Below are positions 1-64,000 of a DNA stretch of 64,000 nucleotides, in pieces (positions within the stretch are counted from its first letter, which is position 1; every line of letters starts with the position of its first letter). The notes beneath the pieces were generated by a model. That model worked only from the letters and a program-made list of their open reading frames with translations, searched no databases and had not been told where the DNA came from. Source of the DNA: a virus; the IMG/VR virus record IMGVR_UViG_3300042311_001406, positions 1 to 64,000 of that record. One strand, written 5' to 3'. The position numbers and the translations under genes were made by a program.

Positions 1-538
1 TGGAGGCCGCCGTCGGGTTGCCAGGCTGGCTCTCGACGTCGGTCCGCATGGTGGCTGCCGGCTTCGTGTCGCTCTTCAACTTCTTCGCCAGCTCCTTCTC
101 CTTGAGCAGGCGAGACACGTGCGCCGCGGCGCCCGACGTCGTCTTTGGCAACGGCTTCACTGGCTGCCTGCTGGAGACTTCCGTTGCAGGCTCCGGGTAC
201 GGCTCCGTTGGCCCCAGACGGATCGACCCCTTGGAGTCGGTGTCGGTGTGCGGCGTGAAGTCGGCTGTCTTCTCGGCGACGACGACGGCGGTCTCGACGA
301 CAGCGGCTGGCTTCGGCGCCTCGAAGCCTTCATCGGGAATCGAGTATTCCTTGTCGCCTTCAAACGCACTGGAGCGTCGGGTGCTTTGCACGGGTCGATC
401 GTACGCAGGCGCGTACGAAGGACGACCAGCTGACGCCTGCTTCTGGGCGTAGAAGCCGCCACCCGAGTCCGACCCGACGTTGCTTGCGCGCATCGCGTCG
501 GGTGACGGCGGCGGGAAGATCTCATCAAACACTGACAT
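1..538 (-). CDS. Unknown protein, partial (C-terminus outside window)
   Basis: The minus frame is open from an ATG at 538 to the window edge, giving 179 residues; the 3' end lies outside. The start MSVFDEIFPPP follows a good ribosome site (AGAGGAG, 7-8 nt upstream). The visible part is low in hydrophobic residues and rich in Pro, Ala, Thr and charged residues. A stretch near residues 140-165 is Lys/Glu-rich and probably helical. It looks like a disordered linker or scaffold-like protein, but no family is recognised. It lies 15 bp downstream of the next minus-strand gene (554-1219), so the two are probably co-transcribed. Confidence 0.75.
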   Translation of the reverse strand, partial: MSVFDEIFPPPSPDAMRASNVGSDSGGGFYAQKQASAGRPSYAPAYDRPVQSTRRSSAFEGDKEYSIPDEGFEAPKPAAVVETAVVVAEKTADFTPHTDTDSKGSIRLGPTEPYPEPATEVSSRQPVKPLPKTTSGAAAHVSRLLKEKELAKKLKSDTKPAATMRTDVESQPGNPTAAS

Positions 539-553
539 GTGTTGCTCCTCTGA

Positions 554-1219
554 TCAGCGCACGAACGAGAGGATGATGTCCTTCTCGATGTCGTTCGCAC
601 CCTTGAAAGATTCGAGCGTCGCCGCCTTGGCCACGACGTCGCTGGACACGAGCGCTTTCTCAGCAGCAACCTTGTCGAACTTGCTCAGCACTTCAGCGGT
701 CACCTTGCGACCGCCGACATCGACATGAGGCTTGGCGCCAAGGCTGGCGATCTTCTCGTTGTCGACGATGAGGAACACGGTGCTCACGGCGTTCGGAATG
801 ACAGCTCGCAGGCGTGGGCTGAAGACCTCTTCGTCGAAGGCGGCAATCTTCTCACAGAGCATGTCGAGCATGTCCCAGCGCAGCTTGTCGTTTTTCTCTT
901 CGGCGATGCGCATTCCGGCCGTCTTGAGGTGCTTGATGCGGTTCTCTTCGACGCGGTCACGAGCCTCGGTGAGGCGGACATCCATGAAAGCCTCGAAGTT
1001 TTCGCTCAGCTCGCGGCCAGCACGGCGGCGGATCTCCAGTGCGGCGCCACCGTCGATGTCGAACTGGTCGCAAGCACTGGCGATCTTGCGCATGCCGGAG
1101 AGCTGCTCGGCAACAGGAAGCCGATCCATCGTCAGGCGGAAGCGCTCAGCGCTCACCTTCGTGTGATCTCGGTCGGTGATCGGGAACAGGCTCTTGCTTT
1201 CCACCGCAAACGTATGCAT
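554..1219 (-). CDS. Unknown protein, 221 aa
   Basis: The start MHTFAVESKS is chosen because CAGGAG lies just upstream of ATG 1219; the longer reading from 1273 has no ribosome site and an atypical N-terminus. The protein is soluble, mostly helical and highly charged, with no signal peptide or membrane segment. Residues about 75-150 look like a long amphipathic helical stretch and the C-terminus is more globular. No family is recognised. It is the first gene of a minus-strand pair, divergent from the tail-side operon at 1365. Confidence 0.8.
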   Translation of the reverse strand: MHTFAVESKSLFPITDRDHTKVSAERFRLTMDRLPVAEQLSGMRKIASACDQFDIDGGAALEIRRRAGRELSENFEAFMDVRLTEARDRVEENRIKHLKTAGMRIAEEKNDKLRWDMLDMLCEKIAAFDEEVFSPRLRAVIPNAVSTVFLIVDNEKIASLGAKPHVDVGGRKVTAEVLSKFDKVAAEKALVSSDVVAKAATLESFKGANDIEKDIILSFVR

Positions 1220-1364
1220 CTCGCGCTCCTGTGAATGTGCAGTGGAATGTACCACCGACGGCGTGACCAGCACAGCATGTAGCCTCCGCTGAAAATAATA
1301 ACAACACCCATCTTGCGGTTATTACGATCCGTGCTACCCGCTGAGCAGCAGAAGGAGGTCACAC
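1220..1364. promoter_or_regulatory. Divergent intergenic region with candidate promoters
   Basis: This 145-bp gap separates divergent transcription units and must hold promoters for both. On the plus strand TACGAT (1323-1328) is a possible -10 ahead of the strong AAGGAGGT ribosome site of the 1365 gene. On the minus strand TACATT (complement of 1246-1251) could serve the 1219 gene. An AT-rich run lies at 1290-1306. No conserved -35 is seen. Promoter positions are inferred from motif and context only. Confidence 0.4.
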
Positions 1365-2432
1365 ATGGCCGCGAAGAAGAAAACGAAGACCAGCCTCGAC
1401 ACCGGCAGCGGCGTAGACGGCATCATCTGGATCAACGGCCTTGGTTTCCGCCGATCCGCCCTGGCTGACATTGTCGAGAATGGCGCTGACTCCATGAGGA
1501 TTGATCAGGCTGTCGGCGCTGTGATGGCCGTTGGCTCTGAGCCTGGTCGACCATGTGTCGAGGGCAAGGAGCCGTCGCGCATCGAGGCTGCCGCCGCACT
1601 CCCGGTGAAGACATCCGTCGCCAGCGAGCATGGTGTCCTGCTGTACCCGCGCGTTGACGGAGGCATCCTGCAGATCGCCAGCGGATCATCCCGCTATGAG
1701 ATGCCAAGCCTTTCGCACTGGGATTCTTTCGAGGCTGACCTGTTCAACGATGTGCCCATGCAATCCAAGGTCCTGGGCGCCTTCAAGAATGAGAAAGGAC
1801 AGCGCATCAAGAACCTGCAGCGCGTCAACGAAGCCATCTCGCTGATTGGCAAAATCCCTGACGCCACACGATGGCTCTTCTTCTGGATGACGACCAGCGA
1901 AGAAGGGCAGAAGCTCTTCACCGTCGACATGGTTGAAGATTCCCTCAAGAACCCGGCTGGAGGCGCAGCCATCCGCAAGGCCTTCGCGGAAGCTGGCCTC
2001 ATGAAGATGACGACGCACTACGCGTCGCCCATCGCCACGGCCCTGTCGCGCCACAACACACTCTCGCTGTTGGTGAGCGCACAGCAGATCATCCTGAAGA
2101 AGGAACTCGTCGTTCCTGCGCTGACAGCCATCCTGGCCAACTTCGCTGAAGCCAAACGTGTCGCGTTCGCCGACATCTTCGACAAGGCGCCAGCGGCAAC
2201 GCAGCGCGAGCTCATCACAACGCTGTTCACAAAGGCAGCCAAGAGTCCTGAGGCTGGCGCTTTCGTGCTTTGGAACTTCGACAACGGACACGTCGGCAGC
2301 GCCATGATCTCCACGTGGCTGCGAGGCCAGAACCAGAACTTTTGGGAGTGGGCGACGCGCGTCGTGATCGGGGCCTGCGTCACCGACAACTACGGCAACA
2401 TCGTCAAGGGCCTGCTGCGGGAACCGGCATGA
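1365..2432 (+). CDS. Unknown protein, 355 aa
   Basis: First gene of the plus-strand run leading to the tail chaperones. ATG 1365 has a near-perfect AAGGAGGT ribosome site 6-7 nt upstream, suggesting high expression. The N-terminus is lysine-rich (MAAKKKTKT). The rest is an Ala-rich mixed fold, with a helical half from about residue 120 and no signal peptide or clear membrane segment. Its stop overlaps the next start (ATGA at 2429), indicating translational coupling. No family is recognised. Its position and strong ribosome site would fit a virion or assembly protein, but that is inference. Confidence 0.85.
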   Translation: MAAKKKTKTSLDTGSGVDGIIWINGLGFRRSALADIVENGADSMRIDQAVGAVMAVGSEPGRPCVEGKEPSRIEAAAALPVKTSVASEHGVLLYPRVDGGILQIASGSSRYEMPSLSHWDSFEADLFNDVPMQSKVLGAFKNEKGQRIKNLQRVNEAISLIGKIPDATRWLFFWMTTSEEGQKLFTVDMVEDSLKNPAGGAAIRKAFAEAGLMKMTTHYASPIATALSRHNTLSLLVSAQQIILKKELVVPALTAILANFAEAKRVAFADIFDKAPAATQRELITTLFTKAAKSPEAGAFVLWNFDNGHVGSAMISTWLRGQNQNFWEWATRVVIGACVTDNYGNIVKGLLREPA

Positions 2433-2815
2433 GCGGCACCAGGGAGCCAAACGCCATGAGCCTCGCCCTGGTGATGGTCGGCCAGGGATGGTCGGCCGTT
2501 TTGAGGCAGTGGACACCAGCGCAGTTGACACCTCGTCGGCTTCGTGCGGCGATCCTCATCCTGAAGAACCACAAGTTCGATGTGCCTCCTGAGGCGATCT
2601 TGGCTTTGGAAAAATCTACGGCATTGAAACCAACAAAGAAGAAGTCTGATGGCGACATGGACTTCAAGGTCACGACGAACGGGCGAGCAAGCATTCCGGT
2701 TTCGGATCTGCTCGGTATTCCAGCTGGACACATGGTGCGCGTCTCTCGTCATGTCGACGGATACGGCTGCCCTGTTTTGACAATGAAGCCAGCCGATCCA
2801 CAAGTCGGCCGGTGA
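2429..2815 (+). CDS. Small protein with AbrB-like C-terminal domain, 128 aa
   Basis: ATG 2429 overlaps the preceding stop (ATGA); an alternative start lies at 2456. Residues about 85-125 read FKVTTNGRASIPVSDLLGI followed by PAGHMVRV, matching the swapped-hairpin AbrB/MazE DNA-binding pattern (VTxxGRxxIP...LGIxxGDxV). The N-terminal 75 residues are helical and unassigned, and a KKK linker joins the halves. Proteins of this fold usually bind DNA as dimers as transition-state or antitoxin regulators. Here it could be a phage transcription regulator. The family call rests on motif resemblance alone. Confidence 0.7.
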   Translation: MSGTREPNAMSLALVMVGQGWSAVLRQWTPAQLTPRRLRAAILILKNHKFDVPPEAILALEKSTALKPTKKKSDGDMDFKVTTNGRASIPVSDLLGIPAGHMVRVSRHVDGYGCPVLTMKPADPQVGR

Positions 2816-2824
2816 GAGGGAATC

Positions 2825-3181
2825 ATGTTTACCAAGGAAGACATCATCAATCTGGAGAAGGTGCGGCTGATGTCGCACATTCAAAACCTCAGAACAGCAA
2901 CCAAGGCGATCGACGACCTGAAAGCGCAGCAGAAATCTGTGAATGAGCAGATCAGTCTCGCTTGCGACCAGCAGCGCCAGGTGCTGTGTCAGGCGACCGT
3001 GGAAGCCAAAGACCAGATCCACAGGCTGTTCGAGTTGCTTGGTGAGCAGGGCGTCAAAGAGTACGTCGAAAGCCTCGACGCTGACGACGTGATACTGTCG
3101 CTTGGCGCCACCAGCACGGCTGACGCTGAAGCCAAGATGCGACAGACGCTGGCATCCCTCAAGACAGCGAAGTCATCGTGA
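2825..3181 (+). CDS. Coiled-coil protein, 118 aa
   Basis: ATG 2825 has GAGAGGG upstream. Residues 5-70 form a continuous heptad-like helix rich in Lys, Gln, Glu and Leu; the C-terminal third is also helical. There is no signal peptide or membrane segment. Its stop overlaps the next gene's GTG start (GTGA at 3178). The product is probably a small oligomeric helical protein, but no family or function is recognised. Confidence 0.8.
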   Translation: MFTKEDIINLEKVRLMSHIQNLRTATKAIDDLKAQQKSVNEQISLACDQQRQVLCQATVEAKDQIHRLFELLGEQGVKEYVESLDADDVILSLGATSTADAEAKMRQTLASLKTAKSS

Positions 3182-3750
3182 CGTCGCGGCGCCAACTTCC
3201 GCTGGTCAACGACCAGTCAAGCAACCTCGTCCGCTGCCATCGTCACGGGTACACCAGCATCTCGCCGCAGGCTTGCTTGGAGAAGGCGTCCAAGCACTAC
3301 GAGCTGTGTGGCTCATGCGGCCACAGCGAATCGTCCATGAAGCGTCTCGCCGAGGCTGTTTCCGGTGGCTATGTTCGTCTCGCTGCGCTAGCACGTGAAG
3401 GAAGGCTCGGATCAGTCAGTGATCCGCACATCAACAATGAGGACCGGCCGCACGAAGGCCGACCAGGAGAGAAAAGAGTGAATACCGAGATCGTTTTTAT
3501 CAACGGCATGCTTGTGCTGTCGAGCCTCTACAAAGTCACCAGCCGCGGAGGTCTCGACAAGGAATACTCGATCGAGTTTGAGCGCTCGCTCATGAACCGC
3601 CGCGACCTCAACTCGGTCCAGGTCTTCGTGTACAGCGCCGGCCGCATCCAGGCTCGCGGTGAGTGGCAGCGCCCTGCCGACTACACCGACCCGGAAGACA
3701 AGTACAAGATCCGCCTCAAGTCCGTCTCTGGCGGCGAGTTCCCGGTCTGA
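3178..3750 (+). CDS. Zinc-ribbon-like protein, possibly two products, 190 aa
   Basis: The frame starts at GTG 3178, overlapping the previous stop. The N-terminal half has Cys/His pairs (CRH near residue 20, Cys34, then CGSCGH at 45-50) that suggest one zinc site. The C-terminal half begins at an internal GTG (3478) preceded by AGGAG with an ideal 8-nt gap, so a separate 90-residue protein (VNTEIVFING...) may be translated from the same frame. That half looks like a small beta-rich domain with no zinc ligands. Function is unknown. It is unclear whether this is one gene, two genes without a stop between them, or one gene with an internal start. Confidence 0.6.
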   Translation: MTSRRQLPLVNDQSSNLVRCHRHGYTSISPQACLEKASKHYELCGSCGHSESSMKRLAEAVSGGYVRLAALAREGRLGSVSDPHINNEDRPHEGRPGEKRVNTEIVFINGMLVLSSLYKVTSRGGLDKEYSIEFERSLMNRRDLNSVQVFVYSAGRIQARGEWQRPADYTDPEDKYKIRLKSVSGGEFPV

Positions 3751-3777
3751 TCTCACACCACCGTCCAGGAGGGCAGC

Positions 3778-4464
3778 ATGTCCGAAGAAGAAGTGAACGA
3801 AGAGAAGCCGATCGACGTCTTGAAGCTTGGTCGATCTGAACTCGAAAGCCTTTCGGCTGAGCAGGTGGCGTATGTCATCGGCATCAGCCTTCGCCGTCAA
3901 TCTCCACGTGTCTTCGACGCTGTGAAAGCAGCACTGAAGGGTCGGGAGTCGGACGTCATCCGCGCGATGATCAGTGCTGGCTACAAGTACGTCTCGCCTG
4001 AAATCGAGATCATGCCCGGTCTCAAGGTCTCGTTTCAGACCATGTACGAGCTGCAGTTGAGCGACGTGTATGAGACGACGGCGGCGGCGGCGCGCACAGC
4101 GAAGAGCCAGAACATCGCACCATCGATGATGAGCAAGTTGTTCCTGTGCTACAGCATCCACCGCTTGAACGGCGACTACCTCGGCCAGACCGAGTTCGGT
4201 ACGACGTTCTTCGAGTCGATGGAGCAGGACATCGTCTCGGCTGAGAAGTCGATGATCGCGGCTCGTGAGAAGCGCATGCATGCGATTTCTCGCATGTCGC
4301 CAACGATCATCTCGGCGCTGTCGGCGGCCCAGCAGTCGTTCCAGCTCTTTGTGGACGGCGTTATCGACTATCGCCCCACTGGCGACATCGTTGCTGACAC
4401 CGAGCGAGCGCAGGCCCTGGTGGGTGAAGTGGGAAAATCACAAGGTCCAGATCGGGCTGGGTAG
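3778..4464 (+). CDS. Tail assembly chaperone, short form (gpG-like), 228 aa
   Basis: ATG 3778 follows a good CAGGAGGG site. The protein is soluble and mostly helical, with an acidic N-terminus. Its job is inferred from architecture: it sits directly upstream of the tape-measure gene and carries a GGGAAAA slippery heptamer at codons 219-220. Beyond that site the -1 frame stays open to 4778, exactly as in the G/GT chaperone pair of lambda-like phages. Normal decoding ends eight codons after the slip site at TAG 4462. The family role is to bind the tape measure and recruit tail tube subunits. Sequence similarity to known G proteins was not judged. Confidence 0.8.
   Translation: MSEEEVNEEKPIDVLKLGRSELESLSAEQVAYVIGISLRRQSPRVFDAVKAALKGRESDVIRAMISAGYKYVSPEIEIMPGLKVSFQTMYELQLSDVYETTAAAARTAKSQNIAPSMMSKLFLCYSIHRLNGDYLGQTEFGTTFFESMEQDIVSAEKSMIAAREKRMHAISRMSPTIISALSAAQQSFQLFVDGVIDYRPTGDIVADTERAQALVGEVGKSQGPDRAG
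4431..4437 (+). promoter_or_regulatory. -1 ribosomal frameshift site GGGAAAA
   Basis: In the zero frame the codons are GTG GGA AAA, so the heptamer reads G GGA AAA and allows both tRNAs to re-pair after a one-base slip back (GGG AAA). It is the same class as lambda's GGGAAAG. A possible stimulatory hairpin begins about 5 nt downstream: AGGT near 4443 can pair with ACCT near 4471, enclosing CCAG/CTGG. The downstream -1 frame has no stop for 113 codons. This is direct sequence evidence; frameshift efficiency is unknown. Confidence 0.85.
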
Positions 4465-4778
4465 ACGCGAACCTCCGTTACGACGGGATTCGCACCCACG
4501 GCATTCTCCATCGGCTGCAGGCGGAGAATGTGTTCTGGGCCAGAACAGAGCTGCTCACACGACTCGTGGAGCTCTTTGTTGTGACCACGCTTCCTGACGA
4601 CGCCAGCCAAGGTCGACGAGACAAGGTGCTGGCTTCATTCAGGATGGTGCAGGAGGCCCTGTTCCCGTACTCGCAAGGTGAACGCCTGGAGCGAGAGCAG
4701 CGGCTGAAGCAGAAGATGGATTCCCCTGAGATGCAGAAGGAATTCACCGTCACAGCACAGAAGGCGCCACGAGACTGA
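4437..4778 (+). CDS. T-like frameshift extension of the tail chaperone
   Basis: Read in the -1 frame after the slip at 4431-4437, this adds 113 residues to the first 220 of the short form, for a 333-residue G-T-like fusion. The extension is rich in charged helical sequence (for example RRDKVLASFRMVQEALF and LEREQRLKQKM) and ends just before the terminator at 4782. There is no credible independent start: the first in-frame GTG (4530) has no clear ribosome site. In lambda-like phages the T part contacts the major tail protein; that role is carried over by analogy. Confidence 0.75.
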   Translation: MTRSRSGWVDANLRYDGIRTHGILHRLQAENVFWARTELLTRLVELFVVTTLPDDASQGRRDKVLASFRMVQEALFPYSQGERLEREQRLKQKMDSPEMQKEFTVTAQKAPRD

Positions 4779-4781
4779 GAT

Positions 4782-4815
4782 GCCGCCGACAGAGTCCTGT
4801 CGGCGGCTTTCGTTT
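4782..4815 (+). terminator. Intrinsic terminator after the chaperone genes
   Basis: A perfect 11-bp stem, GCCGCCGACAG pairing with CTGTCGGCGGC (4782-4792 and 4797-4807), closes an AGTC loop and is followed by TTTCGTTT. It lies four bases after the chaperone stop and ends 17 bp before the tape-measure start, so the tape measure needs its own promoter in that short gap. Confidence 0.9.
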
Positions 4816-4820
4816 CGGGC

Positions 4821-4826
4821 TACAGT
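4821..4826 (+). promoter_or_regulatory. Candidate leaderless promoter -10 (TACAGT)
   Basis: TACAGT ends exactly 6 nt before ATG 4833, which places a normal start of transcription on the A of the start codon. No Shine-Dalgarno lies between the terminator and the ATG. The same TANNNT-to-start arrangement occurs at 33197, 41239, 48217 and 62404. No shared -35 is visible. Confidence 0.55.
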
Positions 4827-4832
4827 GCGTGC

Positions 4833-7800
4833 ATGGTTGAGCCAAGCTACGGTTACGCCGGCACCCTCGACATGCTCTCGCGAAACCGCCCCTCGGAGGG
4901 CGGGAGCAGTCTGTATTCGGCGGCCAGTGAGCTGTCGAGCGCCGCGCGCATCATGCAGATGAGCCAGGGCGGCGTCTCGAACCAAACGCAGGCCATCGCT
5001 GCGATGGCTCAACAGCAACAGCAGCAGTCCCAGCAGATTGCACAGCTGATCAGTGGGCTGAGTTTCAACATCAGCCAGCTGTCTTCTGCCGTTGCGCAGA
5101 GTGTGGGTGCGCAGCGCGCTGCATCGCTCGCCACGCCACCGCTGGTGCAGTCGACTGGCGGCTTCATGCCAGGCGGCTTTGGCCACTCCGGCATGTCGGC
5201 GTTCAACCCGATGCCGATGATGTCGGCGCTCGGTGGCGGCGCGATGGCCGCTGGCCGACTCTTCGCTGGTGGCGCCAATCTGGCGATGCGCGGCATTGGC
5301 TACGCTGGTGGTGCCATGGCGTCGCCGTTCCTCGGTGGCCAGTACATGGGGCCTGGTGCTGGCCAGATGATGGGCACCTTCGGCAACGCAGGCTTCGCTC
5401 GAAGCTTCGCTGGCGGCATGGGCCTGAACATGGGCCTGCGTCCCGGCCAGTTCGCCATGGGCACCGAAGCGGCAGCAGACCGAGCTGGGTTCAAGGCTGG
5501 CGAGATCGCGATTGGTGCTGGTGCCGGCATCATGAATCTCGGCGGCAGCGTAATCGGCGGCCTGGGTCGCATGGGCGGACTGGCGGGCGGTCTTGGTGGC
5601 ATGCTGGGCGGCGCCCTCGGCGGCCAGATGGGGCCTGTCGGCGGCGCCCTTGGCACCATCGGCGGCACGGCTCTCGGCGGCTTCGCTATGGGTGGCCCAG
5701 CGGGAGCCGCGGCTGCCTTGGCCGGTCTCGCCATCACGAAGGCCGTGGAGGCCACCGTCGGCAAGATCGTCGAGAAAGCTGGCGAGATCCGCGGGAGCGG
5801 CGAGATGTTCGGGCGCAACGCGTTCCGCATGGGCGGCTCGCGACGCATGTCTCAGGTCGATCGCACGCAATTCGGCGTCGGCATGAGCAAGATGGCGACT
5901 GAAGACCTGACCTACAACATGCAAGATCTCCAAGAGATCATGGCTGGCGGCATCGAGAACGACATGTTCCGTGGCGTCAACGGCGCGCGTCAGGCTCAGC
6001 AGCGCATGCGCGAACTGAAGGACACCGTCAAGACGATCAGCCAGACGCTTGGCACCAGCATTCGCGAATCCATGGATGTGATGAACTCCATGCAGGGTCT
6101 TGGCATCGCTCCATCTGGCCAGATGAGTGCCATCCTCAGTGGATCAACAATCCAAGGCATGACTCGTGGTGAGGCTCTGCAGGGAAGCATGAGCTTCTCG
6201 AACCGATTTGCTGGCACCGGATTCCAAGGTCGCGGCCTCTTCAATCTCGGCACGCAGAGTCAGGGCCTTGGCCAAACGGCCATGCGCATGGGCCTGCTGA
6301 GCTCTGAGCAAATCGCAGCGGTTGGTGGCCGCCAGGGTGTTGGTCAGGTCATGGGCAACGTGACCATGGGCTTGGCGCAGAGCGGTCTCGGCACGATGAA
6401 CATGGCGGCGGCGATGCGTCGAGGCCATGCCGGTGTGAGCGGGAACGCCATGTCCGCGCTGTCTCAGGCGGGCGGTGCCGGGGGCGCCAGCGATCTCGTC
6501 GACTTCGCCGCCAACAAGAGCGAGTTGATGCGTGACGCCATCAACGATCCAGCGTTCCGCCTCAACATGCTGGCGCAGGTCTCCTCGATCGCCGATCAGT
6601 TTGCTGGTCAGGGCACGAAGAAGAATCGAATGAAGCTGGCGCTCAAGAGCTTCGGCATTGATGGCGCTGAGGCTGGCGTCTTCATGGCGATGATGGAGGC
6701 TGAGCCGCAGGCACAGCGCGACAGGCTCAACGAACTCCAGCGCGCCCGCAGCGACCTGCAGGCGAACCAGATCGCCGAGAACTACGACATTGGCGCTCTC
6801 GCGAGCCGCAAGGTTGGACGTCTGCTTGGTGGCCCTGCGGCGGCTGTGGCACGTGGAGCGGCAACGCTGGGTGACGCCGTCAACAACACGTCGCTGCGGA
6901 TGCGCAATGCCATCTTCGGCATCGGTCCAGACGTGTCGATGCGCACGAGCGATGTCACCGCCGAAGCGGCGCTGGCTTCTTTGAGCCGCACCGGTGTCGT
7001 CGGAGACGCTGGCGTCATCAACAGCTCGCCAACTTCTGACGACCAGAAGATTGCCAAGGACGCCGTCGAGGCCTTGAAGATCGACGGCGACTCCGACTTG
7101 TCGACGCTCCAGAACACGGACAACGACTCTGACAAGAAGACCGCGGCGAGCAGCCTGATCCAGAAGCTGACCCAAAACGTCGGCGACAACAGCCCCGAGA
7201 TGAAGAAGGCGCTGGCGATGGCCTTGGCAGCGGCGACCGGCCAAGACGTCAACGGCCTCCTGTTTGGCAGCGGCGGCATGGGGGCCAGCGCTGAGCGCCT
7301 GGCTGGTGCTCAGGCGATGAACGATGCCCTGCGGAGCGCGCTCACGGGCGGCGGTGAGACCGCGGCAGGCGTTGGCCTGGGGGCAGGCATCGGCATGGGC
7401 ATCGGCGCCCTGCTGTCGCCGTTCACGGGTGGCGCCAGCATCCTGGCCGGTGGCGCCCTCGGCGGCTACCTGGGCAACAAAGTCGCTGGCAACCAGTTCA
7501 GCGACGAAGACATGAACCGCGTGATGCGTTCGCCTGCGGCGCTGCGCATGCTGAAGAACAAGCAGAAGCTCGCCAGCGGCAACCTGTCCGCCGAGGAAGC
7601 CGCCAAGGTTCGGCAGGAGATCAACGCGGACAAAGCCTCGCTGAGCGGTGAAGGCACCAGCGACAACATCATCCAGCGCCTCGACAGCCTGAGTGGTGGC
7701 AGCCTCGACGCGGCAGTCAAGACCATCGTGTCTGGCGCTGCTGATGCGGCCAGCCTTGGCTTCGACCTCTCGCTGCAGGGCGGTATGAGCGCGGCCCGTA

Positions 7801-8237
7801 TGGCTGCAGAGGAAGCTGGTCTTGGCGGCCTGAGCACGCAGCTTTCTGGCGGCGTCGACAACCTTGGCGCAGCGCTGTCGTCGATCGCAGGCCTCTCGGG
7901 AGAAGATCGCGAATCCCTCAAGGCACACGGCGGCGACGCGCTCATCAAGGCAGCCAGCATCAACAGCAGCATGACCGATGCGCAGCTGCAGAAGATCCTG
8001 GGCACAGACGCTGTCTTGAACAAAGACGGCACCGTCAACGTGGCCGCCAGCCAGCGCAAGATCATCGCCGCCAGCGGCGCCATGGACAGCAACCGTGCTG
8101 CTGGTGTCGGCAGCTCGGCGTTCACGGCTGAGCAGACGCGAGCCCAGGTGCAGCTCTCCGCCCAGATCCAGCAAACGGCTTCGCTGCTGAAGGATACCGT
8201 GCAGGTCATCGAAGCAATGAAGCTGAAGGGGAAATGA
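4833..8237 (+). CDS. Tape measure-like tail protein, 1134 aa
   Basis: Long Gly/Ala/Met-rich protein directly after the G/GT-type chaperone pair, the classic tape-measure position. Residues 35-100 form a Gln-rich coiled coil. About 110-320 is a run of glycine-zipper-like, weakly hydrophobic segments (GGALGG, GGMLGG), and another lies near 850-895 (GVGLGAGIGMGIG); between and after these it is helical. Tape measures set tail length and often help DNA cross membranes; at 1134 residues it would suit a long tail. It appears to start from a leaderless mRNA (see 4821). Its stop overlaps the next gene (ATGATG at 8234). The assignment rests on composition and context, not on a recognised domain. Confidence 0.8.
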   Translation: MVEPSYGYAGTLDMLSRNRPSEGGSSLYSAASELSSAARIMQMSQGGVSNQTQAIAAMAQQQQQQSQQIAQLISGLSFNISQLSSAVAQSVGAQRAASLATPPLVQSTGGFMPGGFGHSGMSAFNPMPMMSALGGGAMAAGRLFAGGANLAMRGIGYAGGAMASPFLGGQYMGPGAGQMMGTFGNAGFARSFAGGMGLNMGLRPGQFAMGTEAAADRAGFKAGEIAIGAGAGIMNLGGSVIGGLGRMGGLAGGLGGMLGGALGGQMGPVGGALGTIGGTALGGFAMGGPAGAAAALAGLAITKAVEATVGKIVEKAGEIRGSGEMFGRNAFRMGGSRRMSQVDRTQFGVGMSKMATEDLTYNMQDLQEIMAGGIENDMFRGVNGARQAQQRMRELKDTVKTISQTLGTSIRESMDVMNSMQGLGIAPSGQMSAILSGSTIQGMTRGEALQGSMSFSNRFAGTGFQGRGLFNLGTQSQGLGQTAMRMGLLSSEQIAAVGGRQGVGQVMGNVTMGLAQSGLGTMNMAAAMRRGHAGVSGNAMSALSQAGGAGGASDLVDFAANKSELMRDAINDPAFRLNMLAQVSSIADQFAGQGTKKNRMKLALKSFGIDGAEAGVFMAMMEAEPQAQRDRLNELQRARSDLQANQIAENYDIGALASRKVGRLLGGPAAAVARGAATLGDAVNNTSLRMRNAIFGIGPDVSMRTSDVTAEAALASLSRTGVVGDAGVINSSPTSDDQKIAKDAVEALKIDGDSDLSTLQNTDNDSDKKTAASSLIQKLTQNVGDNSPEMKKALAMALAAATGQDVNGLLFGSGGMGASAERLAGAQAMNDALRSALTGGGETAAGVGLGAGIGMGIGALLSPFTGGASILAGGALGGYLGNKVAGNQFSDEDMNRVMRSPAALRMLKNKQKLASGNLSAEEAAKVRQEINADKASLSGEGTSDNIIQRLDSLSGGSLDAAVKTIVSGAADAASLGFDLSLQGGMSAARMAAEEAGLGGLSTQLSGGVDNLGAALSSIAGLSGEDRESLKAHGGDALIKAASINSSMTDAQLQKILGTDAVLNKDGTVNVAASQRKIIAASGAMDSNRAAGVGSSAFTAEQTRAQVQLSAQIQQTASLLKDTVQVIEAMKLKGK

Positions 8238-9814
8238 TGACGTCAACGACCTTCTTCAAGACCGCGACTCCATCGAACCGGGTCACGAGCCGCGATGTCG
8301 TCGCGACACGGACCGCAGGCGCGCTCGACGTCGTGACAAACCCAAGCCTTGGGTCATCTGTCGATGGCGCACTGTCGAGCGTCATGCCGAGCGGTGCGCG
8401 ACTGAACGGGCCGGCGACCATCAGCCAGCTCAACGTGCTCAACCCTTCGAGTGAAGACTTCACGGGCGCCATGGCGGAGCGCGACATTGGCGCCGTCCCC
8501 GTCGGCGACTACATCAAGCACACGTCATTCAAAACCGGCAGCAAGCTGATCATCCGAATCGTGCAGATGTCGGCGACCTCTACTTCGGTGAAGTCGAAGT
8601 TCGGCGAGAACAAGAGCAACCGAGACATCTTCGCGCAGGCGGGACTGCAAGCTGTCAACGAGATCAGCGAAGAGAAGTTCCAGCTCTACGAGGGATTCGA
8701 CTCGCACAAGCTCCTCATGTTTGGTCGCAAGCCAAAGATCTGGAACTTCCAGCTGATGGTGCTCAACGGCGCTCGTCCTGGGACAGGCGAAGGAGCCACA
8801 GCTGAAGAGTACGAAGCCGAGAACATGGACTTCGCCGACGAGCTCTATCGGCGCTACGAGGCGTACTACGCCGGCACCAAGGCCGTCGAGGCTGATTCGC
8901 GCGTGTTCCTCAGTTACGAGGATCGGATCATCGAAGGCTACCTCGTCAACATGACGCTGGCACGCAACTCACAGGCTCCGGCTGTCGCGCCTATGAACAT
9001 GGTCGTCGTCGTCACCCATGACTCGTTCTCGACCAACAGCTTGGCGCCGCAAGACAACATGTCGATCAACGATCTGTTGGACCAGAAGAAAGAGTCCGAA
9101 GAGATGGCGACGTCGCTGTCTCCGACGGAACTTGTGAACGCTGTGCTGACGCCAGAGCAGCGCCAGGCCATCTACGAGGAGAACCAGTCGAACACGGCTG
9201 AAGCCCAGTCGCGTGCGAGTGACCTGAGGGAGCAGGCGCTGCGAGCGAAAGACCTGCAGCGCCAGGCGGCCACGATGTTCACGGCCGTGCAGGACATCAA
9301 GCAGCAGGCACAGGACGATCTGGTGTTGGCCGAGAGCGAAGCAGACAAGGCCCATGCCCTTGGCCTGATTGCTGAGATGGAAGCCAGGGAGCGTGAGCTG
9401 GTCGCCATGCAGCAGGACCTCGGCAAGACCGCGGCTCAAGCTGAAGGCCCGCTCACGTTCATGGGCGATCAAGCCCAGATGTCAGCGCTGGAAGAAGTGA
9501 CCAAGCAGCTCGACGCGGCTGAGCACGCGCAGAAGTCGATGGAGAACAACATGAAGTTCTCCACGGAGGGTGACCTGACATCGGCCTACGCCACCGACAA
9601 AACCTTCACGGACATCCTGCAGACGTACCCTGATGGGACTCGGCACCTGTTCAGCTACGTGACGAACGACAACGACCTCTCAAACGAGATATTCCTCGAC
9701 GAAGAGGGCGGTGTTACGCTGCTGATTGGCGAGCGCGACGTGAGCGACAATCCAGAGTACGATGACATCCCGGATGGGAAGACAACACGGCTCAAGAGGG
9801 TGTTCTCGAAATGA
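8234..9814 (+). CDS. Virion protein, probable tube/baseplate adaptor, 526 aa
   Basis: Starts at the ATG overlapping the tape-measure stop, with AAGGGG upstream; a second ATG follows at 8237. Residues about 85-280 form a beta-rich domain (KPKIWNFQLMVLNG, then SYEDRIIEGYLVNMTLARNS) resembling tube-end or hub-adaptor proteins encoded after tape measures. About 310-440 is a long Gln/Ala/Glu coiled coil, and the C-terminal 80 residues are acidic and globular. The role as a tail tube to baseplate connector is inferred from position and this resemblance. It overlaps the next gene at 9811 (ATGA). Confidence 0.65.
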   Translation: MMTSTTFFKTATPSNRVTSRDVVATRTAGALDVVTNPSLGSSVDGALSSVMPSGARLNGPATISQLNVLNPSSEDFTGAMAERDIGAVPVGDYIKHTSFKTGSKLIIRIVQMSATSTSVKSKFGENKSNRDIFAQAGLQAVNEISEEKFQLYEGFDSHKLLMFGRKPKIWNFQLMVLNGARPGTGEGATAEEYEAENMDFADELYRRYEAYYAGTKAVEADSRVFLSYEDRIIEGYLVNMTLARNSQAPAVAPMNMVVVVTHDSFSTNSLAPQDNMSINDLLDQKKESEEMATSLSPTELVNAVLTPEQRQAIYEENQSNTAEAQSRASDLREQALRAKDLQRQAATMFTAVQDIKQQAQDDLVLAESEADKAHALGLIAEMEARERELVAMQQDLGKTAAQAEGPLTFMGDQAQMSALEEVTKQLDAAEHAQKSMENNMKFSTEGDLTSAYATDKTFTDILQTYPDGTRHLFSYVTNDNDLSNEIFLDEEGGVTLLIGERDVSDNPEYDDIPDGKTTRLKRVFSK

Positions 9815-12393
9815 CGATGACGATCACGAACTTGACCGTTCTTCCTGGTTTGACGCTGGTTGGCCGTCGACTTGCGTTCGGGTTCGTTGTGTCGAGCGAC
9901 GACATTGAAGATCCAGCCTTGTCGGAAGACGTCAAGGTGTCATGCGCTGGCCAGGTGCTTTTCGACAACGGCAAGCTGGTCACCGACGGTGTCAGCTTCA
10001 TTCGTCGACCGATGGTCCGCGCGTCCGATCGGCCAGACGTCAATGGCGTCGAGTTCAGCATCGTCACCGGTGAGATCTTTGAAGAAGGACAGGAGTACGA
10101 CCTCGCCATCGCTTTGCGCGACGTGACGACGGTCGTCGTGCCTTTCTCTGTGGCCATCACGAGTGGCCCGGTGATCGCAGCCATGACACCAGTCCTCGGC
10201 TCAGATGGGGCGTCGACGACGCCCACCATCACCATCGACATCGCGCCAAGTGTTGATGATGCCGACGTCGAACTCTCTGTCGTCGACTTCGAGGTGTCTG
10301 CCAGCCTCTCTGGCAGCGTTCTCGCCATTGACGACTCCACCTACAGCCTCAAAGGCATGGAGGGTCGCCGCGTCGACTTCGGTGGCAGCACCGTCAAGAT
10401 TCTCACCGTGCTCGATCCGACACATGCCACGGTGAGCGCAGGCGCAACGCCAGGTGCAGCTGTGGCCTCGTTCTACACGAACGGCGGCCTCAATGTGCGC
10501 GTGGGCGGCGCCACTGTCGTCGACACGGGCATCGGCAAGACGCACGGCGACTGGACTGGCGCCATCGGCGCTCCCGCCCACATCGGCTGGCGCCGCGTCG
10601 TCATCACGCCTGCTGGTGGCGCCCCAGCACTGGCGATTGGCGACCGCGTCGACATCACGATTGACGCCGTCGACAGCGACGGCCGACGCAGCTCGCTGAA
10701 CGCTTTTTTTTACGTTGGGCTCCGCAATGGTCCGACTGTCACCGAGGTCTCTCCTGATCCAAACACGAGAGGCGTCGGCGCTCGGCCATCCGTGTCGTTC
10801 AAAATCAAAGACGACTACGGCATCGACCTCGCCAGCTTGAACGTGCGCTACGGGCAGACCAACGCCATCGTCAACGGCGTCATCCAGGCCGCCTTCACCA
10901 CTGCAAGCTCGATCACCGCCATCACCAACGGCTACACCGTTGTGCTGCAGCCCAACGTCGGCTCGACAGCGGCCCATCTCGTTGGCGACATGGCCACCAT
11001 CATGGTGATGGCGACCAGCACGCCGGGGAAGAAGATGAACCCCGTCTCCTGGTGCTTGCTGCCAGCCACGGCATCTGCTTCTGGCGCTGATGCTGTTGGG
11101 CCGTACTCGTCGATGACGCCGACACCGAACCAGGCGATTGTGAGAACGATCCCGTTTGACATGCGCAACGAGTCGTTCGGCGATCCGCAGCGCTTGAAGC
11201 ACAACGGCTACGCCTTCGACGGCTACTGGTACAACGATGGCTTGCGATCCTCGCTTCGCGCGAGCTGGGCGACAGAGGCTGCCAGCGTCAACCGCAGCAC
11301 TGTCGCCGAGATGCCCGTCGTTGGCTTCATCGTCGTCACGAAGACCGGCTGGTGGATCGCTGACGCTTTCCACAAGATGTGGATGCGGGCGGACGCCGTC
11401 ACGCTTGTTCCCGGCTGGACGATGGCCAACGGCAACGACGGCGGCGGCGACATCACGGATGCGTGCTGGTCAAACGGCATGCTGTTCTTCACGCAGAACT
11501 CCTGCGTGTTTCAGGTCTCGTTCTCCGACGACTTGGCTTGGAGGATGACGGCTTTCGGCCGCTTCGAGTCGATGACGCACATCGCCGACCGCTACGCCAA
11601 TGCCAGTGGCGGCGTCGTCGATCCCGACTGGAAGCTGTCGTCGTCAACCAGTCAGTTTGATGGCTTGGATGCCCAGTCGTTTGGTCGTGGCGCCTGGGTG
11701 CTGGCGGCATGCCGAGATGGCGACATCGAGATGTCTTGGGAGTGCGACCTGCTGATGATCGCCAGGCACGCTGGGCGCGCGCTGAACCTCAACTTCAACC
11801 GTCGCACTGTCGTCATCGCTGGCCCTGGAACGCCGACAACCTGGTGCCGACCTGCGTTCATGCGCGGCGAGGAAACCAAGCTGGTGGCCGCCGTCGACAA
11901 CAAGATGATGATCATCGACTGGGTCATGACGCTGGGTGCACTTGCTGGCGCCGTGTCGACGACGACACTCCCTGGTGCCACAGCCAAAGACCTTTCGCTC
12001 GCCAAGACACGCTACAGTGATCGGCACTTGGCTCTGGTGACGCAAGCCGACCGTGGGGTTTTACTGGATCTTTCGCTGGCTTCAGCACCTGTCATCGTCA
12101 AGCAGATCCAGCTGACAGACGTGCATGCATCGGCGACGGAGTTCACCCGTGGCGCCCTTGATCCATCGTGCGAGAAAGACGATGGGTTCATGTACTTCGC
12201 CACCAAAAGAGGGTCTGGGCAGGTGGACGTGTCGCGGCACTTCATGCTCCCTGCCAGCGGCGTCGCGGGAGACAGGAAGCTCGCTCTCGCTGGCCCATTT
12301 GCATCAGGCACAGTCATCAGCAGCCTGACCGTCGTCATGCCGACACCGCATGCCGCGCATCGTTTCCTCGGCACCAGCTGGACGCTGGTGTAA
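9811..12393 (+). CDS. Large beta-rich tail/baseplate protein, 860 aa
   Basis: The N-terminal third reads as several Ig-like beta domains (VSPDPNTRGVGARPSVSF near residue 315 is a typical Ig-like strand set). Residues about 168-224 hold one copy of a small beta module that recurs in other virion proteins of this window (see findings). The C-terminal half is rich in Trp and Asp with repeated blade-like motifs, suggesting a beta-propeller. There is no signal peptide or enzyme motif. It is probably a surface or baseplate appendage. It is coupled by overlap to 8234 and followed by a short gap with its own candidate promoter. Confidence 0.65.
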   Translation: MTMTITNLTVLPGLTLVGRRLAFGFVVSSDDIEDPALSEDVKVSCAGQVLFDNGKLVTDGVSFIRRPMVRASDRPDVNGVEFSIVTGEIFEEGQEYDLAIALRDVTTVVVPFSVAITSGPVIAAMTPVLGSDGASTTPTITIDIAPSVDDADVELSVVDFEVSASLSGSVLAIDDSTYSLKGMEGRRVDFGGSTVKILTVLDPTHATVSAGATPGAAVASFYTNGGLNVRVGGATVVDTGIGKTHGDWTGAIGAPAHIGWRRVVITPAGGAPALAIGDRVDITIDAVDSDGRRSSLNAFFYVGLRNGPTVTEVSPDPNTRGVGARPSVSFKIKDDYGIDLASLNVRYGQTNAIVNGVIQAAFTTASSITAITNGYTVVLQPNVGSTAAHLVGDMATIMVMATSTPGKKMNPVSWCLLPATASASGADAVGPYSSMTPTPNQAIVRTIPFDMRNESFGDPQRLKHNGYAFDGYWYNDGLRSSLRASWATEAASVNRSTVAEMPVVGFIVVTKTGWWIADAFHKMWMRADAVTLVPGWTMANGNDGGGDITDACWSNGMLFFTQNSCVFQVSFSDDLAWRMTAFGRFESMTHIADRYANASGGVVDPDWKLSSSTSQFDGLDAQSFGRGAWVLAACRDGDIEMSWECDLLMIARHAGRALNLNFNRRTVVIAGPGTPTTWCRPAFMRGEETKLVAAVDNKMMIIDWVMTLGALAGAVSTTTLPGATAKDLSLAKTRYSDRHLALVTQADRGVLLDLSLASAPVIVKQIQLTDVHASATEFTRGALDPSCEKDDGFMYFATKRGSGQVDVSRHFMLPASGVAGDRKLALAGPFASGTVISSLTVVMPTPHAAHRFLGTSWTLV

Positions 12394-12396
12394 GCT
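12391..12396 (+). promoter_or_regulatory. Candidate -10 element TAAGCT
   Basis: TAAGCT overlaps the stop of the preceding gene and lies 27 nt before ATG 12424, which has its own AGGAG ribosome site. The identical hexamer precedes the 47528 gene. A promoter here would let the small virion protein be made at a higher level. Motif-based only. Confidence 0.35.
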
Positions 12397-12423
12397 CAGC
12401 AAGACCATCACAGGAGAATCTTC

Positions 12424-12822
12424 ATGGCCCTTGGCTACAGCACCCCTCTTCGCAATGCGCGCCTCGACGCAGCCTTGGCCATCATCGGCTCGGCCGCCAA
12501 GATCGCGCTCTACTCTGGCGTTCGCCCTGCCACTGGCGGTGCCGTCACCACCAAGCTCAGCGAGAACGTGGCCGGCTCGCCCTTCGCCCCAGCCGCCGCG
12601 GGTGGCGTGCAGACCGCCAACGCCATCGCTGACGGCACCGGCCTGGCGAACGGCACGGCCACCTGGGGTCGCTTGACCACCAGCGGCGGCACCTTCGTCA
12701 TGGACTTTTCCGTGACGGTCGTTGGCGGCGGCGGCGACCTGCAGCTGACGGGTACCGCTGCCATCGCCACGGGGCAAACCGTGAAGATCGCGAGCTTTGC
12801 GGTCACGACTGGCAACGCCTGA
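12424..12822 (+). CDS. Small beta virion protein, 132 aa, paralogue of the 43022 gene
   Basis: ATG 12424 has AGGAG 8 nt upstream. The protein is Gly/Ala/Thr-rich and beta-predicted with no charged clusters. It aligns end to end with the protein at 43022-43426: an N-terminal helix, IALYSGVRPATGGA versus LRIYAGAKPGTKGA, a GTA-containing strand, then GGGGDLQLTGTAAIATGQTV versus SGSDLNLVTTSIVAGQPV and a similar end (VTTGNA/FTAAGA). Such small beta proteins commonly decorate tails or fibres. The exact role is unknown. A terminator-like hairpin follows at 12857. Confidence 0.8.
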   Translation: MALGYSTPLRNARLDAALAIIGSAAKIALYSGVRPATGGAVTTKLSENVAGSPFAPAAAGGVQTANAIADGTGLANGTATWGRLTTSGGTFVMDFSVTVVGGGGDLQLTGTAAIATGQTVKIASFAVTTGNA

Positions 12823-12856
12823 AGCTGCTGCTGGAGCCCTTGGCTGTTTTGGGGTA

Positions 12857-12888
12857 GGCTCGTCGACGTCGACGGGCCTTTCTCTTTT
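12857..12888 (+). terminator. Probable intrinsic terminator
   Basis: GGCTCGTC (12857-12864) pairs with GACGGGCC (12871-12878) with one G-U pair around a GACGTC loop, followed by TTTCTCTTTT. It ends 12 nt before the next start. A TAGGCT hexamer at 12855-12860 overlaps its left edge, so the same spot could also be a promoter. How the 12901 gene is transcribed past it is not clear. Confidence 0.65.
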
Positions 12889-12900
12889 GGTGGTGACGAC

Positions 12901-14982
12901 ATGGCACTCCGTACGCTCGAATTCCCATGGCCGAACGGAACCCCGAACCTTGCTGCTGGCGCGACGTTCACGTCGCCACTGATCAACGTCCTCACTGAGC
13001 GGCCAGCCGCCAGCGACACATGGGAATGCATCTCGGCCAAGCTGGAGATCTACTGCCACAACAATGGCGCTGCCGCATTCGACATGGCGTCATACACGAT
13101 TGGCTTCGGCCGCGGCACAACTCTGCCGACGACAGCAGACTACACCACGGAAGTCACGACCAATGCGACGGTGGGCATCAAAGCTGGAACGCTGATGTTC
13201 AGTCGAGATCTGACGTCGTGGTTCAACACAACGCTGACGGCTTCAGACAAGAGCAGCCTTGTCGCAGGTAGCGGCACCGGCATCGGCTACACGTTCAGCT
13301 TGACGACTTCTGGTGGTACAACCATCAGCCTCACAAATTTCACGGCCAAGCTGATCATCACTGTGCATGTGACCGAGTCGGCTGGCAAGCCGCTGCGTCG
13401 ATGCAACATGGTGCGCATCCCCATGGATGGCCGTTTGGGTCATCTTCCGTTGACGACGACGTGGACTGCCTACGCTGTTGGCAACCTGCCAGCGCTCAAC
13501 ACCTTCCTGCCAGAAGGCGGCAAAACCATCCAAGCAGCCTGGGTGGAGATCGAAGGGAACGATCAGAGCAGCGGCACTGCGGACCTTGGCCTGGCAATGC
13601 GTTGCGACAACATCGTCGGCAGCGACGTGACGTTCGGCTCAACGATCAAGTCACAGAACCTCGCCAACTTCTTCAAGTTGCACTACTTGATTCCTTCTGC
13701 GTATTGGACTGCGGCATACACGCTCAATCTCCTCGCTGTTTGTGGCGTTGGAACCAAGAATGCGTTCTACCACCCGAGCTTCGTGCTTCATGTGGTCTAC
13801 ACGTACACGCCGGCTTCAACGACACGATGCTTGATCTCTCAAATGTTGGTGCACGGTCACGAAGCACCGTTTGGACGAGTCAACATCAATGAAAGAGTAA
13901 AAGCGCTGATCCAAGAGCAGAATCCGACACTTGTGCAAAGTGGCGTCGTCATGAACTGGACATGCTCATCCAACTCCACCAAGGGCGTTCGCGTCAAAAT
14001 GGAGGGGCATGCAGACTACGCGTATCTGACTGCAGCATCAGCAGGATCAATCGCAACACAAGCAGGCCAGGAGCAGTATTCATTCCGCTTTGATCCAGGT
14101 GGTGCGCTTGGTGCTGGCGTCTCGATTGCCAGGGGTATGAATGATCTGTCGATCATGTTCTACCAAACGGCACAGAGCACCAATGACACGTCAAACAGGC
14201 CAGCGATGATCAACTTCAGGACGTACCTGAATTACACATGCGATGCGCCAAGTAACGCGTATGAGACCTACCCGGAATTCAACGGAACAGGACCGTACGC
14301 ATACAACAACATGTCGAGAACCATTTACAAGGGCTTGTTCTCGTCGAACTCGCTACCTCAGTTCCAAGAAACCGGACTGATCACGTCAAACATGAACATC
14401 CCCAACAACTACGGGGAAGATGGTCGATACGTCACCAACCTGGCCATGGATTGGCGTGCACTTGTCTTCGGGCAATCAGCGAACGTGCGTATGGGAGTTT
14501 TGCGCATGACCACTGAACCCAAGGGTCAGGCGTTCCTGCCAGCTGGTGTTGCCTATGCTCAATGGGCAGAGCTTGGCGTTGGTGTCTCCAAGTCTGACGC
14601 TGGAAGCGTGATCAGTTTCCGCTGCGACTTCAATCGCCACTTCAGGCCAAGCTGGTACCATCCCGCAGATCAGGGGCTCGACTGGTTTTTGGTTGATCGA
14701 AGGTTCCTGGTTGAAAACCAGCGAGACGTTGTCATCTGCTCAGACTCGTGCATGTGGGAAACATCTTCTGGCATTTTCCAGACGAAGTTTGGTTCCGTCG
14801 TCAAAGCTGGCGAGTCGCTCACTGGACAGGTTGTCGACGTGTTCGATCAAAATGATGTCCATGTCTACGAAGCAACATGCAATGCGGCTGGATCTTTCAG
14901 CGCCATCGTGTTCGATGACACGATCCAGTATTACGCCGTTGCGCGTCGTGGCCTCAAAGCCGGATCGTCGCTTCTCTTCTGA
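12901..14982 (+). CDS. Virion appendage protein, 693 aa
   Basis: ATG 12901 has only a weak GGTGG ribosome site. The protein is beta-rich with many Thr, Ser, Asn and aromatic residues. Residues 1-160 and 170-300 look like two related jelly-roll-type halves (LPTTADYTTEVTTNATVG, then LPLTTTWTAYAVGNLP). The last 70 residues resemble a short carboxypeptidase-regulatory or Ig-like cap (VVDVFDQNDVHVYEATC). No enzyme motif is seen. A tail fibre or decoration role is likely from composition and from its place among similar genes. From about 13900 its codon use is more AT-rich than its neighbours. Confidence 0.65.
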   Translation: MALRTLEFPWPNGTPNLAAGATFTSPLINVLTERPAASDTWECISAKLEIYCHNNGAAAFDMASYTIGFGRGTTLPTTADYTTEVTTNATVGIKAGTLMFSRDLTSWFNTTLTASDKSSLVAGSGTGIGYTFSLTTSGGTTISLTNFTAKLIITVHVTESAGKPLRRCNMVRIPMDGRLGHLPLTTTWTAYAVGNLPALNTFLPEGGKTIQAAWVEIEGNDQSSGTADLGLAMRCDNIVGSDVTFGSTIKSQNLANFFKLHYLIPSAYWTAAYTLNLLAVCGVGTKNAFYHPSFVLHVVYTYTPASTTRCLISQMLVHGHEAPFGRVNINERVKALIQEQNPTLVQSGVVMNWTCSSNSTKGVRVKMEGHADYAYLTAASAGSIATQAGQEQYSFRFDPGGALGAGVSIARGMNDLSIMFYQTAQSTNDTSNRPAMINFRTYLNYTCDAPSNAYETYPEFNGTGPYAYNNMSRTIYKGLFSSNSLPQFQETGLITSNMNIPNNYGEDGRYVTNLAMDWRALVFGQSANVRMGVLRMTTEPKGQAFLPAGVAYAQWAELGVGVSKSDAGSVISFRCDFNRHFRPSWYHPADQGLDWFLVDRRFLVENQRDVVICSDSCMWETSSGIFQTKFGSVVKAGESLTGQVVDVFDQNDVHVYEATCNAAGSFSAIVFDDTIQYYAVARRGLKAGSSLLF

Positions 14983-14994
14983 TCGGAGTATGAA

Positions 14995-15666
14995 ATGCCT
15001 GTGATCTGGGACCGCATCTTGCAGATTGGGGCGGCGCCCGGTACCGGCAACTTCACGCCGGTATCAACGCCCACCCAGTACAAACCGTTGTCGACGATTC
15101 CGTCGTCGACGGACTTCGACTACGTCATCGAAGGGATCGACTCCTCGAACCAGCGTACGGCGTTCTGGGAACAGGGCGTCGGCCAGCTAGTCGGCGGCGA
15201 CCTGGTTCGCACAGATCTTGGCGTCACCGATGGCAGCTCTGGCCCTGGAGTGCGCGTCAACTTCCCGAGCACTGGCGGCGCCCAGGTGCGTGTGATGAAT
15301 GCGGCCACGGCTGAGGCCTTGCGAAAGGCTGCGCTTGACGCCCTGCGCGCCACCGGAGTCGACACGCTGACGGCATCCGTTGGCACACTGACGGTGCCGA
15401 TGAGCACTGGGAACTCCCGCAAGAAGGCGGACCTGAGCTCGAACACCACCGTGCAGCTGTCTGCCCTGGCTGACGGCGGCCGCGTCAGCCTGACGCTGAA
15501 GAACGTGAGCGCAGGCGTCATCACGCTGACCTGGGACACCGGCATGGTGGTGGTTGGCGCTGCGCTCCCACTGACCTTGGCTGCAGGCAAGACCGTCCGC
15601 TTCGTCGCGGACATGACCGGAACAGCCCTCACTGGCGTCGTCTGCGGCGCTTCGGTGCAGTCGTGA
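14995..15666 (+). CDS. Tail fibre-like protein, 223 aa
   Basis: ATG 14995 is preceded by CGGAG. Residues 1-95 contain the start of a fibre-type domain (IEGIDSSNQRTAFWEQGVGQ), 95-120 a short Ala-rich helix, and 125-220 a small beta domain (LSALADGGRVSLTLKNVSAG) of the kind found at fibre tips or connectors. There is no signal peptide. Its stop overlaps the start of the large LamG-like gene (GTGA at 15663), so the two are translationally coupled and probably part of one appendage. Confidence 0.65.
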   Translation: MPVIWDRILQIGAAPGTGNFTPVSTPTQYKPLSTIPSSTDFDYVIEGIDSSNQRTAFWEQGVGQLVGGDLVRTDLGVTDGSSGPGVRVNFPSTGGAQVRVMNAATAEALRKAALDALRATGVDTLTASVGTLTVPMSTGNSRKKADLSSNTTVQLSALADGGRVSLTLKNVSAGVITLTWDTGMVVVGAALPLTLAAGKTVRFVADMTGTALTGVVCGASVQS

Positions 15667-18600
15667 GCATTTCCGTTTTCGATGACCCCTCGTTTGTGGC
15701 TCAGCTCGACCAAGGCGTCGACTACAGCGACATGCAGTTCTACCTCAAGTACGAGGGGCAAGCCGATGGTCCGCGTGTTCTGCCGGAGACGATCGACTTC
15801 GGAAACGGACTGGGGCCGCAGCTGCCGCTGTTGAAGTATTTCGGCGAGGAGGCGACGACAACGTCGTGGGTCAACCGCGGCTCTGCTGGCGCTGCAGGCA
15901 ACCTGACAGCTGTTGGCATCCGGTCGGGCGACCTTGGTCGAGATACGCCATTCCGGGACGCCACCGTGAAAGGTGTTCGCTGCCAAACGGAGGTCGGCAC
16001 CGGCCGATACTTTGAGGCGATCGACGCCTTGCTTGCCGACGTGACGACTGAAGACATCTTCTTCGAGTGCGTCTACTCGCGCGAGGCCGGCACCGTTGCG
16101 TGCCCATTCGGCAAGCGAAACCAGGGCGCCTCCACGAACGTGGGATACCATCTTTCGACGGCTGCCGCGACGACCATGCTGTGGACGACTCGTCCAGCAG
16201 GCGACGCAGTCCGCAGCGGCAGCGTGACGACCTCGCAGAACTCGTTCTGCCACGTGAGCGGCTACCTCGACAACAGCGCCAGCGGCACAGAGCGTCAGCG
16301 CACCTATCTCGGCAGCCAGACGAGCGTCAACGCCCCAACCGCCACAGTGCTTGGCAGCCTGTCGAACGCCACGCCTTTCCGCGTTGGTGCACGCTGGCTC
16401 TCTTCGTTTGCTGCTGCCGAAGACGTGACCATCGTCTATCTGGCCATCTGGATCGGCAACGACATGATCCTTGCTGGGTCAGATGCTGCGCTGACTCAGA
16501 TCATCAGAAACCGACAAATGCTGATGGGCGGCATCGCTCCACAGGTCGGCGTCAAGAAGATGTTGTCGCTGTCGACGCCGTTCCGGTACGTCACCCGCAG
16601 CCGCAATGGCTTGCTGAAGGGGTACCGCAAGGGTGCTGGTTTCGAGATTTCCGACGACAGGATCTCCTTTTTGAATGGAGAAGTTGTCGCCGGCATCGAG
16701 TTTGCTTCGGTGCTCAACGCTGTTGGTGGCGTCAGTGCAGAGTCGTACACGACGGCATGGTCAGCAGTGAACTGCGTGATCAACAACAACGCAATCGATG
16801 CGCCACTTCGTCCTGTTATTGCTTTTGAGGGCCAGTCGCTGGTTGCTGCCAGTGGGACAAATGTCGCCAAAGCCACGAGGACAATCGGACTCAGCGTGTC
16901 AACGCGGTACCACTTCGGCACGTTCGCAAAAAGAGGATCATCTCGATACCTGTACATCGCCGTCAACGACTCAGCAGGGAACCCTGCGAATCGGTTCGCC
17001 TATTTCGACCTCGACACAGGAGCAGCTGTCAACATCGGCAGCGGACTGCTGTCTGCTCGTGCGACACCGTTTGTTGATGGCTGGTACAAAGTCTACGTTT
17101 GGATCGACAATCCTGCTGTGGATGCTGCAGCTGTTTTCAATGTCGGCTTCAGCGAATCGTCTTCGTCGCAAAATGCAGTCGGAGACGGATCGACTGTGAA
17201 TGGGTACCTCTACGGCGTCATGCCTGTGAGCGCTCCAGCGACTTACATCAACCAAGACATGCCGATCATTATCGATCAGTCATCGACTGGTCCGATTCAC
17301 ACGTACGATGGAGCAAGTGTCACGTCGACACCATATGCCCTTTTGTGGGAGATGGCTGTTCTCGATATGGCCAACTCACCGTTGGTCGCCTCTCCTTGTT
17401 TGACGCTGTACACGGACGCCAGCAACTACGCCCTCATGTCGTTCAGCTCATCGACAACTGTTTGGCGCATGAGCTGCGTCAGCGTTGTTGCTGGTGTTAC
17501 ACAGTATTCGCTGAACACAGATCTGACGACCGGCGTGAGGCCTGCTGATGGCACACGAAACAAGCTGGTGATGAGCAACGATGTCAACGACATGTCTGCG
17601 TACAGCGGAGACAACAAGCTCGTCATTTTCGACTACAACACGACTCCTTTTGCGAATCCCGCGCAGATCAGATGGGGGCAAGACAACAACGCCAGCATCA
17701 GCGGTCGCAGCCACTTTGTCATCAGCGGCGGCGTGGCAAAGTCTGCGCGAAAAACAAACAGCCACCCATATCGTCGCGGTGTGATCGATGGCCTTGTGGC
17801 TTTCGCACCGTTCAATGAGCCTGTGACGCTGCCGCGAAACACGGTGACAAGAGCTGACCTGACCACCAGTGGCTCGGTGACGTTTGGCCAGGCCGGCGTT
17901 GAAGGTCGCGCCATTGACCTCGGTGGCGGCTACGTGGAAACCGACGTGGCGCCCATGAGTGGACCATGGTGCTGGGCGGTGCGCGCACAGGTGCTCAGCG
18001 CGACGCTATCCGGCAACCAGATGATCTTTGACCAGATGGTTCCTGGAGCCAGCACCATTGGCAACGGCCTGGTTGTTGGCATCAACAGCAGCTTCCAGGT
18101 CTACGTCGCCTACGGGGCAGGCACAGCGACGTCGACAAAAACCGTCGCACCGCTGACGACGTACACCTTTGCCGTCGTCTGGGATCAAACCAGCATCTCC
18201 GTCTACGTTGATGGCGCCTTGTACCTGTCAACAACCGCACCTGGTACGGCACCAATGCCGAGCTCGGCGCCTGTGCTGCGCCTTGGCAGCAACACGCGCA
18301 GCGGCCAATCGCAAGTCGCCAGCTCGCTTCGCCTGGAGAAGCTGAGGGTGTTCAACTACGCGATCCGTATGGGCGCCCTGATGCCGCTCTACGGTCGAAA
18401 GTTTGCACCAGATCTCGTAAACCCAAGCTTCTGGGTGAAATCAGCGTCCGGCAACGTGATACTGGACGGCAGCAACGGCGTGATCCAATGGACCGACTTG
18501 AGTGGAAATGGCTTGCATGCTGCGCAGCCCACCGCTGGTAATCGACCGATCTTCGGCACCCCAGCAGCGGACATCAACGGAAAACCGACGCTTCGCTTCA

Positions 18601-19133
18601 CGCGTGCGAACGCGACGTTCCTCGACCTTGGCGACGTGCTTGACCTGGGTCTCAATTCGTACTCAATGGCGATCGTGCTGCGACGCAGGAACGATGTCGA
18701 CGGGCAAGGCATCATCGGCAAGAACATCGCTGCAGGCACAGATGGAAGGTACGGCCTCTTCTTCTCTGGTCCGACAAGCGAGTACCAGGCGATCTACGAT
18801 CAAGACGCAAGTGCGTCTGGCGTCGTGAACGTGCCGATGGAGCCAGTGAACACGGTGACGGCCATCGTCGACGTGCTCACCAGAAACACGGTCAGTGTGG
18901 CGCAGTCAAACCACGACATCAGAATGAACCGCGTCAACTACCCGAAGGGGATCGCAGACGTCGCAACGAACTGGAACACGACCGCACCATGGGTCATCGG
19001 ACGATACGGAGCCAGCTCACTGTACGACGCTGACGTCGACATTGCTGAGATCATCGTCAGCCTCCGAGCCTGGAGCCGCGACGAGCGCAAGTGGATCGAA
19101 GACTACTTCGCTGAAGAGTGGGGCACGCCATGA
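15663..19133 (+). CDS. Large appendage protein with LamG-like domains, 1156 aa
   Basis: The GTG start at 15663 overlaps the previous stop. At least two concanavalin/LamG-like beta-sandwiches are visible. One lies around residues 755-900 (YTFAVVWDQTSISVYVDG, LRLEKLRVFNYAI). A second fills the C-terminus, about 920-1156 (GVIQWTDLSGNGLHAAQP, then ADVDIAEIIVSLRAWSRDE). Two similar beta regions lie earlier (about 90-270 and 365-520). LamG folds usually bind carbohydrate or protein surfaces, so a receptor- or glycan-binding tail appendage is likely. It carries no catalytic motif that I can see. It overlaps the next small gene at 19130. Confidence 0.75.
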   Translation: MSISVFDDPSFVAQLDQGVDYSDMQFYLKYEGQADGPRVLPETIDFGNGLGPQLPLLKYFGEEATTTSWVNRGSAGAAGNLTAVGIRSGDLGRDTPFRDATVKGVRCQTEVGTGRYFEAIDALLADVTTEDIFFECVYSREAGTVACPFGKRNQGASTNVGYHLSTAAATTMLWTTRPAGDAVRSGSVTTSQNSFCHVSGYLDNSASGTERQRTYLGSQTSVNAPTATVLGSLSNATPFRVGARWLSSFAAAEDVTIVYLAIWIGNDMILAGSDAALTQIIRNRQMLMGGIAPQVGVKKMLSLSTPFRYVTRSRNGLLKGYRKGAGFEISDDRISFLNGEVVAGIEFASVLNAVGGVSAESYTTAWSAVNCVINNNAIDAPLRPVIAFEGQSLVAASGTNVAKATRTIGLSVSTRYHFGTFAKRGSSRYLYIAVNDSAGNPANRFAYFDLDTGAAVNIGSGLLSARATPFVDGWYKVYVWIDNPAVDAAAVFNVGFSESSSSQNAVGDGSTVNGYLYGVMPVSAPATYINQDMPIIIDQSSTGPIHTYDGASVTSTPYALLWEMAVLDMANSPLVASPCLTLYTDASNYALMSFSSSTTVWRMSCVSVVAGVTQYSLNTDLTTGVRPADGTRNKLVMSNDVNDMSAYSGDNKLVIFDYNTTPFANPAQIRWGQDNNASISGRSHFVISGGVAKSARKTNSHPYRRGVIDGLVAFAPFNEPVTLPRNTVTRADLTTSGSVTFGQAGVEGRAIDLGGGYVETDVAPMSGPWCWAVRAQVLSATLSGNQMIFDQMVPGASTIGNGLVVGINSSFQVYVAYGAGTATSTKTVAPLTTYTFAVVWDQTSISVYVDGALYLSTTAPGTAPMPSSAPVLRLGSNTRSGQSQVASSLRLEKLRVFNYAIRMGALMPLYGRKFAPDLVNPSFWVKSASGNVILDGSNGVIQWTDLSGNGLHAAQPTAGNRPIFGTPAADINGKPTLRFTRANATFLDLGDVLDLGLNSYSMAIVLRRRNDVDGQGIIGKNIAAGTDGRYGLFFSGPTSEYQAIYDQDASASGVVNVPMEPVNTVTAIVDVLTRNTVSVAQSNHDIRMNRVNYPKGIADVATNWNTTAPWVIGRYGASSLYDADVDIAEIIVSLRAWSRDERKWIEDYFAEEWGTP

Positions 19134-19486
19134 GCAGCATCATCAGCGACCTCGACGCATACCTTCAGGCTGCAGGCTTGATCGGTGAATTCACCAGTGC
19201 AGATGTCGCCGAGTTCCAAAAGTTCCTTCGAGAGATGGCTCACGCTGAAGGAAGCGCTGTCGAGCTTGTTCTCAGCTCAACCCTGTTCGATGCGTCGGCC
19301 ATGGGCAGACTGATGGACGAAGGCATGATCACGCACTGGAGCCAGGACGAGAAGACCGGCGACTACCTCATCAAGAGCGACAAAGAGAGGATGAAGCGAT
19401 TCAGCATGAAGAGCCTTCTTCATCTCAGGATCATGAGGGCCGTAACAAAGCCAGAGCGAACGTCGTGGTCGAGCTCGCCATCTTGA
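19130..19486 (+). CDS. Small helical protein, 118 aa
   Basis: ATG 19130 overlaps the stop of the LamG-like gene (ATGA). The protein is charged and helical (AEFQKFLREMAHAEG; KSDKERMKRFSMKSLLHLRI). Its place after a huge fibre-like gene would fit a fibre assembly chaperone, a common arrangement in phages, but no family match is recognised and this is inference. Confidence 0.65.
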   Translation: MSSIISDLDAYLQAAGLIGEFTSADVAEFQKFLREMAHAEGSAVELVLSSTLFDASAMGRLMDEGMITHWSQDEKTGDYLIKSDKERMKRFSMKSLLHLRIMRAVTKPERTSWSSSPS

Positions 19487-19513
19487 ACTCGAAACGCTGA
19501 TGTCGACATGCAA

Positions 19514-19519
19514 TACTCT
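19514..19519 (+). promoter_or_regulatory. Candidate -10 element TACTCT
   Basis: TACTCT lies 20 nt upstream of ATG 19540 in a 53-bp gap between converging reading units. The leader holds a GAGGA ribosome site. It fits the TANNNT pattern seen before other unit-leading genes here. No -35 is evident. Confidence 0.3.
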
Positions 19520-19539
19520 CGACCCGGCGAGGATGAAGT

Positions 19540-21390
19540 ATGACATTCGGCAGCAGCAGCTTCGGCACCACACCACTTGGCGTCCTGAGCGACGATGGGC
19601 TGCCGCCGCTCACTGGCGTTTTTGCTGCCACGGAGGATTCTGACACGCTCGCTGCGTTCGCCAACGATGGGACAGGTGCCGCGGCTGTTGCCAATTTCGC
19701 GGCAACGGAAGCTCCTGACACGATGGTGGCTGCTGGCTCCATCAGCAATACGCCGCTTGGCGTCGTCATCCTCAGGAACGTTGGCGCCATCTACGGGAAC
19801 AACGTCGTCTGGCTGGACGACATCGAGAGCACGGCCGCATTCGCCTCAACAGAAGCCAACGACACGATGGTTGCCCTGGGCAACGCCGTCGTCAGCAGCA
19901 CGATGTCGGCAGTCGAAGGCGACGACACGCTGGTTGCCCTGGGTGACATCTACGCCAGCGGCGTGTTCGCTGCCACAGAAGACGCTGACACGCTGTCGTC
20001 ATCCGGTGACGTGTACGCCAGCGGCTTCGTGAGTGCATTCGAGGCCGACGACACGCTTGCTGCTTCAGGGTCGTTCCTTGCCGTTGGATCACTGGCATCG
20101 ACCGAAGATGAAGACACGCTGTTTGCTCAAGCCAGCATTGTCGTCGGTGGATCGCTGGCTTCGACGGAGGCCGACGATGCCATGTTCGCGTCTGGCGACA
20201 TCCTCGCCTCTGGCGGCATGGCTGCGATCGAAGGCGACGACACGTTGGTAGCCACAGCGAATGCCGTGCTGAACGCTTCTCTGGCGTCGACTGAAGCGGA
20301 CGACACGCTTTCTGCGACCGGTGTGATCGGCCTTGTTGGCAACCTGGCATCGACTGAAGCGGACGACACGCTCTTTGCGACTGGCGTTATCTCGGCCGTT
20401 GGCGCCATTGCGACCACCGATGATGACGACACGGCAGAGATCTCCGGCTACATCTACGGCTCAGGTTCACTGGCTGCCTCCGAAGAAAACGACACGCTGT
20501 CGGCCGCTGGGTCTGTTTCTGCTGTCGCTATCTTCAATGGAACCGAGGACAACGACACACTCTCTGCGTCTGGCGTGGCTGATGTGATTGGCTCTGCTGC
20601 CATGCATGAGGATGACGACGTTCTCGTCGCCGTCGGACTTCCTGTCTTCGTTGACTCTCCTGAGCTGAGCGCTCGCGGTGTTGATGCAGCGATCCAGCTC
20701 AAGTGGAATTTGAACCCGCTGGTTGTGCCGCTGCAGTTCGAGCTCTTTCGGTCAACGACGACGTTCCCGCAGTTCCACGGCGATGGCGACCTCATCTACA
20801 CAGGGCTCGACTACGCGTTCATGGACACGGATGTCGTCGGGGACGTGCGCTACTTCTACACCATCTTCGCCTTGACCGAGACGACGCCAGAGATCAAGTA
20901 CACGCCTTTCGCAACCAAGGCGACTGCGTTCGCCTCGCTGCGCATCGTCATGAAGGCCAGCGTTGTCACGGAAGAGTACCAGCCGAAGCGTGGTGAGTTT
21001 GGGGCCGCGGCAGCGCCCATTCGATTCCAGCGCGCCAGCAAGGCGTGGGGCGACATCGAGCCAGGAGGCATCCGCCGCAGCGACATCCTACTGTTGCAGC
21101 CTGGAGCGCCAACCAATGTCGTCGCGCCTGTCGCTGGAACCATCTCGGCGGTGCGCGGCAACAGCCTGACGCTCACGAGCGCAGTCGGTGGCTTCCGTTT
21201 CGTCTTGCGCGGACTCGATGCCAGCGTCACTGTCGGCGACGAGGTGCGGGTTGGAGCCAGCATCGGCACACTGCAGGATCGCAGCCTGGAATTCGAGATC
21301 TTCAAACTGCCCGTCGGCACCTTTGGCACCAGAACCGTTCGCCCAGCGCGGTTCTACCTGGAGATCGACGTGCGCGACGGCCGAGGTTAG
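19540..21390 (+). CDS. Virion protein with 15 tandem ~22-residue repeats, 616 aa
   Basis: Residues about 25-368 consist of some 15 imperfect repeats with core ASTEADDTLxATG. The conserved Asp-Asp-Thr-Leu (or Met) and following Gly suggest a beta-solenoid or stacked beta-strand fibre. After them, residues about 370-460 form a fibronectin-III-like domain (AIQLKWNLNPLV...RYFYTIFAL). The C-terminus, about 525-616, resembles a lipoyl/M23-type barrel without catalytic His/Asp (VVAPVAGTISAVRG, VTVGDEVRVGASIGTL). It is likely a tail shaft or spike component next to the M23 protein. The number of repeats may vary between relatives. Confidence 0.75.
   Translation: MTFGSSSFGTTPLGVLSDDGLPPLTGVFAATEDSDTLAAFANDGTGAAAVANFAATEAPDTMVAAGSISNTPLGVVILRNVGAIYGNNVVWLDDIESTAAFASTEANDTMVALGNAVVSSTMSAVEGDDTLVALGDIYASGVFAATEDADTLSSSGDVYASGFVSAFEADDTLAASGSFLAVGSLASTEDEDTLFAQASIVVGGSLASTEADDAMFASGDILASGGMAAIEGDDTLVATANAVLNASLASTEADDTLSATGVIGLVGNLASTEADDTLFATGVISAVGAIATTDDDDTAEISGYIYGSGSLAASEENDTLSAAGSVSAVAIFNGTEDNDTLSASGVADVIGSAAMHEDDDVLVAVGLPVFVDSPELSARGVDAAIQLKWNLNPLVVPLQFELFRSTTTFPQFHGDGDLIYTGLDYAFMDTDVVGDVRYFYTIFALTETTPEIKYTPFATKATAFASLRIVMKASVVTEEYQPKRGEFGAAAAPIRFQRASKAWGDIEPGGIRRSDILLLQPGAPTNVVAPVAGTISAVRGNSLTLTSAVGGFRFVLRGLDASVTVGDEVRVGASIGTLQDRSLEFEIFKLPVGTFGTRTVRPARFYLEIDVRDGRG
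19615..20634 (+). repeat. Coding tandem repeat, about 15 units of ~66 bp
   Basis: The units encode variants of ASTEADDTLxATGxI and share DNA words such as GACGACACGCT and TCGACTGAAGCGGACGAC. Copies at 20290 and 20350 are the most alike. They explain the strong internal similarity of this gene and are not an independent element. Confidence 0.85.
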
Positions 21391-21393
21391 CCA

Positions 21394-24285
21394 ATGACGA
21401 TGACCGATGTCATTCGTGTTCGTGTCTGGATCGAAGGCGTCCTTCTGCCTGATGCTGCGTTTGGCGGCATCGACACAAACTCAGCGGCCAGGGGTGGCGC
21501 TGGCGCAACGTTGTCGATCCTCAACATTCCTGGCATGCGACCTGAGGAGTGGGGGCGCGCTCGCTGCGCCGTGGCGTGGAGCAACGTCGAGATCAGAAAG
21601 ACCCGAGGCGAAGACTGGCCGATGCTGTACGACGGAGAGATCGTCGCGTACGGCGACCACAAGAACCCGATGAGTCGCAGCGTCCAGTTTTCGCTCAACA
21701 GCGAGGACATTCACTTCGATCAGTGCCGTCTGTACTACTTCAATCGAGATACGGGAGCCAACGTCATCAACGTGCCGAAGACAGCGTACTTCTTCGGCAA
21801 CTCGTCGATCGAAGAGAGCATTGCGGCACCCGGTCTTGACACCGTCAATCGTCTCGTCGAAGCCATTCGTGCGCAGGGGAACGCCCCGCTGCCATCGAGC
21901 ATGCGCACGGCTTTCAAGGCAACGCTGAGCACGAACTTCTTCTTTGAGCGAGCTCGCCAGCAGCTTGGTCTCGATCGACGCTTCGGCGTGGCGAAGGATG
22001 ACTTCGCGGCTCTCTTGTACTCGAAGAGGGACCTGTTGTTCTCGCAACTGGAAAACGGCGTCGCCGTTCGCGAGGGCGACACGCCTATTCGACAGATCAT
22101 CGAAGAGATGCTCTCGAAGTTCCGCTACGGCCTGACGGTGAACCCGCAGCCAACCGTGATTCGTGGCGGCGACAAAACCGACTTGTCCCCCATCACCGAA
22201 CAGCGAAACCAGGCGCTCGCATCGGCCGAAGAGATCTGCATTCGCCTGCTGGGTGTTTCGCCTTCGATGGTGCCCATCACCGAGCGAACGACGGACGAAG
22301 AGATCAAGGTCATCGCGCTGAAGATTGCGCACCCCACGACCCGTGCGAACCTCTTCCCGGCTGCAGACCTCAGCCTCGAAGGCGTCAGCCTGCTCAGCGA
22401 TCCGGCGACCAGCACCGGCGACATCCAGAGCTACATGGATGAGATTGGCCCCAGCATCATCGAGTCGTTGAAGCTGATTCGCAGCGAGCTGTTGCGCGCC
22501 GCAAGCACAGCGACGACACGAGCTGCCGTCGAGGTGATGGACGAGGACGCAGACTTCAGGGATTACGTCGCTCAGTTCATGCTGCTGCCAGACATGCAGC
22601 TGGCGGCGATCCCTCGTTGCAATGTGATCTTTCCGAACGAGAACAGCAGCTACAGCACCAGCAGGAACTTTCTGCAGGAGCCGACGCGCACCATGAAGTC
22701 GGTGCCCACCGTCAATGGCGCCTCGGATGAAGTCTACTTCGCTCCTGGCAATCTCTCGACGACTGCCGTCAAGAAGACACCGGTCACGACGTACACCGGC
22801 AACTTCTCCATGTGCCCGCCTGTGCTTGTAGCTGGCGGCATCAGCAAAGTGATGGGGAGCAAGTTCGGGAACCGACAGGACCCACTCAACAGCACGGAGA
22901 CCAAGCTCAAGGCTCACAGGGGCATCGACCTCCGCGTTCCCAAGAGAACGCCAGTGCTCTCGGTGCTGGATGGCACCGTCATGTCGTCCCAGCTCGACAA
23001 GCCAAAGGCTGGTGGCCTGTACGTGGTGATCCAGCATGTCGGGAACGACTATACGAAGTACATGCACCTGCTCTCGTCTTCAGTGAAGCCTGGAGACACG
23101 GTCAAGGCTGGCCAGCAGATCGGATTCAGCGGTGGTGATCCAGCCGACGGGCTCAGCGCTGGCGGCAGCACTGGTCCACATCTTCACTTCGAGCTGCACC
23201 GCGGTAGCCGGTCGAATCCGGTGAACCCGGCCGACTTCCTGTTCAAGTGCCAAGACGCGTTCGACAAGAGCGTTGGCAGCGGCAGCGTGTTGGCGACGTC
23301 GTCGGCAGCCACGGAGATCGCGGCCGTTGACGAAGAAAATGCGCAGACGATGGCTGACGGCATCAACAACACCAGCGAGAAGCCGTTCGCTGATTTCGAG
23401 TTCCTGACGCCCGCAGAAGAGGTCCTTGGCATCGTTCCGAACATCGACACGTCGATGGATCGAACCATGACCACGTACTCCGTGCAGGGTGGAGAAGATG
23501 GCCGGAAGAAATACCTGCAGCAGCTGGTGGAAGCCGATCATCAGTCAGCCAGGTACAGTAGCCGAAGCTTTTCGCCGGTGACGATGCCGTTCACGCCGCG
23601 ACTCGTCGCAGGAATGCCCGGTCTCATCGTCGACAACTTTCGACCCGTGATCGTGTTCATCGAGTCGGTGCATCACTCCTATAACCCAGCTGGCGAGGCA
23701 ACGACGACGGCGTCGGTGCGCGGCTACCGGTTCTGGGACGAGGGCGACCCGTACTACTGGCGCGGCGGCAGGGAAGCATTCAAGGAGGCAACCAAGGATC
23801 AGGATGGCGTCAAACAGCCGGACCCTGACGTCGCCAACTTCCCTGGGTTCATGCTGCCCTCCATCTTCGCGACCAACAGCTACGAAGGTCCGCCTGAGAC
23901 CAGCAATGAACCGTTTGGCGGCAAGAACCAGGCACGTCCGAACGATGCGTTCTTTGAGTCGATGATCGGGTGCAAGGGGCTGCCGTACTACTACACGGAG
24001 CGCCAGAGCCCCATCACCGGCGAGACCTTGTCGTACAACGCCTTCATTGGCCACCTCGTGAACTACTACCGGGCGCTGGTTGACACCAGCCACGAGGCTG
24101 CCTCTGGTTTTGTGGACAGTTTCACCTCTCGCTCGTCAATGCACGTCGACGAATACTTCCTGCAGCTCCTCAAATGCCAACCGGGCGCAGGCGGCTACAA
24201 CGGACCCGCATTCCGTGCAACAATCAGGGCCGTCGTTTTGGACTACGTGGCCAAGGTCAGCTCGTCGCACGCATTCAGAGGGTGA
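21394..24285 (+). CDS. Baseplate/tail-tip protein with M23 peptidase domain, 963 aa
   Basis: Residues about 500-620 form a LytM/M23 metallopeptidase domain: His508 and Asp512 in HRGID, His596 and His598 in PHLHFE, and the barrel signature GDTVKAGQQIGFSGG. M23 enzymes cut peptide cross-links of peptidoglycan, so this protein probably opens the cell wall during infection. Before it, residues 1-480 form a large region likely to hold the hub fold, with a beta-rich start (VIRVRVWIEGVLLPD). After it come a linker and a C-terminal domain containing PGLIVDNFRPVIVFIESV. All zinc and catalytic residues appear intact. It is closely spaced between the repeat protein and the sigma-like gene. Confidence 0.85.
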   Translation: MTMTDVIRVRVWIEGVLLPDAAFGGIDTNSAARGGAGATLSILNIPGMRPEEWGRARCAVAWSNVEIRKTRGEDWPMLYDGEIVAYGDHKNPMSRSVQFSLNSEDIHFDQCRLYYFNRDTGANVINVPKTAYFFGNSSIEESIAAPGLDTVNRLVEAIRAQGNAPLPSSMRTAFKATLSTNFFFERARQQLGLDRRFGVAKDDFAALLYSKRDLLFSQLENGVAVREGDTPIRQIIEEMLSKFRYGLTVNPQPTVIRGGDKTDLSPITEQRNQALASAEEICIRLLGVSPSMVPITERTTDEEIKVIALKIAHPTTRANLFPAADLSLEGVSLLSDPATSTGDIQSYMDEIGPSIIESLKLIRSELLRAASTATTRAAVEVMDEDADFRDYVAQFMLLPDMQLAAIPRCNVIFPNENSSYSTSRNFLQEPTRTMKSVPTVNGASDEVYFAPGNLSTTAVKKTPVTTYTGNFSMCPPVLVAGGISKVMGSKFGNRQDPLNSTETKLKAHRGIDLRVPKRTPVLSVLDGTVMSSQLDKPKAGGLYVVIQHVGNDYTKYMHLLSSSVKPGDTVKAGQQIGFSGGDPADGLSAGGSTGPHLHFELHRGSRSNPVNPADFLFKCQDAFDKSVGSGSVLATSSAATEIAAVDEENAQTMADGINNTSEKPFADFEFLTPAEEVLGIVPNIDTSMDRTMTTYSVQGGEDGRKKYLQQLVEADHQSARYSSRSFSPVTMPFTPRLVAGMPGLIVDNFRPVIVFIESVHHSYNPAGEATTTASVRGYRFWDEGDPYYWRGGREAFKEATKDQDGVKQPDPDVANFPGFMLPSIFATNSYEGPPETSNEPFGGKNQARPNDAFFESMIGCKGLPYYYTERQSPITGETLSYNAFIGHLVNYYRALVDTSHEAASGFVDSFTSRSSMHVDEYFLQLLKCQPGAGGYNGPAFRATIRAVVLDYVAKVSSSHAFRG

Positions 24286-24287
24286 AC

Positions 24288-25019
24288 ATGCAGCCGAATC
24301 AAGACTCAGAAGAAGCGCTCGCCCTGGCGTTCCAGCGTGGAGATCTCGAAGCGCTGCGTCGCCTTCGGTCGAGGACGAACGACTTGGTTCTGGCTTCCAG
24401 CCGACGGTTCCAGACGGGACCGGGCCACATCCCGGTGACGGTGCTCAACGCCAAGGCCGATGAACTCCTCGTCGACGCTGCTCGCACGTACAAGCCTGGA
24501 ACCGGTGCGACGTTCAGGACGCACCTCTTCAACCATCTGCGTCGCCTGGATCGGTTCACCAAGGCGAATGCGAACATTGCGCACAAGCCAGAAGCTCGCG
24601 CGAACATGATCACAAACTTCAATCAGCAGTACGCTCTGCTGGCTGACAAGAAACAGCGGCCGCCGACGCCAAGCGAGATGGCTGACCACATGTCGATTCC
24701 TGTCGAGCATGTCCAGCTCATGATGAGTTCGCAGCGTCGAGAAATCCCATGGAGCCATGGGACTGGCACCAGCAACGCCTCCATGAATGAAGCGCACGTC
24801 AACATGGTGCTCTCGAACATCCGCCACGAACTCACTCCTGATGAGATCAAGGTGTTCGACTACCTCATGGGCACCAACGGCAAGAAGAAGACAGCGGTCG
24901 GCGGCGAGATCGCCAAAGGCACTGGATTCAGTCAGGCCAAGGTGAGCCAGCTGCGCACCGCCATCGCCAAGAAGATTCAGCCGCACCTGTCTGGGATGAC
25001 GGCACGGAGCTTCGCGTGA
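24288..25019 (+). CDS. Sigma-70-family-like factor, 243 aa
   Basis: ATG 24288 is chosen because of the AGAGGG ribosome site and the 2-bp gap after the M23 gene. Residues about 53-93 look like sigma region 2 (ADELLVDAARTYKPGTGATFRTHLFNHLRR, cf. the FxPxxGxxFxTY helix). Residues 122-146 resemble region 3 (PPTPSEMADHMSIPVEHVQ). Residues 180-233 resemble region 4 with its helix-turn-helix (LTPDEIKVFDYLMG, GEIAKGTGFSQAKVSQLRTAI). It may direct host or phage RNA polymerase to a class of phage promoters. Its place inside the tail operon is unusual. It overlaps the next gene by GTGA. Confidence 0.75.
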   Translation: MQPNQDSEEALALAFQRGDLEALRRLRSRTNDLVLASSRRFQTGPGHIPVTVLNAKADELLVDAARTYKPGTGATFRTHLFNHLRRLDRFTKANANIAHKPEARANMITNFNQQYALLADKKQRPPTPSEMADHMSIPVEHVQLMMSSQRREIPWSHGTGTSNASMNEAHVNMVLSNIRHELTPDEIKVFDYLMGTNGKKKTAVGGEIAKGTGFSQAKVSQLRTAIAKKIQPHLSGMTARSFA

Positions 25020-27835
25020 ACCCAAGCGACATCCAGACCTCAGCCGAGCTCAAAGCCGAGCTGTTGCGGACCGCGGCCCAAGCGGAGTCGGACGCTGCTG
25101 TCGACAAGCAGGCGCTCTTTGGTGACGCTGCTCTGCCGAGCAGTGACCTCAGCGCCTTCGACGTCGCCTTCGAGGCCATTCGGCAGCAGGTGCTCTCGCA
25201 GATGTCGACTGGAGCAGACCAGCTCCTGGTCATTGCGTTGCAAGAGGCCGTGAGCCTCATCGACGACCTTCGTGCACTGGTTGACGAGATTGGCCTCAAC
25301 GCCATCCAGATGGGCCTCGCAGCAGCCAGCGGCGTGCTGATCCCGCCCACAAGCGACGACCTTGACGACTACAGCGACGAGGTCAAGGAGGCACAATCGC
25401 AAGCTCGCTTGGTGGGGCGTGACCTCGCCAACGCGCGCGCGCGTCGCGAGGCGGCCCGCACTGGCCAGCTTGTGGCGACGGCGACACCCACTGAGCGCGA
25501 AGACGCCGTCGACGTCAACGGGAGCTTCGTCACGGCTGGCAACAACAGCGCCACGCGGCCAGGCACCAGCACGAACCAAGCACAGCAACTGCAGGAGATG
25601 CTGCGGGCGCCGATCTTGACGCGCCTGCACTACGTGGCCATCTGCACGGCGTTGGCGCAGCTTTCTTCGTCGAGAGCGGCCCAGCAGAAAGCCCAACGGA
25701 TTCACACCAAGCTGAAGACACTGATCGACCAGATCAAAAGGGTTCTGGATGAGGGGTTTCTTGGTGTGCTGCAAGACTCGATTCAGGAGCGCGCCAACGC
25801 CGCCGTCACCGGCCTGGTCGACACCCTGCAGTCGAAGCTTGACGCCATTGACGCTTTCACGAAGACAATCGCCGGTCTGCCTGGCGCGCTGGTCTCGACT
25901 GTTTCAGCCATTGGCGACATTGGTGACCAGACGCCGCTGCTGAACAGCCTCGGCACGCTGTGTGGCATCAAGGGGTCGCGGTTCTGCGACTTCCAGGGTT
26001 TGCTCGACATCGCTTCGAGCCTCGACGGCGACCTTGGTCTCAAGTTCCCGAAGCTGCCCATGGTTGGGCGCATTCAACTTGCTCTCGTGGTCAGCGGCCA
26101 AGATCAGGTGGCAACGATTCCGGTGATCCCTGGGCAACAGGCTGAACTCATCCTTGTCGAGGCTTCGCCAGCGGGCTCAACACAGATCAAGGCAAAGTTC
26201 TCGGGAGACGACCGACCGACGACGACGAACTCTGCCGGTGGAACCAGTGAGCGGCCAGACGCCTTCGGCAACGGAGCAGGATCGCTGACACTGCGATCGC
26301 CAGGAGCATCGGTCTCAGAGACGGTGCGCTACACGAGCGTCACGTTCTCGAATGGCGTCTACACCTTCAACCTCGCGACACCGCTGGCGTCTCGCCATGC
26401 GCCATGGATGGTAGCCAACACGGACACCGCACAGCTGGCTGGCTGGAACGATGACACTCGGTTCCTGCCGGGGAGCCAGTTGCGTGTGCGGATGCCGACA
26501 TCGCAGCGTCAGAAGGATCTGGTTGTCCCGTCGAGCATCCTCATTGGCGGCAACGAGACGTGGTCGCGCAACGGCACGTACAAGCGCATCTCGTCGACGG
26601 TCATCGAATCGACGACACAGAACACGTCAACGCTGCGAACCTTCAGGTCTTGGCACATCGGACAGCGTATCCTGGTCAACGGCGCCGCCATGTTCATCGA
26701 CGGCATCACCGACGGCGGCAACTCTGGGTACGATCGCGCGACGCTGAGCGCCTCCATTAGCTCTGCCACGACTGGCAGCTACTCCATCAACTTCAGCAGC
26801 TCAGAGATTCGCGACCTCGTCAGCGTCAACGACGTGGCTGGATCTCCTCAGATCCTGCAGCTCGGCATGAGCAGCCTTATCGGGCGAGATCACCAGCGTC
26901 TTGTGCTTTCGGCCCAGAAGACGCTGCGTGTCGTTCCTGATGCTGTTGGCGCATTTCTGTCGTCATCAGAGTCGCCAGCCAACCCAAACGTCCGCACGAA
27001 CACACGCACGCTTCCAGTCGGCAGCACCGTGGTTCGCGGTCGCTTCCTCGACTCGACTCAGGCCGCCATCTTCACGCCGATCATCACAGGTCTTGGATCT
27101 GGCAGTCTCACCATCGCTGGAGGTTCTGATCTCTCATGGTCAGCGGTCGTCTCCGAGCCTGATGACGTTCTTCGCTTTACGCTGTCGACGCCAACGACGG
27201 TGGCAGCAGAGCAAGCCGCGGCCGTCGAAGTCGAGACGACGAGCATGCTCACGCAGTTCTCTCTGACGTTTGACATGACATGGTCTGATCCTCTGGACAA
27301 TGCTCTTCGCCAGATTCTGGTGATGATGAACCGGATCGAGTCTCAGTTCTGCAAACTGCTCTCTGGGAGCAGCCAGGAGATGGCTGGCAACATGGCCATT
27401 CTTGCTGCTGGCGCGACGGCGGCCAGCCTGTCCCTGACCGCGACCAGGTTCATGCTGGTGGCCTGGCTGGCTCCGCTGCTCATCAATAACGACATGAGCT
27501 CGCTGGTGTCCCAGCTGCAGGCAATGGGCGCTGTGCGGGCGGCGCAGGCGTTGCGGGAGGGCAGGGTCGAAGACTTCGTGGCGATGAAGCCAAGCGAATC
27601 GACACAAGCCGGGGCCAGCGAAACCCTGATTGAGGAGCTCCGCGGAAGACTTCGTGACGAGAACGAATACGCGGCTTACGCTGCGGCCAGTGCACAAGTT
27701 TCTGGGCAGCACAACTCGGTCATGATGGCCGGAGCCGTGACTGCCGACATCAAGATCGCCCAGCGTGACGAACTTCAGCGACGTGAGCAGGCCGCAAGAA
27801 ATCTGAGACGGTTGGCGGAGGACATCCCCGTATGA
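25016..27835 (+). CDS. Large tail/baseplate protein, 939 aa
   Basis: GTG 25016 overlaps the sigma-like stop. Residues 1-300 are helical with long coiled-coil stretches. About 345-770 are beta-rich and include two small modules shared with other baseplate proteins here: GSLTLRSPGASVSETVRY near 423 and a barrel-like region near 523-590. The C-terminus (775-939) returns to helix, with a hydrophobic segment (NMAILAAGATAASLSLTATRF) near 795-820 followed by a charged coiled coil. No enzyme motif is seen. Position just before the gp25-like and J-like genes suggests a baseplate component. Confidence 0.65.
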   Translation: MNPSDIQTSAELKAELLRTAAQAESDAAVDKQALFGDAALPSSDLSAFDVAFEAIRQQVLSQMSTGADQLLVIALQEAVSLIDDLRALVDEIGLNAIQMGLAAASGVLIPPTSDDLDDYSDEVKEAQSQARLVGRDLANARARREAARTGQLVATATPTEREDAVDVNGSFVTAGNNSATRPGTSTNQAQQLQEMLRAPILTRLHYVAICTALAQLSSSRAAQQKAQRIHTKLKTLIDQIKRVLDEGFLGVLQDSIQERANAAVTGLVDTLQSKLDAIDAFTKTIAGLPGALVSTVSAIGDIGDQTPLLNSLGTLCGIKGSRFCDFQGLLDIASSLDGDLGLKFPKLPMVGRIQLALVVSGQDQVATIPVIPGQQAELILVEASPAGSTQIKAKFSGDDRPTTTNSAGGTSERPDAFGNGAGSLTLRSPGASVSETVRYTSVTFSNGVYTFNLATPLASRHAPWMVANTDTAQLAGWNDDTRFLPGSQLRVRMPTSQRQKDLVVPSSILIGGNETWSRNGTYKRISSTVIESTTQNTSTLRTFRSWHIGQRILVNGAAMFIDGITDGGNSGYDRATLSASISSATTGSYSINFSSSEIRDLVSVNDVAGSPQILQLGMSSLIGRDHQRLVLSAQKTLRVVPDAVGAFLSSSESPANPNVRTNTRTLPVGSTVVRGRFLDSTQAAIFTPIITGLGSGSLTIAGGSDLSWSAVVSEPDDVLRFTLSTPTTVAAEQAAAVEVETTSMLTQFSLTFDMTWSDPLDNALRQILVMMNRIESQFCKLLSGSSQEMAGNMAILAAGATAASLSLTATRFMLVAWLAPLLINNDMSSLVSQLQAMGAVRAAQALREGRVEDFVAMKPSESTQAGASETLIEELRGRLRDENEYAAYAAASAQVSGQHNSVMMAGAVTADIKIAQRDELQRREQAARNLRRLAEDIPV

Positions 27836-28254
27836 GCGACATCAGCCTCTTCACCTTGGACAGAGACGGCATCGTCGTCTTCAGCATGAAGGGCATCGAT
27901 CGCGAGGTGTCTGGGCCGGCTGAAGCGCTGCAGCTTGTCGCGAAGTGCATGCTCACCGAGCCAGGCAGCGACGCCTTTGCTCCCAGCGACGGCGGCGGCG
28001 TCAAGGACATGATGGCCAAGGGGATGCAGGGCGTCGAGAGCACCCGAGTGGATGCCGCCATCATCGTACGCAAGACGATGGAGACCATCCGGCGCACGCA
28101 GCGCAGTGACCGCCCAGCCAATGCCACCGTGGTTGCGCTGGAACTCGTTGACGCCGTCCCAGTCCGCAACGACACCAAGATCATCATGCGTGTCAGAATT
28201 CGTCTGCAGGACGGCAGTTCTTTCGTTTCAGGCTTCCGAGGTGTCTATGGTTGA
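27832..28254 (+). CDS. gp25-like baseplate wedge protein, 140 aa
   Basis: Short protein with the layout of the GPW/gp25 family: a Met-rich helical core followed by MLTEPGSDAFAPSDGGGV, the usual loop where an LLT-P-G motif precedes a glycine-rich turn, then a beta end (ALELVDAVPVRNDTKIIMRVRIRL). Family members sit at the inner baseplate of contractile tails and contact the J-like wedge protein, which is the very next gene here. Its length matches the family. Starts overlap on both sides (ATGA at 27832; 8-nt overlap at 28247). Confidence 0.75.
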   Translation: MSDISLFTLDRDGIVVFSMKGIDREVSGPAEALQLVAKCMLTEPGSDAFAPSDGGGVKDMMAKGMQGVESTRVDAAIIVRKTMETIRRTQRSDRPANATVVALELVDAVPVRNDTKIIMRVRIRLQDGSSFVSGFRGVYG

Positions 28255-30577
28255 CGATCGCTACCGCGCCAATGCCGAGTCCTACATTGCCGGCGTCATC
28301 AAAGCCGACAACCCAGACATCAGCGTCGACGGCGCTGGCGTCAGCAGCCTGATCGTAAAGCCAGGTGGCGCCATCGCCAGCGCCTTCCTGCAGGAGCTGG
28401 AGCACACTCGCAGCGCTCGCGACATCAGCGACCCGGAAGCGATCAGCGAAGAGGACATGGACCTGAACCTGTCCACCCTTTTGGTGCCGCGTCTGCGTGG
28501 CCTCAAGTCGACTGGACCCGTCAACATCCACTTCACGACGCGCACGCGAAAGCAGCTCACGGCGGGCACACGGGTCAGCACCAGGGACCAGCAGTACGTC
28601 TACGTCCTCGACAACGACCTCGTCTTCGAGGAGTTCGATTTCATCGCGAATCCCGACGACGGCACGTACTACGTGCGCGCAACATTCTCAGCCGAGAACG
28701 AGGGCGAATCGTACGATCTGGACATCGGCCAGATCAACACCATCATCGACAACAACGTCGGCGCCTCGTACGTCAGGAACCCGGAGCGCTTCCAAAGCGG
28801 CGAAGACGCACAGTCGAACACCGGCTACCTGCGCTACGTTGGCCGTGGCGTCAGCGTGCGAACACCCGTCGTCAGCGACGGTGCAACCTTCACCGTTCAG
28901 CAGCTCTTCGGCCTCAAAGTCCTGGACGTGCTCAACGTCGGCAATGGCGACAGCGAGATGCTGCGAGACGAACTCCACCGACAGCCAGATGGAACCCTCG
29001 ATCTGCTGCCGACTGGAACCCCCACCGGCATCCACATTGGCGGCCGCAGCGACATCTACCACTGGTACAAGCGCGTCAACTACATCGAGGTCACGATCGA
29101 CCTGAGCACTGACCTGGTGCTGATCTCAGCGTCATCTGTCGGCGCTGCATCGATCGTTGCAGGCCTCGCGAATGGTGTGACTGCAGTGAATGCTGTCCCC
29201 CAGAGTGGGAAGCTGGTCATCGAGCTTGGCGCTGGCCGCGAAGAGACGGTGCAGTACACGTCGTGGACCTTCAACACGACGACGCAGCAGTACACGTTCC
29301 AGCTGGCGACGACGCTGACTCAGCCGCACAGCGCGCAAGCCACTGTCAAGATCGCTGGCGATGGCCGTGTTGCCATTGGTCCGGGAACCAAGATCGATCG
29401 CCTCCCGGTGCTGCGTGTGCAAAGCGTTCAGCTGTTGGACCCGTTGACGCTGTCCCCTGTTGGCGACTTGGTTCCGAAGACCACTGCCGCAAGCCGCAAG
29501 CCAGGCTGGTACATCTCGGACATCAACAAGTTCAACCACCTCAGCGCCAAGGAGACCAAGACGCTGGTGATTGACGAGAAGGTTGATGTCGACGGCAACA
29601 GCGCAGTGCACGACACCAATGGCGTCACCAGCGCAGGAAGCCGAACGCTCACGTCGACGACGGTGAACTTCACTGGCCGCAAAGGACAGACAGTGACGTT
29701 GACGTTCGCGGATGGGACGAAACGCTCGTTCCCCATCATCGGCTTGCTGTCTTCGACGTCGGTGTTCCTTGGTCCAGATGGCGTACTGCCGACACAGTCT
29801 GGTGTGACGATCGACATCGAGGCGCAGTCTGGTGATTACCTCCAGTACGCCATTCGCGTCGGGTACTACACCCACGTCGAAGCCATGTCGTTGCAGGAGC
29901 AGCTGGACACTCCGCGCAAGCGTGTCGTCACCAGCAACATCCTGAGCCGGCTTTTCTATCCGGTCTTCCTCGACTTCAAGCTCCGCTACAAGGGGACAGG
30001 GACCGAAGCCGACGTTCGCGAGGCCGTACTGCGCCTGATCCAGCAAAGCCAAGGCAACGCCCTTGGCGAGAACGACGGCGCCAGGTTCGAGGCCAGCGAC
30101 ATCATCGCCGCAGCCTACGAGGACAACCTGGCGACGTACGTCGAAATGCCATTCGAGATCAAGGTGACGACTGTTCACCCAGACCAAGCAGATACCGTGT
30201 CGTGGGTCTCGCCCAGCATCAAGACCATCGTGCCCATGGTCATCTCCACCAGCGCCATCGCCAATGATGGCTACGTGCGGGCTCGATTCCCAACGGGCAC
30301 CGCCGCGGTCGCCATCCCTTCCACCGGAAAACTCTTCCTGGGCGCCTTCGAGACCAACAAGGAGGTCGTGAACTACACCGGCTTCTTTGTCGCCGAGGAC
30401 GGGCAGTATTGGTTCATGGTCGACGGACAAGTCACGTACACGCACCAGACGGCTGAGCCGCTCTCTGTGACGGTTGCCGACTACGACCCAGCCAACGTCA
30501 TCACCGATGGCGTGATCAGTGCCGACAGAATCCATCGACCATACTTCGGCGTCGTCGCCGTGGAGAAGATCCAGTGA
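28247..30577 (+). CDS. Baseplate J-like wedge protein, 776 aa
   Basis: ATG 28247 is selected over the longer frame because it overlaps the gp25-like stop by 8 nt. The N-terminus (about 1-230) has the J/gp6/gp47 pattern: an early helical part, RLRGLKSTGPVNIHF, and TRTRKQLTAGTRVSTRDQ followed by a beta domain. The C-terminal half contains EEQLDTPRKRVVTSNILS-like and FKLRYKGTGTEADVREAV stretches typical of the family's alpha/beta tail. Inserted between are small beta modules shared with other virion proteins (near residues 315-368 and 460-525). It should form the baseplate wedge of a contractile tail with the gp25-like protein. Confidence 0.75.
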   Translation: MVDDRYRANAESYIAGVIKADNPDISVDGAGVSSLIVKPGGAIASAFLQELEHTRSARDISDPEAISEEDMDLNLSTLLVPRLRGLKSTGPVNIHFTTRTRKQLTAGTRVSTRDQQYVYVLDNDLVFEEFDFIANPDDGTYYVRATFSAENEGESYDLDIGQINTIIDNNVGASYVRNPERFQSGEDAQSNTGYLRYVGRGVSVRTPVVSDGATFTVQQLFGLKVLDVLNVGNGDSEMLRDELHRQPDGTLDLLPTGTPTGIHIGGRSDIYHWYKRVNYIEVTIDLSTDLVLISASSVGAASIVAGLANGVTAVNAVPQSGKLVIELGAGREETVQYTSWTFNTTTQQYTFQLATTLTQPHSAQATVKIAGDGRVAIGPGTKIDRLPVLRVQSVQLLDPLTLSPVGDLVPKTTAASRKPGWYISDINKFNHLSAKETKTLVIDEKVDVDGNSAVHDTNGVTSAGSRTLTSTTVNFTGRKGQTVTLTFADGTKRSFPIIGLLSSTSVFLGPDGVLPTQSGVTIDIEAQSGDYLQYAIRVGYYTHVEAMSLQEQLDTPRKRVVTSNILSRLFYPVFLDFKLRYKGTGTEADVREAVLRLIQQSQGNALGENDGARFEASDIIAAAYEDNLATYVEMPFEIKVTTVHPDQADTVSWVSPSIKTIVPMVISTSAIANDGYVRARFPTGTAAVAIPSTGKLFLGAFETNKEVVNYTGFFVAEDGQYWFMVDGQVTYTHQTAEPLSVTVADYDPANVITDGVISADRIHRPYFGVVAVEKIQ

Positions 30578-31056
30578 AGATTGTGTACGGAGACCTGTTC
30601 CAGGTCATGAAGAACGGGTACGACGCTGTCGGCATCCCGACCAATGGCCACACCAACAACTCAGGCTTGGCGACCATGGGTGCAGGCGTCGCCAGGGCTG
30701 CCGTGCAGACCTTCGGCATGTGGATTCGAGAGTTCCTCGGCGCGAAGATCGACCGCCACGGCAACAATGTTCATGTGCTGCAGGCGCTCAATGCTGACGG
30801 CGACCCCATCAAGAGTCCGCCGTTCATCTTCAGCTTTCCGACGAAGCACCACTGGAGCGACAAGCGCAGCGACATGGCGCTCATCGAGAAGAGCGCTGAG
30901 CAGCTCAAGGCTGTGATCGCGGCCAACAAGTGGAAGTCGGTCTGCATGCCGGAGCCCGGAACCGGGATGGGTGGATTGCAGTGGGACGACGTCTCGAAGA
31001 TCCTGGAGAAGCGCTTCGGCGACGAGCTGACCATCGTGCGACTGCTCGGGACCTGA
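30574..31056 (+). CDS. Macro domain protein, 160 aa
   Basis: GTG 30574 overlaps the J-like stop. It is a single macro domain: PTNGHTNNSGLATMGAGVA (the ADP-ribose loop with GxGVA near residues 27-43), IFSFPTKHHW near 89, and MPEPGTGMGGLQWDDV near 127-142. Macro domains bind or hydrolyse ADP-ribose derivatives, including ADP-ribose-1''-phosphate and ADP-ribosylated proteins. In a phage it could reverse host ADP-ribosylation defences or recycle NAD products. The function is inferred from the fold. A hairpin overlaps its stop codon. Confidence 0.85.
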   Translation: MKIVYGDLFQVMKNGYDAVGIPTNGHTNNSGLATMGAGVARAAVQTFGMWIREFLGAKIDRHGNNVHVLQALNADGDPIKSPPFIFSFPTKHHWSDKRSDMALIEKSAEQLKAVIAANKWKSVCMPEPGTGMGGLQWDDVSKILEKRFGDELTIVRLLGT

Positions 31057-31082
31057 CTCCAAAGGGGATCGCCTTTTGGAGT
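31056..31082 (+). terminator. Hairpin after the macro gene, possible terminator
   Basis: ACTCCAAAGGG pairs with CCTTTTGGAGT across a GATCG loop: 11 bp with one G-U. It begins in the stop codon and is followed by TCACAG rather than a U-run. It may end the long tail transcript weakly or protect its 3' end. Confidence 0.5.
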
Positions 31083-31116
31083 TCACAGTCGCGCTGACCG
31101 ATGCCATATCTGGGGC

Positions 31117-31437
31117 ATGAACAAGAAAGCAGCCTCACTCTTTGCGGTCATCATCACAGCCATCATCGCGGTGGCGTGTGAGCCGCCGTCGCGCGCTCTG
31201 AGCCACGAGAACAGCGGCAACATCCAGGTTGGCGTCGAGCTCGTTGGTCACATCCCGAAGCACGACTGCGACATCTATCGCATCACCAACGCCATCGACT
31301 ACCAAACGGTGGCTGTGATCTGCCAGAAGCCAGTGCAGGATGTGACGTCGGAGGAAGAGCACGCTGAGAGCTGTGGGAAGAACTGCACGCGCATGATCCG
31401 CAACACCACTGTTGTCACGGGCGCATCCAAGGATTGA
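31117..31437 (+). CDS. Predicted lipoprotein, 106 aa
   Basis: Residues 1-21 form a lipoprotein signal: MNKK, a hydrophobic core (LFAVIITAIIAVA) and a lipobox-like IAVAC with the acceptor Cys21. The mature part is small and polar with Cys pairs and the pattern HDCDIYRITNAI...VAVICQKP, a motif seen in short phage lipoproteins. It should be anchored in a cell membrane. A spanin or superinfection-exclusion role is possible but not shown. The start has no Shine-Dalgarno; CATATCT lies 5 nt upstream and could be a leaderless promoter that deviates from the others. Confidence 0.75.
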   Translation: MNKKAASLFAVIITAIIAVACEPPSRALSHENSGNIQVGVELVGHIPKHDCDIYRITNAIDYQTVAVICQKPVQDVTSEEEHAESCGKNCTRMIRNTTVVTGASKD

Positions 31438-31607
31438 CCGGCTCGATGGCAGGCATGTAGAATCCTGCTGCCTTGGCGCTTGTACCTTGTCGGTGTTACC
31501 CCTTCCGCCAGACGAGGACGAGACGACGAGGCTCGTCATCCTGCCGGTCGCCGCTGTGTCCCACCCTCCACTCAACGGCGACCGGCAAGGGTGATTTGAT
31601 CCAGACA
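31438..31607 (+). ncRNA. Gene-free stretch with possible structured RNA
   Basis: No credible gene lies here. TAGAAT (31458-31463) is flanked by GGCAGG and CCTGCTGCC, the same arrangement as the promoter at 41239. A perfect 12-bp stem follows: TGCCGGTCGCCG (31542-31553) with CGGCGACCGGCA (31576-31587). A smaller GACGAG/CTCGTC hairpin sits near 31520. A short RNA starting near 31470 is possible. The stem could also be a terminator for the lipoprotein gene, although no U-run follows. Confidence 0.35.
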
Positions 31608-31632
31608 CGAAAAAGCCGCCTCCAGGGCGGCT
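31608..31632 (-). terminator. Intrinsic terminator for the H1-like gene
   Basis: On the minus strand AGCCGCC (complement of 31626-31632) pairs with GGCGGCT (complement of 31614-31620), followed by TTTT. It lies about 37 bp beyond the stop of the 31670 gene. Confidence 0.75.
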
Positions 31633-31669
31633 CTCTCGTCTGACGATGTCGGCGTCGTCAGGTTCGCAC

Positions 31670-32383
31670 TCAGGCTTCAGCGGCGCCAGGCGTGAAGCTG
31701 TCGTCGGTGTGGTCGGCGTCAGCAGCGGCCACTGGCGTGTTCTCGCTGGTGTCGACCGCCGCGGCGGCAACGGCCTTGGCCTTCTTGGCTTTCTTGGTCA
31801 CGATCACGATCTCAGCCTTCGCGGCCTTGGCTTTCTTCGCGGCAGGCGCCGCCTTCTTCGAGGCCTTCGCGGCCTTCGCCGCCGCCTTCTTCGGCTCAGC
31901 CTTGGCCTTCGCCTTCGTGGCCTTGGCCTTCTTGGCGGCGGGGGCCGCCTTCTTCGCAGCCTTCGTGGCCTTCTTGGCTGGGCCAGACTTGGGCGCCTCA
32001 TCGAAGTGCCACGCGTCGACAGTCGAGCAGCGGGGCGTGTAGTAGTGGACGTTGCCCTTCTCGTCGGTCGAGGCCACGAGGTACCGGCGATGAGCGCTCT
32101 GCGGGGTGCGGGTCTCGACACGCGACGGCAGGGTCTTGGCGGGGACGTGCTTCCACGCGTCGACGTTCTCGGCGAGGAACTTCTTGACGACGCCAGACTT
32201 GACGTTCCACTCGCCGCGGACCTGCGAGGACCACTCGACCGTGGTGCCAACTTCGATCCGAGGCTTGTAGGCGGCAGGCGCCGCGCTCTTGGCCTTCACC
32301 TTGGCAGCCTTGGGGGCCTTCGTCGCCTTGGCAGTCTTCGCGGCTTTCGCCGGCTTCTTCTTCGAGTTCTTCTTGCTGGCCAT
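31670..32383 (-). CDS. Histone H1-like basic DNA-binding protein, 237 aa
   Basis: Start MASKKNSKKK at 32383 is preceded by GGGAAG; the longer upstream frame is the antisense of the next gene and is not used. Residues 1-38 and about 135-215 are Lys/Ala/Pro tails with AAKKA-type repeats as in bacterial H1-like proteins (HctB/AlgP style). Between them a compact domain of about 95 residues (IEVGTTVEWSSQVRGEW, HYYTPRCSTVDAWHF) has no tail-like bias. The last 25 residues are acidic. It probably binds and condenses DNA. It is the only minus-strand gene inside the virion block, with its own promoter and terminator. Confidence 0.8.
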   Translation of the reverse strand: MASKKNSKKKPAKAAKTAKATKAPKAAKVKAKSAAPAAYKPRIEVGTTVEWSSQVRGEWNVKSGVVKKFLAENVDAWKHVPAKTLPSRVETRTPQSAHRRYLVASTDEKGNVHYYTPRCSTVDAWHFDEAPKSGPAKKATKAAKKAAPAAKKAKATKAKAKAEPKKAAAKAAKASKKAAPAAKKAKAAKAEIVIVTKKAKKAKAVAAAAVDTSENTPVAAADADHTDDSFTPGAAEA

Positions 32384-32482
32384 GTGATTCTTCCCTTGCG
32401 TGAGCGGTTGGACTTCCCTTATAGGATCGATGCAGATGATCACAGCCTCGGATCGGCTGTCAACACGAAACTGGAGGAAATA
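32384..32482. promoter_or_regulatory. Divergent promoter region
   Basis: This 99-bp gap separates the H1-like gene (minus) and the deaminase-like gene (plus). The run CCTTATAGGATCG carries TAGGAT at 32422-32427 for the plus strand and TATAAG on the minus strand, so two -10 elements overlap. A small inverted repeat CAGCC...GGCTG lies at 32443-32459. Overlap of the two -10 boxes implies mutually exclusive firing. Confidence 0.45.
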
Positions 32483-33163
32483 GTGAGCGTTCAGACGAAT
32501 ACCAGCATCAAGAAGATGATTTCTGAAGACGAGATCATCATGAGGCCCATGCGCCCGGAGCAAATCAACAACGGGAGCGTCGACGTCACACTGGGCCGGT
32601 TCGCGTGGCGCCTCAAGGACAAGTTTCGTAACGACTTTGATCCAAGCAAGCCGCTGATTGGGCAGCTTTGCGTCTGCCCAACGGCCATGGTCGGACACGA
32701 CATCTTCGACCTTGTCGACATCCAGCGAGACCACGGAGGTCAAATCTGGTTCGGCCCTGGTGAACGGATGATCATGCACACGCATGAGTTCATCGGAAGC
32801 CGACATCGCTCCCTTCCAGAAATGCGCGCAAAGAGCTCGTCCATGCGGTGGGGGTTCACCTTGTCAGGGGACGCCGGATGGGGTGATGTAGGCTTCTTTT
32901 CGAGGTGGGCAACGGAGCCCGTCAACTTCAATCCATGCCCAATGGTTCTGGCTGTTGGCCAGCTGGTCGGCCAGGTCATCTTCCACGCCGTCGAGACACC
33001 GGAGGCTGGCACCCTGTATCACGAAAAAGGGAACTACCAGAACGAGAGCGACATCGAGGAGATCATCAAGAGCTGGCATCCGCGCGATCTTTTGCCAAAG
33101 AGGATGAAAGTCGTTCCATTTGAAGCGATGAACGACGCGGACCGTTTTGGAGTGCAGCCATAG
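32483..33163 (+). CDS. dcd: dCTP deaminase/dUTPase-family enzyme, 226 aa
   Basis: GTG 32483 is selected for the GGAGG site 5-9 nt upstream; the long upstream frame is spurious. Family marks: NNGSVDVTLG near residues 31-40, MRAKSSSMRWGFTLSGDAGWGDVGF near 114-138 (the SSxxRxG nucleotide loop and AGWxDxGF strand), and LAVGQLVGQVIFHAVE near 154-169. The usual deaminase length is about 190 residues, so this is slightly long at the C-terminus. It would make dUMP or dUTP for thymidylate synthesis or remove dUTP. Dcd versus Dut activity cannot be settled by eye. It is read from the bidirectional promoter gap. Confidence 0.8.
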   Translation: MSVQTNTSIKKMISEDEIIMRPMRPEQINNGSVDVTLGRFAWRLKDKFRNDFDPSKPLIGQLCVCPTAMVGHDIFDLVDIQRDHGGQIWFGPGERMIMHTHEFIGSRHRSLPEMRAKSSSMRWGFTLSGDAGWGDVGFFSRWATEPVNFNPCPMVLAVGQLVGQVIFHAVETPEAGTLYHEKGNYQNESDIEEIIKSWHPRDLLPKRMKVVPFEAMNDADRFGVQP

Positions 33164-33196
33164 GCATTGAGCTACCCAGGCGGCCTCGGTCTGTAG

Positions 33197-33202
33197 TACG
33201 CT
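33197..33202 (+). promoter_or_regulatory. Candidate leaderless promoter -10 (TACGCT)
   Basis: TACGCT ends 7 nt before GTG 33210 and no Shine-Dalgarno lies in the gap (GCCGACC). This places the likely transcript start at or within a base of the start codon, as for the tape measure, patatin, DUF6527-like and RNA polymerase genes. Confidence 0.5.
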
Positions 33203-33209
33203 GCCGACC

Positions 33210-35936
33210 GTGGCCAACCTCGACACCAACCGCATCTGGCAGGCACTCGGGACCTTCTTCTCCGAATACTTCCCGGAGGAGGAGCGTCGGTACTGGGATT
33301 CGTACTGGCTGTCGTTTGCAGACATCTGCTCCGACCTCTGGGGATACGCCTACCAGATCGACCAGTGTCGATCCGTTTTCTCGGCGCCAGCGTCCTACGA
33401 GCGCCTCAACGTCATGCTGAACCCAGTCCTGCAGGAGCAGTTGCCGCTGCTCTCGATGCAGCTGTGCTCGGTGTCATCTGTTGGTGGCGTCAACGTCGTG
33501 CGTGGCTTCGTTCCGCGCAGCAAGCTCAGCTTCAAGAAGAACGACATCCCTGGCCGTGGGCTGATTCGCATTGGCGTCGACGTCGTTCCCTATGTTGCCG
33601 TCAACGTGATCACGGTGCCATCTGGCCCAATGGCTGGGTATGTGAGCGAGGCAACGTTCACACTGGGCAGTGTGCTGCCACACAACTACGTCGACACCAT
33701 CGACCTGAACGAGTCGTTCACCAAAGACTTTGTTGATCTCGCTTTCCGCGTGCCACAGGTGCCAGGGCAGACGTACATCGATGCCACCAGTGACGGCGTC
33801 GACGTCACCCTCGACCAGACAGGTCTCTTGGAGATCGGTGTCGCTGGCTACAACCGCGAGTTGCTGGAGTACCAAAGCTTCTCTCGATCCGGCGACCGCT
33901 ACGTCTTCACCTTGCCGAGCACCTTCAAAGCTCCTGGTGGCGGCGTGCCGCCGAAGACGTCATTCTTCCACGCGCAGGGCGAGCGGGTCCGGGTCTCGAA
34001 GCTGATGTCGAGCACCGGCCGGTGGCAGTTCTTTGGTGCCGGACCGGTCCGCGTCTACAACGACAGCGCCGCAGTCATCAGCATCGACAACGAGCCATCC
34101 AGCAGCGCCTGCAGCGCTGTGCTCTCGGACACCCGCCGTATCCAGAGCAACACCGACTTCGACATGGAAGTCACTCTGATCCTGAACACGTGGATGGAGC
34201 CCACCGGCGACAGCGACCGCGCTGCAGGTTTCCGTGTGAGCGTTGGCCCACATGTGCACGATGTCGCGCTCCGCACGCGCCGTGTGGGCGCAACCACCCT
34301 CCACACCCTGGTTGCCACGACGCCGGATGGAGAGACGGTGCGACTTCTGGCCGAGAAGCCAGAGCGAGTCGTCTTCCGCATCGCCAGGACCAAGAACACG
34401 ATTGAGCTTCAGGCCAAGGTCGATGACGAGCCTGACTTCAGAACCCTGTCCTCACGAACCGTACCCGGCCTTGCCTCGGCGATGGAGCTGTTCTGCCTGG
34501 ACACGGGCACCGGCACGCCATCGCTGCTGCGTTTTGACGAGATCGTTCGTCGGCTCGGACAGGCTGTTGGCAGCCAGCGGCTGGAGTCATCGTTCACCGT
34601 CAGCGACAGCTTCCCCTGGCGCTACAGCGTCGACGTGAATGTCGCGACGGCGCCACGGCTCCAAGAGGAGCCCAAAGCTCGCGCTCAGAACCTGAAGACC
34701 GTCTTCGATGTGGCAGAAAGCGGCGGCGCATCCATCCGCTGCGAGGGCGTTGGCGACGATTTCTTCGCCGCCGCCGTCCCACAAAGCGGCGTGCTCGTCA
34801 TCGCAGGAAAGCGAATCGTCTACGACAGCATCTTGCGTGTTGGACCAAAGACTTTCGACTTCTTCGTCCGCGGCGGGAAGATCGATCCAGATCTGATTCC
34901 CATCGCCATGGGCACTGACGCGATCGCGCGCACCCGGACGCTTTCAACGTCCGAGTTCCAATTCAACGGCGACAGCACGTTGTGGTTGCGCGACCCTCCG
35001 ACTCGCAGCCAGTTGTGGGCGCCGCTGGCGCATGTCGATGAGCACGAGATCCAGAAGATCTACGGGCCGCTCGTCGGCATGGATGCCGTCAAGAGCAGCG
35101 AGAGCTACGCCCGCCGCGTGCAGGGCGCGTTCTTCGCCCTCATGAACGGACCCGCGATCGAGAACGTGCACATCGGCGTTCACCTCGCTCTCGGCCTGCC
35201 TGCGGCCAAGATCGACGGGGTCGTGACCGAAGTCGCCGTGCAGCGTGACGCGGTTGGCCGGGTCATCCGCCAGACGATGACGATCTCCGGCGCTGACGGC
35301 GTCGCCATCCACGAGCTCGACCCAGGCCTGCCCTCGCTGTGGAGCGTCGGCCTCGGCGACCGCGTGGAGAAGTTCCAGCCTCTGACGTCAGGCGTTGAAG
35401 TGCTCGACGTCGAGACAGATCCGAACTGGGGCACCCGGTTCGGTGGCACGGCGCCGACGGAGAAGAGCCTGGAGCGCTGGAATGCATTCGGCGTTCTCGC
35501 TGACGTCTCGGCGCTCGGAGATGACGCCAGCATCTACGACGCCGTGAAGTTCGCGATCCGCATCAGGCCTCTGTGGGCCAAGCTCTACTTCAGCTTCACG
35601 ATGGGTGAACTTGGTCACGAGCACCTGCAGGTGTCTGACGACAGCTTCTTCACGCAGTCTGTCGGCGACATCGAAGACATCAGCTTCGACCACGGGACAC
35701 CGCCGCTGCCAGGTCAAGAGCAATTGCGGATGGGTGACGGCCACAAGATGGGCTGGGGCAAGTTCATGGGTGACCACAACCTGTGGAAGCCGTTCCCTTT
35801 CATGAGCCCATTCCTGCACATGGGGATCGGCTTGACGATGGGCATGGAGCCTCGTGTCGTCATTGGCGATCCAGATCAGGATGGTCACGCCTACGAAGCG
35901 CTCACGGCAACCGCCATCGAAGAGGTCGATGTATGA
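33210..35936 (+). CDS. Large baseplate protein, 908 aa
   Basis: GTG 33210 starts a protein with an N-terminal helical part (IWQALGTFFSEYFPEEERRYWDS) that resembles the start of baseplate wedge proteins of large myoviruses. Residues about 190-260 and 515-560 carry copies of the beta module with the pattern sGxLxIxxxxRExxxYxS, also present in the 25016 and 28247 proteins. About 310-450 is a LamG-like beta-sandwich (FDMEVTLILNTWMEP ... NTIELQAKVDDEPDF). The end is aromatic and Met/Gly-rich (LHMGIGLTMGMEP). It leads the second virion block and appears to be leaderless. Confidence 0.7.
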   Translation: MANLDTNRIWQALGTFFSEYFPEEERRYWDSYWLSFADICSDLWGYAYQIDQCRSVFSAPASYERLNVMLNPVLQEQLPLLSMQLCSVSSVGGVNVVRGFVPRSKLSFKKNDIPGRGLIRIGVDVVPYVAVNVITVPSGPMAGYVSEATFTLGSVLPHNYVDTIDLNESFTKDFVDLAFRVPQVPGQTYIDATSDGVDVTLDQTGLLEIGVAGYNRELLEYQSFSRSGDRYVFTLPSTFKAPGGGVPPKTSFFHAQGERVRVSKLMSSTGRWQFFGAGPVRVYNDSAAVISIDNEPSSSACSAVLSDTRRIQSNTDFDMEVTLILNTWMEPTGDSDRAAGFRVSVGPHVHDVALRTRRVGATTLHTLVATTPDGETVRLLAEKPERVVFRIARTKNTIELQAKVDDEPDFRTLSSRTVPGLASAMELFCLDTGTGTPSLLRFDEIVRRLGQAVGSQRLESSFTVSDSFPWRYSVDVNVATAPRLQEEPKARAQNLKTVFDVAESGGASIRCEGVGDDFFAAAVPQSGVLVIAGKRIVYDSILRVGPKTFDFFVRGGKIDPDLIPIAMGTDAIARTRTLSTSEFQFNGDSTLWLRDPPTRSQLWAPLAHVDEHEIQKIYGPLVGMDAVKSSESYARRVQGAFFALMNGPAIENVHIGVHLALGLPAAKIDGVVTEVAVQRDAVGRVIRQTMTISGADGVAIHELDPGLPSLWSVGLGDRVEKFQPLTSGVEVLDVETDPNWGTRFGGTAPTEKSLERWNAFGVLADVSALGDDASIYDAVKFAIRIRPLWAKLYFSFTMGELGHEHLQVSDDSFFTQSVGDIEDISFDHGTPPLPGQEQLRMGDGHKMGWGKFMGDHNLWKPFPFMSPFLHMGIGLTMGMEPRVVIGDPDQDGHAYEALTATAIEEVDV

Positions 35937-36271
35937 TCATCAGCGTCGCCACCAGTGATGGTGCAACCGGAGAACGGCTGCTCTTCGTCAACAAACACCG
36001 GAGCCCAGCGCTCTTGGCTGTGATGCTGGTCAGCCTTGGACAGCCTGAGACCTGGGTGCCATCCACGGGAGAGGTCACAGCGATCGTCAAACAGATGGAC
36101 CTCATCGTCGTCGACGTCACCGTCATTGGCGCCTTCAACGGCACGCTGACGCTCTCGTCATCCGGTGGCCAATGGCTGGCGGCCAGAAACGTGGTCATCG
36201 GCGTCGGCGAGCGCAAGATCGTCAGGTTCCGCTTTTCGTTCAGCGAGCAGCGAGAGAAATCGCTGTCCTGA
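35933..36271 (+). CDS. Small beta protein, 112 aa
   Basis: ATG 35933 overlaps the preceding stop (ATGA). The protein is beta-rich and non-membrane, with alternating hydrophobic strands (VTAIVKQMDLIVVDVTVIG and RKIVRFRFSF). No family is recognised. It is probably a minor virion protein coupled to the baseplate gene. Confidence 0.65.
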   Translation: MIISVATSDGATGERLLFVNKHRSPALLAVMLVSLGQPETWVPSTGEVTAIVKQMDLIVVDVTVIGAFNGTLTLSSSGGQWLAARNVVIGVGERKIVRFRFSFSEQREKSLS

Positions 36272-36345
36272 TAGCGTTCAGCAAGTCTTTGTTTCTCGTG
36301 ACGATGAAGTGTGGCATCATTCACGCCACCACGGAGCCTGTGAGC

Positions 36346-37227
36346 ATGAACAACGCGGTCAAGGTCAAACATTCCGTGCAGGGCATCTTCCGCGGTCGGC
36401 AGATGATCGAAGTCGGCGGTCGCCGTTTCGACATCAACGATCCAGATGTCATGGAGATCCGGGACGAGCTTGCCGCCAAAGCCAGCAAAGACTTCGGCGT
36501 CAAACTGCAAAGCGTTCACCGTCACAACCTCGTCGTGAACAGTGGCCGCCTGATGACATGCCGCAAGCTTGCCGAGCGCGATCTGAACGCCGTCATCTAC
36601 GCGGTGCAGTTTGGCGACTGCAAGGTCGACGGCGTCGTCAGCAAAGACCTCTTCCCTCCAGACCTCAGCGACAACCGCCTGGTCCGCGAGATCCGCACCA
36701 TCGGCGGCGCGCCGGGTGCCACCTTCGAGCTCGACGGCTACGAGTACCCGGAGCAGGTGGTCAAGGTTGCACCGGCTGGCCTTCCAGGCTCGTTGACGGG
36801 CGGCGAGGTCTCGACGTTCACCGACGCCTCCTCGGACTTCGTGGTGGCGGGTGTCACCGACGACGATGTCGTCAACGCGGTCATCGGCGGCGAAAGCTTC
36901 ACGCTGCCCATCAAGCGTGTCGTCGGCCCCCATGACCTTGAGGTCGAGAACAACGGCGGCATCGCTGGCGCCGGCATCTCGTACACGATCACGACACCAG
37001 CAGGGCAGGTCCTGTTCCGTAAGTTCGTCAGCGGTGAGAACTTCCCGACGTCGCTCTACGGACCGATGACCATCGCACACGAAGCAGGCCTCCTGTTCAG
37101 CGACGGCACACTCTTTAACCGCGTCGTATTCGCGCCAAGCTCGCCGACCAATGGGCTCATCTTCCAGCCGATGGACATCAACGGCGTCACGCTTGGCGTG
37201 CAGGTCGATTGGCTCATCGTCATCTGA
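36346..37227 (+). CDS. Virion protein, 293 aa
   Basis: ATG 36346 is chosen for its GGAG at 10 nt and typical start MNNAVKVKHS; an alternative ATG at 36304 lacks a site. Residues 10-100 include a helical segment (DPDVMEIRDELAAKASKDFG). About 153-217 form one copy of the recurrent barrel-like module (GGEVSTFTDASSDFVVAG ... LEVENNGG). The C-terminus is beta-rich. It is likely a baseplate or fibre connector; no family is recognised. Confidence 0.65.
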   Translation: MNNAVKVKHSVQGIFRGRQMIEVGGRRFDINDPDVMEIRDELAAKASKDFGVKLQSVHRHNLVVNSGRLMTCRKLAERDLNAVIYAVQFGDCKVDGVVSKDLFPPDLSDNRLVREIRTIGGAPGATFELDGYEYPEQVVKVAPAGLPGSLTGGEVSTFTDASSDFVVAGVTDDDVVNAVIGGESFTLPIKRVVGPHDLEVENNGGIAGAGISYTITTPAGQVLFRKFVSGENFPTSLYGPMTIAHEAGLLFSDGTLFNRVVFAPSSPTNGLIFQPMDINGVTLGVQVDWLIVI

Positions 37228-37291
37228 CGCGCCCGACACTGCTGCCGCCAGCACCATCTCGATCCAGATCGAACATCCCTGAGGTTCACCA

Positions 37292-39592
37292 ATGACCACG
37301 AGCATCTTCCCCTGGTACAATGTCGATCTCGATGCAGGTCGATTCCTTGAGCTGTTCCGACAGGTTGTTCGGAGCGGCGTCGTCGAAGGCAGCGAGGTCA
37401 CTGCAGGGTCCAGCGGCTGGAACATCAGCATCAATGCCGGCAAGGTCTTGGCTGACGGCAGCGTCGTCTACGACGACCTGACGAAGCTCAACCACACGAA
37501 CCTCGGCCACGTCGCTGGCAACGATGGCCACTACGCCGTCTACGAGACGTACGCCTACGCGCCCACGAACCCGCCGCCAGCACCCGCCTACTTGGTAGCC
37601 GCAGCGACGCCGCCGCTGCAGCCGGTTGTGCCTGGTGGTGGCGTCAAGCTCGCTGACATCTTCATCCCGGACACGGCGACCAGCATCCTGAGCCCAGGCG
37701 TGCGCATCGTCAACGCGCCCAAGCTCTTCTCGCGCGCCGACAGCGGAGAGCTGATCGATCGTCTGGTGATGAGCATCGGCAACACGCAGACGCGAACGAA
37801 TGGCGCCGTCAACTACGACGACACGACCGGCAACATCACGCTCACACAGAACCTCATCATCGAGGCCACGTGCTCGTCGCACCGTCAGCAGTTTGAAGAG
37901 GCCCCGCCGTTGGTCCGCGGCGTCATCCCTGCTGGCACCTACGCGGTCCCTGGTACGTCGCCGAACCGTGATGTGCTGGTGTACACCCTCTTCGACCGAA
38001 GCGTCCCGAACGAGAACCTGGCGTGCACGCTCAAGTTCTTGGATCGAAACGCTCCAGACTTCGGCAACGTCACGGAGCTTTTGCTGCCGTCGAACCACAC
38101 CAAGATCAAGATCCTGGGCATCGTCAGCGGCACCCGCATGTCGCTGGTCGACCTGAACGGCCAAATGCCGCCGCCAGATGCTGATGATCGCAAGTTCTTG
38201 CGGGATGCTGCTGATGGACAGCACCTGTGGGAACTCGTCAGCGACAGCAAGTCGGTGGGTGGCCACAAGGCAGGTGTCTCGAACATCACGGCTCGTGACG
38301 CCATCGCCAGCGACCTGCGGAAGCAAGGCATGATCTGCTACGTCCAAAGCACTGGCCTGTTTTACGTGCTTGAAGGTGGCCTCACCAACAGCGACTGGCG
38401 CGTCTTCAACGACTCGAATTTCGCCATCGGCGGCCACCACGTCGTCGCCGATCAGGCAACGCTGCTGGCGATCCCCAGTAAGTATCTGCGCACCGGGATG
38501 TCGGCGTACCAGGTCGACACCAGCGCCGTGCGTCGCTGGAAAGAGAACATCTCGATCGGCACGCCCAACAACTGGGACTTTGAGTTCTATAGTCGCGGTG
38601 ACGAGCTTGGCGCCAGGATCGGTGTCGACACCATCTACCCTGGCAACGAGTTCACGGCCAGCACCAAGATCGCAAAGCGAGAACTCAAAGCGCTGGCATT
38701 CCTCGGCAAAAACCCAGATGCGAATGCCGGATCTCGCGTCGTCAATGGCGGTGAGCTGGTGCCGTTTGAAGTCGGCAGCGTGCCGATGGCGCTCCTGCAT
38801 CCAACGACCGCGATCACAGCCAATGCGACTGAGGGGGCCACCAGCTTCGTGCGCACCACCAGCGCCGTACAGATCAGCCTGAACACGGGCGTTCCGGCGT
38901 CGTTCATTGGTGGCGTGGTGCCCAGCTCGTACCCGTCGAACGTGTACTGCTTCCTGCGAAGCGATGGCTCGCTCCGGGCCAGCACCGTGGCGCCAGATTC
39001 CCGAGGTCGCCCATCGGCGGCTGACGCCACCTACACGACGAGCGACTACTGCTACGTCGGCATGCTGCGACCCAAGGCCAATGTCGGCGACTTCACGGCG
39101 GTGTGGGGCACTTTCAGCGTGAGCCACGACGGAGACGGACGTCGTCACATCATGTTCGACATGGATGAGACGGCTCTGTACGGGTCCAGCGTGTTCGGCT
39201 CCATCACGGAAGGCGTTCCGGAAACGATCGACACTGGTCCAGTGTCGGGTCCCGCCACACTGTTCCCGACTTCCATCGACGTCGACGCCAACCACCTCAT
39301 CACGGTGGCCTGCGGCTCGGATGGTCTTGAGGCTGTACTGGAGGCGACCATCGGCGGCGCCATGATCACAGCTCGCGTTCTCAGCAACGCCACTCCGGCC
39401 GGCATCAACGGATCGGCGTTTGCCACCACCACAACGCCCAGCCGCGCAGACCGCCCCAGGGTCAAGCTCTCGCTGAACGTTTCAGCGGCGACAGGTGCTT
39501 TCCGCGCCTGCAAGCACGAGCTGCGCTACACTGGCATCCTTGAGAACGTCAACCGTCCGATCACCCTTCGCCAGAGCACGTTCCTGCCATGA
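37292..39592 (+). CDS. Tail fibre/baseplate protein, 766 aa
   Basis: ATG 37292 has TGAGGT 6 nt upstream. The protein is Thr/Ser/Ala-rich and beta-dominated. Its N-terminus (about 1-130) resembles the baseplate-attachment part of fibres (VYDDLTKLNHTNLGHVAGNDGHYAVYETY, with VNAGKVLADG-like turns). The middle contains KAGVSNITARDAIA and QGMICYVQSTGLFYVLEGG, a short fold common in fibre collars. The rest is a series of beta domains. It is coupled to the next gene by an ATGA overlap. Confidence 0.65.
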   Translation: MTTSIFPWYNVDLDAGRFLELFRQVVRSGVVEGSEVTAGSSGWNISINAGKVLADGSVVYDDLTKLNHTNLGHVAGNDGHYAVYETYAYAPTNPPPAPAYLVAAATPPLQPVVPGGGVKLADIFIPDTATSILSPGVRIVNAPKLFSRADSGELIDRLVMSIGNTQTRTNGAVNYDDTTGNITLTQNLIIEATCSSHRQQFEEAPPLVRGVIPAGTYAVPGTSPNRDVLVYTLFDRSVPNENLACTLKFLDRNAPDFGNVTELLLPSNHTKIKILGIVSGTRMSLVDLNGQMPPPDADDRKFLRDAADGQHLWELVSDSKSVGGHKAGVSNITARDAIASDLRKQGMICYVQSTGLFYVLEGGLTNSDWRVFNDSNFAIGGHHVVADQATLLAIPSKYLRTGMSAYQVDTSAVRRWKENISIGTPNNWDFEFYSRGDELGARIGVDTIYPGNEFTASTKIAKRELKALAFLGKNPDANAGSRVVNGGELVPFEVGSVPMALLHPTTAITANATEGATSFVRTTSAVQISLNTGVPASFIGGVVPSSYPSNVYCFLRSDGSLRASTVAPDSRGRPSAADATYTTSDYCYVGMLRPKANVGDFTAVWGTFSVSHDGDGRRHIMFDMDETALYGSSVFGSITEGVPETIDTGPVSGPATLFPTSIDVDANHLITVACGSDGLEAVLEATIGGAMITARVLSNATPAGINGSAFATTTTPSRADRPRVKLSLNVSAATGAFRACKHELRYTGILENVNRPITLRQSTFLP

Positions 39593-39864
39593 GCCTTCCC
39601 ACCTGCCGCATCACTGGAACCATCATCAACGCCCAAGGCTCACCTCGCAGCCGTGTGCGATTCACAGCAAGGATCAGCTCGACTGGAGATCTCCCATCTG
39701 CGGTCACCCAGGACACGGTGGCCGTCTTCACCGACGGGAACGGCCAGTTCGAGCTCGATCTTCTGCAAGGTGTCGAGGTGATTCTCATCTCTGAGGAACT
39801 GCGCTACTACAAGCGCACCACGGTGCCGAGCTTGTCCACCATCGACTTCAGGAGCCTGACATGA
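39589..39864 (+). CDS. Small beta protein, carboxypeptidase-regulatory-like, 91 aa
   Basis: ATG 39589 overlaps the fibre gene stop. The sequence fits one small Ig-like/carboxypeptidase-regulatory fold: CRITGTIINAQGSPRSRVRF, then FTDGNGQFELDLLQGVEVIL. Such domains act as stable spacers or caps in surface proteins. It overlaps the next gene at 39861, so it lies in a tight virion operon. Confidence 0.7.
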   Translation: MSLPTCRITGTIINAQGSPRSRVRFTARISSTGDLPSAVTQDTVAVFTDGNGQFELDLLQGVEVILISEELRYYKRTTVPSLSTIDFRSLT

Positions 39865-40532
39865 GCGAGTACGTCCAGATCTCTGGAGCCGGGAACCAGA
39901 ACGCGCAGAACGTGTTGCGTGTGGTGTTCTCCGGCGCCGACCAGAGCGACATCCCACAGCTTCAGGCCTGGGCCGATTTCAACCTGAACACCACCAACAT
40001 CGAGGCGCTGCAGGGTACGCCGGTCAACGGCGAACGCAGCATGCTCGTGGCCAAGAGCACGCACGCTGGACCCTCTGGCGTCGACTGGCCTGTGGGCTTG
40101 GCGCAGACGCCTGGTGGCGCTGTGGCCAACCGGCTTCGCGGCAACGACGCCTTCGTGCTTCTGGGGACCTCGGCCCCTGTCGCTCCATTCCCAGTGGCGC
40201 GGACCTTCAACATGGCCTTGCTGGTCCCTGCTGATGCCAGCCCTGGTGGCGTCGGCTTCCAGCCTGTGGTGGCCGTGAAGGTCTTCTACGCAGGCGCCCC
40301 GCCGACGATCGAATTCGAGTGCAACGAAGGCTCTGATGGATCGCCAGTTTGGCGGCCGCTGACCAGCTCGCCGCAGGGCGTCAACATGCCCATCGCCGCC
40401 AACAATGGGTTGCTGTTCACGGGGCCAAACACGGTGCCTGGCACTGGCAGCAACAATGGCAGCATCGACCCCATCACCAAGCCAGGCTCTGGTGAGAAGG
40501 TCGCTGAAGAAGTTTGGGTCCGGAGCCTCTGA
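39861..40532 (+). CDS. Virion protein, 223 aa
   Basis: Coupled by ATGA overlap to the previous gene. It is mostly beta with many Gly, Pro and Ala, no Cys-rich or membrane segment, and a C-terminal tail rich in Gly and Asn (PGTGSNNGSIDPITKPGSG). The N-terminus has an LRVVFSGADQSDIPQLQAW strand-helix pattern. The function is unknown; its context suggests a minor fibre or baseplate part. It shares one nucleotide with the next start (TGATG at 40530). Confidence 0.65.
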   Translation: MSEYVQISGAGNQNAQNVLRVVFSGADQSDIPQLQAWADFNLNTTNIEALQGTPVNGERSMLVAKSTHAGPSGVDWPVGLAQTPGGAVANRLRGNDAFVLLGTSAPVAPFPVARTFNMALLVPADASPGGVGFQPVVAVKVFYAGAPPTIEFECNEGSDGSPVWRPLTSSPQGVNMPIAANNGLLFTGPNTVPGTGSNNGSIDPITKPGSGEKVAEEVWVRSL

Positions 40533-40879
40533 TGTTTTTCGCTGTCACCAAAGACGACAAGGTCATCAGCGGCCAGGAGCTGGAGTGGTCCGGGATTCCG
40601 GCCGATGTCGTGATCAAGTCGCTGCAATGCAAACTGAAAGACACCAGTGGGCGAGTGATCGCGAACTTTGAGGTCGAGGGTTTCGATGAATACGGCTTCC
40701 AGCGTTATGACCTTGTTGCTCAGCAAGGCCTCATTGGTCGTGGCATCCAGCTGCTCGCGCGTCGTGGTGAAGTTGTTGTCGTACACGACGTCGACATTCA
40801 CTCCGGCACCACTCGCATTTCTTCGATCAGCAAAGACGCATGCTCCTACCGGAAAGATCTGTGGAGGTCTGGATGCTGA
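40532..40879 (+). CDS. Small beta protein, 115 aa
   Basis: ATG 40532 overlaps the previous stop by one base. Alternating strands (DVVIKSLQCKLKDTSG, VVVVHDVDIHSGTTRI) indicate a compact beta fold. Two Cys residues occur in the last 15 residues. No family is recognised. It is part of the same coupled operon. Confidence 0.65.
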   Translation: MFFAVTKDDKVISGQELEWSGIPADVVIKSLQCKLKDTSGRVIANFEVEGFDEYGFQRYDLVAQQGLIGRGIQLLARRGEVVVVHDVDIHSGTTRISSISKDACSYRKDLWRSGC

Positions 40880-41196
40880 CGGAAGGCAAGCAAAGGATCG
40901 ACTTCGGCGCCAGGGTGTCTTTGTTTCCCGGCAAGGACACCTCCGAAAGCCTGCTCTTCTTCGACATGGTAGCGGTTGGCTTGGTCGCACGCATCATCGT
41001 CGAGCTCGACGCCAGTAAGCATCAGATTATCCGCGAAATCACGATGCACAAGTCTCCGTACGCGAGCCAGGAGTTCATCTCCTACATGGAGGAGTGCGGT
41101 TTCAAGGTGAACGTGGTCGATCATCTCGCTGGTGAGGTGGTCAAGGTTTCACCGTCGACAGACCTGAACCCTATCCAACCGCCCGATAGAATCTGA
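40873..41196 (+). CDS. Small protein, 107 aa
   Basis: ATG 40873 lies inside the last codons of the previous gene, with GGAGG 6 nt upstream. The sequence alternates strands and a helix (ASQEFISYMEECGFKVNV), ending with a proline-rich tail. No family is recognised. It closes the operon; a TAGAAT hexamer at 41187-41192 near its end could be a further promoter for the patatin gene. Confidence 0.65.
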   Translation: MLTEGKQRIDFGARVSLFPGKDTSESLLFFDMVAVGLVARIIVELDASKHQIIREITMHKSPYASQEFISYMEECGFKVNVVDHLAGEVVKVSPSTDLNPIQPPDRI

Positions 41197-41229
41197 CACA
41201 CGGCCAACCAATTTGATGACCGTCGGTTC

Positions 41230-41250
41230 CCGGCAACGTAGAATTGCCGG
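41230..41250 (+). promoter_or_regulatory. Leaderless promoter candidate inside an inverted repeat
   Basis: TAGAAT (41239-41244) ends 7 nt before ATG 41252, with no Shine-Dalgarno between. It is embraced by CCGGCAA (41230-41236) and TTGCCGG (41244-41250), a 7-bp inverted repeat that could be an operator on the -10 or a hairpin at the transcript end. TAGAAT at 31458 is also flanked by inverted bases. Confidence 0.55.
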
Positions 41251-41251
41251 C

Positions 41252-42214
41252 ATGACGAAACCGACGGCCATCTCTTTGTCTGCTGCAGTCCAAGGGCTCC
41301 CGCCTTCGGACGTGAATCGCCCTGTCCGCAGCCTGGAGACAGACCTTTGGTTGGTGCTGAGCGGCAGTGGGGCAAAGTACCCTGCCTACTTCGGCGCCGT
41401 GCGGCGCTTCATCACCAAGTACGGCCGCCGCTTCAGCCGCTTCTGTGGCTGCAGTGGTGGGGCCTTGGCGGCCGCCTTGATGGCGACCGGCAAAGACATC
41501 CAGGAGTGCATCGAGATCGCGAAGGCCATCAACCCGAGCGAGTACCTCGACAGCAACATCTTCACGCCTGCTGTCATCGTGTGGCCATTCAACAACGAAG
41601 GTCTCTACGACGGCGACAAGCTGCTTGGAGTGCTCCGCAAGGTCTTCAAAGGACTGAAGATGGCTGACCTGCAGCATGAGCTGCACGTCGTCACCTACAA
41701 CATCCAGCGCAAGCAGACGATGATCTGGGGCAACCGCCCCATCAACCATCCGAATGCTGTCTACGCTCCAGACATGGAGGTTGCGCTTCTGGTGCGGGCC
41801 AGCATCAGCCTCCCGCTGATCTTCAACATGGTGAAGATCAAGTACAACCGTCTCATCGGCGGCAAGGTCGTCGAGGACTACCACATCGACGGCGGCGTCG
41901 GCGGGAACTTCCCGATCGACATCTTTGGCGACAGTTCACGAGTTGTTGGCCTCAGGTTCAAGCAGCAGAGCCAAGATGTCGCGACGCCCATCAACAACAA
42001 GATCGACCTGATCTCCTCTGTTGTTGACGCCTTCATCGACTCAACCATGAAGGAGCACATTGAAGATGCGCTGCACGCAAAACAGGTTCACATCGACACG
42101 AAGTTCAACGGCCTCGACTTCAATCTGACGCCTTCAGCCTTCAACGGACTGATGCAGGATGGGGAACGCTGTGTCGACCAATGGATGAAGGAGAATGCTG
42201 ATGACGCTCGCTGA
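41252..42214 (+). CDS. Patatin-like phospholipase, 320 aa
   Basis: Patatin fold marks are all present: the oxyanion loop LVLSGSGAKYPAYFG near residues 34-48, the nucleophile elbow GCSGG with Ser68, and the catalytic Asp213 in HIDGG. Patatins are lipid acyl hydrolases, usually phospholipase A. There is no signal peptide, so it would act inside the cell or be carried elsewhere by partners. It is followed by a small membrane protein, which suggests a job at the membrane, for example in lysis or membrane remodelling; that is inference. The start at 41252 is favoured over the upstream 41213 because of the leaderless promoter motif. Confidence 0.85.
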   Translation: MTKPTAISLSAAVQGLPPSDVNRPVRSLETDLWLVLSGSGAKYPAYFGAVRRFITKYGRRFSRFCGCSGGALAAALMATGKDIQECIEIAKAINPSEYLDSNIFTPAVIVWPFNNEGLYDGDKLLGVLRKVFKGLKMADLQHELHVVTYNIQRKQTMIWGNRPINHPNAVYAPDMEVALLVRASISLPLIFNMVKIKYNRLIGGKVVEDYHIDGGVGGNFPIDIFGDSSRVVGLRFKQQSQDVATPINNKIDLISSVVDAFIDSTMKEHIEDALHAKQVHIDTKFNGLDFNLTPSAFNGLMQDGERCVDQWMKENADDAR

Positions 42215-42533
42215 AATCGGTTTGCTCATGCGGGATCTCGGCGGATGGGGTGTCTCAGCCGTCCTTTTGTACGCTTTGAAGAAAATCTATGATGACAAGG
42301 AGGCTGCGGCCAAGAAGTACAGCGTCGAGAAAGACGAAAACTTCAAGATGATTCTTTCGATAAGCGAGAACATGGCTGAGGTGTTGGCGACCAACACCGA
42401 GACGAGTCGTGCCCTGAGTGCTAACCTGCACGAGCTGCGAGACCGCTTCTTGTCAAATGGCAAGGCTGGCGCTGGCAGCCGAACCTTGCTGGCGGGCACC
42501 TCAGAAGATGGTCGTTCGCACGGAGACAGATAG
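42201..42533 (+). CDS. Small membrane protein with coiled coil, 110 aa
   Basis: Of two nearby ATGs (42195, 42201) the second is favoured because AAGGAG lies 7 nt upstream. Residues about 3-25 form a likely membrane segment (IGLLMRDLGGWGVSAVLLYAL), followed by a charged helical domain (KKIYDDKEAAAKKY...). The last 25 residues are flexible. Layout and size fit a holin- or spanin-like or membrane-anchoring role, but no family is certain. It overlaps the patatin gene's end by 14 nt. Confidence 0.7.
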   Translation: MTLAEIGLLMRDLGGWGVSAVLLYALKKIYDDKEAAAKKYSVEKDENFKMILSISENMAEVLATNTETSRALSANLHELRDRFLSNGKAGAGSRTLLAGTSEDGRSHGDR

Positions 42534-42535
42534 CC

Positions 42536-42928
42536 ATGACGTTCATCAAGAAGCTGTTCGATCGTATCGGCAACGTGTCGCCGCGCTGTGAGGCACCATC
42601 GGACACAGCCAGCATCGGCAAGATTCTCGTCGATGCTGGCCGCATCTCAAGCGATCAGCTTCAAGAAGTCACCGTCTCCCAGAAGCACATTACAGAACGG
42701 GTCATCAGCGACGAGATACTGCGTCGCGGATGGGTCGACGAAGAAGACATGAAGCGCGCGCGCTCCATCCAAGCGAAAATTCAAGCTGGTGACGAGATGC
42801 GCGCCCAGATCGAAATCACCCAGATGCGCCTCAGTGAGGCCCTACGCGTCGAGAAGAACCTGAAGGCTGTCGTCAGGACCACGATGCCAATGCTCACGGC
42901 CATGAGCGCCATCTCCGCGGACTCCTGA
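42536..42928 (+). CDS. MshEN-like domain protein, 130 aa
   Basis: Residues about 27-50 read SIGKILVDAGRISSDQLQEV followed by TVSQ, matching the 24-residue MshEN signature (xLGxxLvxxGxIxxxxLxxxLxxQ) except for the first Arg. A weaker second copy follows at about 53-80 (ISDEILRRGWVDEEDMKRA). MshEN domains of type II secretion and pilus ATPases bind cyclic-di-GMP. A free-standing phage copy could sense or sequester the messenger, or just share the fold. The C-terminal 45 residues are helical. ATG 42536 is 2 bp after the membrane protein stop. Confidence 0.75.
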   Translation: MTFIKKLFDRIGNVSPRCEAPSDTASIGKILVDAGRISSDQLQEVTVSQKHITERVISDEILRRGWVDEEDMKRARSIQAKIQAGDEMRAQIEITQMRLSEALRVEKNLKAVVRTTMPMLTAMSAISADS

Positions 42929-43021
42929 AGACAGACGCAGCCTCGGCGCTGTATGCGTCGACTTGGCACCATGATTCATGTAACCTTGCAGTCGCCAATG
43001 TTGGCGCCTTTGAGGTGAGTC
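42929..43021 (+). promoter_or_regulatory. Intergenic leader with candidate -10 and palindrome
   Basis: TAACCT (42981-42986) could be a -10 for the 43022 gene. CGCCAATGTTGGCG (42992-43005) is a 6-bp palindrome with a two-base centre, between that element and the GAGG ribosome site. It may be an operator or a leader hairpin. No gene fits here. Confidence 0.35.
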
Positions 43022-43426
43022 ATGGTGCTTCGAGTTGATGATGCTGTTCGTTCTGCTGTCGTGAACGCGATTCGCGACGCCATTGACGCTGGTGCTGGCG
43101 CCGGCCTCCTCCGCATCTACGCTGGCGCAAAGCCTGGCACCAAAGGTGCCGCTCCTGCAGGCCTTCTGCTGGCCGAGTTGACGCTGGCAGATCCTTGCGG
43201 TGTCACCACCACTGGCGTGCTCAACTTCACCGTGCCGTTCTCGGACACCAGCGCCAACAACAGCGGCACCGCGGCGTTCTTCTACCTGTGCACCAGCACC
43301 GGCGCGTACGTGGCGGAAGGCGACATCGCCACCTCCGGCAGCGACCTGAACCTCGTGACGACATCGATCGTCGCTGGTCAGCCGGTGCAGGTGACGTCGT
43401 TCTCGTTCACCGCTGCCGGCGCCTGA
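43022..43426 (+). CDS. Small beta virion protein, 134 aa, paralogue of the 12424 gene
   Basis: Same architecture as the 12424-12822 product: N-terminal helix (AVVNAIRDAIDAGAGAG), LRIYAGAKPGTKGAA, an AELTL strand, GTAAFFYLCTSTGAYVAEG, and a C-terminal SGSDLNLVTTSIVAGQPVQV. Proteins of this type occur widely in phage tail operons near fibre genes. The two copies are far diverged (an old duplication). Its GAGG site is close to ATG. It leads into the 43455 gene with AAGGAGG. Confidence 0.8.
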   Translation: MVLRVDDAVRSAVVNAIRDAIDAGAGAGLLRIYAGAKPGTKGAAPAGLLLAELTLADPCGVTTTGVLNFTVPFSDTSANNSGTAAFFYLCTSTGAYVAEGDIATSGSDLNLVTTSIVAGQPVQVTSFSFTAAGA

Positions 43427-43454
43427 TCGCTCACACGACTGAAGGAGGTGGCCT

Positions 43455-43904
43455 ATGGCTGACGACGTCAACATTCCAGATGCAAGCGATGTCCCCACTC
43501 CGATCGCTACTGATGAGGTGGCTGCTCGGCATCATCAGCTCGTCAAAATGGAGTTTGGTGAGGACGGCGTGGCTACGCCTGTCAGCGCAGCCAACCCGAT
43601 GCCGACCACGCTGTTCGGCGAGGTCGTTGAGCAGCTGTCGGCGATCCGCATGCTGCTGCAGTCGATGATGAAAGCAAGCATGGGCTCCCTCCCCGACGTC
43701 GCAGGCCGCATGCGCGTCAACGTCGAAACAGGATCAGTGGGTGTGAGTTCACTGCCAACGCTTGGCACGGTGACGACCGTGACGACGGTTGCATCCCAAA
43801 CGAACCAGGTGAACATCGGCGGCCTTCCGGCCATCGAACAGATCCCATCCCTTATGCGCCTTGGCGCTGACTCGCTGCGCCGAAACATCACGGTGACACC
43901 ATGA
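43455..43904 (+). CDS. Small virion protein, 149 aa
   Basis: ATG 43455 follows a strong AAGGAGGTGG site. The N-terminus PIATDEVAARHHQLVKMEFGEDG matches a short motif common in phage virion proteins next to fibres (xATDxxxxxHHQxVKxxxGxDG). The rest is low-complexity beta with TVTTVTTVASQTNQVNIGG. Exact role unknown. It overlaps the next gene (ATGA at 43901). Confidence 0.7.
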   Translation: MADDVNIPDASDVPTPIATDEVAARHHQLVKMEFGEDGVATPVSAANPMPTTLFGEVVEQLSAIRMLLQSMMKASMGSLPDVAGRMRVNVETGSVGVSSLPTLGTVTTVTTVASQTNQVNIGGLPAIEQIPSLMRLGADSLRRNITVTP

Positions 43905-45340
43905 CCACCACGAATGGCAATCGACCGATTTTGGATCTCAAGCGCTGGGAGTTCTGCGCGCCAGCGCCAGTAGCGTCCGCTGCTGGATCGTTTATCATGT
44001 CATCACGACACCACCGACAGCGTCAGCTGTACATCGTCAATGCGACGACGCACTACCTCTACATGCCGGAAGAAGATGGTTGGGTGCAGATTCCCAGCGG
44101 CGCGCTCGCGGGAACATTTGCGGCTGGTGCCTGCGGAACAGGCACAGCTGTTGGCCCATCAGGCACTGCAACAGTCGCGTCGACGACGTCGACGATCGTC
44201 AGCAACTTGAACCTGCAGCGCGATCTCCGTGGCTACTCGTTGTTTGTGACGGGCGGCCCCAACGCGGGCGCAACGCTGAAGATCCTGAGCAACACGATTG
44301 GCGCCAACAGCGTGATCACGGTGGCCACACAAGGCACAGCGTTCAACGCTAGCACCACGTTCCGCTTGTTCACGCCTCGGTGGTACGTTCTCAACGCCAT
44401 CACGGCATCAGGAACCACCACCGCGAACGTGTTCAAAATCTACGACCTGGCAACCAACACTTGGTCCGCCGCAGAAACAGGCGCAACTGACGGCGTTGCT
44501 CCAGCTGCAGTCATCGGCACCGATGGAAAGCTGATCGCTACGCCATCATGGGTTGACGATGACTACGTGTCGTTCGCGACAGGGACCGCCACTGCAGGTG
44601 CGACCAGCACGTTGACGTTCGGCAGCGCAAACTGGGCTGTCAACCAGTGGGCCAACTCACAAGTCCGCATCTCGGCAGGCACAGGCGCTGGTCAGATTCG
44701 CAGCATCACTGCCAATACAGCAACCGTGTTGACGGTAGCAGCGCCTTGGACCACTCCGCCAGATGGAACGTCGGTGTTCTCGATCGAAGGGAATGACGAC
44801 TACATCTATTACACCGGATCTGGTGCCACCGCAGTCTTTCGATATTCGATTTTGTCGGGTGCTTGGCAGTCGATGACTGCTCGTGGCGGTGCACCTGGGG
44901 CCGGCATGTCTGGTCATTGGATCTATGAGGTCGATGATCCGGCGTGGAACCTTCCAAATGCCATTTTGAATGGTCGGTACATCTACTCGTTCCGCGGCGC
45001 CAACGGCGCTGTGCTGGATCGGTACGACATTGCCGCCAATACCTGGACGACGTTGTCGTATGCGCCTGCTGCAGAGTTGATCAACACAGGCGCTAAGCAC
45101 GTCTACCGAAAAAACTTCATCTACACCCAGCAGCTCAACACGGGTCGATGGTTGGTGTTCAACATCGTCACCAGCGGACAAAACGGCTTTTCCACGATGA
45201 TGTACACTCAGGGAGCCGCAGTCGTTGGCGACACAGCCTTCGATGTACACTACCGAGACGGCACAACTCAGATCGACTATGTGTACATGCTGTTGAACAC
45301 GTCGACGGTTTTGCTGCGGTGCATGATCATCAACGACTGA
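43901..45340 (+). CDS. Propeller-like virion protein, 479 aa
   Basis: Residues about 30-60 and 280-479 contain aromatic blade-like repeats (YIVNATTHYLYMPEEDGW, FRYSILSGAWQSMTARGG, RYDIAANTWTTLSYAPA) of kelch or beta-propeller type. Two copies of the recurrent barrel-like module lie between, at about 86-157 (GYSLFVTGGPNAGATLKIL) and 226-295 (SQVRISAGTGAGQIRSI). It could be a receptor-contacting or fibre-linked part. No enzyme motif is seen. Codon use becomes more AT-rich toward the end. Confidence 0.7.
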   Translation: MTTTNGNRPILDLKRWEFCAPAPVASAAGSFIMSSRHHRQRQLYIVNATTHYLYMPEEDGWVQIPSGALAGTFAAGACGTGTAVGPSGTATVASTTSTIVSNLNLQRDLRGYSLFVTGGPNAGATLKILSNTIGANSVITVATQGTAFNASTTFRLFTPRWYVLNAITASGTTTANVFKIYDLATNTWSAAETGATDGVAPAAVIGTDGKLIATPSWVDDDYVSFATGTATAGATSTLTFGSANWAVNQWANSQVRISAGTGAGQIRSITANTATVLTVAAPWTTPPDGTSVFSIEGNDDYIYYTGSGATAVFRYSILSGAWQSMTARGGAPGAGMSGHWIYEVDDPAWNLPNAILNGRYIYSFRGANGAVLDRYDIAANTWTTLSYAPAAELINTGAKHVYRKNFIYTQQLNTGRWLVFNIVTSGQNGFSTMMYTQGAAVVGDTAFDVHYRDGTTQIDYVYMLLNTSTVLLRCMIIND

Positions 45341-45356
45341 TCTGTGAGGTGACGTC

Positions 45357-46955
45357 GTGACACTGCTGCTCCTGCTGTCAGGGCGAAGGGCGAGTGCCGC
45401 CAGCGGTGTTACCGGCACTGGCGCCATCACGCTTGGCATCAACGAGACGGGTGTTGGCTCACCTGTCATCGTCGCCACTGGTGGTGCCGGCAGCTTGGGT
45501 GTGGTGGTGGCTGGCGCTGGCACCGCTGGCGCTGCCCCCATCACCGGCACTGGCTCTATCGCCCTTGGCTTTGCCGAGGCTGGTGCTGGCGCTCCAGTTG
45601 TCACAGGCGCTGGCACTGGTGTCTTGGGTCTCACCGAGACTGGTACTGGTAGCAGCACGGTTACAGGCGCTGGTACTGGTGCCCTTGGCATCACTGAGGC
45701 TGGTGCTGGCGCTCCAGTTGTTACTGGCTCTGGTGCCATCGCCATGGGCCTCGCCGAAGCTGGTGCCGGCAGCAGCACGGTCACAGGCGTAGGCGCAGTC
45801 ACGACGATTAGCTTGACGCCTGCGGCAGCGGGGTCGCCGGTTGTCGCAGGTTCTGGCGCCATTGCCCTGGGGACAACGGTCTCAGGCGTCGGTGGTTCCT
45901 CGACAGCCGGGGCTGGCGCGATTTCCTTGGGGATCGCGGTCGCTGGTGCAGGAAACAGCACGGTCGTCGGCACGGGCGCCATTGCGCTTTCGATCACACC
46001 TGCTGGCGTTGGACGCCCAATCGGCACTGGCACTGGTGCCATCGCGATCGGCCTATCACAGGCGGCAGCGGGATCGCCCGTCGTCAAAGGCGATGGTGCC
46101 GCCACCGTCGTCGGCATCACGCCGACCGGCTCTGGCCGTCCCATCGTCACCGGCGCTGGGTCCATTGGACTTGGTCTCGCCGTCAGCGGTGCCGGAGCAC
46201 AAGCATCAGCAGCCAGTGGCGCCGTCACTCTGGGCGTCACGCCAGCCGGCGCTGGCTCGTCGGTGGTCACCGGTGCCGCAACAGCTCAGACCATTGGTCT
46301 CGCGGCTGCTGGCGCTGGCGCTCCGGTTCAGCGCGGTACTGGCAGCAGCGTCATTGGCTTCAGCGCCAGCGGCACCGCCTCCGTCATCGTCGCCGGCAGC
46401 GGCGGCCCCAGTGTTGGCCTCGCGGTTGCCGCCAGCGGAACCGTCGTTGTTCCCGGCACAGCCGCCATCCCCGTCGGCCTGTCGTCGACAGGCATCGGCG
46501 GCATGGTTGTCGTCGGCACAGCTGCCGGCAGCATGGGCCTGTCGTCGACTGGTTCAGGCGCGCCAGTCCTCCAGGGCAGTGCTGCATCTACTGTCGGCGC
46601 ACTGACTTCCAACGGCGCAGGTAGCCCCGTCGTCAACGGTCAAGGATCGGCTGGCACTGACTTCTCTGTTTCTGGCGTCGGTGATCCAGTTGTCTCTGGC
46701 AGCAGCCAGGTCACTGTTGAGCTGTCGTCATCTGGCGACGTCAACATCACCATCCTGGGCGACGGGAACACTGTCGTAGGATTTGAGGCCACAGGCGAAG
46801 GTCGTGTCCTCAATACGACGTACTTTGGAATCATTCTCGGATCGATTGAGGATTTGAGCGTTCTCTCTTGCTCCATCTCCGACGAAAGAGAAGAGATCTT
46901 CGCGACCGTCGACAACGATGCCACCGTCATCGCGACATCAATCGAAATGCTGTAG
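45357..46955 (+). CDS. Virion protein with ~23 tandem ~20-residue repeats, 532 aa
   Basis: The GTG start at 45357 lacks a strong ribosome site. From about residue 14 to 485 the protein is an almost continuous array of units like GTGAIALGITPAGAGSPVVT, Gly- and Ala-rich with a small residue every second position. This should build a beta-solenoid or collagen-like fibre shaft. The last 45 residues are a distinct, more acidic end (SVLSCSISDEREEIFATV). It lies among tail fibre genes and probably forms a long thin appendage. Confidence 0.75.
   Translation: MTLLLLLSGRRASAASGVTGTGAITLGINETGVGSPVIVATGGAGSLGVVVAGAGTAGAAPITGTGSIALGFAEAGAGAPVVTGAGTGVLGLTETGTGSSTVTGAGTGALGITEAGAGAPVVTGSGAIAMGLAEAGAGSSTVTGVGAVTTISLTPAAAGSPVVAGSGAIALGTTVSGVGGSSTAGAGAISLGIAVAGAGNSTVVGTGAIALSITPAGVGRPIGTGTGAIAIGLSQAAAGSPVVKGDGAATVVGITPTGSGRPIVTGAGSIGLGLAVSGAGAQASAASGAVTLGVTPAGAGSSVVTGAATAQTIGLAAAGAGAPVQRGTGSSVIGFSASGTASVIVAGSGGPSVGLAVAASGTVVVPGTAAIPVGLSSTGIGGMVVVGTAAGSMGLSSTGSGAPVLQGSAASTVGALTSNGAGSPVVNGQGSAGTDFSVSGVGDPVVSGSSQVTVELSSSGDVNITILGDGNTVVGFEATGEGRVLNTTYFGIILGSIEDLSVLSCSISDEREEIFATVDNDATVIATSIEML
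45400..46810 (+). repeat. Coding tandem repeat, about 23 units of ~60 bp
   Basis: Units share GGCACTGG(C/T)GCCAT, GCTGGTGCTGGC and similar words and encode the Gly-rich fibre repeat. Units at about 45580-45790 are nearly identical to each other, suggesting recent expansion. This is not a CRISPR array: there are no spacers and the frame is kept throughout. Confidence 0.85.
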
Positions 46956-46993
46956 GCGGCACAGCAGCACAACACTGTTCACCGGAGCCAGAG

Positions 46994-47440
46994 ATGACCT
47001 ACAGCGAGATGTCACCAAAAACCCGTCTTCGGATGCTTGTTCGCGGCGATAGCTTTCGCTGGAAGCTGACATGCACGTCGCCAAATCCGTCGCCAGGTTC
47101 CGATGCGATTGGTCCGAGGTTTGATCTCACAGGTGTCTTGATCATCTTCACCATGAAGCTGTGGCGGGCAGATGGCGGCAGCGTCAGCACTGACCGCATC
47201 ATCATCCGCAAAAGCAGCGACGACACTGATGAGATTTCAGTTCTTGATCAACTGTCTGATGTAACGATCGGCCAGTGTGTCATCAAAGGAAATCCAGACG
47301 ACACGCAGTACCTTGAGCCTGGTGTCTACCGCTACGACATCAGGCTCCATCTGACCAATGGAGAACGCATCACCGTCATCAGCGATGAGATCTACGTTCG
47401 AGGTGATGTAGGCTCAGCAGAGGACAACACGACGCCATGA
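46994..47440 (+). CDS. BppU-N-like baseplate protein, 148 aa
   Basis: ATG 46994 has GGAG 7 nt upstream. The sequence follows the pattern of upper-baseplate N-terminal domains: RGDSFRWKLTCTS, FDLTGVLIIFTMKLW, a DEISV strand, then YLEPGVYRYDIRLHLTNGE. Such proteins attach fibres or receptor-binding proteins to the baseplate. It follows the repeat fibre gene and is probably its docking or cap partner. Confidence 0.65.
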   Translation: MTYSEMSPKTRLRMLVRGDSFRWKLTCTSPNPSPGSDAIGPRFDLTGVLIIFTMKLWRADGGSVSTDRIIIRKSSDDTDEISVLDQLSDVTIGQCVIKGNPDDTQYLEPGVYRYDIRLHLTNGERITVISDEIYVRGDVGSAEDNTTP

Positions 47441-47480
47441 CGGAAAGTTGGTGTTTGTGGAACACCGCTGCGCATGGTGA

Positions 47481-47486
47481 TAAGCT
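47481..47486 (+). promoter_or_regulatory. Candidate -10 element TAAGCT
   Basis: TAAGCT with GGTGA just upstream lies 41 nt before ATG 47528, which has AGGAGG. The same hexamer precedes the 12424 gene. Suggests a separate transcript for the 47528 gene. Confidence 0.4.
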
Positions 47487-47527
47487 CTCATGGACTTCAC
47501 AACCGTTCCCGCTGACAGGAGGACCAC

Positions 47528-48127
47528 ATGCCGATTCTCAAGATGAAACTGCTCGAAGCCGACAGCGCTCCCGAGCTGCAGACCAAGATCAACGCCCTCG
47601 TCGCTGCCGACTCCATCGTCAACGGCCTTCGTGGCATGGCGCTCTCGGCGTACCGCGCCGCCGACCTCGACACGCAGATGGTGGCCTGCTTGGCCTACGC
47701 GGGCACCGATCTTCCGGCTGGTGCCGGCAAGACCTCGAACGTGAAGGTCCTGTCCGTCGAAGGCAACACGTTGGCCAAAGCCCAGGCCGCCCTTGATCTG
47801 GCGCTCAGCGAAGTGCTGCAGGCCACCAACGCCACCGGCAACGCGAACACCAACCCCGGCGACATCAACGTCACCGGCAACATGTTCCTCGCTGGCGACG
47901 TCGGCCGCAAGATCCGCATCGGCGGCGCCTTGCGCACGATCACGGCCTTCACGAGCACGACCCGCGTCACCTACTCGGGTGCCGCCATCGCCGGTACCGG
48001 CCTGACCGTCGAGCTCCTGGGCGCCGAAGTCCTGCAGCCCGATGGCATCTGCGTCTCGGCATTCAAGGACCAGAACGGCGGCTCGCGCATCGCCCTGCTG
48101 GTGGCTGTCAGCGGCGAACAGCTCTGA
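47528..48127 (+). CDS. Small virion protein, 199 aa
   Basis: ATG 47528 has a strong AGGAGGACC site. Residues 1-105 are helical and Ala-rich (DSAPELQTKINALVAAD, QAALDLALSEVL). About 108-166 form the recurrent barrel-like module (GNMFLAGDVGRKIRIGGALRTIT...). A short strand-rich C-terminus follows. It has its own candidate promoter and terminator, so it may be made in quantity. No family is recognised. Confidence 0.75.
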   Translation: MPILKMKLLEADSAPELQTKINALVAADSIVNGLRGMALSAYRAADLDTQMVACLAYAGTDLPAGAGKTSNVKVLSVEGNTLAKAQAALDLALSEVLQATNATGNANTNPGDINVTGNMFLAGDVGRKIRIGGALRTITAFTSTTRVTYSGAAIAGTGLTVELLGAEVLQPDGICVSAFKDQNGGSRIALLVAVSGEQL

Positions 48128-48163
48128 GCCCGGTGGCTCAACAGCGGTGAGCAGACAGTGGGT

Positions 48164-48197
48164 GACGGCGGCCAGCAATGGTCGCCGTCGCTCTTTT
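48164..48197 (+). terminator. Intrinsic terminator
   Basis: GACGGCGGCC (48164-48173) pairs with GGTCGCCGTC (48180-48189) around AGCAAT, with one G-U pair, followed by GCTCTTTT. It closes the 47528 unit; the next promoter candidate begins 20 bp later. Confidence 0.8.
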
Positions 48198-48216
48198 GTG
48201 GGACAGGTGGCCGTGG

Positions 48217-48222
48217 TACGGT
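48217..48222 (+). promoter_or_regulatory. Candidate leaderless promoter -10 (TACGGT)
   Basis: TACGGT ends 6 nt before ATG 48229; the gap (CGCGCC) has no Shine-Dalgarno and a terminator lies directly upstream. This is the same layout as at the tape-measure gene. Confidence 0.55.
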
Positions 48223-48228
48223 CGCGCC

Positions 48229-48561
48229 ATGTCGCTCATCCCGCCGCCGCTTCCGCGCCTCAGCAGCCTTCCCGAGGTGTCGCTTGTGACCTGGAACCCA
48301 GTGAGCAAGTGCATTCACCGAGCGAACAAACTCATCGAAGCGCAGGGCGTGCAGTTCGAGTGCCCGTGTGGCGAAGGCCACATGATCTGCATCTGGTTCC
48401 ACACGCCGCCAGTGCTCCCGCCTGCCAGCAGCGACTCGCCGCCGAACGAGAAGCGCTGGGAGCATGGCGGCACCAGCCTCGAAGACCTCAGCCTCTGGCC
48501 GTCTATCCTGCTGCCGTGCTGGCATGGCTTCATTGAAAACGGCGCCGTGAAGTCGGTCTGA
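48229..48561 (+). CDS. DUF6527-like small protein, 110 aa
   Basis: Short phage protein with FECPCGEGHMICIWF near residues 45-59 and a C-terminal motif WEHGGTSLEDLSLWPSILLPCWHGFIENG, matching the DUF6527 style in which Cys/His residues near a PSI motif probably bind a metal. The function is unknown. It likely starts a leaderless transcript that continues into the large 48594 gene. Confidence 0.7.
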   Translation: MSLIPPPLPRLSSLPEVSLVTWNPVSKCIHRANKLIEAQGVQFECPCGEGHMICIWFHTPPVLPPASSDSPPNEKRWEHGGTSLEDLSLWPSILLPCWHGFIENGAVKSV

Positions 48562-48593
48562 CCAACAACGATCTCGATCCGGAGCACACGCAC

Positions 48594-50300
48594 ATGCCAT
48601 TCCGATCAGAGCAGCAGCGTCGTCTCTTCTACGCCCTCCGACGGAAAGGCGAGATGAGCCAGCACACCATCGACAAGTGGAACGAAGAGACCAAGCAGAA
48701 GCAGGACGGGAAGCCGCTGCCACGCCGTGTGAAGCAGGCCGCCGCTGCGCTGGTTCCGCCTGAGGAAGTTCGAGCCGCCGCACGCCGCGGACTCGCTGCA
48801 CGCCGAGCGGCCCCGCAGAGTCAGCGTGGCGGCCTCACCGCCAGCCAGGCGAGTGCCCAGGGCATTGGCAGCGGTGTGGTGCGCGCACAGACCCTGGCCA
48901 GCGGCCGTGGCGTCAGCCCCGAAACCGTGAAGCGCATGCACTCGTTCTTCAGCCGCCACCGGAAGAACAAAGACACGCCACGTGGACGCATCGCCTGGGA
49001 CCTCTGGGGTGGCGACCCCGGCGCCCGCTGGGCCGCCAGCCAGGTCGCTGCCATGAAGTCCTCCACCACCACCTCCTCAGCCAAGAGCCACGCCATGAAG
49101 ACCACGAAGACTGCCGCCAGCATGGAGCAGACGTTGCAGGGCGCCATCAGTGGCGCGATCGGCGGCGCCCTGATTGGCAGCCGTCGCAGCTTGGACGACG
49201 CTGTTGTCCGCGGCATGGTGCAGGGCGCCGTGACCGGAGCACTGGCTGGCGGCGCTGCGGCACAAGCCACACGTGACCAGCGCGCCCACTTTGGTGCCGG
49301 TGTCGTCGGCGGCTACCTCGGCAGCCGGGGGCCGCGCGGCGAGAGCCGGCCGCAAGTGCACGTCCGCATGGACCGCCACAACACAGGAACACCGGAGAGC
49401 TTTGTGACCGAAAAGCACGCTGCAGCATCTGAGCTTCGTCGTCGCCACCACGTGAAGCTGGCCGACGCCATGGCACGTGCAGTTCAATCAGGTAAGCTTC
49501 GCTCATTGGCGAATGCGGCATCGTCGATCAACAACAAAAGTCCTCACCCTGTCCTGCGTGGTGGAACAGTTCTGAGCGGTCTTGAGGCAATGAAGTATTA
49601 CCCAAGAGGGTCCAATGCTTACAACGGACAAGATGTTCGCCTTATGCGGCTGGCGCTGAAGAAATCACGAGATGCAAAATCTGCCGCTTCTGCCGATCGT
49701 AGACAGTACCTCCGGGAGGCTCTTGAGCGAAATCTCCGGAAGAAAACAAATACCACCATCACGCATGGATCTGTGAAGCTCGCCGAGGGCAATTTTGGCC
49801 ATGGCGCCGAACTCGCGGGTCTGGCAATGCTGGCGGCCCCCAGCATTCAGCACTTCCGCAAGAAGCCCATGAGCGATCGCACCAGCCACAAGATCAACGC
49901 CGCAGGCCTGGCCGTGCTCGCCGCTCCGAGCCTGTTGGAGCTGGCGAAGCGCCACAAGAAGACGGCTGCCACCAAAGATGACGGCCAGACGCAGAAGCGC
50001 CTTGGCATCGGAGCAGCTCTTGCTGGCACTGGTTTGCAAATCGCGCATAATTACAAGCATCGAAACAACCGACACATGAATTACCTGAACCCAGTGAACC
50101 TTGCAGGGCATGTGATCCAAGCTGCCGGTTGGGCTGCTTACGCCAACGGAAAACAGAAATCACAAAAGAAGACCGCTGCCGAACGCCGAACCCCCGCCGA
50201 AGTCGAAGCGCGCCGCAAAGCTCGCATCGCACAGGCTCGCGCCAACACCAAGAAGCGCCCGTCATCGGATGATGATTGTGGCGACCATGAGTACCGATGA
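48594..50300 (+). CDS. Large basic protein with glycine-zipper segments, 568 aa
   Basis: ATG 48594 has CGGAG upstream. N-terminal PFRSEQQRRLFYALRRKGE is a short domain common in phage proteins. About 60-148 carries the motif RGGLTASQASAQGIGSG ... TVKRMHSFFSRH ... GRIAWDLWGGDPG, also seen in other phage and bacterial proteins of unknown role. About 175-245 is a glycine-zipper membrane-like segment (AISGAIGGALIG, GAVTGALAGG), and 400-480 holds two related hydrophobic helices (LAGLAMLAAPSI, AGLAVLAAPSLL). The remainder is Lys/Arg-rich. It could be an internal or ejected virion protein that inserts in a membrane. Around 49490-49790 the base use is more AT-rich. Confidence 0.7.
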   Translation: MPFRSEQQRRLFYALRRKGEMSQHTIDKWNEETKQKQDGKPLPRRVKQAAAALVPPEEVRAAARRGLAARRAAPQSQRGGLTASQASAQGIGSGVVRAQTLASGRGVSPETVKRMHSFFSRHRKNKDTPRGRIAWDLWGGDPGARWAASQVAAMKSSTTTSSAKSHAMKTTKTAASMEQTLQGAISGAIGGALIGSRRSLDDAVVRGMVQGAVTGALAGGAAAQATRDQRAHFGAGVVGGYLGSRGPRGESRPQVHVRMDRHNTGTPESFVTEKHAAASELRRRHHVKLADAMARAVQSGKLRSLANAASSINNKSPHPVLRGGTVLSGLEAMKYYPRGSNAYNGQDVRLMRLALKKSRDAKSAASADRRQYLREALERNLRKKTNTTITHGSVKLAEGNFGHGAELAGLAMLAAPSIQHFRKKPMSDRTSHKINAAGLAVLAAPSLLELAKRHKKTAATKDDGQTQKRLGIGAALAGTGLQIAHNYKHRNNRHMNYLNPVNLAGHVIQAAGWAAYANGKQKSQKKTAAERRTPAEVEARRKARIAQARANTKKRPSSDDDCGDHEYR

Positions 50301-50518
50301 TCAACATGTTCAAGAAAGCCTGGTCGTGGATCGTCATCTTCTACCAGACCGCTGTCTTCCTTCGTGACCGCAACACGGAAGCTCGCCTGCGCTCTGCGCG
50401 TGAGCTCGACGACACCAACCCAGACCTGAAGACGAGGATCGACCATGAAGCCACAACCGAGCCTGGGGCGCATGCTGTTGGCGACGTCCGGCATGTTGGT
50501 CGAGAAGACAGCGTCTGA
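50297..50518 (+). CDS. Small membrane-anchored protein, 73 aa
   Basis: ATG 50297 overlaps the previous stop (ATGA). Residues about 7-21 (AWSWIVIFYQTAVFL) form a short hydrophobic helix; the rest is charged. Its last 74 bp overlap the start of the 50445 gene in another frame, which is unusual here. Either the C-terminus really is in the overlap or the downstream gene starts later (ATG 50472 or 50493). Confidence 0.5.
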   Translation: MINMFKKAWSWIVIFYQTAVFLRDRNTEARLRSARELDDTNPDLKTRIDHEATTEPGAHAVGDVRHVGREDSV

Positions 50519-51461
50519 CGACGAGAGCTGCTGTCCAGAGTGCAAGCGAAGCATCGCCGTGGCCAAGCGGCGGGCTCGTGCGAAAGCTGCACATCGAGAT
50601 GCTCGACGCACCTGGACCAAGACCGCGGCGGCTGTGCAGGACTACGCGGCGAAGGCCACGGCCAGCGTTCAACGCCAGTTGACCGCGCGGTTCTCCAAGA
50701 TGAACCGGAACCCAGCCACTAGCCGACTGCCGGTGGCGCGGCCACCAGCCGTCGCTGCGCCCTCGCCCATGAACATGACGCGCAGCATGAGGCCAATGCG
50801 GCCGCCTCAGCCCGCTGCCATGTCGTCGATGGTGAAGCGTGCAGGTTCCATCCTGGCGCCATCTGTCGCTGGGCCACAGCCATGCATTGAAGGATGGGGA
50901 AGTGCAGCGAGTTCGGCGCTGCGAAAGCGCGTTGATGCGCTCAAGAAGAAACTGAAACCGGGAGACATCATCTCCACAGATCCGCGGCGTCCCGTTGGAG
51001 TGCATCGCGCTTTCAAAGCGTTGAGCTCGACGGTGCAAGGCACACGTTTTGGCCACTCGGCAATGTACGTTGGCAACGGCGCCATCGTTGAATCGCGAGA
51101 CACGGCCGTCATCAAGCGACCGCTGCTTGATCTTGCGCGCTGCAACGAATTCGTCGTGCATCGTGTTGAGAATGCTTCGCCGACGCAGCGTCAACGTGCC
51201 GCGGCATGGATGAAGAAGCAGGTCGGCAAAGAAGGCGTCCGCACGACCGTTGGACATCTTGCGTACCGAGGCGCAAGACCAACGGCGCTAGCCGGGAAAC
51301 ACGAAGGAAAAAGGCAGAAGCTTGACCGCATCATCTGCAGTTCGCTCATCGCCAACGCGTACTCGCGCGTGCCCTTCAATCCAGACCGCGCAATCCTCAA
51401 CCACAGACCGAATGACATCGCCAACAGCGAACATGTCACACCTGTGGCTCAGATGACTTGA
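50445..51461 (+). CDS. Circularly permuted NlpC/P60-like cysteine peptidase, 338 aa
   Basis: ATG 50445 has GAGGA 8 nt upstream. Residues 1-130 are basic with a CCPEC motif near 28-33. About 165-335 form a YiiX/YaeF-type permuted papain-like domain: LKPGDIISTDP near 168, catalytic His204 in FGHSAMYVGNG, then Cys298 in RIICSSLIANAY. The order His before Cys is the mark of the permuted branch. Such enzymes cut amide or ester bonds (cell wall, lipid or protein). There is no signal peptide. A virion or lysis role is possible but not proven. Confidence 0.8.
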   Translation: MKPQPSLGRMLLATSGMLVEKTASDDESCCPECKRSIAVAKRRARAKAAHRDARRTWTKTAAAVQDYAAKATASVQRQLTARFSKMNRNPATSRLPVARPPAVAAPSPMNMTRSMRPMRPPQPAAMSSMVKRAGSILAPSVAGPQPCIEGWGSAASSALRKRVDALKKKLKPGDIISTDPRRPVGVHRAFKALSSTVQGTRFGHSAMYVGNGAIVESRDTAVIKRPLLDLARCNEFVVHRVENASPTQRQRAAAWMKKQVGKEGVRTTVGHLAYRGARPTALAGKHEGKRQKLDRIICSSLIANAYSRVPFNPDRAILNHRPNDIANSEHVTPVAQMT

Positions 51462-51540
51462 TCAGGTTGACTTCTAGTTGATCACGTGGCACAACCTCCG
51501 TCCCGTCGCTGCTCAGCGTCGACAGGGTGGAGGAAGATGC

Positions 51541-52251
51541 ATGCGGAACAAGTACAGGAAGGATGTCTTCGTCGTTGCCGTGGAAGGCATCATCGGAGCA
51601 GGAAAGACCACGCTCACCAAGCGCTTGCGCGATGAGCTTCATCTGCATGAAGTGCCGGAGCCGGTTGAAGACAACCCGTTCCTCGAAAACTTCTACAAGG
51701 ACCAAAAGAAGTGGGCCTTCCCCATGCAGATGTGGATGGTGCAGCGTCGAGCGGAGTCGATTGCTGACGCCGTCGAAAGTCACAAGAACATCATCACGGA
51801 CCGCAGCCTGGTGGGAGACATGGTCTTCGCCAAGATGCACAAAGACAACGGAAACATCGACGCCGAGATGTGGCCCGTCTACCGCGACACCTGGAGCATG
51901 ATGAACCGCTTGCTGGCACCCGTGCCAGACGTCATCGTCTTCCTGGATGTGAACCCCAGCACCGCGTTCAAACGCATGCACAACCGAGGGAGACAGTCCG
52001 AAGTCGACGGCGTCACACTGTCGTATCTTCAGGATCTCTGTGCCACATACCGCTCCACCATCGAGAAGTTGGGTAGCAACTTCAACGGGACGGAGTCATT
52101 CCGTCATACGCGCATCGAATGCCTCAAAGGAGACACTGATCACGCCGTGATCGTCGACATCGTCAAGCGACACATGGCCAACAAGACCGCCGCTTTCTCG
52201 AACGCCGCCGCCGCCAACGAGTACAACAACGACAACGAGGTCAAGCTGTGA
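51541..52251 (+). CDS. dnk: Deoxynucleoside kinase, 236 aa
   Basis: ATG 51541 has GGAGGAAG upstream. Walker A EGIIGAGKTT at residues 15-24, the catalytic Asp-Arg-Ser (Asp87-Ser89) in ITDRSLVGD, PEPVED near 38-43, and an Arg-rich lid near RMHNRGR. It would phosphorylate deoxynucleosides to feed DNA synthesis. It overlaps the ribonucleotide reductase gene by GTGA (52248), which supports a shared nucleotide-supply operon. Substrate preference cannot be told. Confidence 0.9.
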   Translation: MRNKYRKDVFVVAVEGIIGAGKTTLTKRLRDELHLHEVPEPVEDNPFLENFYKDQKKWAFPMQMWMVQRRAESIADAVESHKNIITDRSLVGDMVFAKMHKDNGNIDAEMWPVYRDTWSMMNRLLAPVPDVIVFLDVNPSTAFKRMHNRGRQSEVDGVTLSYLQDLCATYRSTIEKLGSNFNGTESFRHTRIECLKGDTDHAVIVDIVKRHMANKTAAFSNAAAANEYNNDNEVKL

Positions 52252-55200
52252 AGAACACCGTCACGATTCCATCCGCCGACTCCATCGACTACACGCTGAG
52301 CATTGCCGGCGACAAGATCGAGTGCAGGGTCCATAGCATCGACATCGTCAACTTCAACAAGCGTGACGTCGCCATCGAAGGCAGCGGCTTCAAGCAGAAG
52401 GATGTCGAGGCTCCTGACTTCTGGAGCGACACGGCCGTCCGCATCGTCGCCAACAAGTATTTCCGCGGCCACGACAGCGATCGCGAGAACAGCGTCAAGC
52501 AGCTGGTTGCTCGTGTCGTCGGCTCAATCGTCGACTTCCTCGACAGCAAGGACCGTTTCGCCAGCGCCACCGACAAGCACAGCTTCAAAAGTGTCCTGAC
52601 CCATCTGCTCTACGTGCAAGCGTTCGCGTTCAACAGCCCGGTGTGGTTCAACCTCGGCACCGAAGTCAGCCCGCAGTGCAGCGCTTGCTTCATCCTCGGC
52701 GTCGACGACAACATCGAATCCATCCTCAAGTGGATCAACGACGAAAGCCTCGTCTTCCGTCGTGGCAGCGGTGCCGGCGTCAACATCTCCCGCATCCGCC
52801 ACAAGAACGCGCGTCTGCAGGGCGGCGGCCACGCCAGCGGCCCGCTGAGCTTCGCCAACGGCGCCAACTACATGGCCGGCGCCATCAAGAGCGGCGGCAA
52901 GACGCGTCGCGCGGCCAAGATGCTGGTCATGAACGACAACCACCCCGACGTCTTCGACTTCATCGACACGAAGTCGATTGCCGAGCGCGTCGCCAAGGCG
53001 CTGATCGCTGGTGGCTTCAGCTCGAAGTTCAATGCCGAAGGCGGCGCCTACGAGCTCGCCCCCTGGCAGAACGCCAACAACAGCGTGAGCCTGTACGACC
53101 GCTTCCTCAATGCCGTCTTGGTCGACGGAGACCATGACCTCGTTGACCACAAGGGCGCTGTGGTTCGCACCATCAAGGCTCGCGAGCTGTGGCGCAAGAT
53201 GGGTGAGGCAGCCTGGGAATCCGGTGACCCCGGCCTCCACTTCCGTGACACGATGAACCGCTTCAACACGGTCGCAGAAGATGGCGAGATTGAAGCCAGT
53301 AACCCGTGCTGCTTCACCGGCGAGACGCTCGTCGACACCAGCGAAGGAAAGATCCGCATCGACGAACTCGTCGCTCGAAGCCAGCGCGGTGAGGACCTGC
53401 CAATGGCATGGGCCTTTGACCTTGAATCGTCGCTGCCTGTCTTGCGCCGCATCGTCAAAGCCTGGAAGGCCGGCGACGCGACCAAGCTTGTCCGCGTCAC
53501 GACGGACCGCGGCATCAGTGTGTTGTGCACACCTGAGCACCGCTGGCTGAAGCGCAATGGCGCTTGGGTGGAGGCTCAGCATCTGAAAGCTGGGGACAGC
53601 CTGCGCAAAACGGCGCGCTGGGTGAACAAGGATCGCTCTGGTCGCCACTGCTTGAACATGCGTGGCACAGAGTCAGCGCCAAACGGAACCGTCTGGCAGA
53701 ACCGATACATGTGGGAGCAGGCCTATGGACCAATTCCTGACGGCATGGAAGTTCACCACAAAAACGGAGACCCGACTGACGACCGCCTCAGCAACTTTGA
53801 GCTGATCCCTGTCAGCGATCATCGCTCTGAACACTCGGCTGGCGACGAGAACCCACGTTTCATTGACGTGGAAGATCATGTGCTTGTGGAGGCGTGGGAT
53901 GCTGTCGCTGCCGGCAGAAAGCGTGGTTCCGGTGTGACGCCAACAACATGGAACGCACACATCAACAGCAATGGGCTCAAAGGACATCTGCCGTTGGCTG
54001 CATCACCAACGAACGGAGGGCGAATCCAAGGCATGCCTTGGGCGGAGTTCGAGAGCAAGATCAACGAGCTGCGTTCATCTGTGAACGATCGCGTCGTCAG
54101 CGTCGAGTTCATTGCCAACGACACGGCGACATCCGTCTTCGACATCGAAGTTGAAGGCGTGCACAACTTCTCGGTGACCAGCCCCGGCGCTGTTCATTCG
54201 GTCGTGGTGCACAACAGCGAGTACCTGTTCATCAACAACACCAGCTGCAACCTCGCGAGCTTCAACCTCGTGCGGTACATGATCCGTGACGGTCTCAAGC
54301 GCGTGTTCAACTGGCGCGCATTCCAGCGTGACGGCTTGGCGATGTACCTGTGTCTCGACGCCATCGTCGACATCAGCAGCTACCCGACGCCAGAGATCGA
54401 CGAGACGACCCGCAAGTACCGCACGCTTGGTGCCGGGTACGCCAACATTGGCGGCATGCTGATGCGTATGGGCATTCCGTACGACAGCGACGAAGGCCGT
54501 CACATGATCGCCGTCATCACCAGCGCGCTCCAGGGCACCATGGTCTGCAACAGCATGAAAGCTGCTGAGGCCTGGGGCACATTCGATCGCTACGAAGCGA
54601 ACCGTGATCACGTCGACAAGGTGATTCTGTCGCACTACAACGCACAGGTCGGGCTGACCTACAACAAAGACGACGTGGTGTGGAATCCGTGGCAGCACTA
54701 CGAGCAGACTGTCCTGCGAGACAACACGAAGATCGCGCGTGTGCGCAACGCGCAGTTCACGGTCGTGGCGCCCACTGGCACCATCGGCTTCATGATGGAC
54801 GTCGACACGACGGGCATCGAGCCAGACTTCAGCCTGGTGAAGTACAAGGAGATGGTTGGCGGCGGCTACATGACGCTGGTCAACACCGCGATGTCCGAAG
54901 GCCTCGAAGTGCTGGGCTACGATGAGGAGACGCGCAAAGCCATTGAGGCGCACGTCACAACCACTGGCGGTGTCGTCGAAGGCGCTCCCGGTCTGAAGCC
55001 AGAGCACTACGGCGTCTTCGACTGCGCGGTCGCAGCGTTCGGCGGCACACGCTTCATTCGCCCTGAGGCGCACATTGAGGCCATGGCCGAGGCGCAGCCG
55101 TTCCTCAGCGGCGCCATCAGCAAGACCGTCAACATGCCAGAGTCGTCGACGGTGGATGACATCCTCGACATCTACATGAAGTCGTGGAAGCTGGGTCTCA

Positions 55201-55949
55201 AAGCTGTTGCCGTCTACCGCGACAACTGCAAGCAGAGCCAGCCGCTCAGCACCTCGAAGACGACGGACAAGGGCAGCGCCACCGTCATCCTTGAGTCGGC
55301 TCCAGCGACGTCGATGTCTTACGACGACATGACGATCTGCAAGTTGGAAGCGCAGATCAAAGACCTGAAGTCGATCATTGGCAGCCTGCGACGTGGAGAG
55401 CGTGAGCGCCTGTCGACGTCGCACATGGGCCACATCCACAAATTCACCATTCAGGGGATGAGTGGCCACTTGACGGTCGGCTTCTACGACGATGGCCGCA
55501 TCGGCGAAGTCTTCGTCGAGATGAGCAAGGAAGGCAGCACCGTCGGTGGCTTCCTGGACGCCTGGAGCAAGGCATTCTCGCTCATGCTGCAGTACGGCGC
55601 TCCGCTGACTGAAGTCCTGCAGAAGTTCGAGGGCAGCCGCTTCGAGCCATCTGGCTTCACGCTCAACGAGAACATCCGCACCTGCACATCGGTGATCGAC
55701 TACGTCAGCCGCTACATGAAGATGCTGAGCTCAAGCGCACCGAAGGCGGCTCCGATGCTCGACAGTGCCCCTGGCGACCATCAGGTTGAGGAAGGTGAAG
55801 ACGTCGACGATTCGCACGTCCCGTCAAACACGCAGAAGTTCGTCGACACCAATGGTCGCATCTGTTCGTCATGCGGAAGCAGCAACCTGCGTCAAAGCGG
55901 CGCCTGCTTCGTTTGCAATGAGTGTGGCTCAAGCACGGGGTGTGGCTGA
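52248..55949 (+). CDS. nrdJ: Class II (NrdJ-type) ribonucleotide reductase with intein, 1233 aa
   Basis: GTG 52248 overlaps the kinase stop. Extein marks: NSPVWFNLG and CSACFILGVDDNI (about 129-155), FRRGSGAGVNISRIR near 169-183, ASNPC ending at 354 and SEYLFINNTSCNLASFNL resuming at 657, and VVAPTGTIGFMMD near 841-853. A TSCPD domain lies at about 1065-1145. The C-terminal ICSSCGSS...CNECGSSTGCG is the Cys-rich tail of NrdJ enzymes. Class II enzymes use adenosylcobalamin and need no small subunit, and none is seen here. After splicing the enzyme would be 931 residues. It reduces ribonucleotides to deoxyribonucleotides for phage DNA. Confidence 0.9.
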   Translation: MKNTVTIPSADSIDYTLSIAGDKIECRVHSIDIVNFNKRDVAIEGSGFKQKDVEAPDFWSDTAVRIVANKYFRGHDSDRENSVKQLVARVVGSIVDFLDSKDRFASATDKHSFKSVLTHLLYVQAFAFNSPVWFNLGTEVSPQCSACFILGVDDNIESILKWINDESLVFRRGSGAGVNISRIRHKNARLQGGGHASGPLSFANGANYMAGAIKSGGKTRRAAKMLVMNDNHPDVFDFIDTKSIAERVAKALIAGGFSSKFNAEGGAYELAPWQNANNSVSLYDRFLNAVLVDGDHDLVDHKGAVVRTIKARELWRKMGEAAWESGDPGLHFRDTMNRFNTVAEDGEIEASNPCCFTGETLVDTSEGKIRIDELVARSQRGEDLPMAWAFDLESSLPVLRRIVKAWKAGDATKLVRVTTDRGISVLCTPEHRWLKRNGAWVEAQHLKAGDSLRKTARWVNKDRSGRHCLNMRGTESAPNGTVWQNRYMWEQAYGPIPDGMEVHHKNGDPTDDRLSNFELIPVSDHRSEHSAGDENPRFIDVEDHVLVEAWDAVAAGRKRGSGVTPTTWNAHINSNGLKGHLPLAASPTNGGRIQGMPWAEFESKINELRSSVNDRVVSVEFIANDTATSVFDIEVEGVHNFSVTSPGAVHSVVVHNSEYLFINNTSCNLASFNLVRYMIRDGLKRVFNWRAFQRDGLAMYLCLDAIVDISSYPTPEIDETTRKYRTLGAGYANIGGMLMRMGIPYDSDEGRHMIAVITSALQGTMVCNSMKAAEAWGTFDRYEANRDHVDKVILSHYNAQVGLTYNKDDVVWNPWQHYEQTVLRDNTKIARVRNAQFTVVAPTGTIGFMMDVDTTGIEPDFSLVKYKEMVGGGYMTLVNTAMSEGLEVLGYDEETRKAIEAHVTTTGGVVEGAPGLKPEHYGVFDCAVAAFGGTRFIRPEAHIEAMAEAQPFLSGAISKTVNMPESSTVDDILDIYMKSWKLGLKAVAVYRDNCKQSQPLSTSKTTDKGSATVILESAPATSMSYDDMTICKLEAQIKDLKSIIGSLRRGERERLSTSHMGHIHKFTIQGMSGHLTVGFYDDGRIGEVFVEMSKEGSTVGGFLDAWSKAFSLMLQYGAPLTEVLQKFEGSRFEPSGFTLNENIRTCTSVIDYVSRYMKMLSSSAPKAAPMLDSAPGDHQVEEGEDVDDSHVPSNTQKFVDTNGRICSSCGSSNLRQSGACFVCNECGSSTGCG
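53310..54215 (+). mobile_element. Intein with HNH homing endonuclease, 302 aa
   Basis: Inserted between the Cys and Ser of the reductase NPC/SEY motif. It begins with Cys355 (CFTGETLVDT, block A), has a TPEH block B near VLCTPEHRWL, and ends VFDIEVEGVHNF (block F) and SVVVHN with Asn656 before Ser657 (block G), all needed for splicing. An HNH-type endonuclease lies inside (MEVHHKNGDPTDDRLSNFEL, His503/His504). Both splicing and homing residues look intact, so it may still be mobile. Confidence 0.9.
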
Positions 55950-56233
55950 TGGTCGCCAAGAAGAAGCAGAAAACTGTGAACATCGATCGCTTCTGCTGCG
56001 CTCGTGGCTGCAAGAAGGAGTTCACGTCGCCAGCGGGAACGTTCTTCTGTCCTCGGCATCAGGCCATTGCTCTTGAGCATCACCCTGATCTCGTCGAGTC
56101 GCTTCGAGCGGAAGCTGATGAAGTTGGCGTGCAGAACAAAGGACTGCACTTCAAGATCATCAAGCTGCAGACCATCATCGCGAACAACGACGAACACGTT
56201 CTCGATCAGATCGAGATGTTTGCCGACACGTAA
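55949..56233 (+). CDS. Small zinc-finger-like protein, 94 aa
   Basis: ATG 55949 shares one base with the reductase stop (TGATG). Residues 16-37 contain CCARGCKKEF and FFCPRHQ, a Cys/His set likely to bind one zinc. The rest is helical (LVESLRAEADEVG...). It may be a DNA- or protein-binding accessory of the replication block. No family is recognised. Confidence 0.75.
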   Translation: MVAKKKQKTVNIDRFCCARGCKKEFTSPAGTFFCPRHQAIALEHHPDLVESLRAEADEVGVQNKGLHFKIIKLQTIIANNDEHVLDQIEMFADT

Positions 56234-56255
56234 AAAAAAGCAGACAGGGCCATTA

Positions 56256-56307
56256 GTGTGTCGCCGTCGAGACCACCACCATATGTGGCGTCTTGACGGC
56301 GACACAC
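56256..56307 (+). other. Long hairpin between the reductase and primase units
   Basis: GTGTGTCGCCGTCGAGAC (56256-56273) pairs with the segment 56290-56307 over 18 bp with one G-U; inside, CCAC/GTGG adds 4 bp around CATAT. No U-run follows, so it is not a standard terminator. It could be an RNase III site, an attenuator or a DNA-level signal. It lies in the 129-bp gap ahead of the primase gene, whose GGGGAG ribosome site is further downstream. Confidence 0.7.
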
Positions 56308-56362
56308 GTCCCTGATCAACTGCGTTTCCTTCGACAAAGACACACCGGGGAGCAGCATCTCG

Positions 56363-59200
56363 ATGACGACACTCTTCAACGACGATGACGACGACAGCTT
56401 CTTTGACATCGTCAACATCACGGCGAAGGCAGCTGTGAACAACGCCGCCGCCGCCAAGAAGACGGAGCCCGCAGCAAAGGCGTCGTCATACGGAGACGCG
56501 AAACCCAACAAGGGCAACGAAGCATCGCAAGCCATGACGCGACTCGTCGCCACGATCCCCGGTATCCGCGCGATGCCTGTGCGTGATCGACTGCCATTCA
56601 TTGAAGGATGGGCATCAGAGGCGTTCTGGTCGAAGCCGATGCCTGAACTCATGGAGCAGTGGCAGAAGGAATACGGAAACGACATCGACTACGCCTTCGT
56701 GCTTGGCGATCACTGCGGCCAGGACAGCGGTGACCTCGTCCTCGAAGCCGACAACGAAGCCGGTGAACAGTGGCTGCGCGAGAACGCGCCTGCGACACCG
56801 ACGATGGTGAGCACGCGTCGCGGTTTCAACCACCGCCACTATCGCATCGACATGGCCGGACGCGGCAACCGCATCGACATCTTTGGCAGCGTCAAGAAGC
56901 ACAAGAAGGCGGCCCTGGACGCCGGCTTCAAGGTTGAACTTCCGCGTGGCCGCAAGGCCACCGAAGAAGAGCGCGCCGCACGCGACAGCGAGATGGCGAA
57001 GGCGTTGGCTGCCATCCCGATGGGGCCAGTCATCGACCTGAAGTGCAACGGCGGCCAGGCCATGGCGCCAGGCGGGCGCAACAGCAAGACGCCGAACTTC
57101 CGCTACGAAGAAGTCGGCGGCCTGTGGACGATCGACATGTGGCGCGCGCGTCCCGTGTTCGACCCGAAGTGGTTCCCTGATAGCGTCTGGGCTCGTGAGC
57201 TGGCTGCCGACACGCAGCAAGGCTCGCACGCCAGCTACGACGTCGAATACTGGACCCTGGACCGTCGGGTCTCTGCGGCGATGCGGTACGCGGCCAACAT
57301 GAAGCCGACGGTGAGTGGCGAGGGTGCGCACAGCTCGTTCTTGCGGAACGCCATCCTCATTGTGCGCGGCTTCGACCTCGACGTGCAGTCCGGTCGTCGC
57401 GTGCTCACGTATTGGGGCCAACAGGTCTGTGCGCACGAACCCTGGAGCACCAAGGAGATCGAACACAAGCTCGAATCAGCACTGCAGCAGGGCAAGGAAC
57501 CGATGGGGTTCAAGCTTGCTGCTCGTCGTGGCGATGAGACTGTTGGTGAACGGTACGCGGCCATGATGCGTGCCATGGCCAACGACAGCATGACCGCTGA
57601 ACTCGAAGGCGACCTCATCAGCGAGGTCATGAACGACGCGGCTCCCACCTATCGCAGCGAAGGCAGCGAGGACCAGGACGATGGCACTGTCGATCCGTTC
57701 GACATGTCACCAGTCGAGGTGCCAGCGGCGTCGCCAGCCAGTGCTCTGGCCTCGCAACTCCCGCAGACGACGCCGATGTTTGGTCCCGGCTCTGGGGCGG
57801 CGACGGCAACCAAGATGACGGTGGCGGCTCGTGCGGCCGGCGCCAGCGACGCGGCGCATGGTGCCAGCGACATCGCCGACAGCGAGCGCCAAGTGCTGGC
57901 CGAGCTCGGCATGGACATCGCCGACATCCTCAGCAACCCGAAGATTGGCGTCATCTACAAGCGCATCGAAGGGAAGGTCGTTCGCCTGCCGCCGACGACG
58001 CTGAATCTGGCTCAGTTCCTGATGCACAGTCGCATGTTCAAAGGGCGGCTCCGCAAGAACCTGATGAACCATGAGATGGAGTTCGACAACGTCGGCCTGG
58101 AGAGCATTCACACGCTGAAGACGACGATCGATACGCTGTTCCAGGAAGACGTGCCAAAGGAACGCATCGAGGATTCTCTGGAGACTGTTGGTCTGTACTG
58201 CCGGTATGACCCCAGCCTTGAAGAGTTCGAGAAGCTCCCGCCGTGGGACGGCGAAGAACGGCTGATGCGTGTGGCCGGTGAAGTGCTGCCAGTTGAATCG
58301 GCGAGCCTGTACCTCTCAAAGGTCAAGATGGCGAAATCCATCATGGCGATGGTGGCCCGCACACTTGATCCTGGCTGCAAAGTCGACACGATTCCGATCT
58401 TCATCGGCAAGCAGGGTGCCCGGAAATCGTCGTTCTGGGAGATGCTGGCTGGGCCAAAGTTCTTCTCGGACACCGCAATGCAGAACATCGGCGGCCGTGA
58501 CGAGATGTGGCTCATCTCCAGGTTCCGGGTCATCGAGATTCCTGAGATCGACGGCATGTACTCGAAGCACCAGAACGCGCAGATGAAGGCCTTCTTCTCG
58601 AAGCGACGGGATGACTACCGTCTCCCGTACGCCCGTCGCATGGTCAGCGTGGCGCGACGCAGCATCATGGTCGGCACCACGAACGAGCACGAGATTCTGA
58701 GCGACCCCACCGGCAGCCGTCGGTATTGGCCGATTCCCACCATCGGCAAGGCCCGCCTGGACCTTCTCGGGAAGTGGCGCGACCAGCTGCTGGCGGAGGC
58801 GATTCACAAGGTCTCGGCCCACCTCGTAGCCAAAGCCGCGGGACGTGAAGAGTCAAAAGAGTACAAGGAAGGCATGTGGTGGCTCGATGACCAACAAGAC
58901 GAGGAACGCTCCAAAGACAACCTGAAATACCAAGAAGACGACCCATGGCGGCCAGCGATCGAGGAGTTCCTGCGCCCCATGACACCTGACCACAAGTTCC
59001 AGGTGGCCGACGTTATCGACTACCTCAAGCTGCCGATTGACCGAGTCGCGCGCCGAGACAGCATCAGAATTGCGAACATCCTGAACAATCTCTCCTGCCG
59101 ACGCTTCAACGAGGGAAGACCAACGACCGTCGACAAAAAAAATGGGCGCTGGTGGGAGCCGCCAGCAAGCCAAGACCCTTTGGCGAGCACGGAAGAATAG
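56363..59200 (+). CDS. PrimPol/VapE-type primase-helicase, 945 aa
   Basis: ATG 56363 has GGGGAG 9 nt upstream. The N-terminal third resembles a primase-polymerase (AEP) domain: FIEGWASEAFW near 74, LVLEADNEAGEQWL with Asp130, and STRRGFNHRHYRID near 152-165. A Pro/Ala linker (about 440-490) follows. The C-terminal half is a VapE/superfamily-3-type ATPase: IFIGKQGARKSSF with Lys688 (Walker A, its usual second Gly replaced by Ala-Arg), IEIPEIDGM (Walker B-like, near 727-735), and GTTNEHEILSDPTGSRRYWPI (sensor/Arg finger, near 770-790). It should prime and unwind DNA at the origin, which probably lies directly downstream. Confidence 0.8.
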   Translation: MTTLFNDDDDDSFFDIVNITAKAAVNNAAAAKKTEPAAKASSYGDAKPNKGNEASQAMTRLVATIPGIRAMPVRDRLPFIEGWASEAFWSKPMPELMEQWQKEYGNDIDYAFVLGDHCGQDSGDLVLEADNEAGEQWLRENAPATPTMVSTRRGFNHRHYRIDMAGRGNRIDIFGSVKKHKKAALDAGFKVELPRGRKATEEERAARDSEMAKALAAIPMGPVIDLKCNGGQAMAPGGRNSKTPNFRYEEVGGLWTIDMWRARPVFDPKWFPDSVWARELAADTQQGSHASYDVEYWTLDRRVSAAMRYAANMKPTVSGEGAHSSFLRNAILIVRGFDLDVQSGRRVLTYWGQQVCAHEPWSTKEIEHKLESALQQGKEPMGFKLAARRGDETVGERYAAMMRAMANDSMTAELEGDLISEVMNDAAPTYRSEGSEDQDDGTVDPFDMSPVEVPAASPASALASQLPQTTPMFGPGSGAATATKMTVAARAAGASDAAHGASDIADSERQVLAELGMDIADILSNPKIGVIYKRIEGKVVRLPPTTLNLAQFLMHSRMFKGRLRKNLMNHEMEFDNVGLESIHTLKTTIDTLFQEDVPKERIEDSLETVGLYCRYDPSLEEFEKLPPWDGEERLMRVAGEVLPVESASLYLSKVKMAKSIMAMVARTLDPGCKVDTIPIFIGKQGARKSSFWEMLAGPKFFSDTAMQNIGGRDEMWLISRFRVIEIPEIDGMYSKHQNAQMKAFFSKRRDDYRLPYARRMVSVARRSIMVGTTNEHEILSDPTGSRRYWPIPTIGKARLDLLGKWRDQLLAEAIHKVSAHLVAKAAGREESKEYKEGMWWLDDQQDEERSKDNLKYQEDDPWRPAIEEFLRPMTPDHKFQVADVIDYLKLPIDRVARRDSIRIANILNNLSCRRFNEGRPTTVDKKNGRWWEPPASQDPLASTEE

Positions 59201-59217
59201 AAATCTTTGAAGTCAAA

Positions 59218-59245
59218 AGCCACCTTCGGGTGGCTCTTTTTTTTC
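59218..59245 (+). terminator. Intrinsic terminator after the primase-helicase gene
   Basis: AGCCACC and GGTGGCT close a UUCG tetraloop (59218-59235), followed by a long T-run (CTTTTTTTTC). It is a textbook terminator. Confidence 0.95.
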
Positions 59246-59572
59246 TTTAGCTTGACTTTTTTCTTTGAATAGAAAAATTTTGACCAATAGAAATATCTGC
59301 AGAGCCTAAAATATTTCTATTCAAAGTTTCACTTCTTTTAGTTCAGCGATTTCTTTGAGTTCAGGCTCCGCAGTTCAAAGAAGTTGCCGGAATTTATTTG
59401 AATCGATAATGTATAGTGAGAAAAAAAAGTGACAAACAAAAGTCAGTCACTTTTCCATGTATACAGTTTTGCTGGGAGCGGTTTTCATGGCTTCAGGATG
59501 CGGCGGCCAACGACGTCGTCGCGCAGTGATCGATGCAAATATACTCTGTAGGAAAAACGCGTTAACAAAAGT

Positions 59573-60019
59573 CAGTCACTTTTTCAGTCACTAGCTGTGA
59601 AATCAAGGACTTACGCCCGGAATCGGCGCGACCTGAAGCCGCGAACCACTGTCATGATAAAAGTCAGTCACTTCCTTGTAAGTCCTTGTGGCGCCTTCTC
59701 TTTTCCCTCTCTTTTTTCCTTTAGTGACTGAAAATCAGAAAATAGAAACTTTTCGGAGTCGGAGAAAAGCACGGTCGGTCTGCTGGTGCGGCGCACGCGG
59801 GAGTGCTGGCCGGTCCCTGGCTCTGGCGCTGGGCTGGGAAACTTGTTGAATTTCTGAAAAGTCAGTCACTTTTTTAAATTTGCAGCGAATTCCGTTGGCG
59901 CCACAAGGACTTACAAGGAAATGACGAACTTAAAGTAAGGCACTGGGTCGACGGTTCACGGAAGGTCAACTTCCGGCGTAAGTCCTTGATTTTACAGCTA
60001 GTGACTGAAAAAGTGACTG
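59573..60019. repeat. Outer inverted repeat, ~50-bp arms
   Basis: The left arm 59573-59622 and right arm 59971-60019 are reverse complements apart from one mismatch and one single-base gap. Each arm includes TTTTTCAGTCACTAGCTG and CAAGGACTTACG. The arms enclose about 350 bp containing the inner pair. Confidence 0.9.
59672..59920. repeat. Inner inverted repeat, perfect 24-bp arms
   Basis: TTCCTTGTAAGTCCTTGTGG plus CGCC (59672-59695) is the exact reverse complement of 59897-59920. The 11-mer CAAGGACTTAC occurs at 59604 (+), 59678 (-), 59904 (+) and 59978 (-): both plus copies and both minus copies are exactly 300 bp apart. Confidence 0.9.
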
Positions 60020-60220
60020 AGAAGTGACAGAGATGAAATCCTACACAGTAAAGTGAACGAGTGTTCTCGTTTTGACGCCGCGTCCGGAAGCCATCCCACG
60101 GCCCCGCGTGCGCACAACAATGGCCGCAAACCCCCGAAAAAAGTCAGTCACTTTTTTGAGCAGTATATATTTTGGGCAAATTCAGATTCTGGCGTTTTCT
60201 TTGAGTTCAGAACGACACGT

Positions 60221-60245
60221 AAAAAAAGCGGCACGGAGCCGCTTT
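60221..60245 (-). terminator. Intrinsic terminator, minus strand
   Basis: On the minus strand AGCGGC and GCCGCT (complements of 60227-60243) close a 5-nt loop and run into TTTTTTT (60221-60227). It would stop transcripts from the 60520 gene before they enter the origin-like region. Confidence 0.7.
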
Positions 60246-60312
60246 CATCACGAAGCACGCCTGAGCGCTTCAAACCCTGTGAGGGGTTCAGCGCTTTGGC
60301 GGCTTCGTGATG
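60246..60312. other. Extended hairpin
   Basis: CATCACGAAGC (60246-60256) and GCTTCGTGATG (60302-60312) form an 11-bp stem. Inside it GCC/GGC, AGCGCT/AGCGCT and CCC/GGG pairs continue to a GTG-like loop. It lies just before the minus-strand terminator, so it may be a 3' stabilising structure or a processed small RNA. Confidence 0.6.
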
Positions 60313-60519
60313 GCTGTCAGGACGTCATCAAGCATGGACATGTGGAACTCCGGAATCTGAGAGGGGGCGCGGCGACCAGCTGTTGGCCGCCTGCTTGTGG
60401 ATAAAAAAAACCATCCACCCTGCACCCACCCAGTCCATTGCTGGACCAGATGGGTACAGAGCGAATGGCTGCCCTTGGCCAGGCGCCCTGGGTCAACCAG
60501 GGCGTGGCCAGGAGCGAGC
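60313..60519. other. Gene-free 3' region of the 60520 gene
   Basis: No gene is credible here. It contains a strong hairpin GGCCAGGCGCCCTGG/CCAGGGCGTGGCC (about 60477-60510) just after the stop of the minus-strand gene, a GCGGC/GCCGC stem near 60370, and GTGGAT-A8-CCATCCAC near 60397. These look like 3' structures of the minus transcript. Confidence 0.5.
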
Positions 60520-61545
60520 TCAGGCCTTGGTCACCGCCGAGGCGGCGGCCAGCTCGGCTGCGGCCTGCTGCTGCACCGTTGCGTTGAGGGCCGGGAGGCT
60601 CTTCATCACCGCGGTCATGGCTGCCTCGACCGCAGCCGCCGTGGCGCGCGCCACGATGGCTTCGATGTCCGGCTGGTTGGCCTTGGCGGCTTCGAGTGCG
60701 GCCGTGGTCGCAATCGTCACGGCCTGCTCGATGTCACGGCTGTGGGACTTGACCTGGCCCATGGCCGCCTCGACTGCCGCCGTCGAGACTTCACGAGCGG
60801 CAGCCACGGTCTCGTTCTTGAGGCGGGTGGTGAAGCCTGCCTCCGCGCCGTAGTACAGACCGTCGCGCTGCTTCTGCTGGCGCACCACGCGGCTGTACAT
60901 GTCCGAGCGCGCCAGGTAGCGCTCGTCGACGTACTTGATCAGCGTGTACCGCATCGACGCGTTCGTGTCGTAGACCGCCTTCTGGGTGCGGCTCGCACGC
61001 TCGAAGATCTGGCGGCGCATGCCGACACGACCAATCGTCGCGCCGGAATACACGTAGCAGAACGCAGCGATGAGGCTGTCGCCCTTGATGCCAAGTTCCG
61101 TGGCGATCTTGCGCATGTCCTCATTGAGGCCACCACGGATCGCGCTGTTGTTGAGCTGGGCCGGGGCATCCATCTCGATGACGTCAGCCACCGAGCGGAT
61201 CTGCTCAATGGTGCTGTCGATGTTCGAGTCCACGAGGAACTCTTCGACCTTGGTCACTTCGAGACGGGCGATCATCGAGAGGAACGCGTCGACGTCGGGA
61301 ACGAAGTGACGCACTTCGGCCTTGTTCTCGATGAGCATGGCGAGCGTTTCTTCGGCATCGCGCAGTGCAGCGTCTTCCGGCATCTTGATCTTGCCGCCCT
61401 CACGCAAAGCAGTCGACAGGCGACCGCCGTGGATGCGCTTGGTGTCCTCAAGGAACTGCTTGTCGGCGCGAGCTTCAGGGCTCGTGCTGCCGAGGATGGC
61501 GGTGGTGACGAAGTTGTTGAGCTTGCGGGTGATGGTGCTGGTCAT
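60520..61545 (-). CDS. Unknown protein with Ala-rich coiled-coil tail, 341 aa
   Basis: ATG 61545 has only a weak AAAGAGA site. Residues 1-230 look globular and helical (IGRVGMRRQIFERASR near 173-188; a single YVYSGATIG segment). About 235-335 is a long Ala/Val/Thr-rich helical repeat region (AAVEAAMGQVKSHSRDIEQAV, AAALEAAKANQPDIEAIV). There is no membrane segment. It is transcribed from a strong promoter at 61625-61653, next to the origin-like region, and the leader starts with a hairpin. A role in DNA organisation or as an abundant structural protein is possible, but no family is recognised. Confidence 0.8.
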   Translation of the reverse strand: MTSTITRKLNNFVTTAILGSTSPEARADKQFLEDTKRIHGGRLSTALREGGKIKMPEDAALRDAEETLAMLIENKAEVRHFVPDVDAFLSMIARLEVTKVEEFLVDSNIDSTIEQIRSVADVIEMDAPAQLNNSAIRGGLNEDMRKIATELGIKGDSLIAAFCYVYSGATIGRVGMRRQIFERASRTQKAVYDTNASMRYTLIKYVDERYLARSDMYSRVVRQQKQRDGLYYGAEAGFTTRLKNETVAAAREVSTAAVEAAMGQVKSHSRDIEQAVTIATTAALEAAKANQPDIEAIVARATAAAVEAAMTAVMKSLPALNATVQQQAAAELAAASAVTKA

Positions 61546-61586
61546 GGTGTTGTCTCTTTCTTTCTGTCAGGCGATCAGTGGGTTAC

Positions 61587-61618
61587 GAGAGAAGCGATCG
61601 CCATATTGATCTTCTCTC
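61587..61618 (-). other. 5' leader hairpin
   Basis: GAGAGAAG (61587-61594) and CTTCTCTC (61611-61618) pair in the minus transcript. With the -10 at 61625-61630 the predicted RNA start is about 61618, so the hairpin would sit at the extreme 5' end, a known way to protect mRNA from decay. Confidence 0.5.
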
Positions 61619-61624
61619 TACTAT

Positions 61625-61653
61625 ATTATACCGCATTTTAGGCGGTATTTTCA
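61625..61653 (-). promoter_or_regulatory. Strong promoter, TGAAAA-N17-TATAAT
   Basis: On the minus strand -35 TGAAAA, a 17-bp spacer ending CGG, and a consensus -10 TATAAT followed by ATAGTA. The spacer contains a TACCGC/GCGGTA hairpin that may also stop the upstream transcript. The layout is shared with 62347-62375. Confidence 0.8.
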
Positions 61654-61851
61654 CGATCCAAACGTGTCATACCCGCGGAATGCGGGGTTACACTCAATTT
61701 CTCTGTCTTCAGATGAACCGCTGCCAATGCAGATGTTCAGCCGCCTGGTGGCGTGCCGTTTCCTGTCGATGGCATCCTGACGCTGCAGTTCATCCCTCGT
61801 GTCTCCAGCGGCCAAGTGGAGATCGACGAGCAGGATCATCAACTCATCCAT
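61651..61851 (-). CDS. Small unknown protein, 66 aa
   Basis: ATG 61851 (MDELMILLVDLHLAAG) follows TAGGAG that overlaps the stop of the lipoprotein gene, so the pair is coupled; the longer reading from 61920 overlaps that gene and is not used. The first half is helical, the second polar (CIGSGSSEDREIECN). Its stop codon lies in the -35 of the next promoter. No family is recognised. Confidence 0.65.
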   Translation of the reverse strand: MDELMILLVDLHLAAGDTRDELQRQDAIDRKRHATRRLNICIGSGSSEDREIECNPAFRGYDTFGS

Positions 61852-61861
61852 CTGCACGCTC

Positions 61862-62302
61862 CTAGAAGCTGTCGAGGCACAGGCTCTCAGACTCGAAGTA
61901 TCTGTCGCAGACACCATCAAGATCCACTGGGATCTCGAAGCCGTTTTTACCGCAGAACCCGTAGTGGTTCAGGCAGGAGACAGCCTCATAGGTCTCGGCG
62001 TCACACGGGTTGTCGACGAAGTAGTCGTTGTCGGCGCACACCTCGGCAGCCTCGCTCTTCGTCAGGCCGCCATCACACATGGCCTCCTTGACGCAGAGGT
62101 CATGGTTGACGGTGTCGCGCGACAGCCAGGTGATGGGACCTTTGGCTTCATTCGCGCGGTACACGACCTCGACGTCAGGCTCTTGGGTGCAGCCAGTGAG
62201 GCTGGACATCGCAAAGAGGCCGAGCGCTGCGACCCCGAAGACGACGGTGCCATAGGTGGCACCAAAGGCAAAGCACTTCAGGCATTGTTTATTCGTGATC
62301 AT
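61862..62302 (-). CDS. Cysteine-rich lipoprotein, 146 aa
   Basis: ATG 62302 has AAGGGG upstream. Residues 1-38 form a lipoprotein signal with a hydrophobic stretch (GTVVFGVAALGLFAM) and lipobox LTGC, acceptor Cys38. The mature part has about eight Cys residues (LCVKEAMCDG, VCADND, NPCDAE, SCLNHYGFCGKNG, VCDRYF, LCLDSF), which suggests disulfide-bonded folding outside the cytoplasm. Early-promoter control and surface location would fit a superinfection-exclusion or host-surface role, but this is inference. Confidence 0.8.
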   Translation of the reverse strand: MITNKQCLKCFAFGATYGTVVFGVAALGLFAMSSLTGCTQEPDVEVVYRANEAKGPITWLSRDTVNHDLCVKEAMCDGGLTKSEAAEVCADNDYFVDNPCDAETYEAVSCLNHYGFCGKNGFEIPVDLDGVCDRYFESESLCLDSF

Positions 62303-62346
62303 TGGAGCCCCTTAATGAGCACCGGAATGGTTGCTCTTGTTACTAT

Positions 62347-62375
62347 TTTATACCGTGAAATGGAGCCGCTTTTCA
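62347..62375 (-). promoter_or_regulatory. Promoter, TGAAAA-N17-TATAAA
   Basis: On the minus strand -35 TGAAAA, a 17-bp spacer ending CGG, and -10 TATAAA followed by ATAGTA, the same as the promoter at 61625 apart from the last -10 base. It drives the lipoprotein gene 62302; the predicted start is near 62340. It is divergent from the RNA polymerase gene. Confidence 0.8.
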
Positions 62376-62403
62376 TGGTCTACCCCTTGGCCCTGTCGAC
62401 GTG

Positions 62404-62409
62404 TAGACT
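62404..62409 (+). promoter_or_regulatory. Candidate leaderless promoter -10 (TAGACT)
   Basis: TAGACT ends 6 nt before ATG 62416, with no Shine-Dalgarno between, placing the transcript start on the start codon. It is the fifth example of this layout in the window. Confidence 0.55.
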
Positions 62410-62415
62410 TCGCGC

Positions 62416-64000
62416 ATGAGCATCCAGCACGCGTCCTCGACCTTCGACAGCGTCAAGCGCAACCTCGTGGAACACCTCACGAGCTTGTTCCCTCTGGAGA
62501 GCGAGGGTCGAACGTTGCGGCTCACTGGCCCAATCGTGGTCGATGATCGACTGGCGATGGATGACTACGAGGGGCAGCGCGCGGCTCGTACGGCCGGGAA
62601 GTCGTGGACGGTGCCCGTCAAAGCGCCGTTGGAACTCCTGAAGGGCGACCGGGTCATCGACCGGAAGACGGTCAAGCTGCTCGACCTGCCACGTCTGACC
62701 AACCGCGGCTCGTACATCGTTGGCGGCACCGAATACATGTTCCCAGCCCAGAAGCGCCTGCGCTCTGGCGTCTACGTGCGCACCCGCGGCGACGGCACCA
62801 CCGAGGCCATGTTCAACCTCAAGAAGGGCCGCAACTTCTCGGTGGCGATGCACCCGTCGAAAGGGAACTTCGTCATCGAGATCGCGACGACCACGACGCT
62901 GCCGCTCTACCCGCTCCTGCGTGCACTCGGTGTCGAAGACAGCGAGATGGTGAAAGCCTGGGGCCGTGAAGTGTTCACGGCGAACCACATGGTCGAAAGC
63001 AGCGACGCCTACAAGAAGGCACAGCAGCGCATCTTCGACTTGATCTCGTACAACGATCGTCGGGAAGACGCTCAGGTCCCACAGCCCGCAGACATGAACG
63101 CCGCCATCCGTGACAAGATCGGCGAGTCGTCGTGGGATGGCGACAACGTCGAGCTGACTCTCGGCTTCAAGACCGCGGGTCTCGACGGACCCAGCCTCTT
63201 GGCCGCCGCCACGAAGTTGCTCCAGGTGAACCGCAACGAGGCCAAGGAAGACAACCGTGAGTCGCTGATCCACAGCGACATCGTCGACTTGAGCGACTAC
63301 ATCGTCGAGCGCTACAACGACCGCCAGTTCCGTGGCCGCCTGCAGCGCCAGCTTGCCCGCATGGTGGGCAATGCCGACACCGTGACCGACGCGATCCCGC
63401 GTGACGCTTTCCAGCGCCCTGTGAACTCGCTGATGACCGAGGCCGCCATCAGCCGCAGCCCGAACCAGGGCAACCCGCTTGGCATTATGAGCGACTACAC
63501 CGCAGTCACGGTTCGCGGTGAAGGTGGCATCGAGAGCGACCATGCGCTGACGCGTGGCGTGCGCGCGCTCGACCCCAGCCACCTCGGCTTTCTGGACCCA
63601 GCCCACACGCCTGAAGGCGCCCAGATCGGCACGACCCTGCACTTGGCTGCCGGTACCCGCAAGAAGGGCCGCACCTTGGTGACCGACGTGTGGAACTTCC
63701 GCAGCAAGTCTCTCATGGAGGCGACGCCGATCGACATCCACAAGGGCGTCATCGCGTTCCCCGACTTCTTTGACGTCGTCAGCAAGCGGCTCAAGCCGGT
63801 CAATGGGAAGATCAAAGCCATGAAGGCTGGCGAGATCGTTGAGGTCTTGCCTGCAGAAGTCGACATGGCTTTCACGCTCCCAGAGCAGCTCTTCGACACC
63901 AACTCGCTCGCTGTTCCGTTCTTGAGCCACAACAACGGTGTGCGCTTGATGACGGCTGCCAAGATGGGTGTGCAAAGCAAGACCCTGGTGCACCGCGAGG
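62416..64000 (+). CDS. RNA polymerase beta-subunit-like protein, partial (first 528 aa)
   Basis: The frame is open from ATG 62416 to the window edge. Beta-subunit marks in order: RGSYIVGGTEYMFPAQKRLRSG near residues 97-118 (like the FIINGxERVIVxQxxRSPG of RpoB), HLGFLDPAHTPEGAQIGTTL near 390-409 with the TPEG signature at 398-401, and PFLSHNNGVRLMTAAKMG near 500-517 (like PFLEHDDANRALMGANM). The N-terminal lobes are shorter than in bacterial RpoB, as in phage polymerases. It should be part of a phage multi-subunit RNA polymerase; the beta-prime part must lie elsewhere. Confidence 0.9.
   Translation, partial: MSIQHASSTFDSVKRNLVEHLTSLFPLESEGRTLRLTGPIVVDDRLAMDDYEGQRAARTAGKSWTVPVKAPLELLKGDRVIDRKTVKLLDLPRLTNRGSYIVGGTEYMFPAQKRLRSGVYVRTRGDGTTEAMFNLKKGRNFSVAMHPSKGNFVIEIATTTTLPLYPLLRALGVEDSEMVKAWGREVFTANHMVESSDAYKKAQQRIFDLISYNDRREDAQVPQPADMNAAIRDKIGESSWDGDNVELTLGFKTAGLDGPSLLAAATKLLQVNRNEAKEDNRESLIHSDIVDLSDYIVERYNDRQFRGRLQRQLARMVGNADTVTDAIPRDAFQRPVNSLMTEAAISRSPNQGNPLGIMSDYTAVTVRGEGGIESDHALTRGVRALDPSHLGFLDPAHTPEGAQIGTTLHLAAGTRKKGRTLVTDVWNFRSKSLMEATPIDIHKGVIAFPDFFDVVSKRLKPVNGKIKAMKAGEIVEVLPAEVDMAFTLPEQLFDTNSLAVPFLSHNNGVRLMTAAKMGVQSKTLVHRE

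Follow-up and report, generated by a model that had tools for sequence, protein, structure and literature searches.

A probable tail assembly chaperone gene with a conserved -1 frameshift site in a phage genome fragment and its relatives

Two overlapping reading frames near the start of a linear viral record of 91,322 bases raise the question of whether they specify two proteins or a single gene that is read in two ways. The window analysed here is the first 64 kb (64,000 nucleotides) of that record. A reading made from the sequence alone had proposed a tail chaperone pair joined at a -1 frameshift site, and its account of the frames was reproduced in our recount. The zero frame at 3778-4464 on the plus strand comprises 228 codons and would give a short form of 228 aa. 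Within it, the heptamer GGGAAAA at 4431-4437 is read GTG GGA AAA TCA and is therefore in the correct phase for slippage, as G_GGA_AAA. The -1 frame is open from 4428, its last upstream stop lying just before this position, to a TGA at 4776-4778. After a slip, reading would continue GGG AAA / ATC ACA AGG for 113 codons, so that the extension (4437-4778 including the TGA) is read solely after the slip, and the fusion product would have 220+113 = 333 residues. The zero frame stops eight codons past the slip. The GC content of the extension by codon position in the -1 frame (0.68/0.39/0.71) follows the pattern of GC-rich coding DNA in this genome. We consider it highly likely that this is a tail assembly chaperone gene expressed by programmed -1 frameshifting of the lambda G/GT type, with a short form of 228 aa and a long form of 333 aa.

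The window is one assembly and the two frames overlap by 37 nt, so a chance heptamer, or an assembly indel that split one ordinary gene, could look much the same. The base rate argues against this. Among the 12,956 codons of 16 other genes on the same strand, heptamers of the form X_XXY_YYZ (Y = A/T) occur in phase seven times and GGGAAAN not once; about 0.006 in-phase heptamers (~0.6%) would be expected by chance in the 11 eligible positions. The stronger argument comes from relatives. Used as single queries against viral contigs, the chaperone, the upstream gene, an 860-aa gene and the terminase found no relative, and no match was obtained by scanning bacterial genome contigs with the extension or by tblastn of the chaperone, the tape-measure-like gene and a 355-aa gene against annotated phages. 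An alignment-guided terminase scan did find relatives, among them the records G001 (155,932 bases) and G002 (18,899 bases), and a scan of viral contigs with the extension matched these two alone. Both halves of the pair are present in these records at about 25-30% identity to the window in each half (zero half, E = 1.6e-15 and 3e-20; -1 half, E = 1.1e-10 and 3.2e-14 for G001 and G002, respectively). Their halves overlap at G_GGA_AAC with TGA directly after, and the homologous extension starts at the slip itself, reading GKLIKTPSDWVASNLYYDGV in G002. In G001 the pair is followed by a 1139-codon open frame homologous to the gene at 4833-8237 of the window (phmmer E = 3.4e-47); the G002 contig ends before any following long gene could be seen.

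Similarity of the terminase and of RNA polymerase points to Salmonella phage Arash and to Vibrio phages D181, D148 and D69. In Arash, a Salmonella myophage, gp2 (185 aa) and gp3 precede gp4 (1097 aa), and in the three Vibrio phages, which are identical at the pair and count once, genes 2 and 3 are followed by a gene for 1044 aa. Another Arash pair, gp228/gp229, had been considered and was dropped on reading the region; gp2 and gp3 are the counterparts. The second gene lies in the -1 frame in Arash and the Vibrio phages (overlap of 46 nt in Arash and 13 nt in D181), and AAATTTC is in phase within the overlap, with TAA immediately after. These pairs belong to the same family as the window by the fused-form profile, and share with it the -1 relation and a position just upstream of a gene some 1000 codons long. 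They differ from it in having AAATTTC instead of GGGAAAA, a stop directly after the heptamer, and an adjoining terminase gene; the GpA-type terminase of the present record lies outside the window. In the Arash and Vibrio records the halves are annotated as two separate hypothetical genes with no fusion protein, and the Arash paper (PMC10585845) has none of the words frameshift, tape measure and chaperone in its main text.

The alignment-guided terminase scan yielded 65 loci. In 14 of them, some near-identical to each other, a long gene comes after a -1 pair; the in-phase heptamer is AAATTTC or AAATTTT and runs straight into TAA, or into the T of that codon. Six other loci (L010, L012, L016, L018, L068 and L074) and one match on the minus strand of the window were rejected as chance, having long overlaps and another layout. 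Three more members, G037, G008 and G036, came from searching 41 additional records with a profile; the records with no match were mostly fragments and so uninformative. The slip site is AAATTTC in G037 and G_GGA_AAC TTC TAA in G008, in which the next long gene is not adjacent to the pair. G036 (L087, minus strand) has TCT TTT TAG at the junction, with no heptamer, and its -1 product continues FLDYPWA; it may use a single-codon slip on the T run. Except for G036, all relatives with both halves keep an in-phase slippery heptamer at this place, and in all of them the -1 frame is open at the same position. The same break thus recurs at one site in numerous independently assembled records as well as in phages that have been isolated, and this conservation settles the matter; a chance heptamer or an assembly indel is contradicted by the relatives and has a negligible probability. 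Transcriptional slippage was also set aside, as there is no long homopolymer run at the sites. The earlier reading had further placed the pair in a large phage. The record itself is a linear fragment of 91 kb, and relatives of 156-187 kb support the large size.

Set against Arash and D181 alone, the window gave no clear relation; the decision came with G001, G002 and additional Arash-like loci. With these, hhalign joins the fused product of the window group to that of the Arash group in one alignment of 184 columns that spans the junction. It scores 46.1 (P = 1.3e-5), and 150 column shuffles reach no more than 23.5. The zero halves alone also score above their shuffles (36.5 versus 21.3). The extensions alone score 17.1, not above shuffles (20.6), so the case for their homology across the two groups is one of colinearity. 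G008 aligns with either group, at scores of 49.0 and 35.1. Comparison between sequences thus establishes not only the slip site and the open -1 frame but also the homology of the halves and of the fused form, together with constraint on the extension. In most close pairs pN/pS in the extension frame is 0.06-0.25 (Arash/L039, 0.06; L054/L065, 0.12; Arash/L036, 0.22; L029/L030, 0.24), and it is 0.46 for G001/G002; comparisons of the window with its relatives say little about pN/pS, as synonymous sites are close to saturated there. These ratios indicate that purifying selection acts on the extension frame among close relatives.

Selection on the extension leaves the question of how it is translated. 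It could be a separate protein, initiated at an internal start by re-initiation and never fused, and there is indeed an internal ATG where the Arash and Vibrio records begin their second gene. Start codons occur in the extension of many members as well, but no single position is common to all. Moreover, the first start codon of the extension is codon 31 in the window and codon 28 in G001, and the conserved W..NL.YDG block comes before it in both; a conserved block ahead of any start codon argues against separate initiation. If the halves were separate proteins, the conserved in-phase heptamer would have no reason to exist, and the overlap is conserved even where it has shrunk to the length seen in D181. 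We therefore regard two separate proteins as very improbable and favor the fusion by -1 frameshifting.

A possible stimulatory hairpin after the slip site, which the sequence-only reading had suggested, is weak in the window itself. The candidate stem-loop at 4459-4497 begins 21 nt past the heptamer, and the region downstream folds only a little better than its shuffled versions (z = -0.8 to -1.8, with most placements of the hairpin at -1.1 to -1.8). Much of the Arash group folds more clearly, with z down to -5 versus control means near -0.3; L029, of the same group, has no clear downstream fold. A 15-pair helix about 20 nt past the heptamer is common to seven aligned Arash-group sequences, with four pairs changed on both sides; its covariation score is reached by no shuffle and slid versions collapse, although seven sequences are few for such a control and relatedness can inflate it. 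The Arash group has a covarying stem-loop at a similar distance, a candidate stimulator whose spacing of about 20 nt is longer than usual for frameshift stimulators. A bolder proposal, which we hold to be rather doubtful, is that these genes form a separate chaperone family in Arash-like phages encoding their own RNA polymerase, in which the slip site usually abuts the stop with the stem-loop about 20 nt downstream, pausing at termination and not a nearby hairpin drives the slip, and slip sites (AAATTTY, GGGAAAN) have been exchanged while place and product were kept.

Is the product a tail assembly chaperone? The sequence-only reading expected a tape-measure-like gene to come next, and the next gene on the strand (4833-8237, 1134 aa) is indeed long and conserved; its identity as the tape measure is inferred from its position, its length and its homology, including the homologue after the pair in G001. 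Arash Gp4, which occupies the corresponding position, is found in virions: the virion table of that phage gives it 1952 spectra and a coverage of 88% (PMC10585845). Gp2 and Gp3 are not listed in that table, which is weak evidence given that 116 of 252 proteins were detected (PMC10585845). Tail assembly chaperones such as lambda G and GT are likewise absent from virions (PMC5009743), and the absence of Gp2 and Gp3 fits chaperones because these leave the particle; we take it as supporting, not decisive. Tail chaperones are usually encoded in just this way, as a short zero-frame protein with a -1 extension, directly upstream of a gene some 1000 codons long.

The same -1 fusion might nevertheless serve a different purpose, either within the virion or during assembly of the head or baseplate. 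The curated libraries offer no chaperone family for it: searches of the window proteins against Pfam, PHROGs and NCBIfam gave no useful match. For the two halves of the window, Pfam and NCBIfam gave no match at all, and in PHROGs the extension matched one unnamed family at E = 0.09 and the short form of another member matched an unnamed family at E = 0.0065, both below a useful level. The Arash pair stands beside the terminase gene, and the annotated major tail protein is elsewhere. The short form and the extension were folded separately. For the short form, AlphaFold with 12 sequences predicts helices around a beta hairpin (pLDDT 76.8, pTM 0.69). Among predicted viral structures, the fold matches of this model are led by phage proteins that are unnamed or uncharacterised (E = 0.006-0.0075). 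Next comes a protein of Rhodococcus phage Finch annotated as a tail assembly chaperone, a modest match (E = 0.057 at a probability of 0.99). The fold matches have TM ~0.4, and a search of the PDB with the model returned nothing. The extension gave a low-quality model (pTM 0.44), and searching with its fold was uninformative. Given the layout, the Arash virion table and the match to Finch, a role unrelated to chaperones seems unlikely, and we prefer the tail assembly chaperone. Two consecutively numbered proteins of Bacillus phage G, Gp181 and Gp182, also match the short-form model, at probabilities of 0.99 and 0.60; going by the predicted folds, they are perhaps an unrecognised chaperone pair.

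Comparison with characterized systems shows how far the likeness to lambda extends. The lambda gpG/gpGT slip site is G_GGA_AAG and that of the window G_GGA_AAA, and in the libraries that we searched nothing connects the two pairs by sequence. The lambda order has the major tail protein upstream, whereas none was recognised upstream of the window pair: the gene directly upstream (190 aa) has no family match and is not recognisable as a major tail protein. Unlike in lambda gpG/gpGT, the stop codon abuts the slip site in the relatives of the window, and the counterpart that has been studied, that of Arash, belongs to a contractile-tailed phage, unlike lambda. The G-T type frameshift of halovirus HCTV-1 uses G_GGA_AAC, the same heptamer as G001, G002 and G008 (PMC5009743). 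The likeness noted is that of the heptamer; HCTV-1 differs in being an archaeal siphovirus.

That ribosomes actually slip here, the rate at which they do so, and the chaperone function of the products are what we infer from these comparisons. Most ribosomes would read the zero frame to its stop and give the short form, and a minority would slip back one base on G_GGA_AAA and continue in the -1 frame to give the long form, whose extra helical domain would have no existence outside the fusion. If lambda gpG/gpGT is a guide, the short form would coat the tape measure in many copies, the extra domain of the long form would recruit tail-tube subunits, and both forms would leave before the virion is completed. 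The family is a divergent and new one outside the curated libraries; the frameshift mechanism itself is known. These results would extend lambda-type chaperone frameshifting to poorly characterised large phages, including isolated ones (Arash and Vibrio D181, D69 and D148), with slip sites exchanged and position kept in a family beyond the curated libraries. They also suggest missed annotations in cultivable phages, whose genes can be tested directly.

Several other genes of the record were observed in passing. RNA polymerase beta and beta' are fused in a single ORF of 2041 codons (62416-68541 of the record, L002), which starts at 62416 in the window and runs past its end at 64000; it has NLDLDGD where the beta' active-site motif is expected, and the two parts are separate genes in Arash and the Vibrio phages. 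A sigma-factor-like gene (24174-25019) comes after a gene of virion type with an M23 peptidase (21394-24285), and the same order is found in Arash, whose sigma factor was found in virions (PMC10585845). The class II ribonucleotide reductase gene (52248-55949, 1233 aa) contains an in-frame intein at about residues 355-656 with an HNH endonuclease, and the ORF at 31646-33163 encodes a protein of 505 aa in which an unassigned N-terminal region precedes a dCTP deaminase domain in the C-terminal part.
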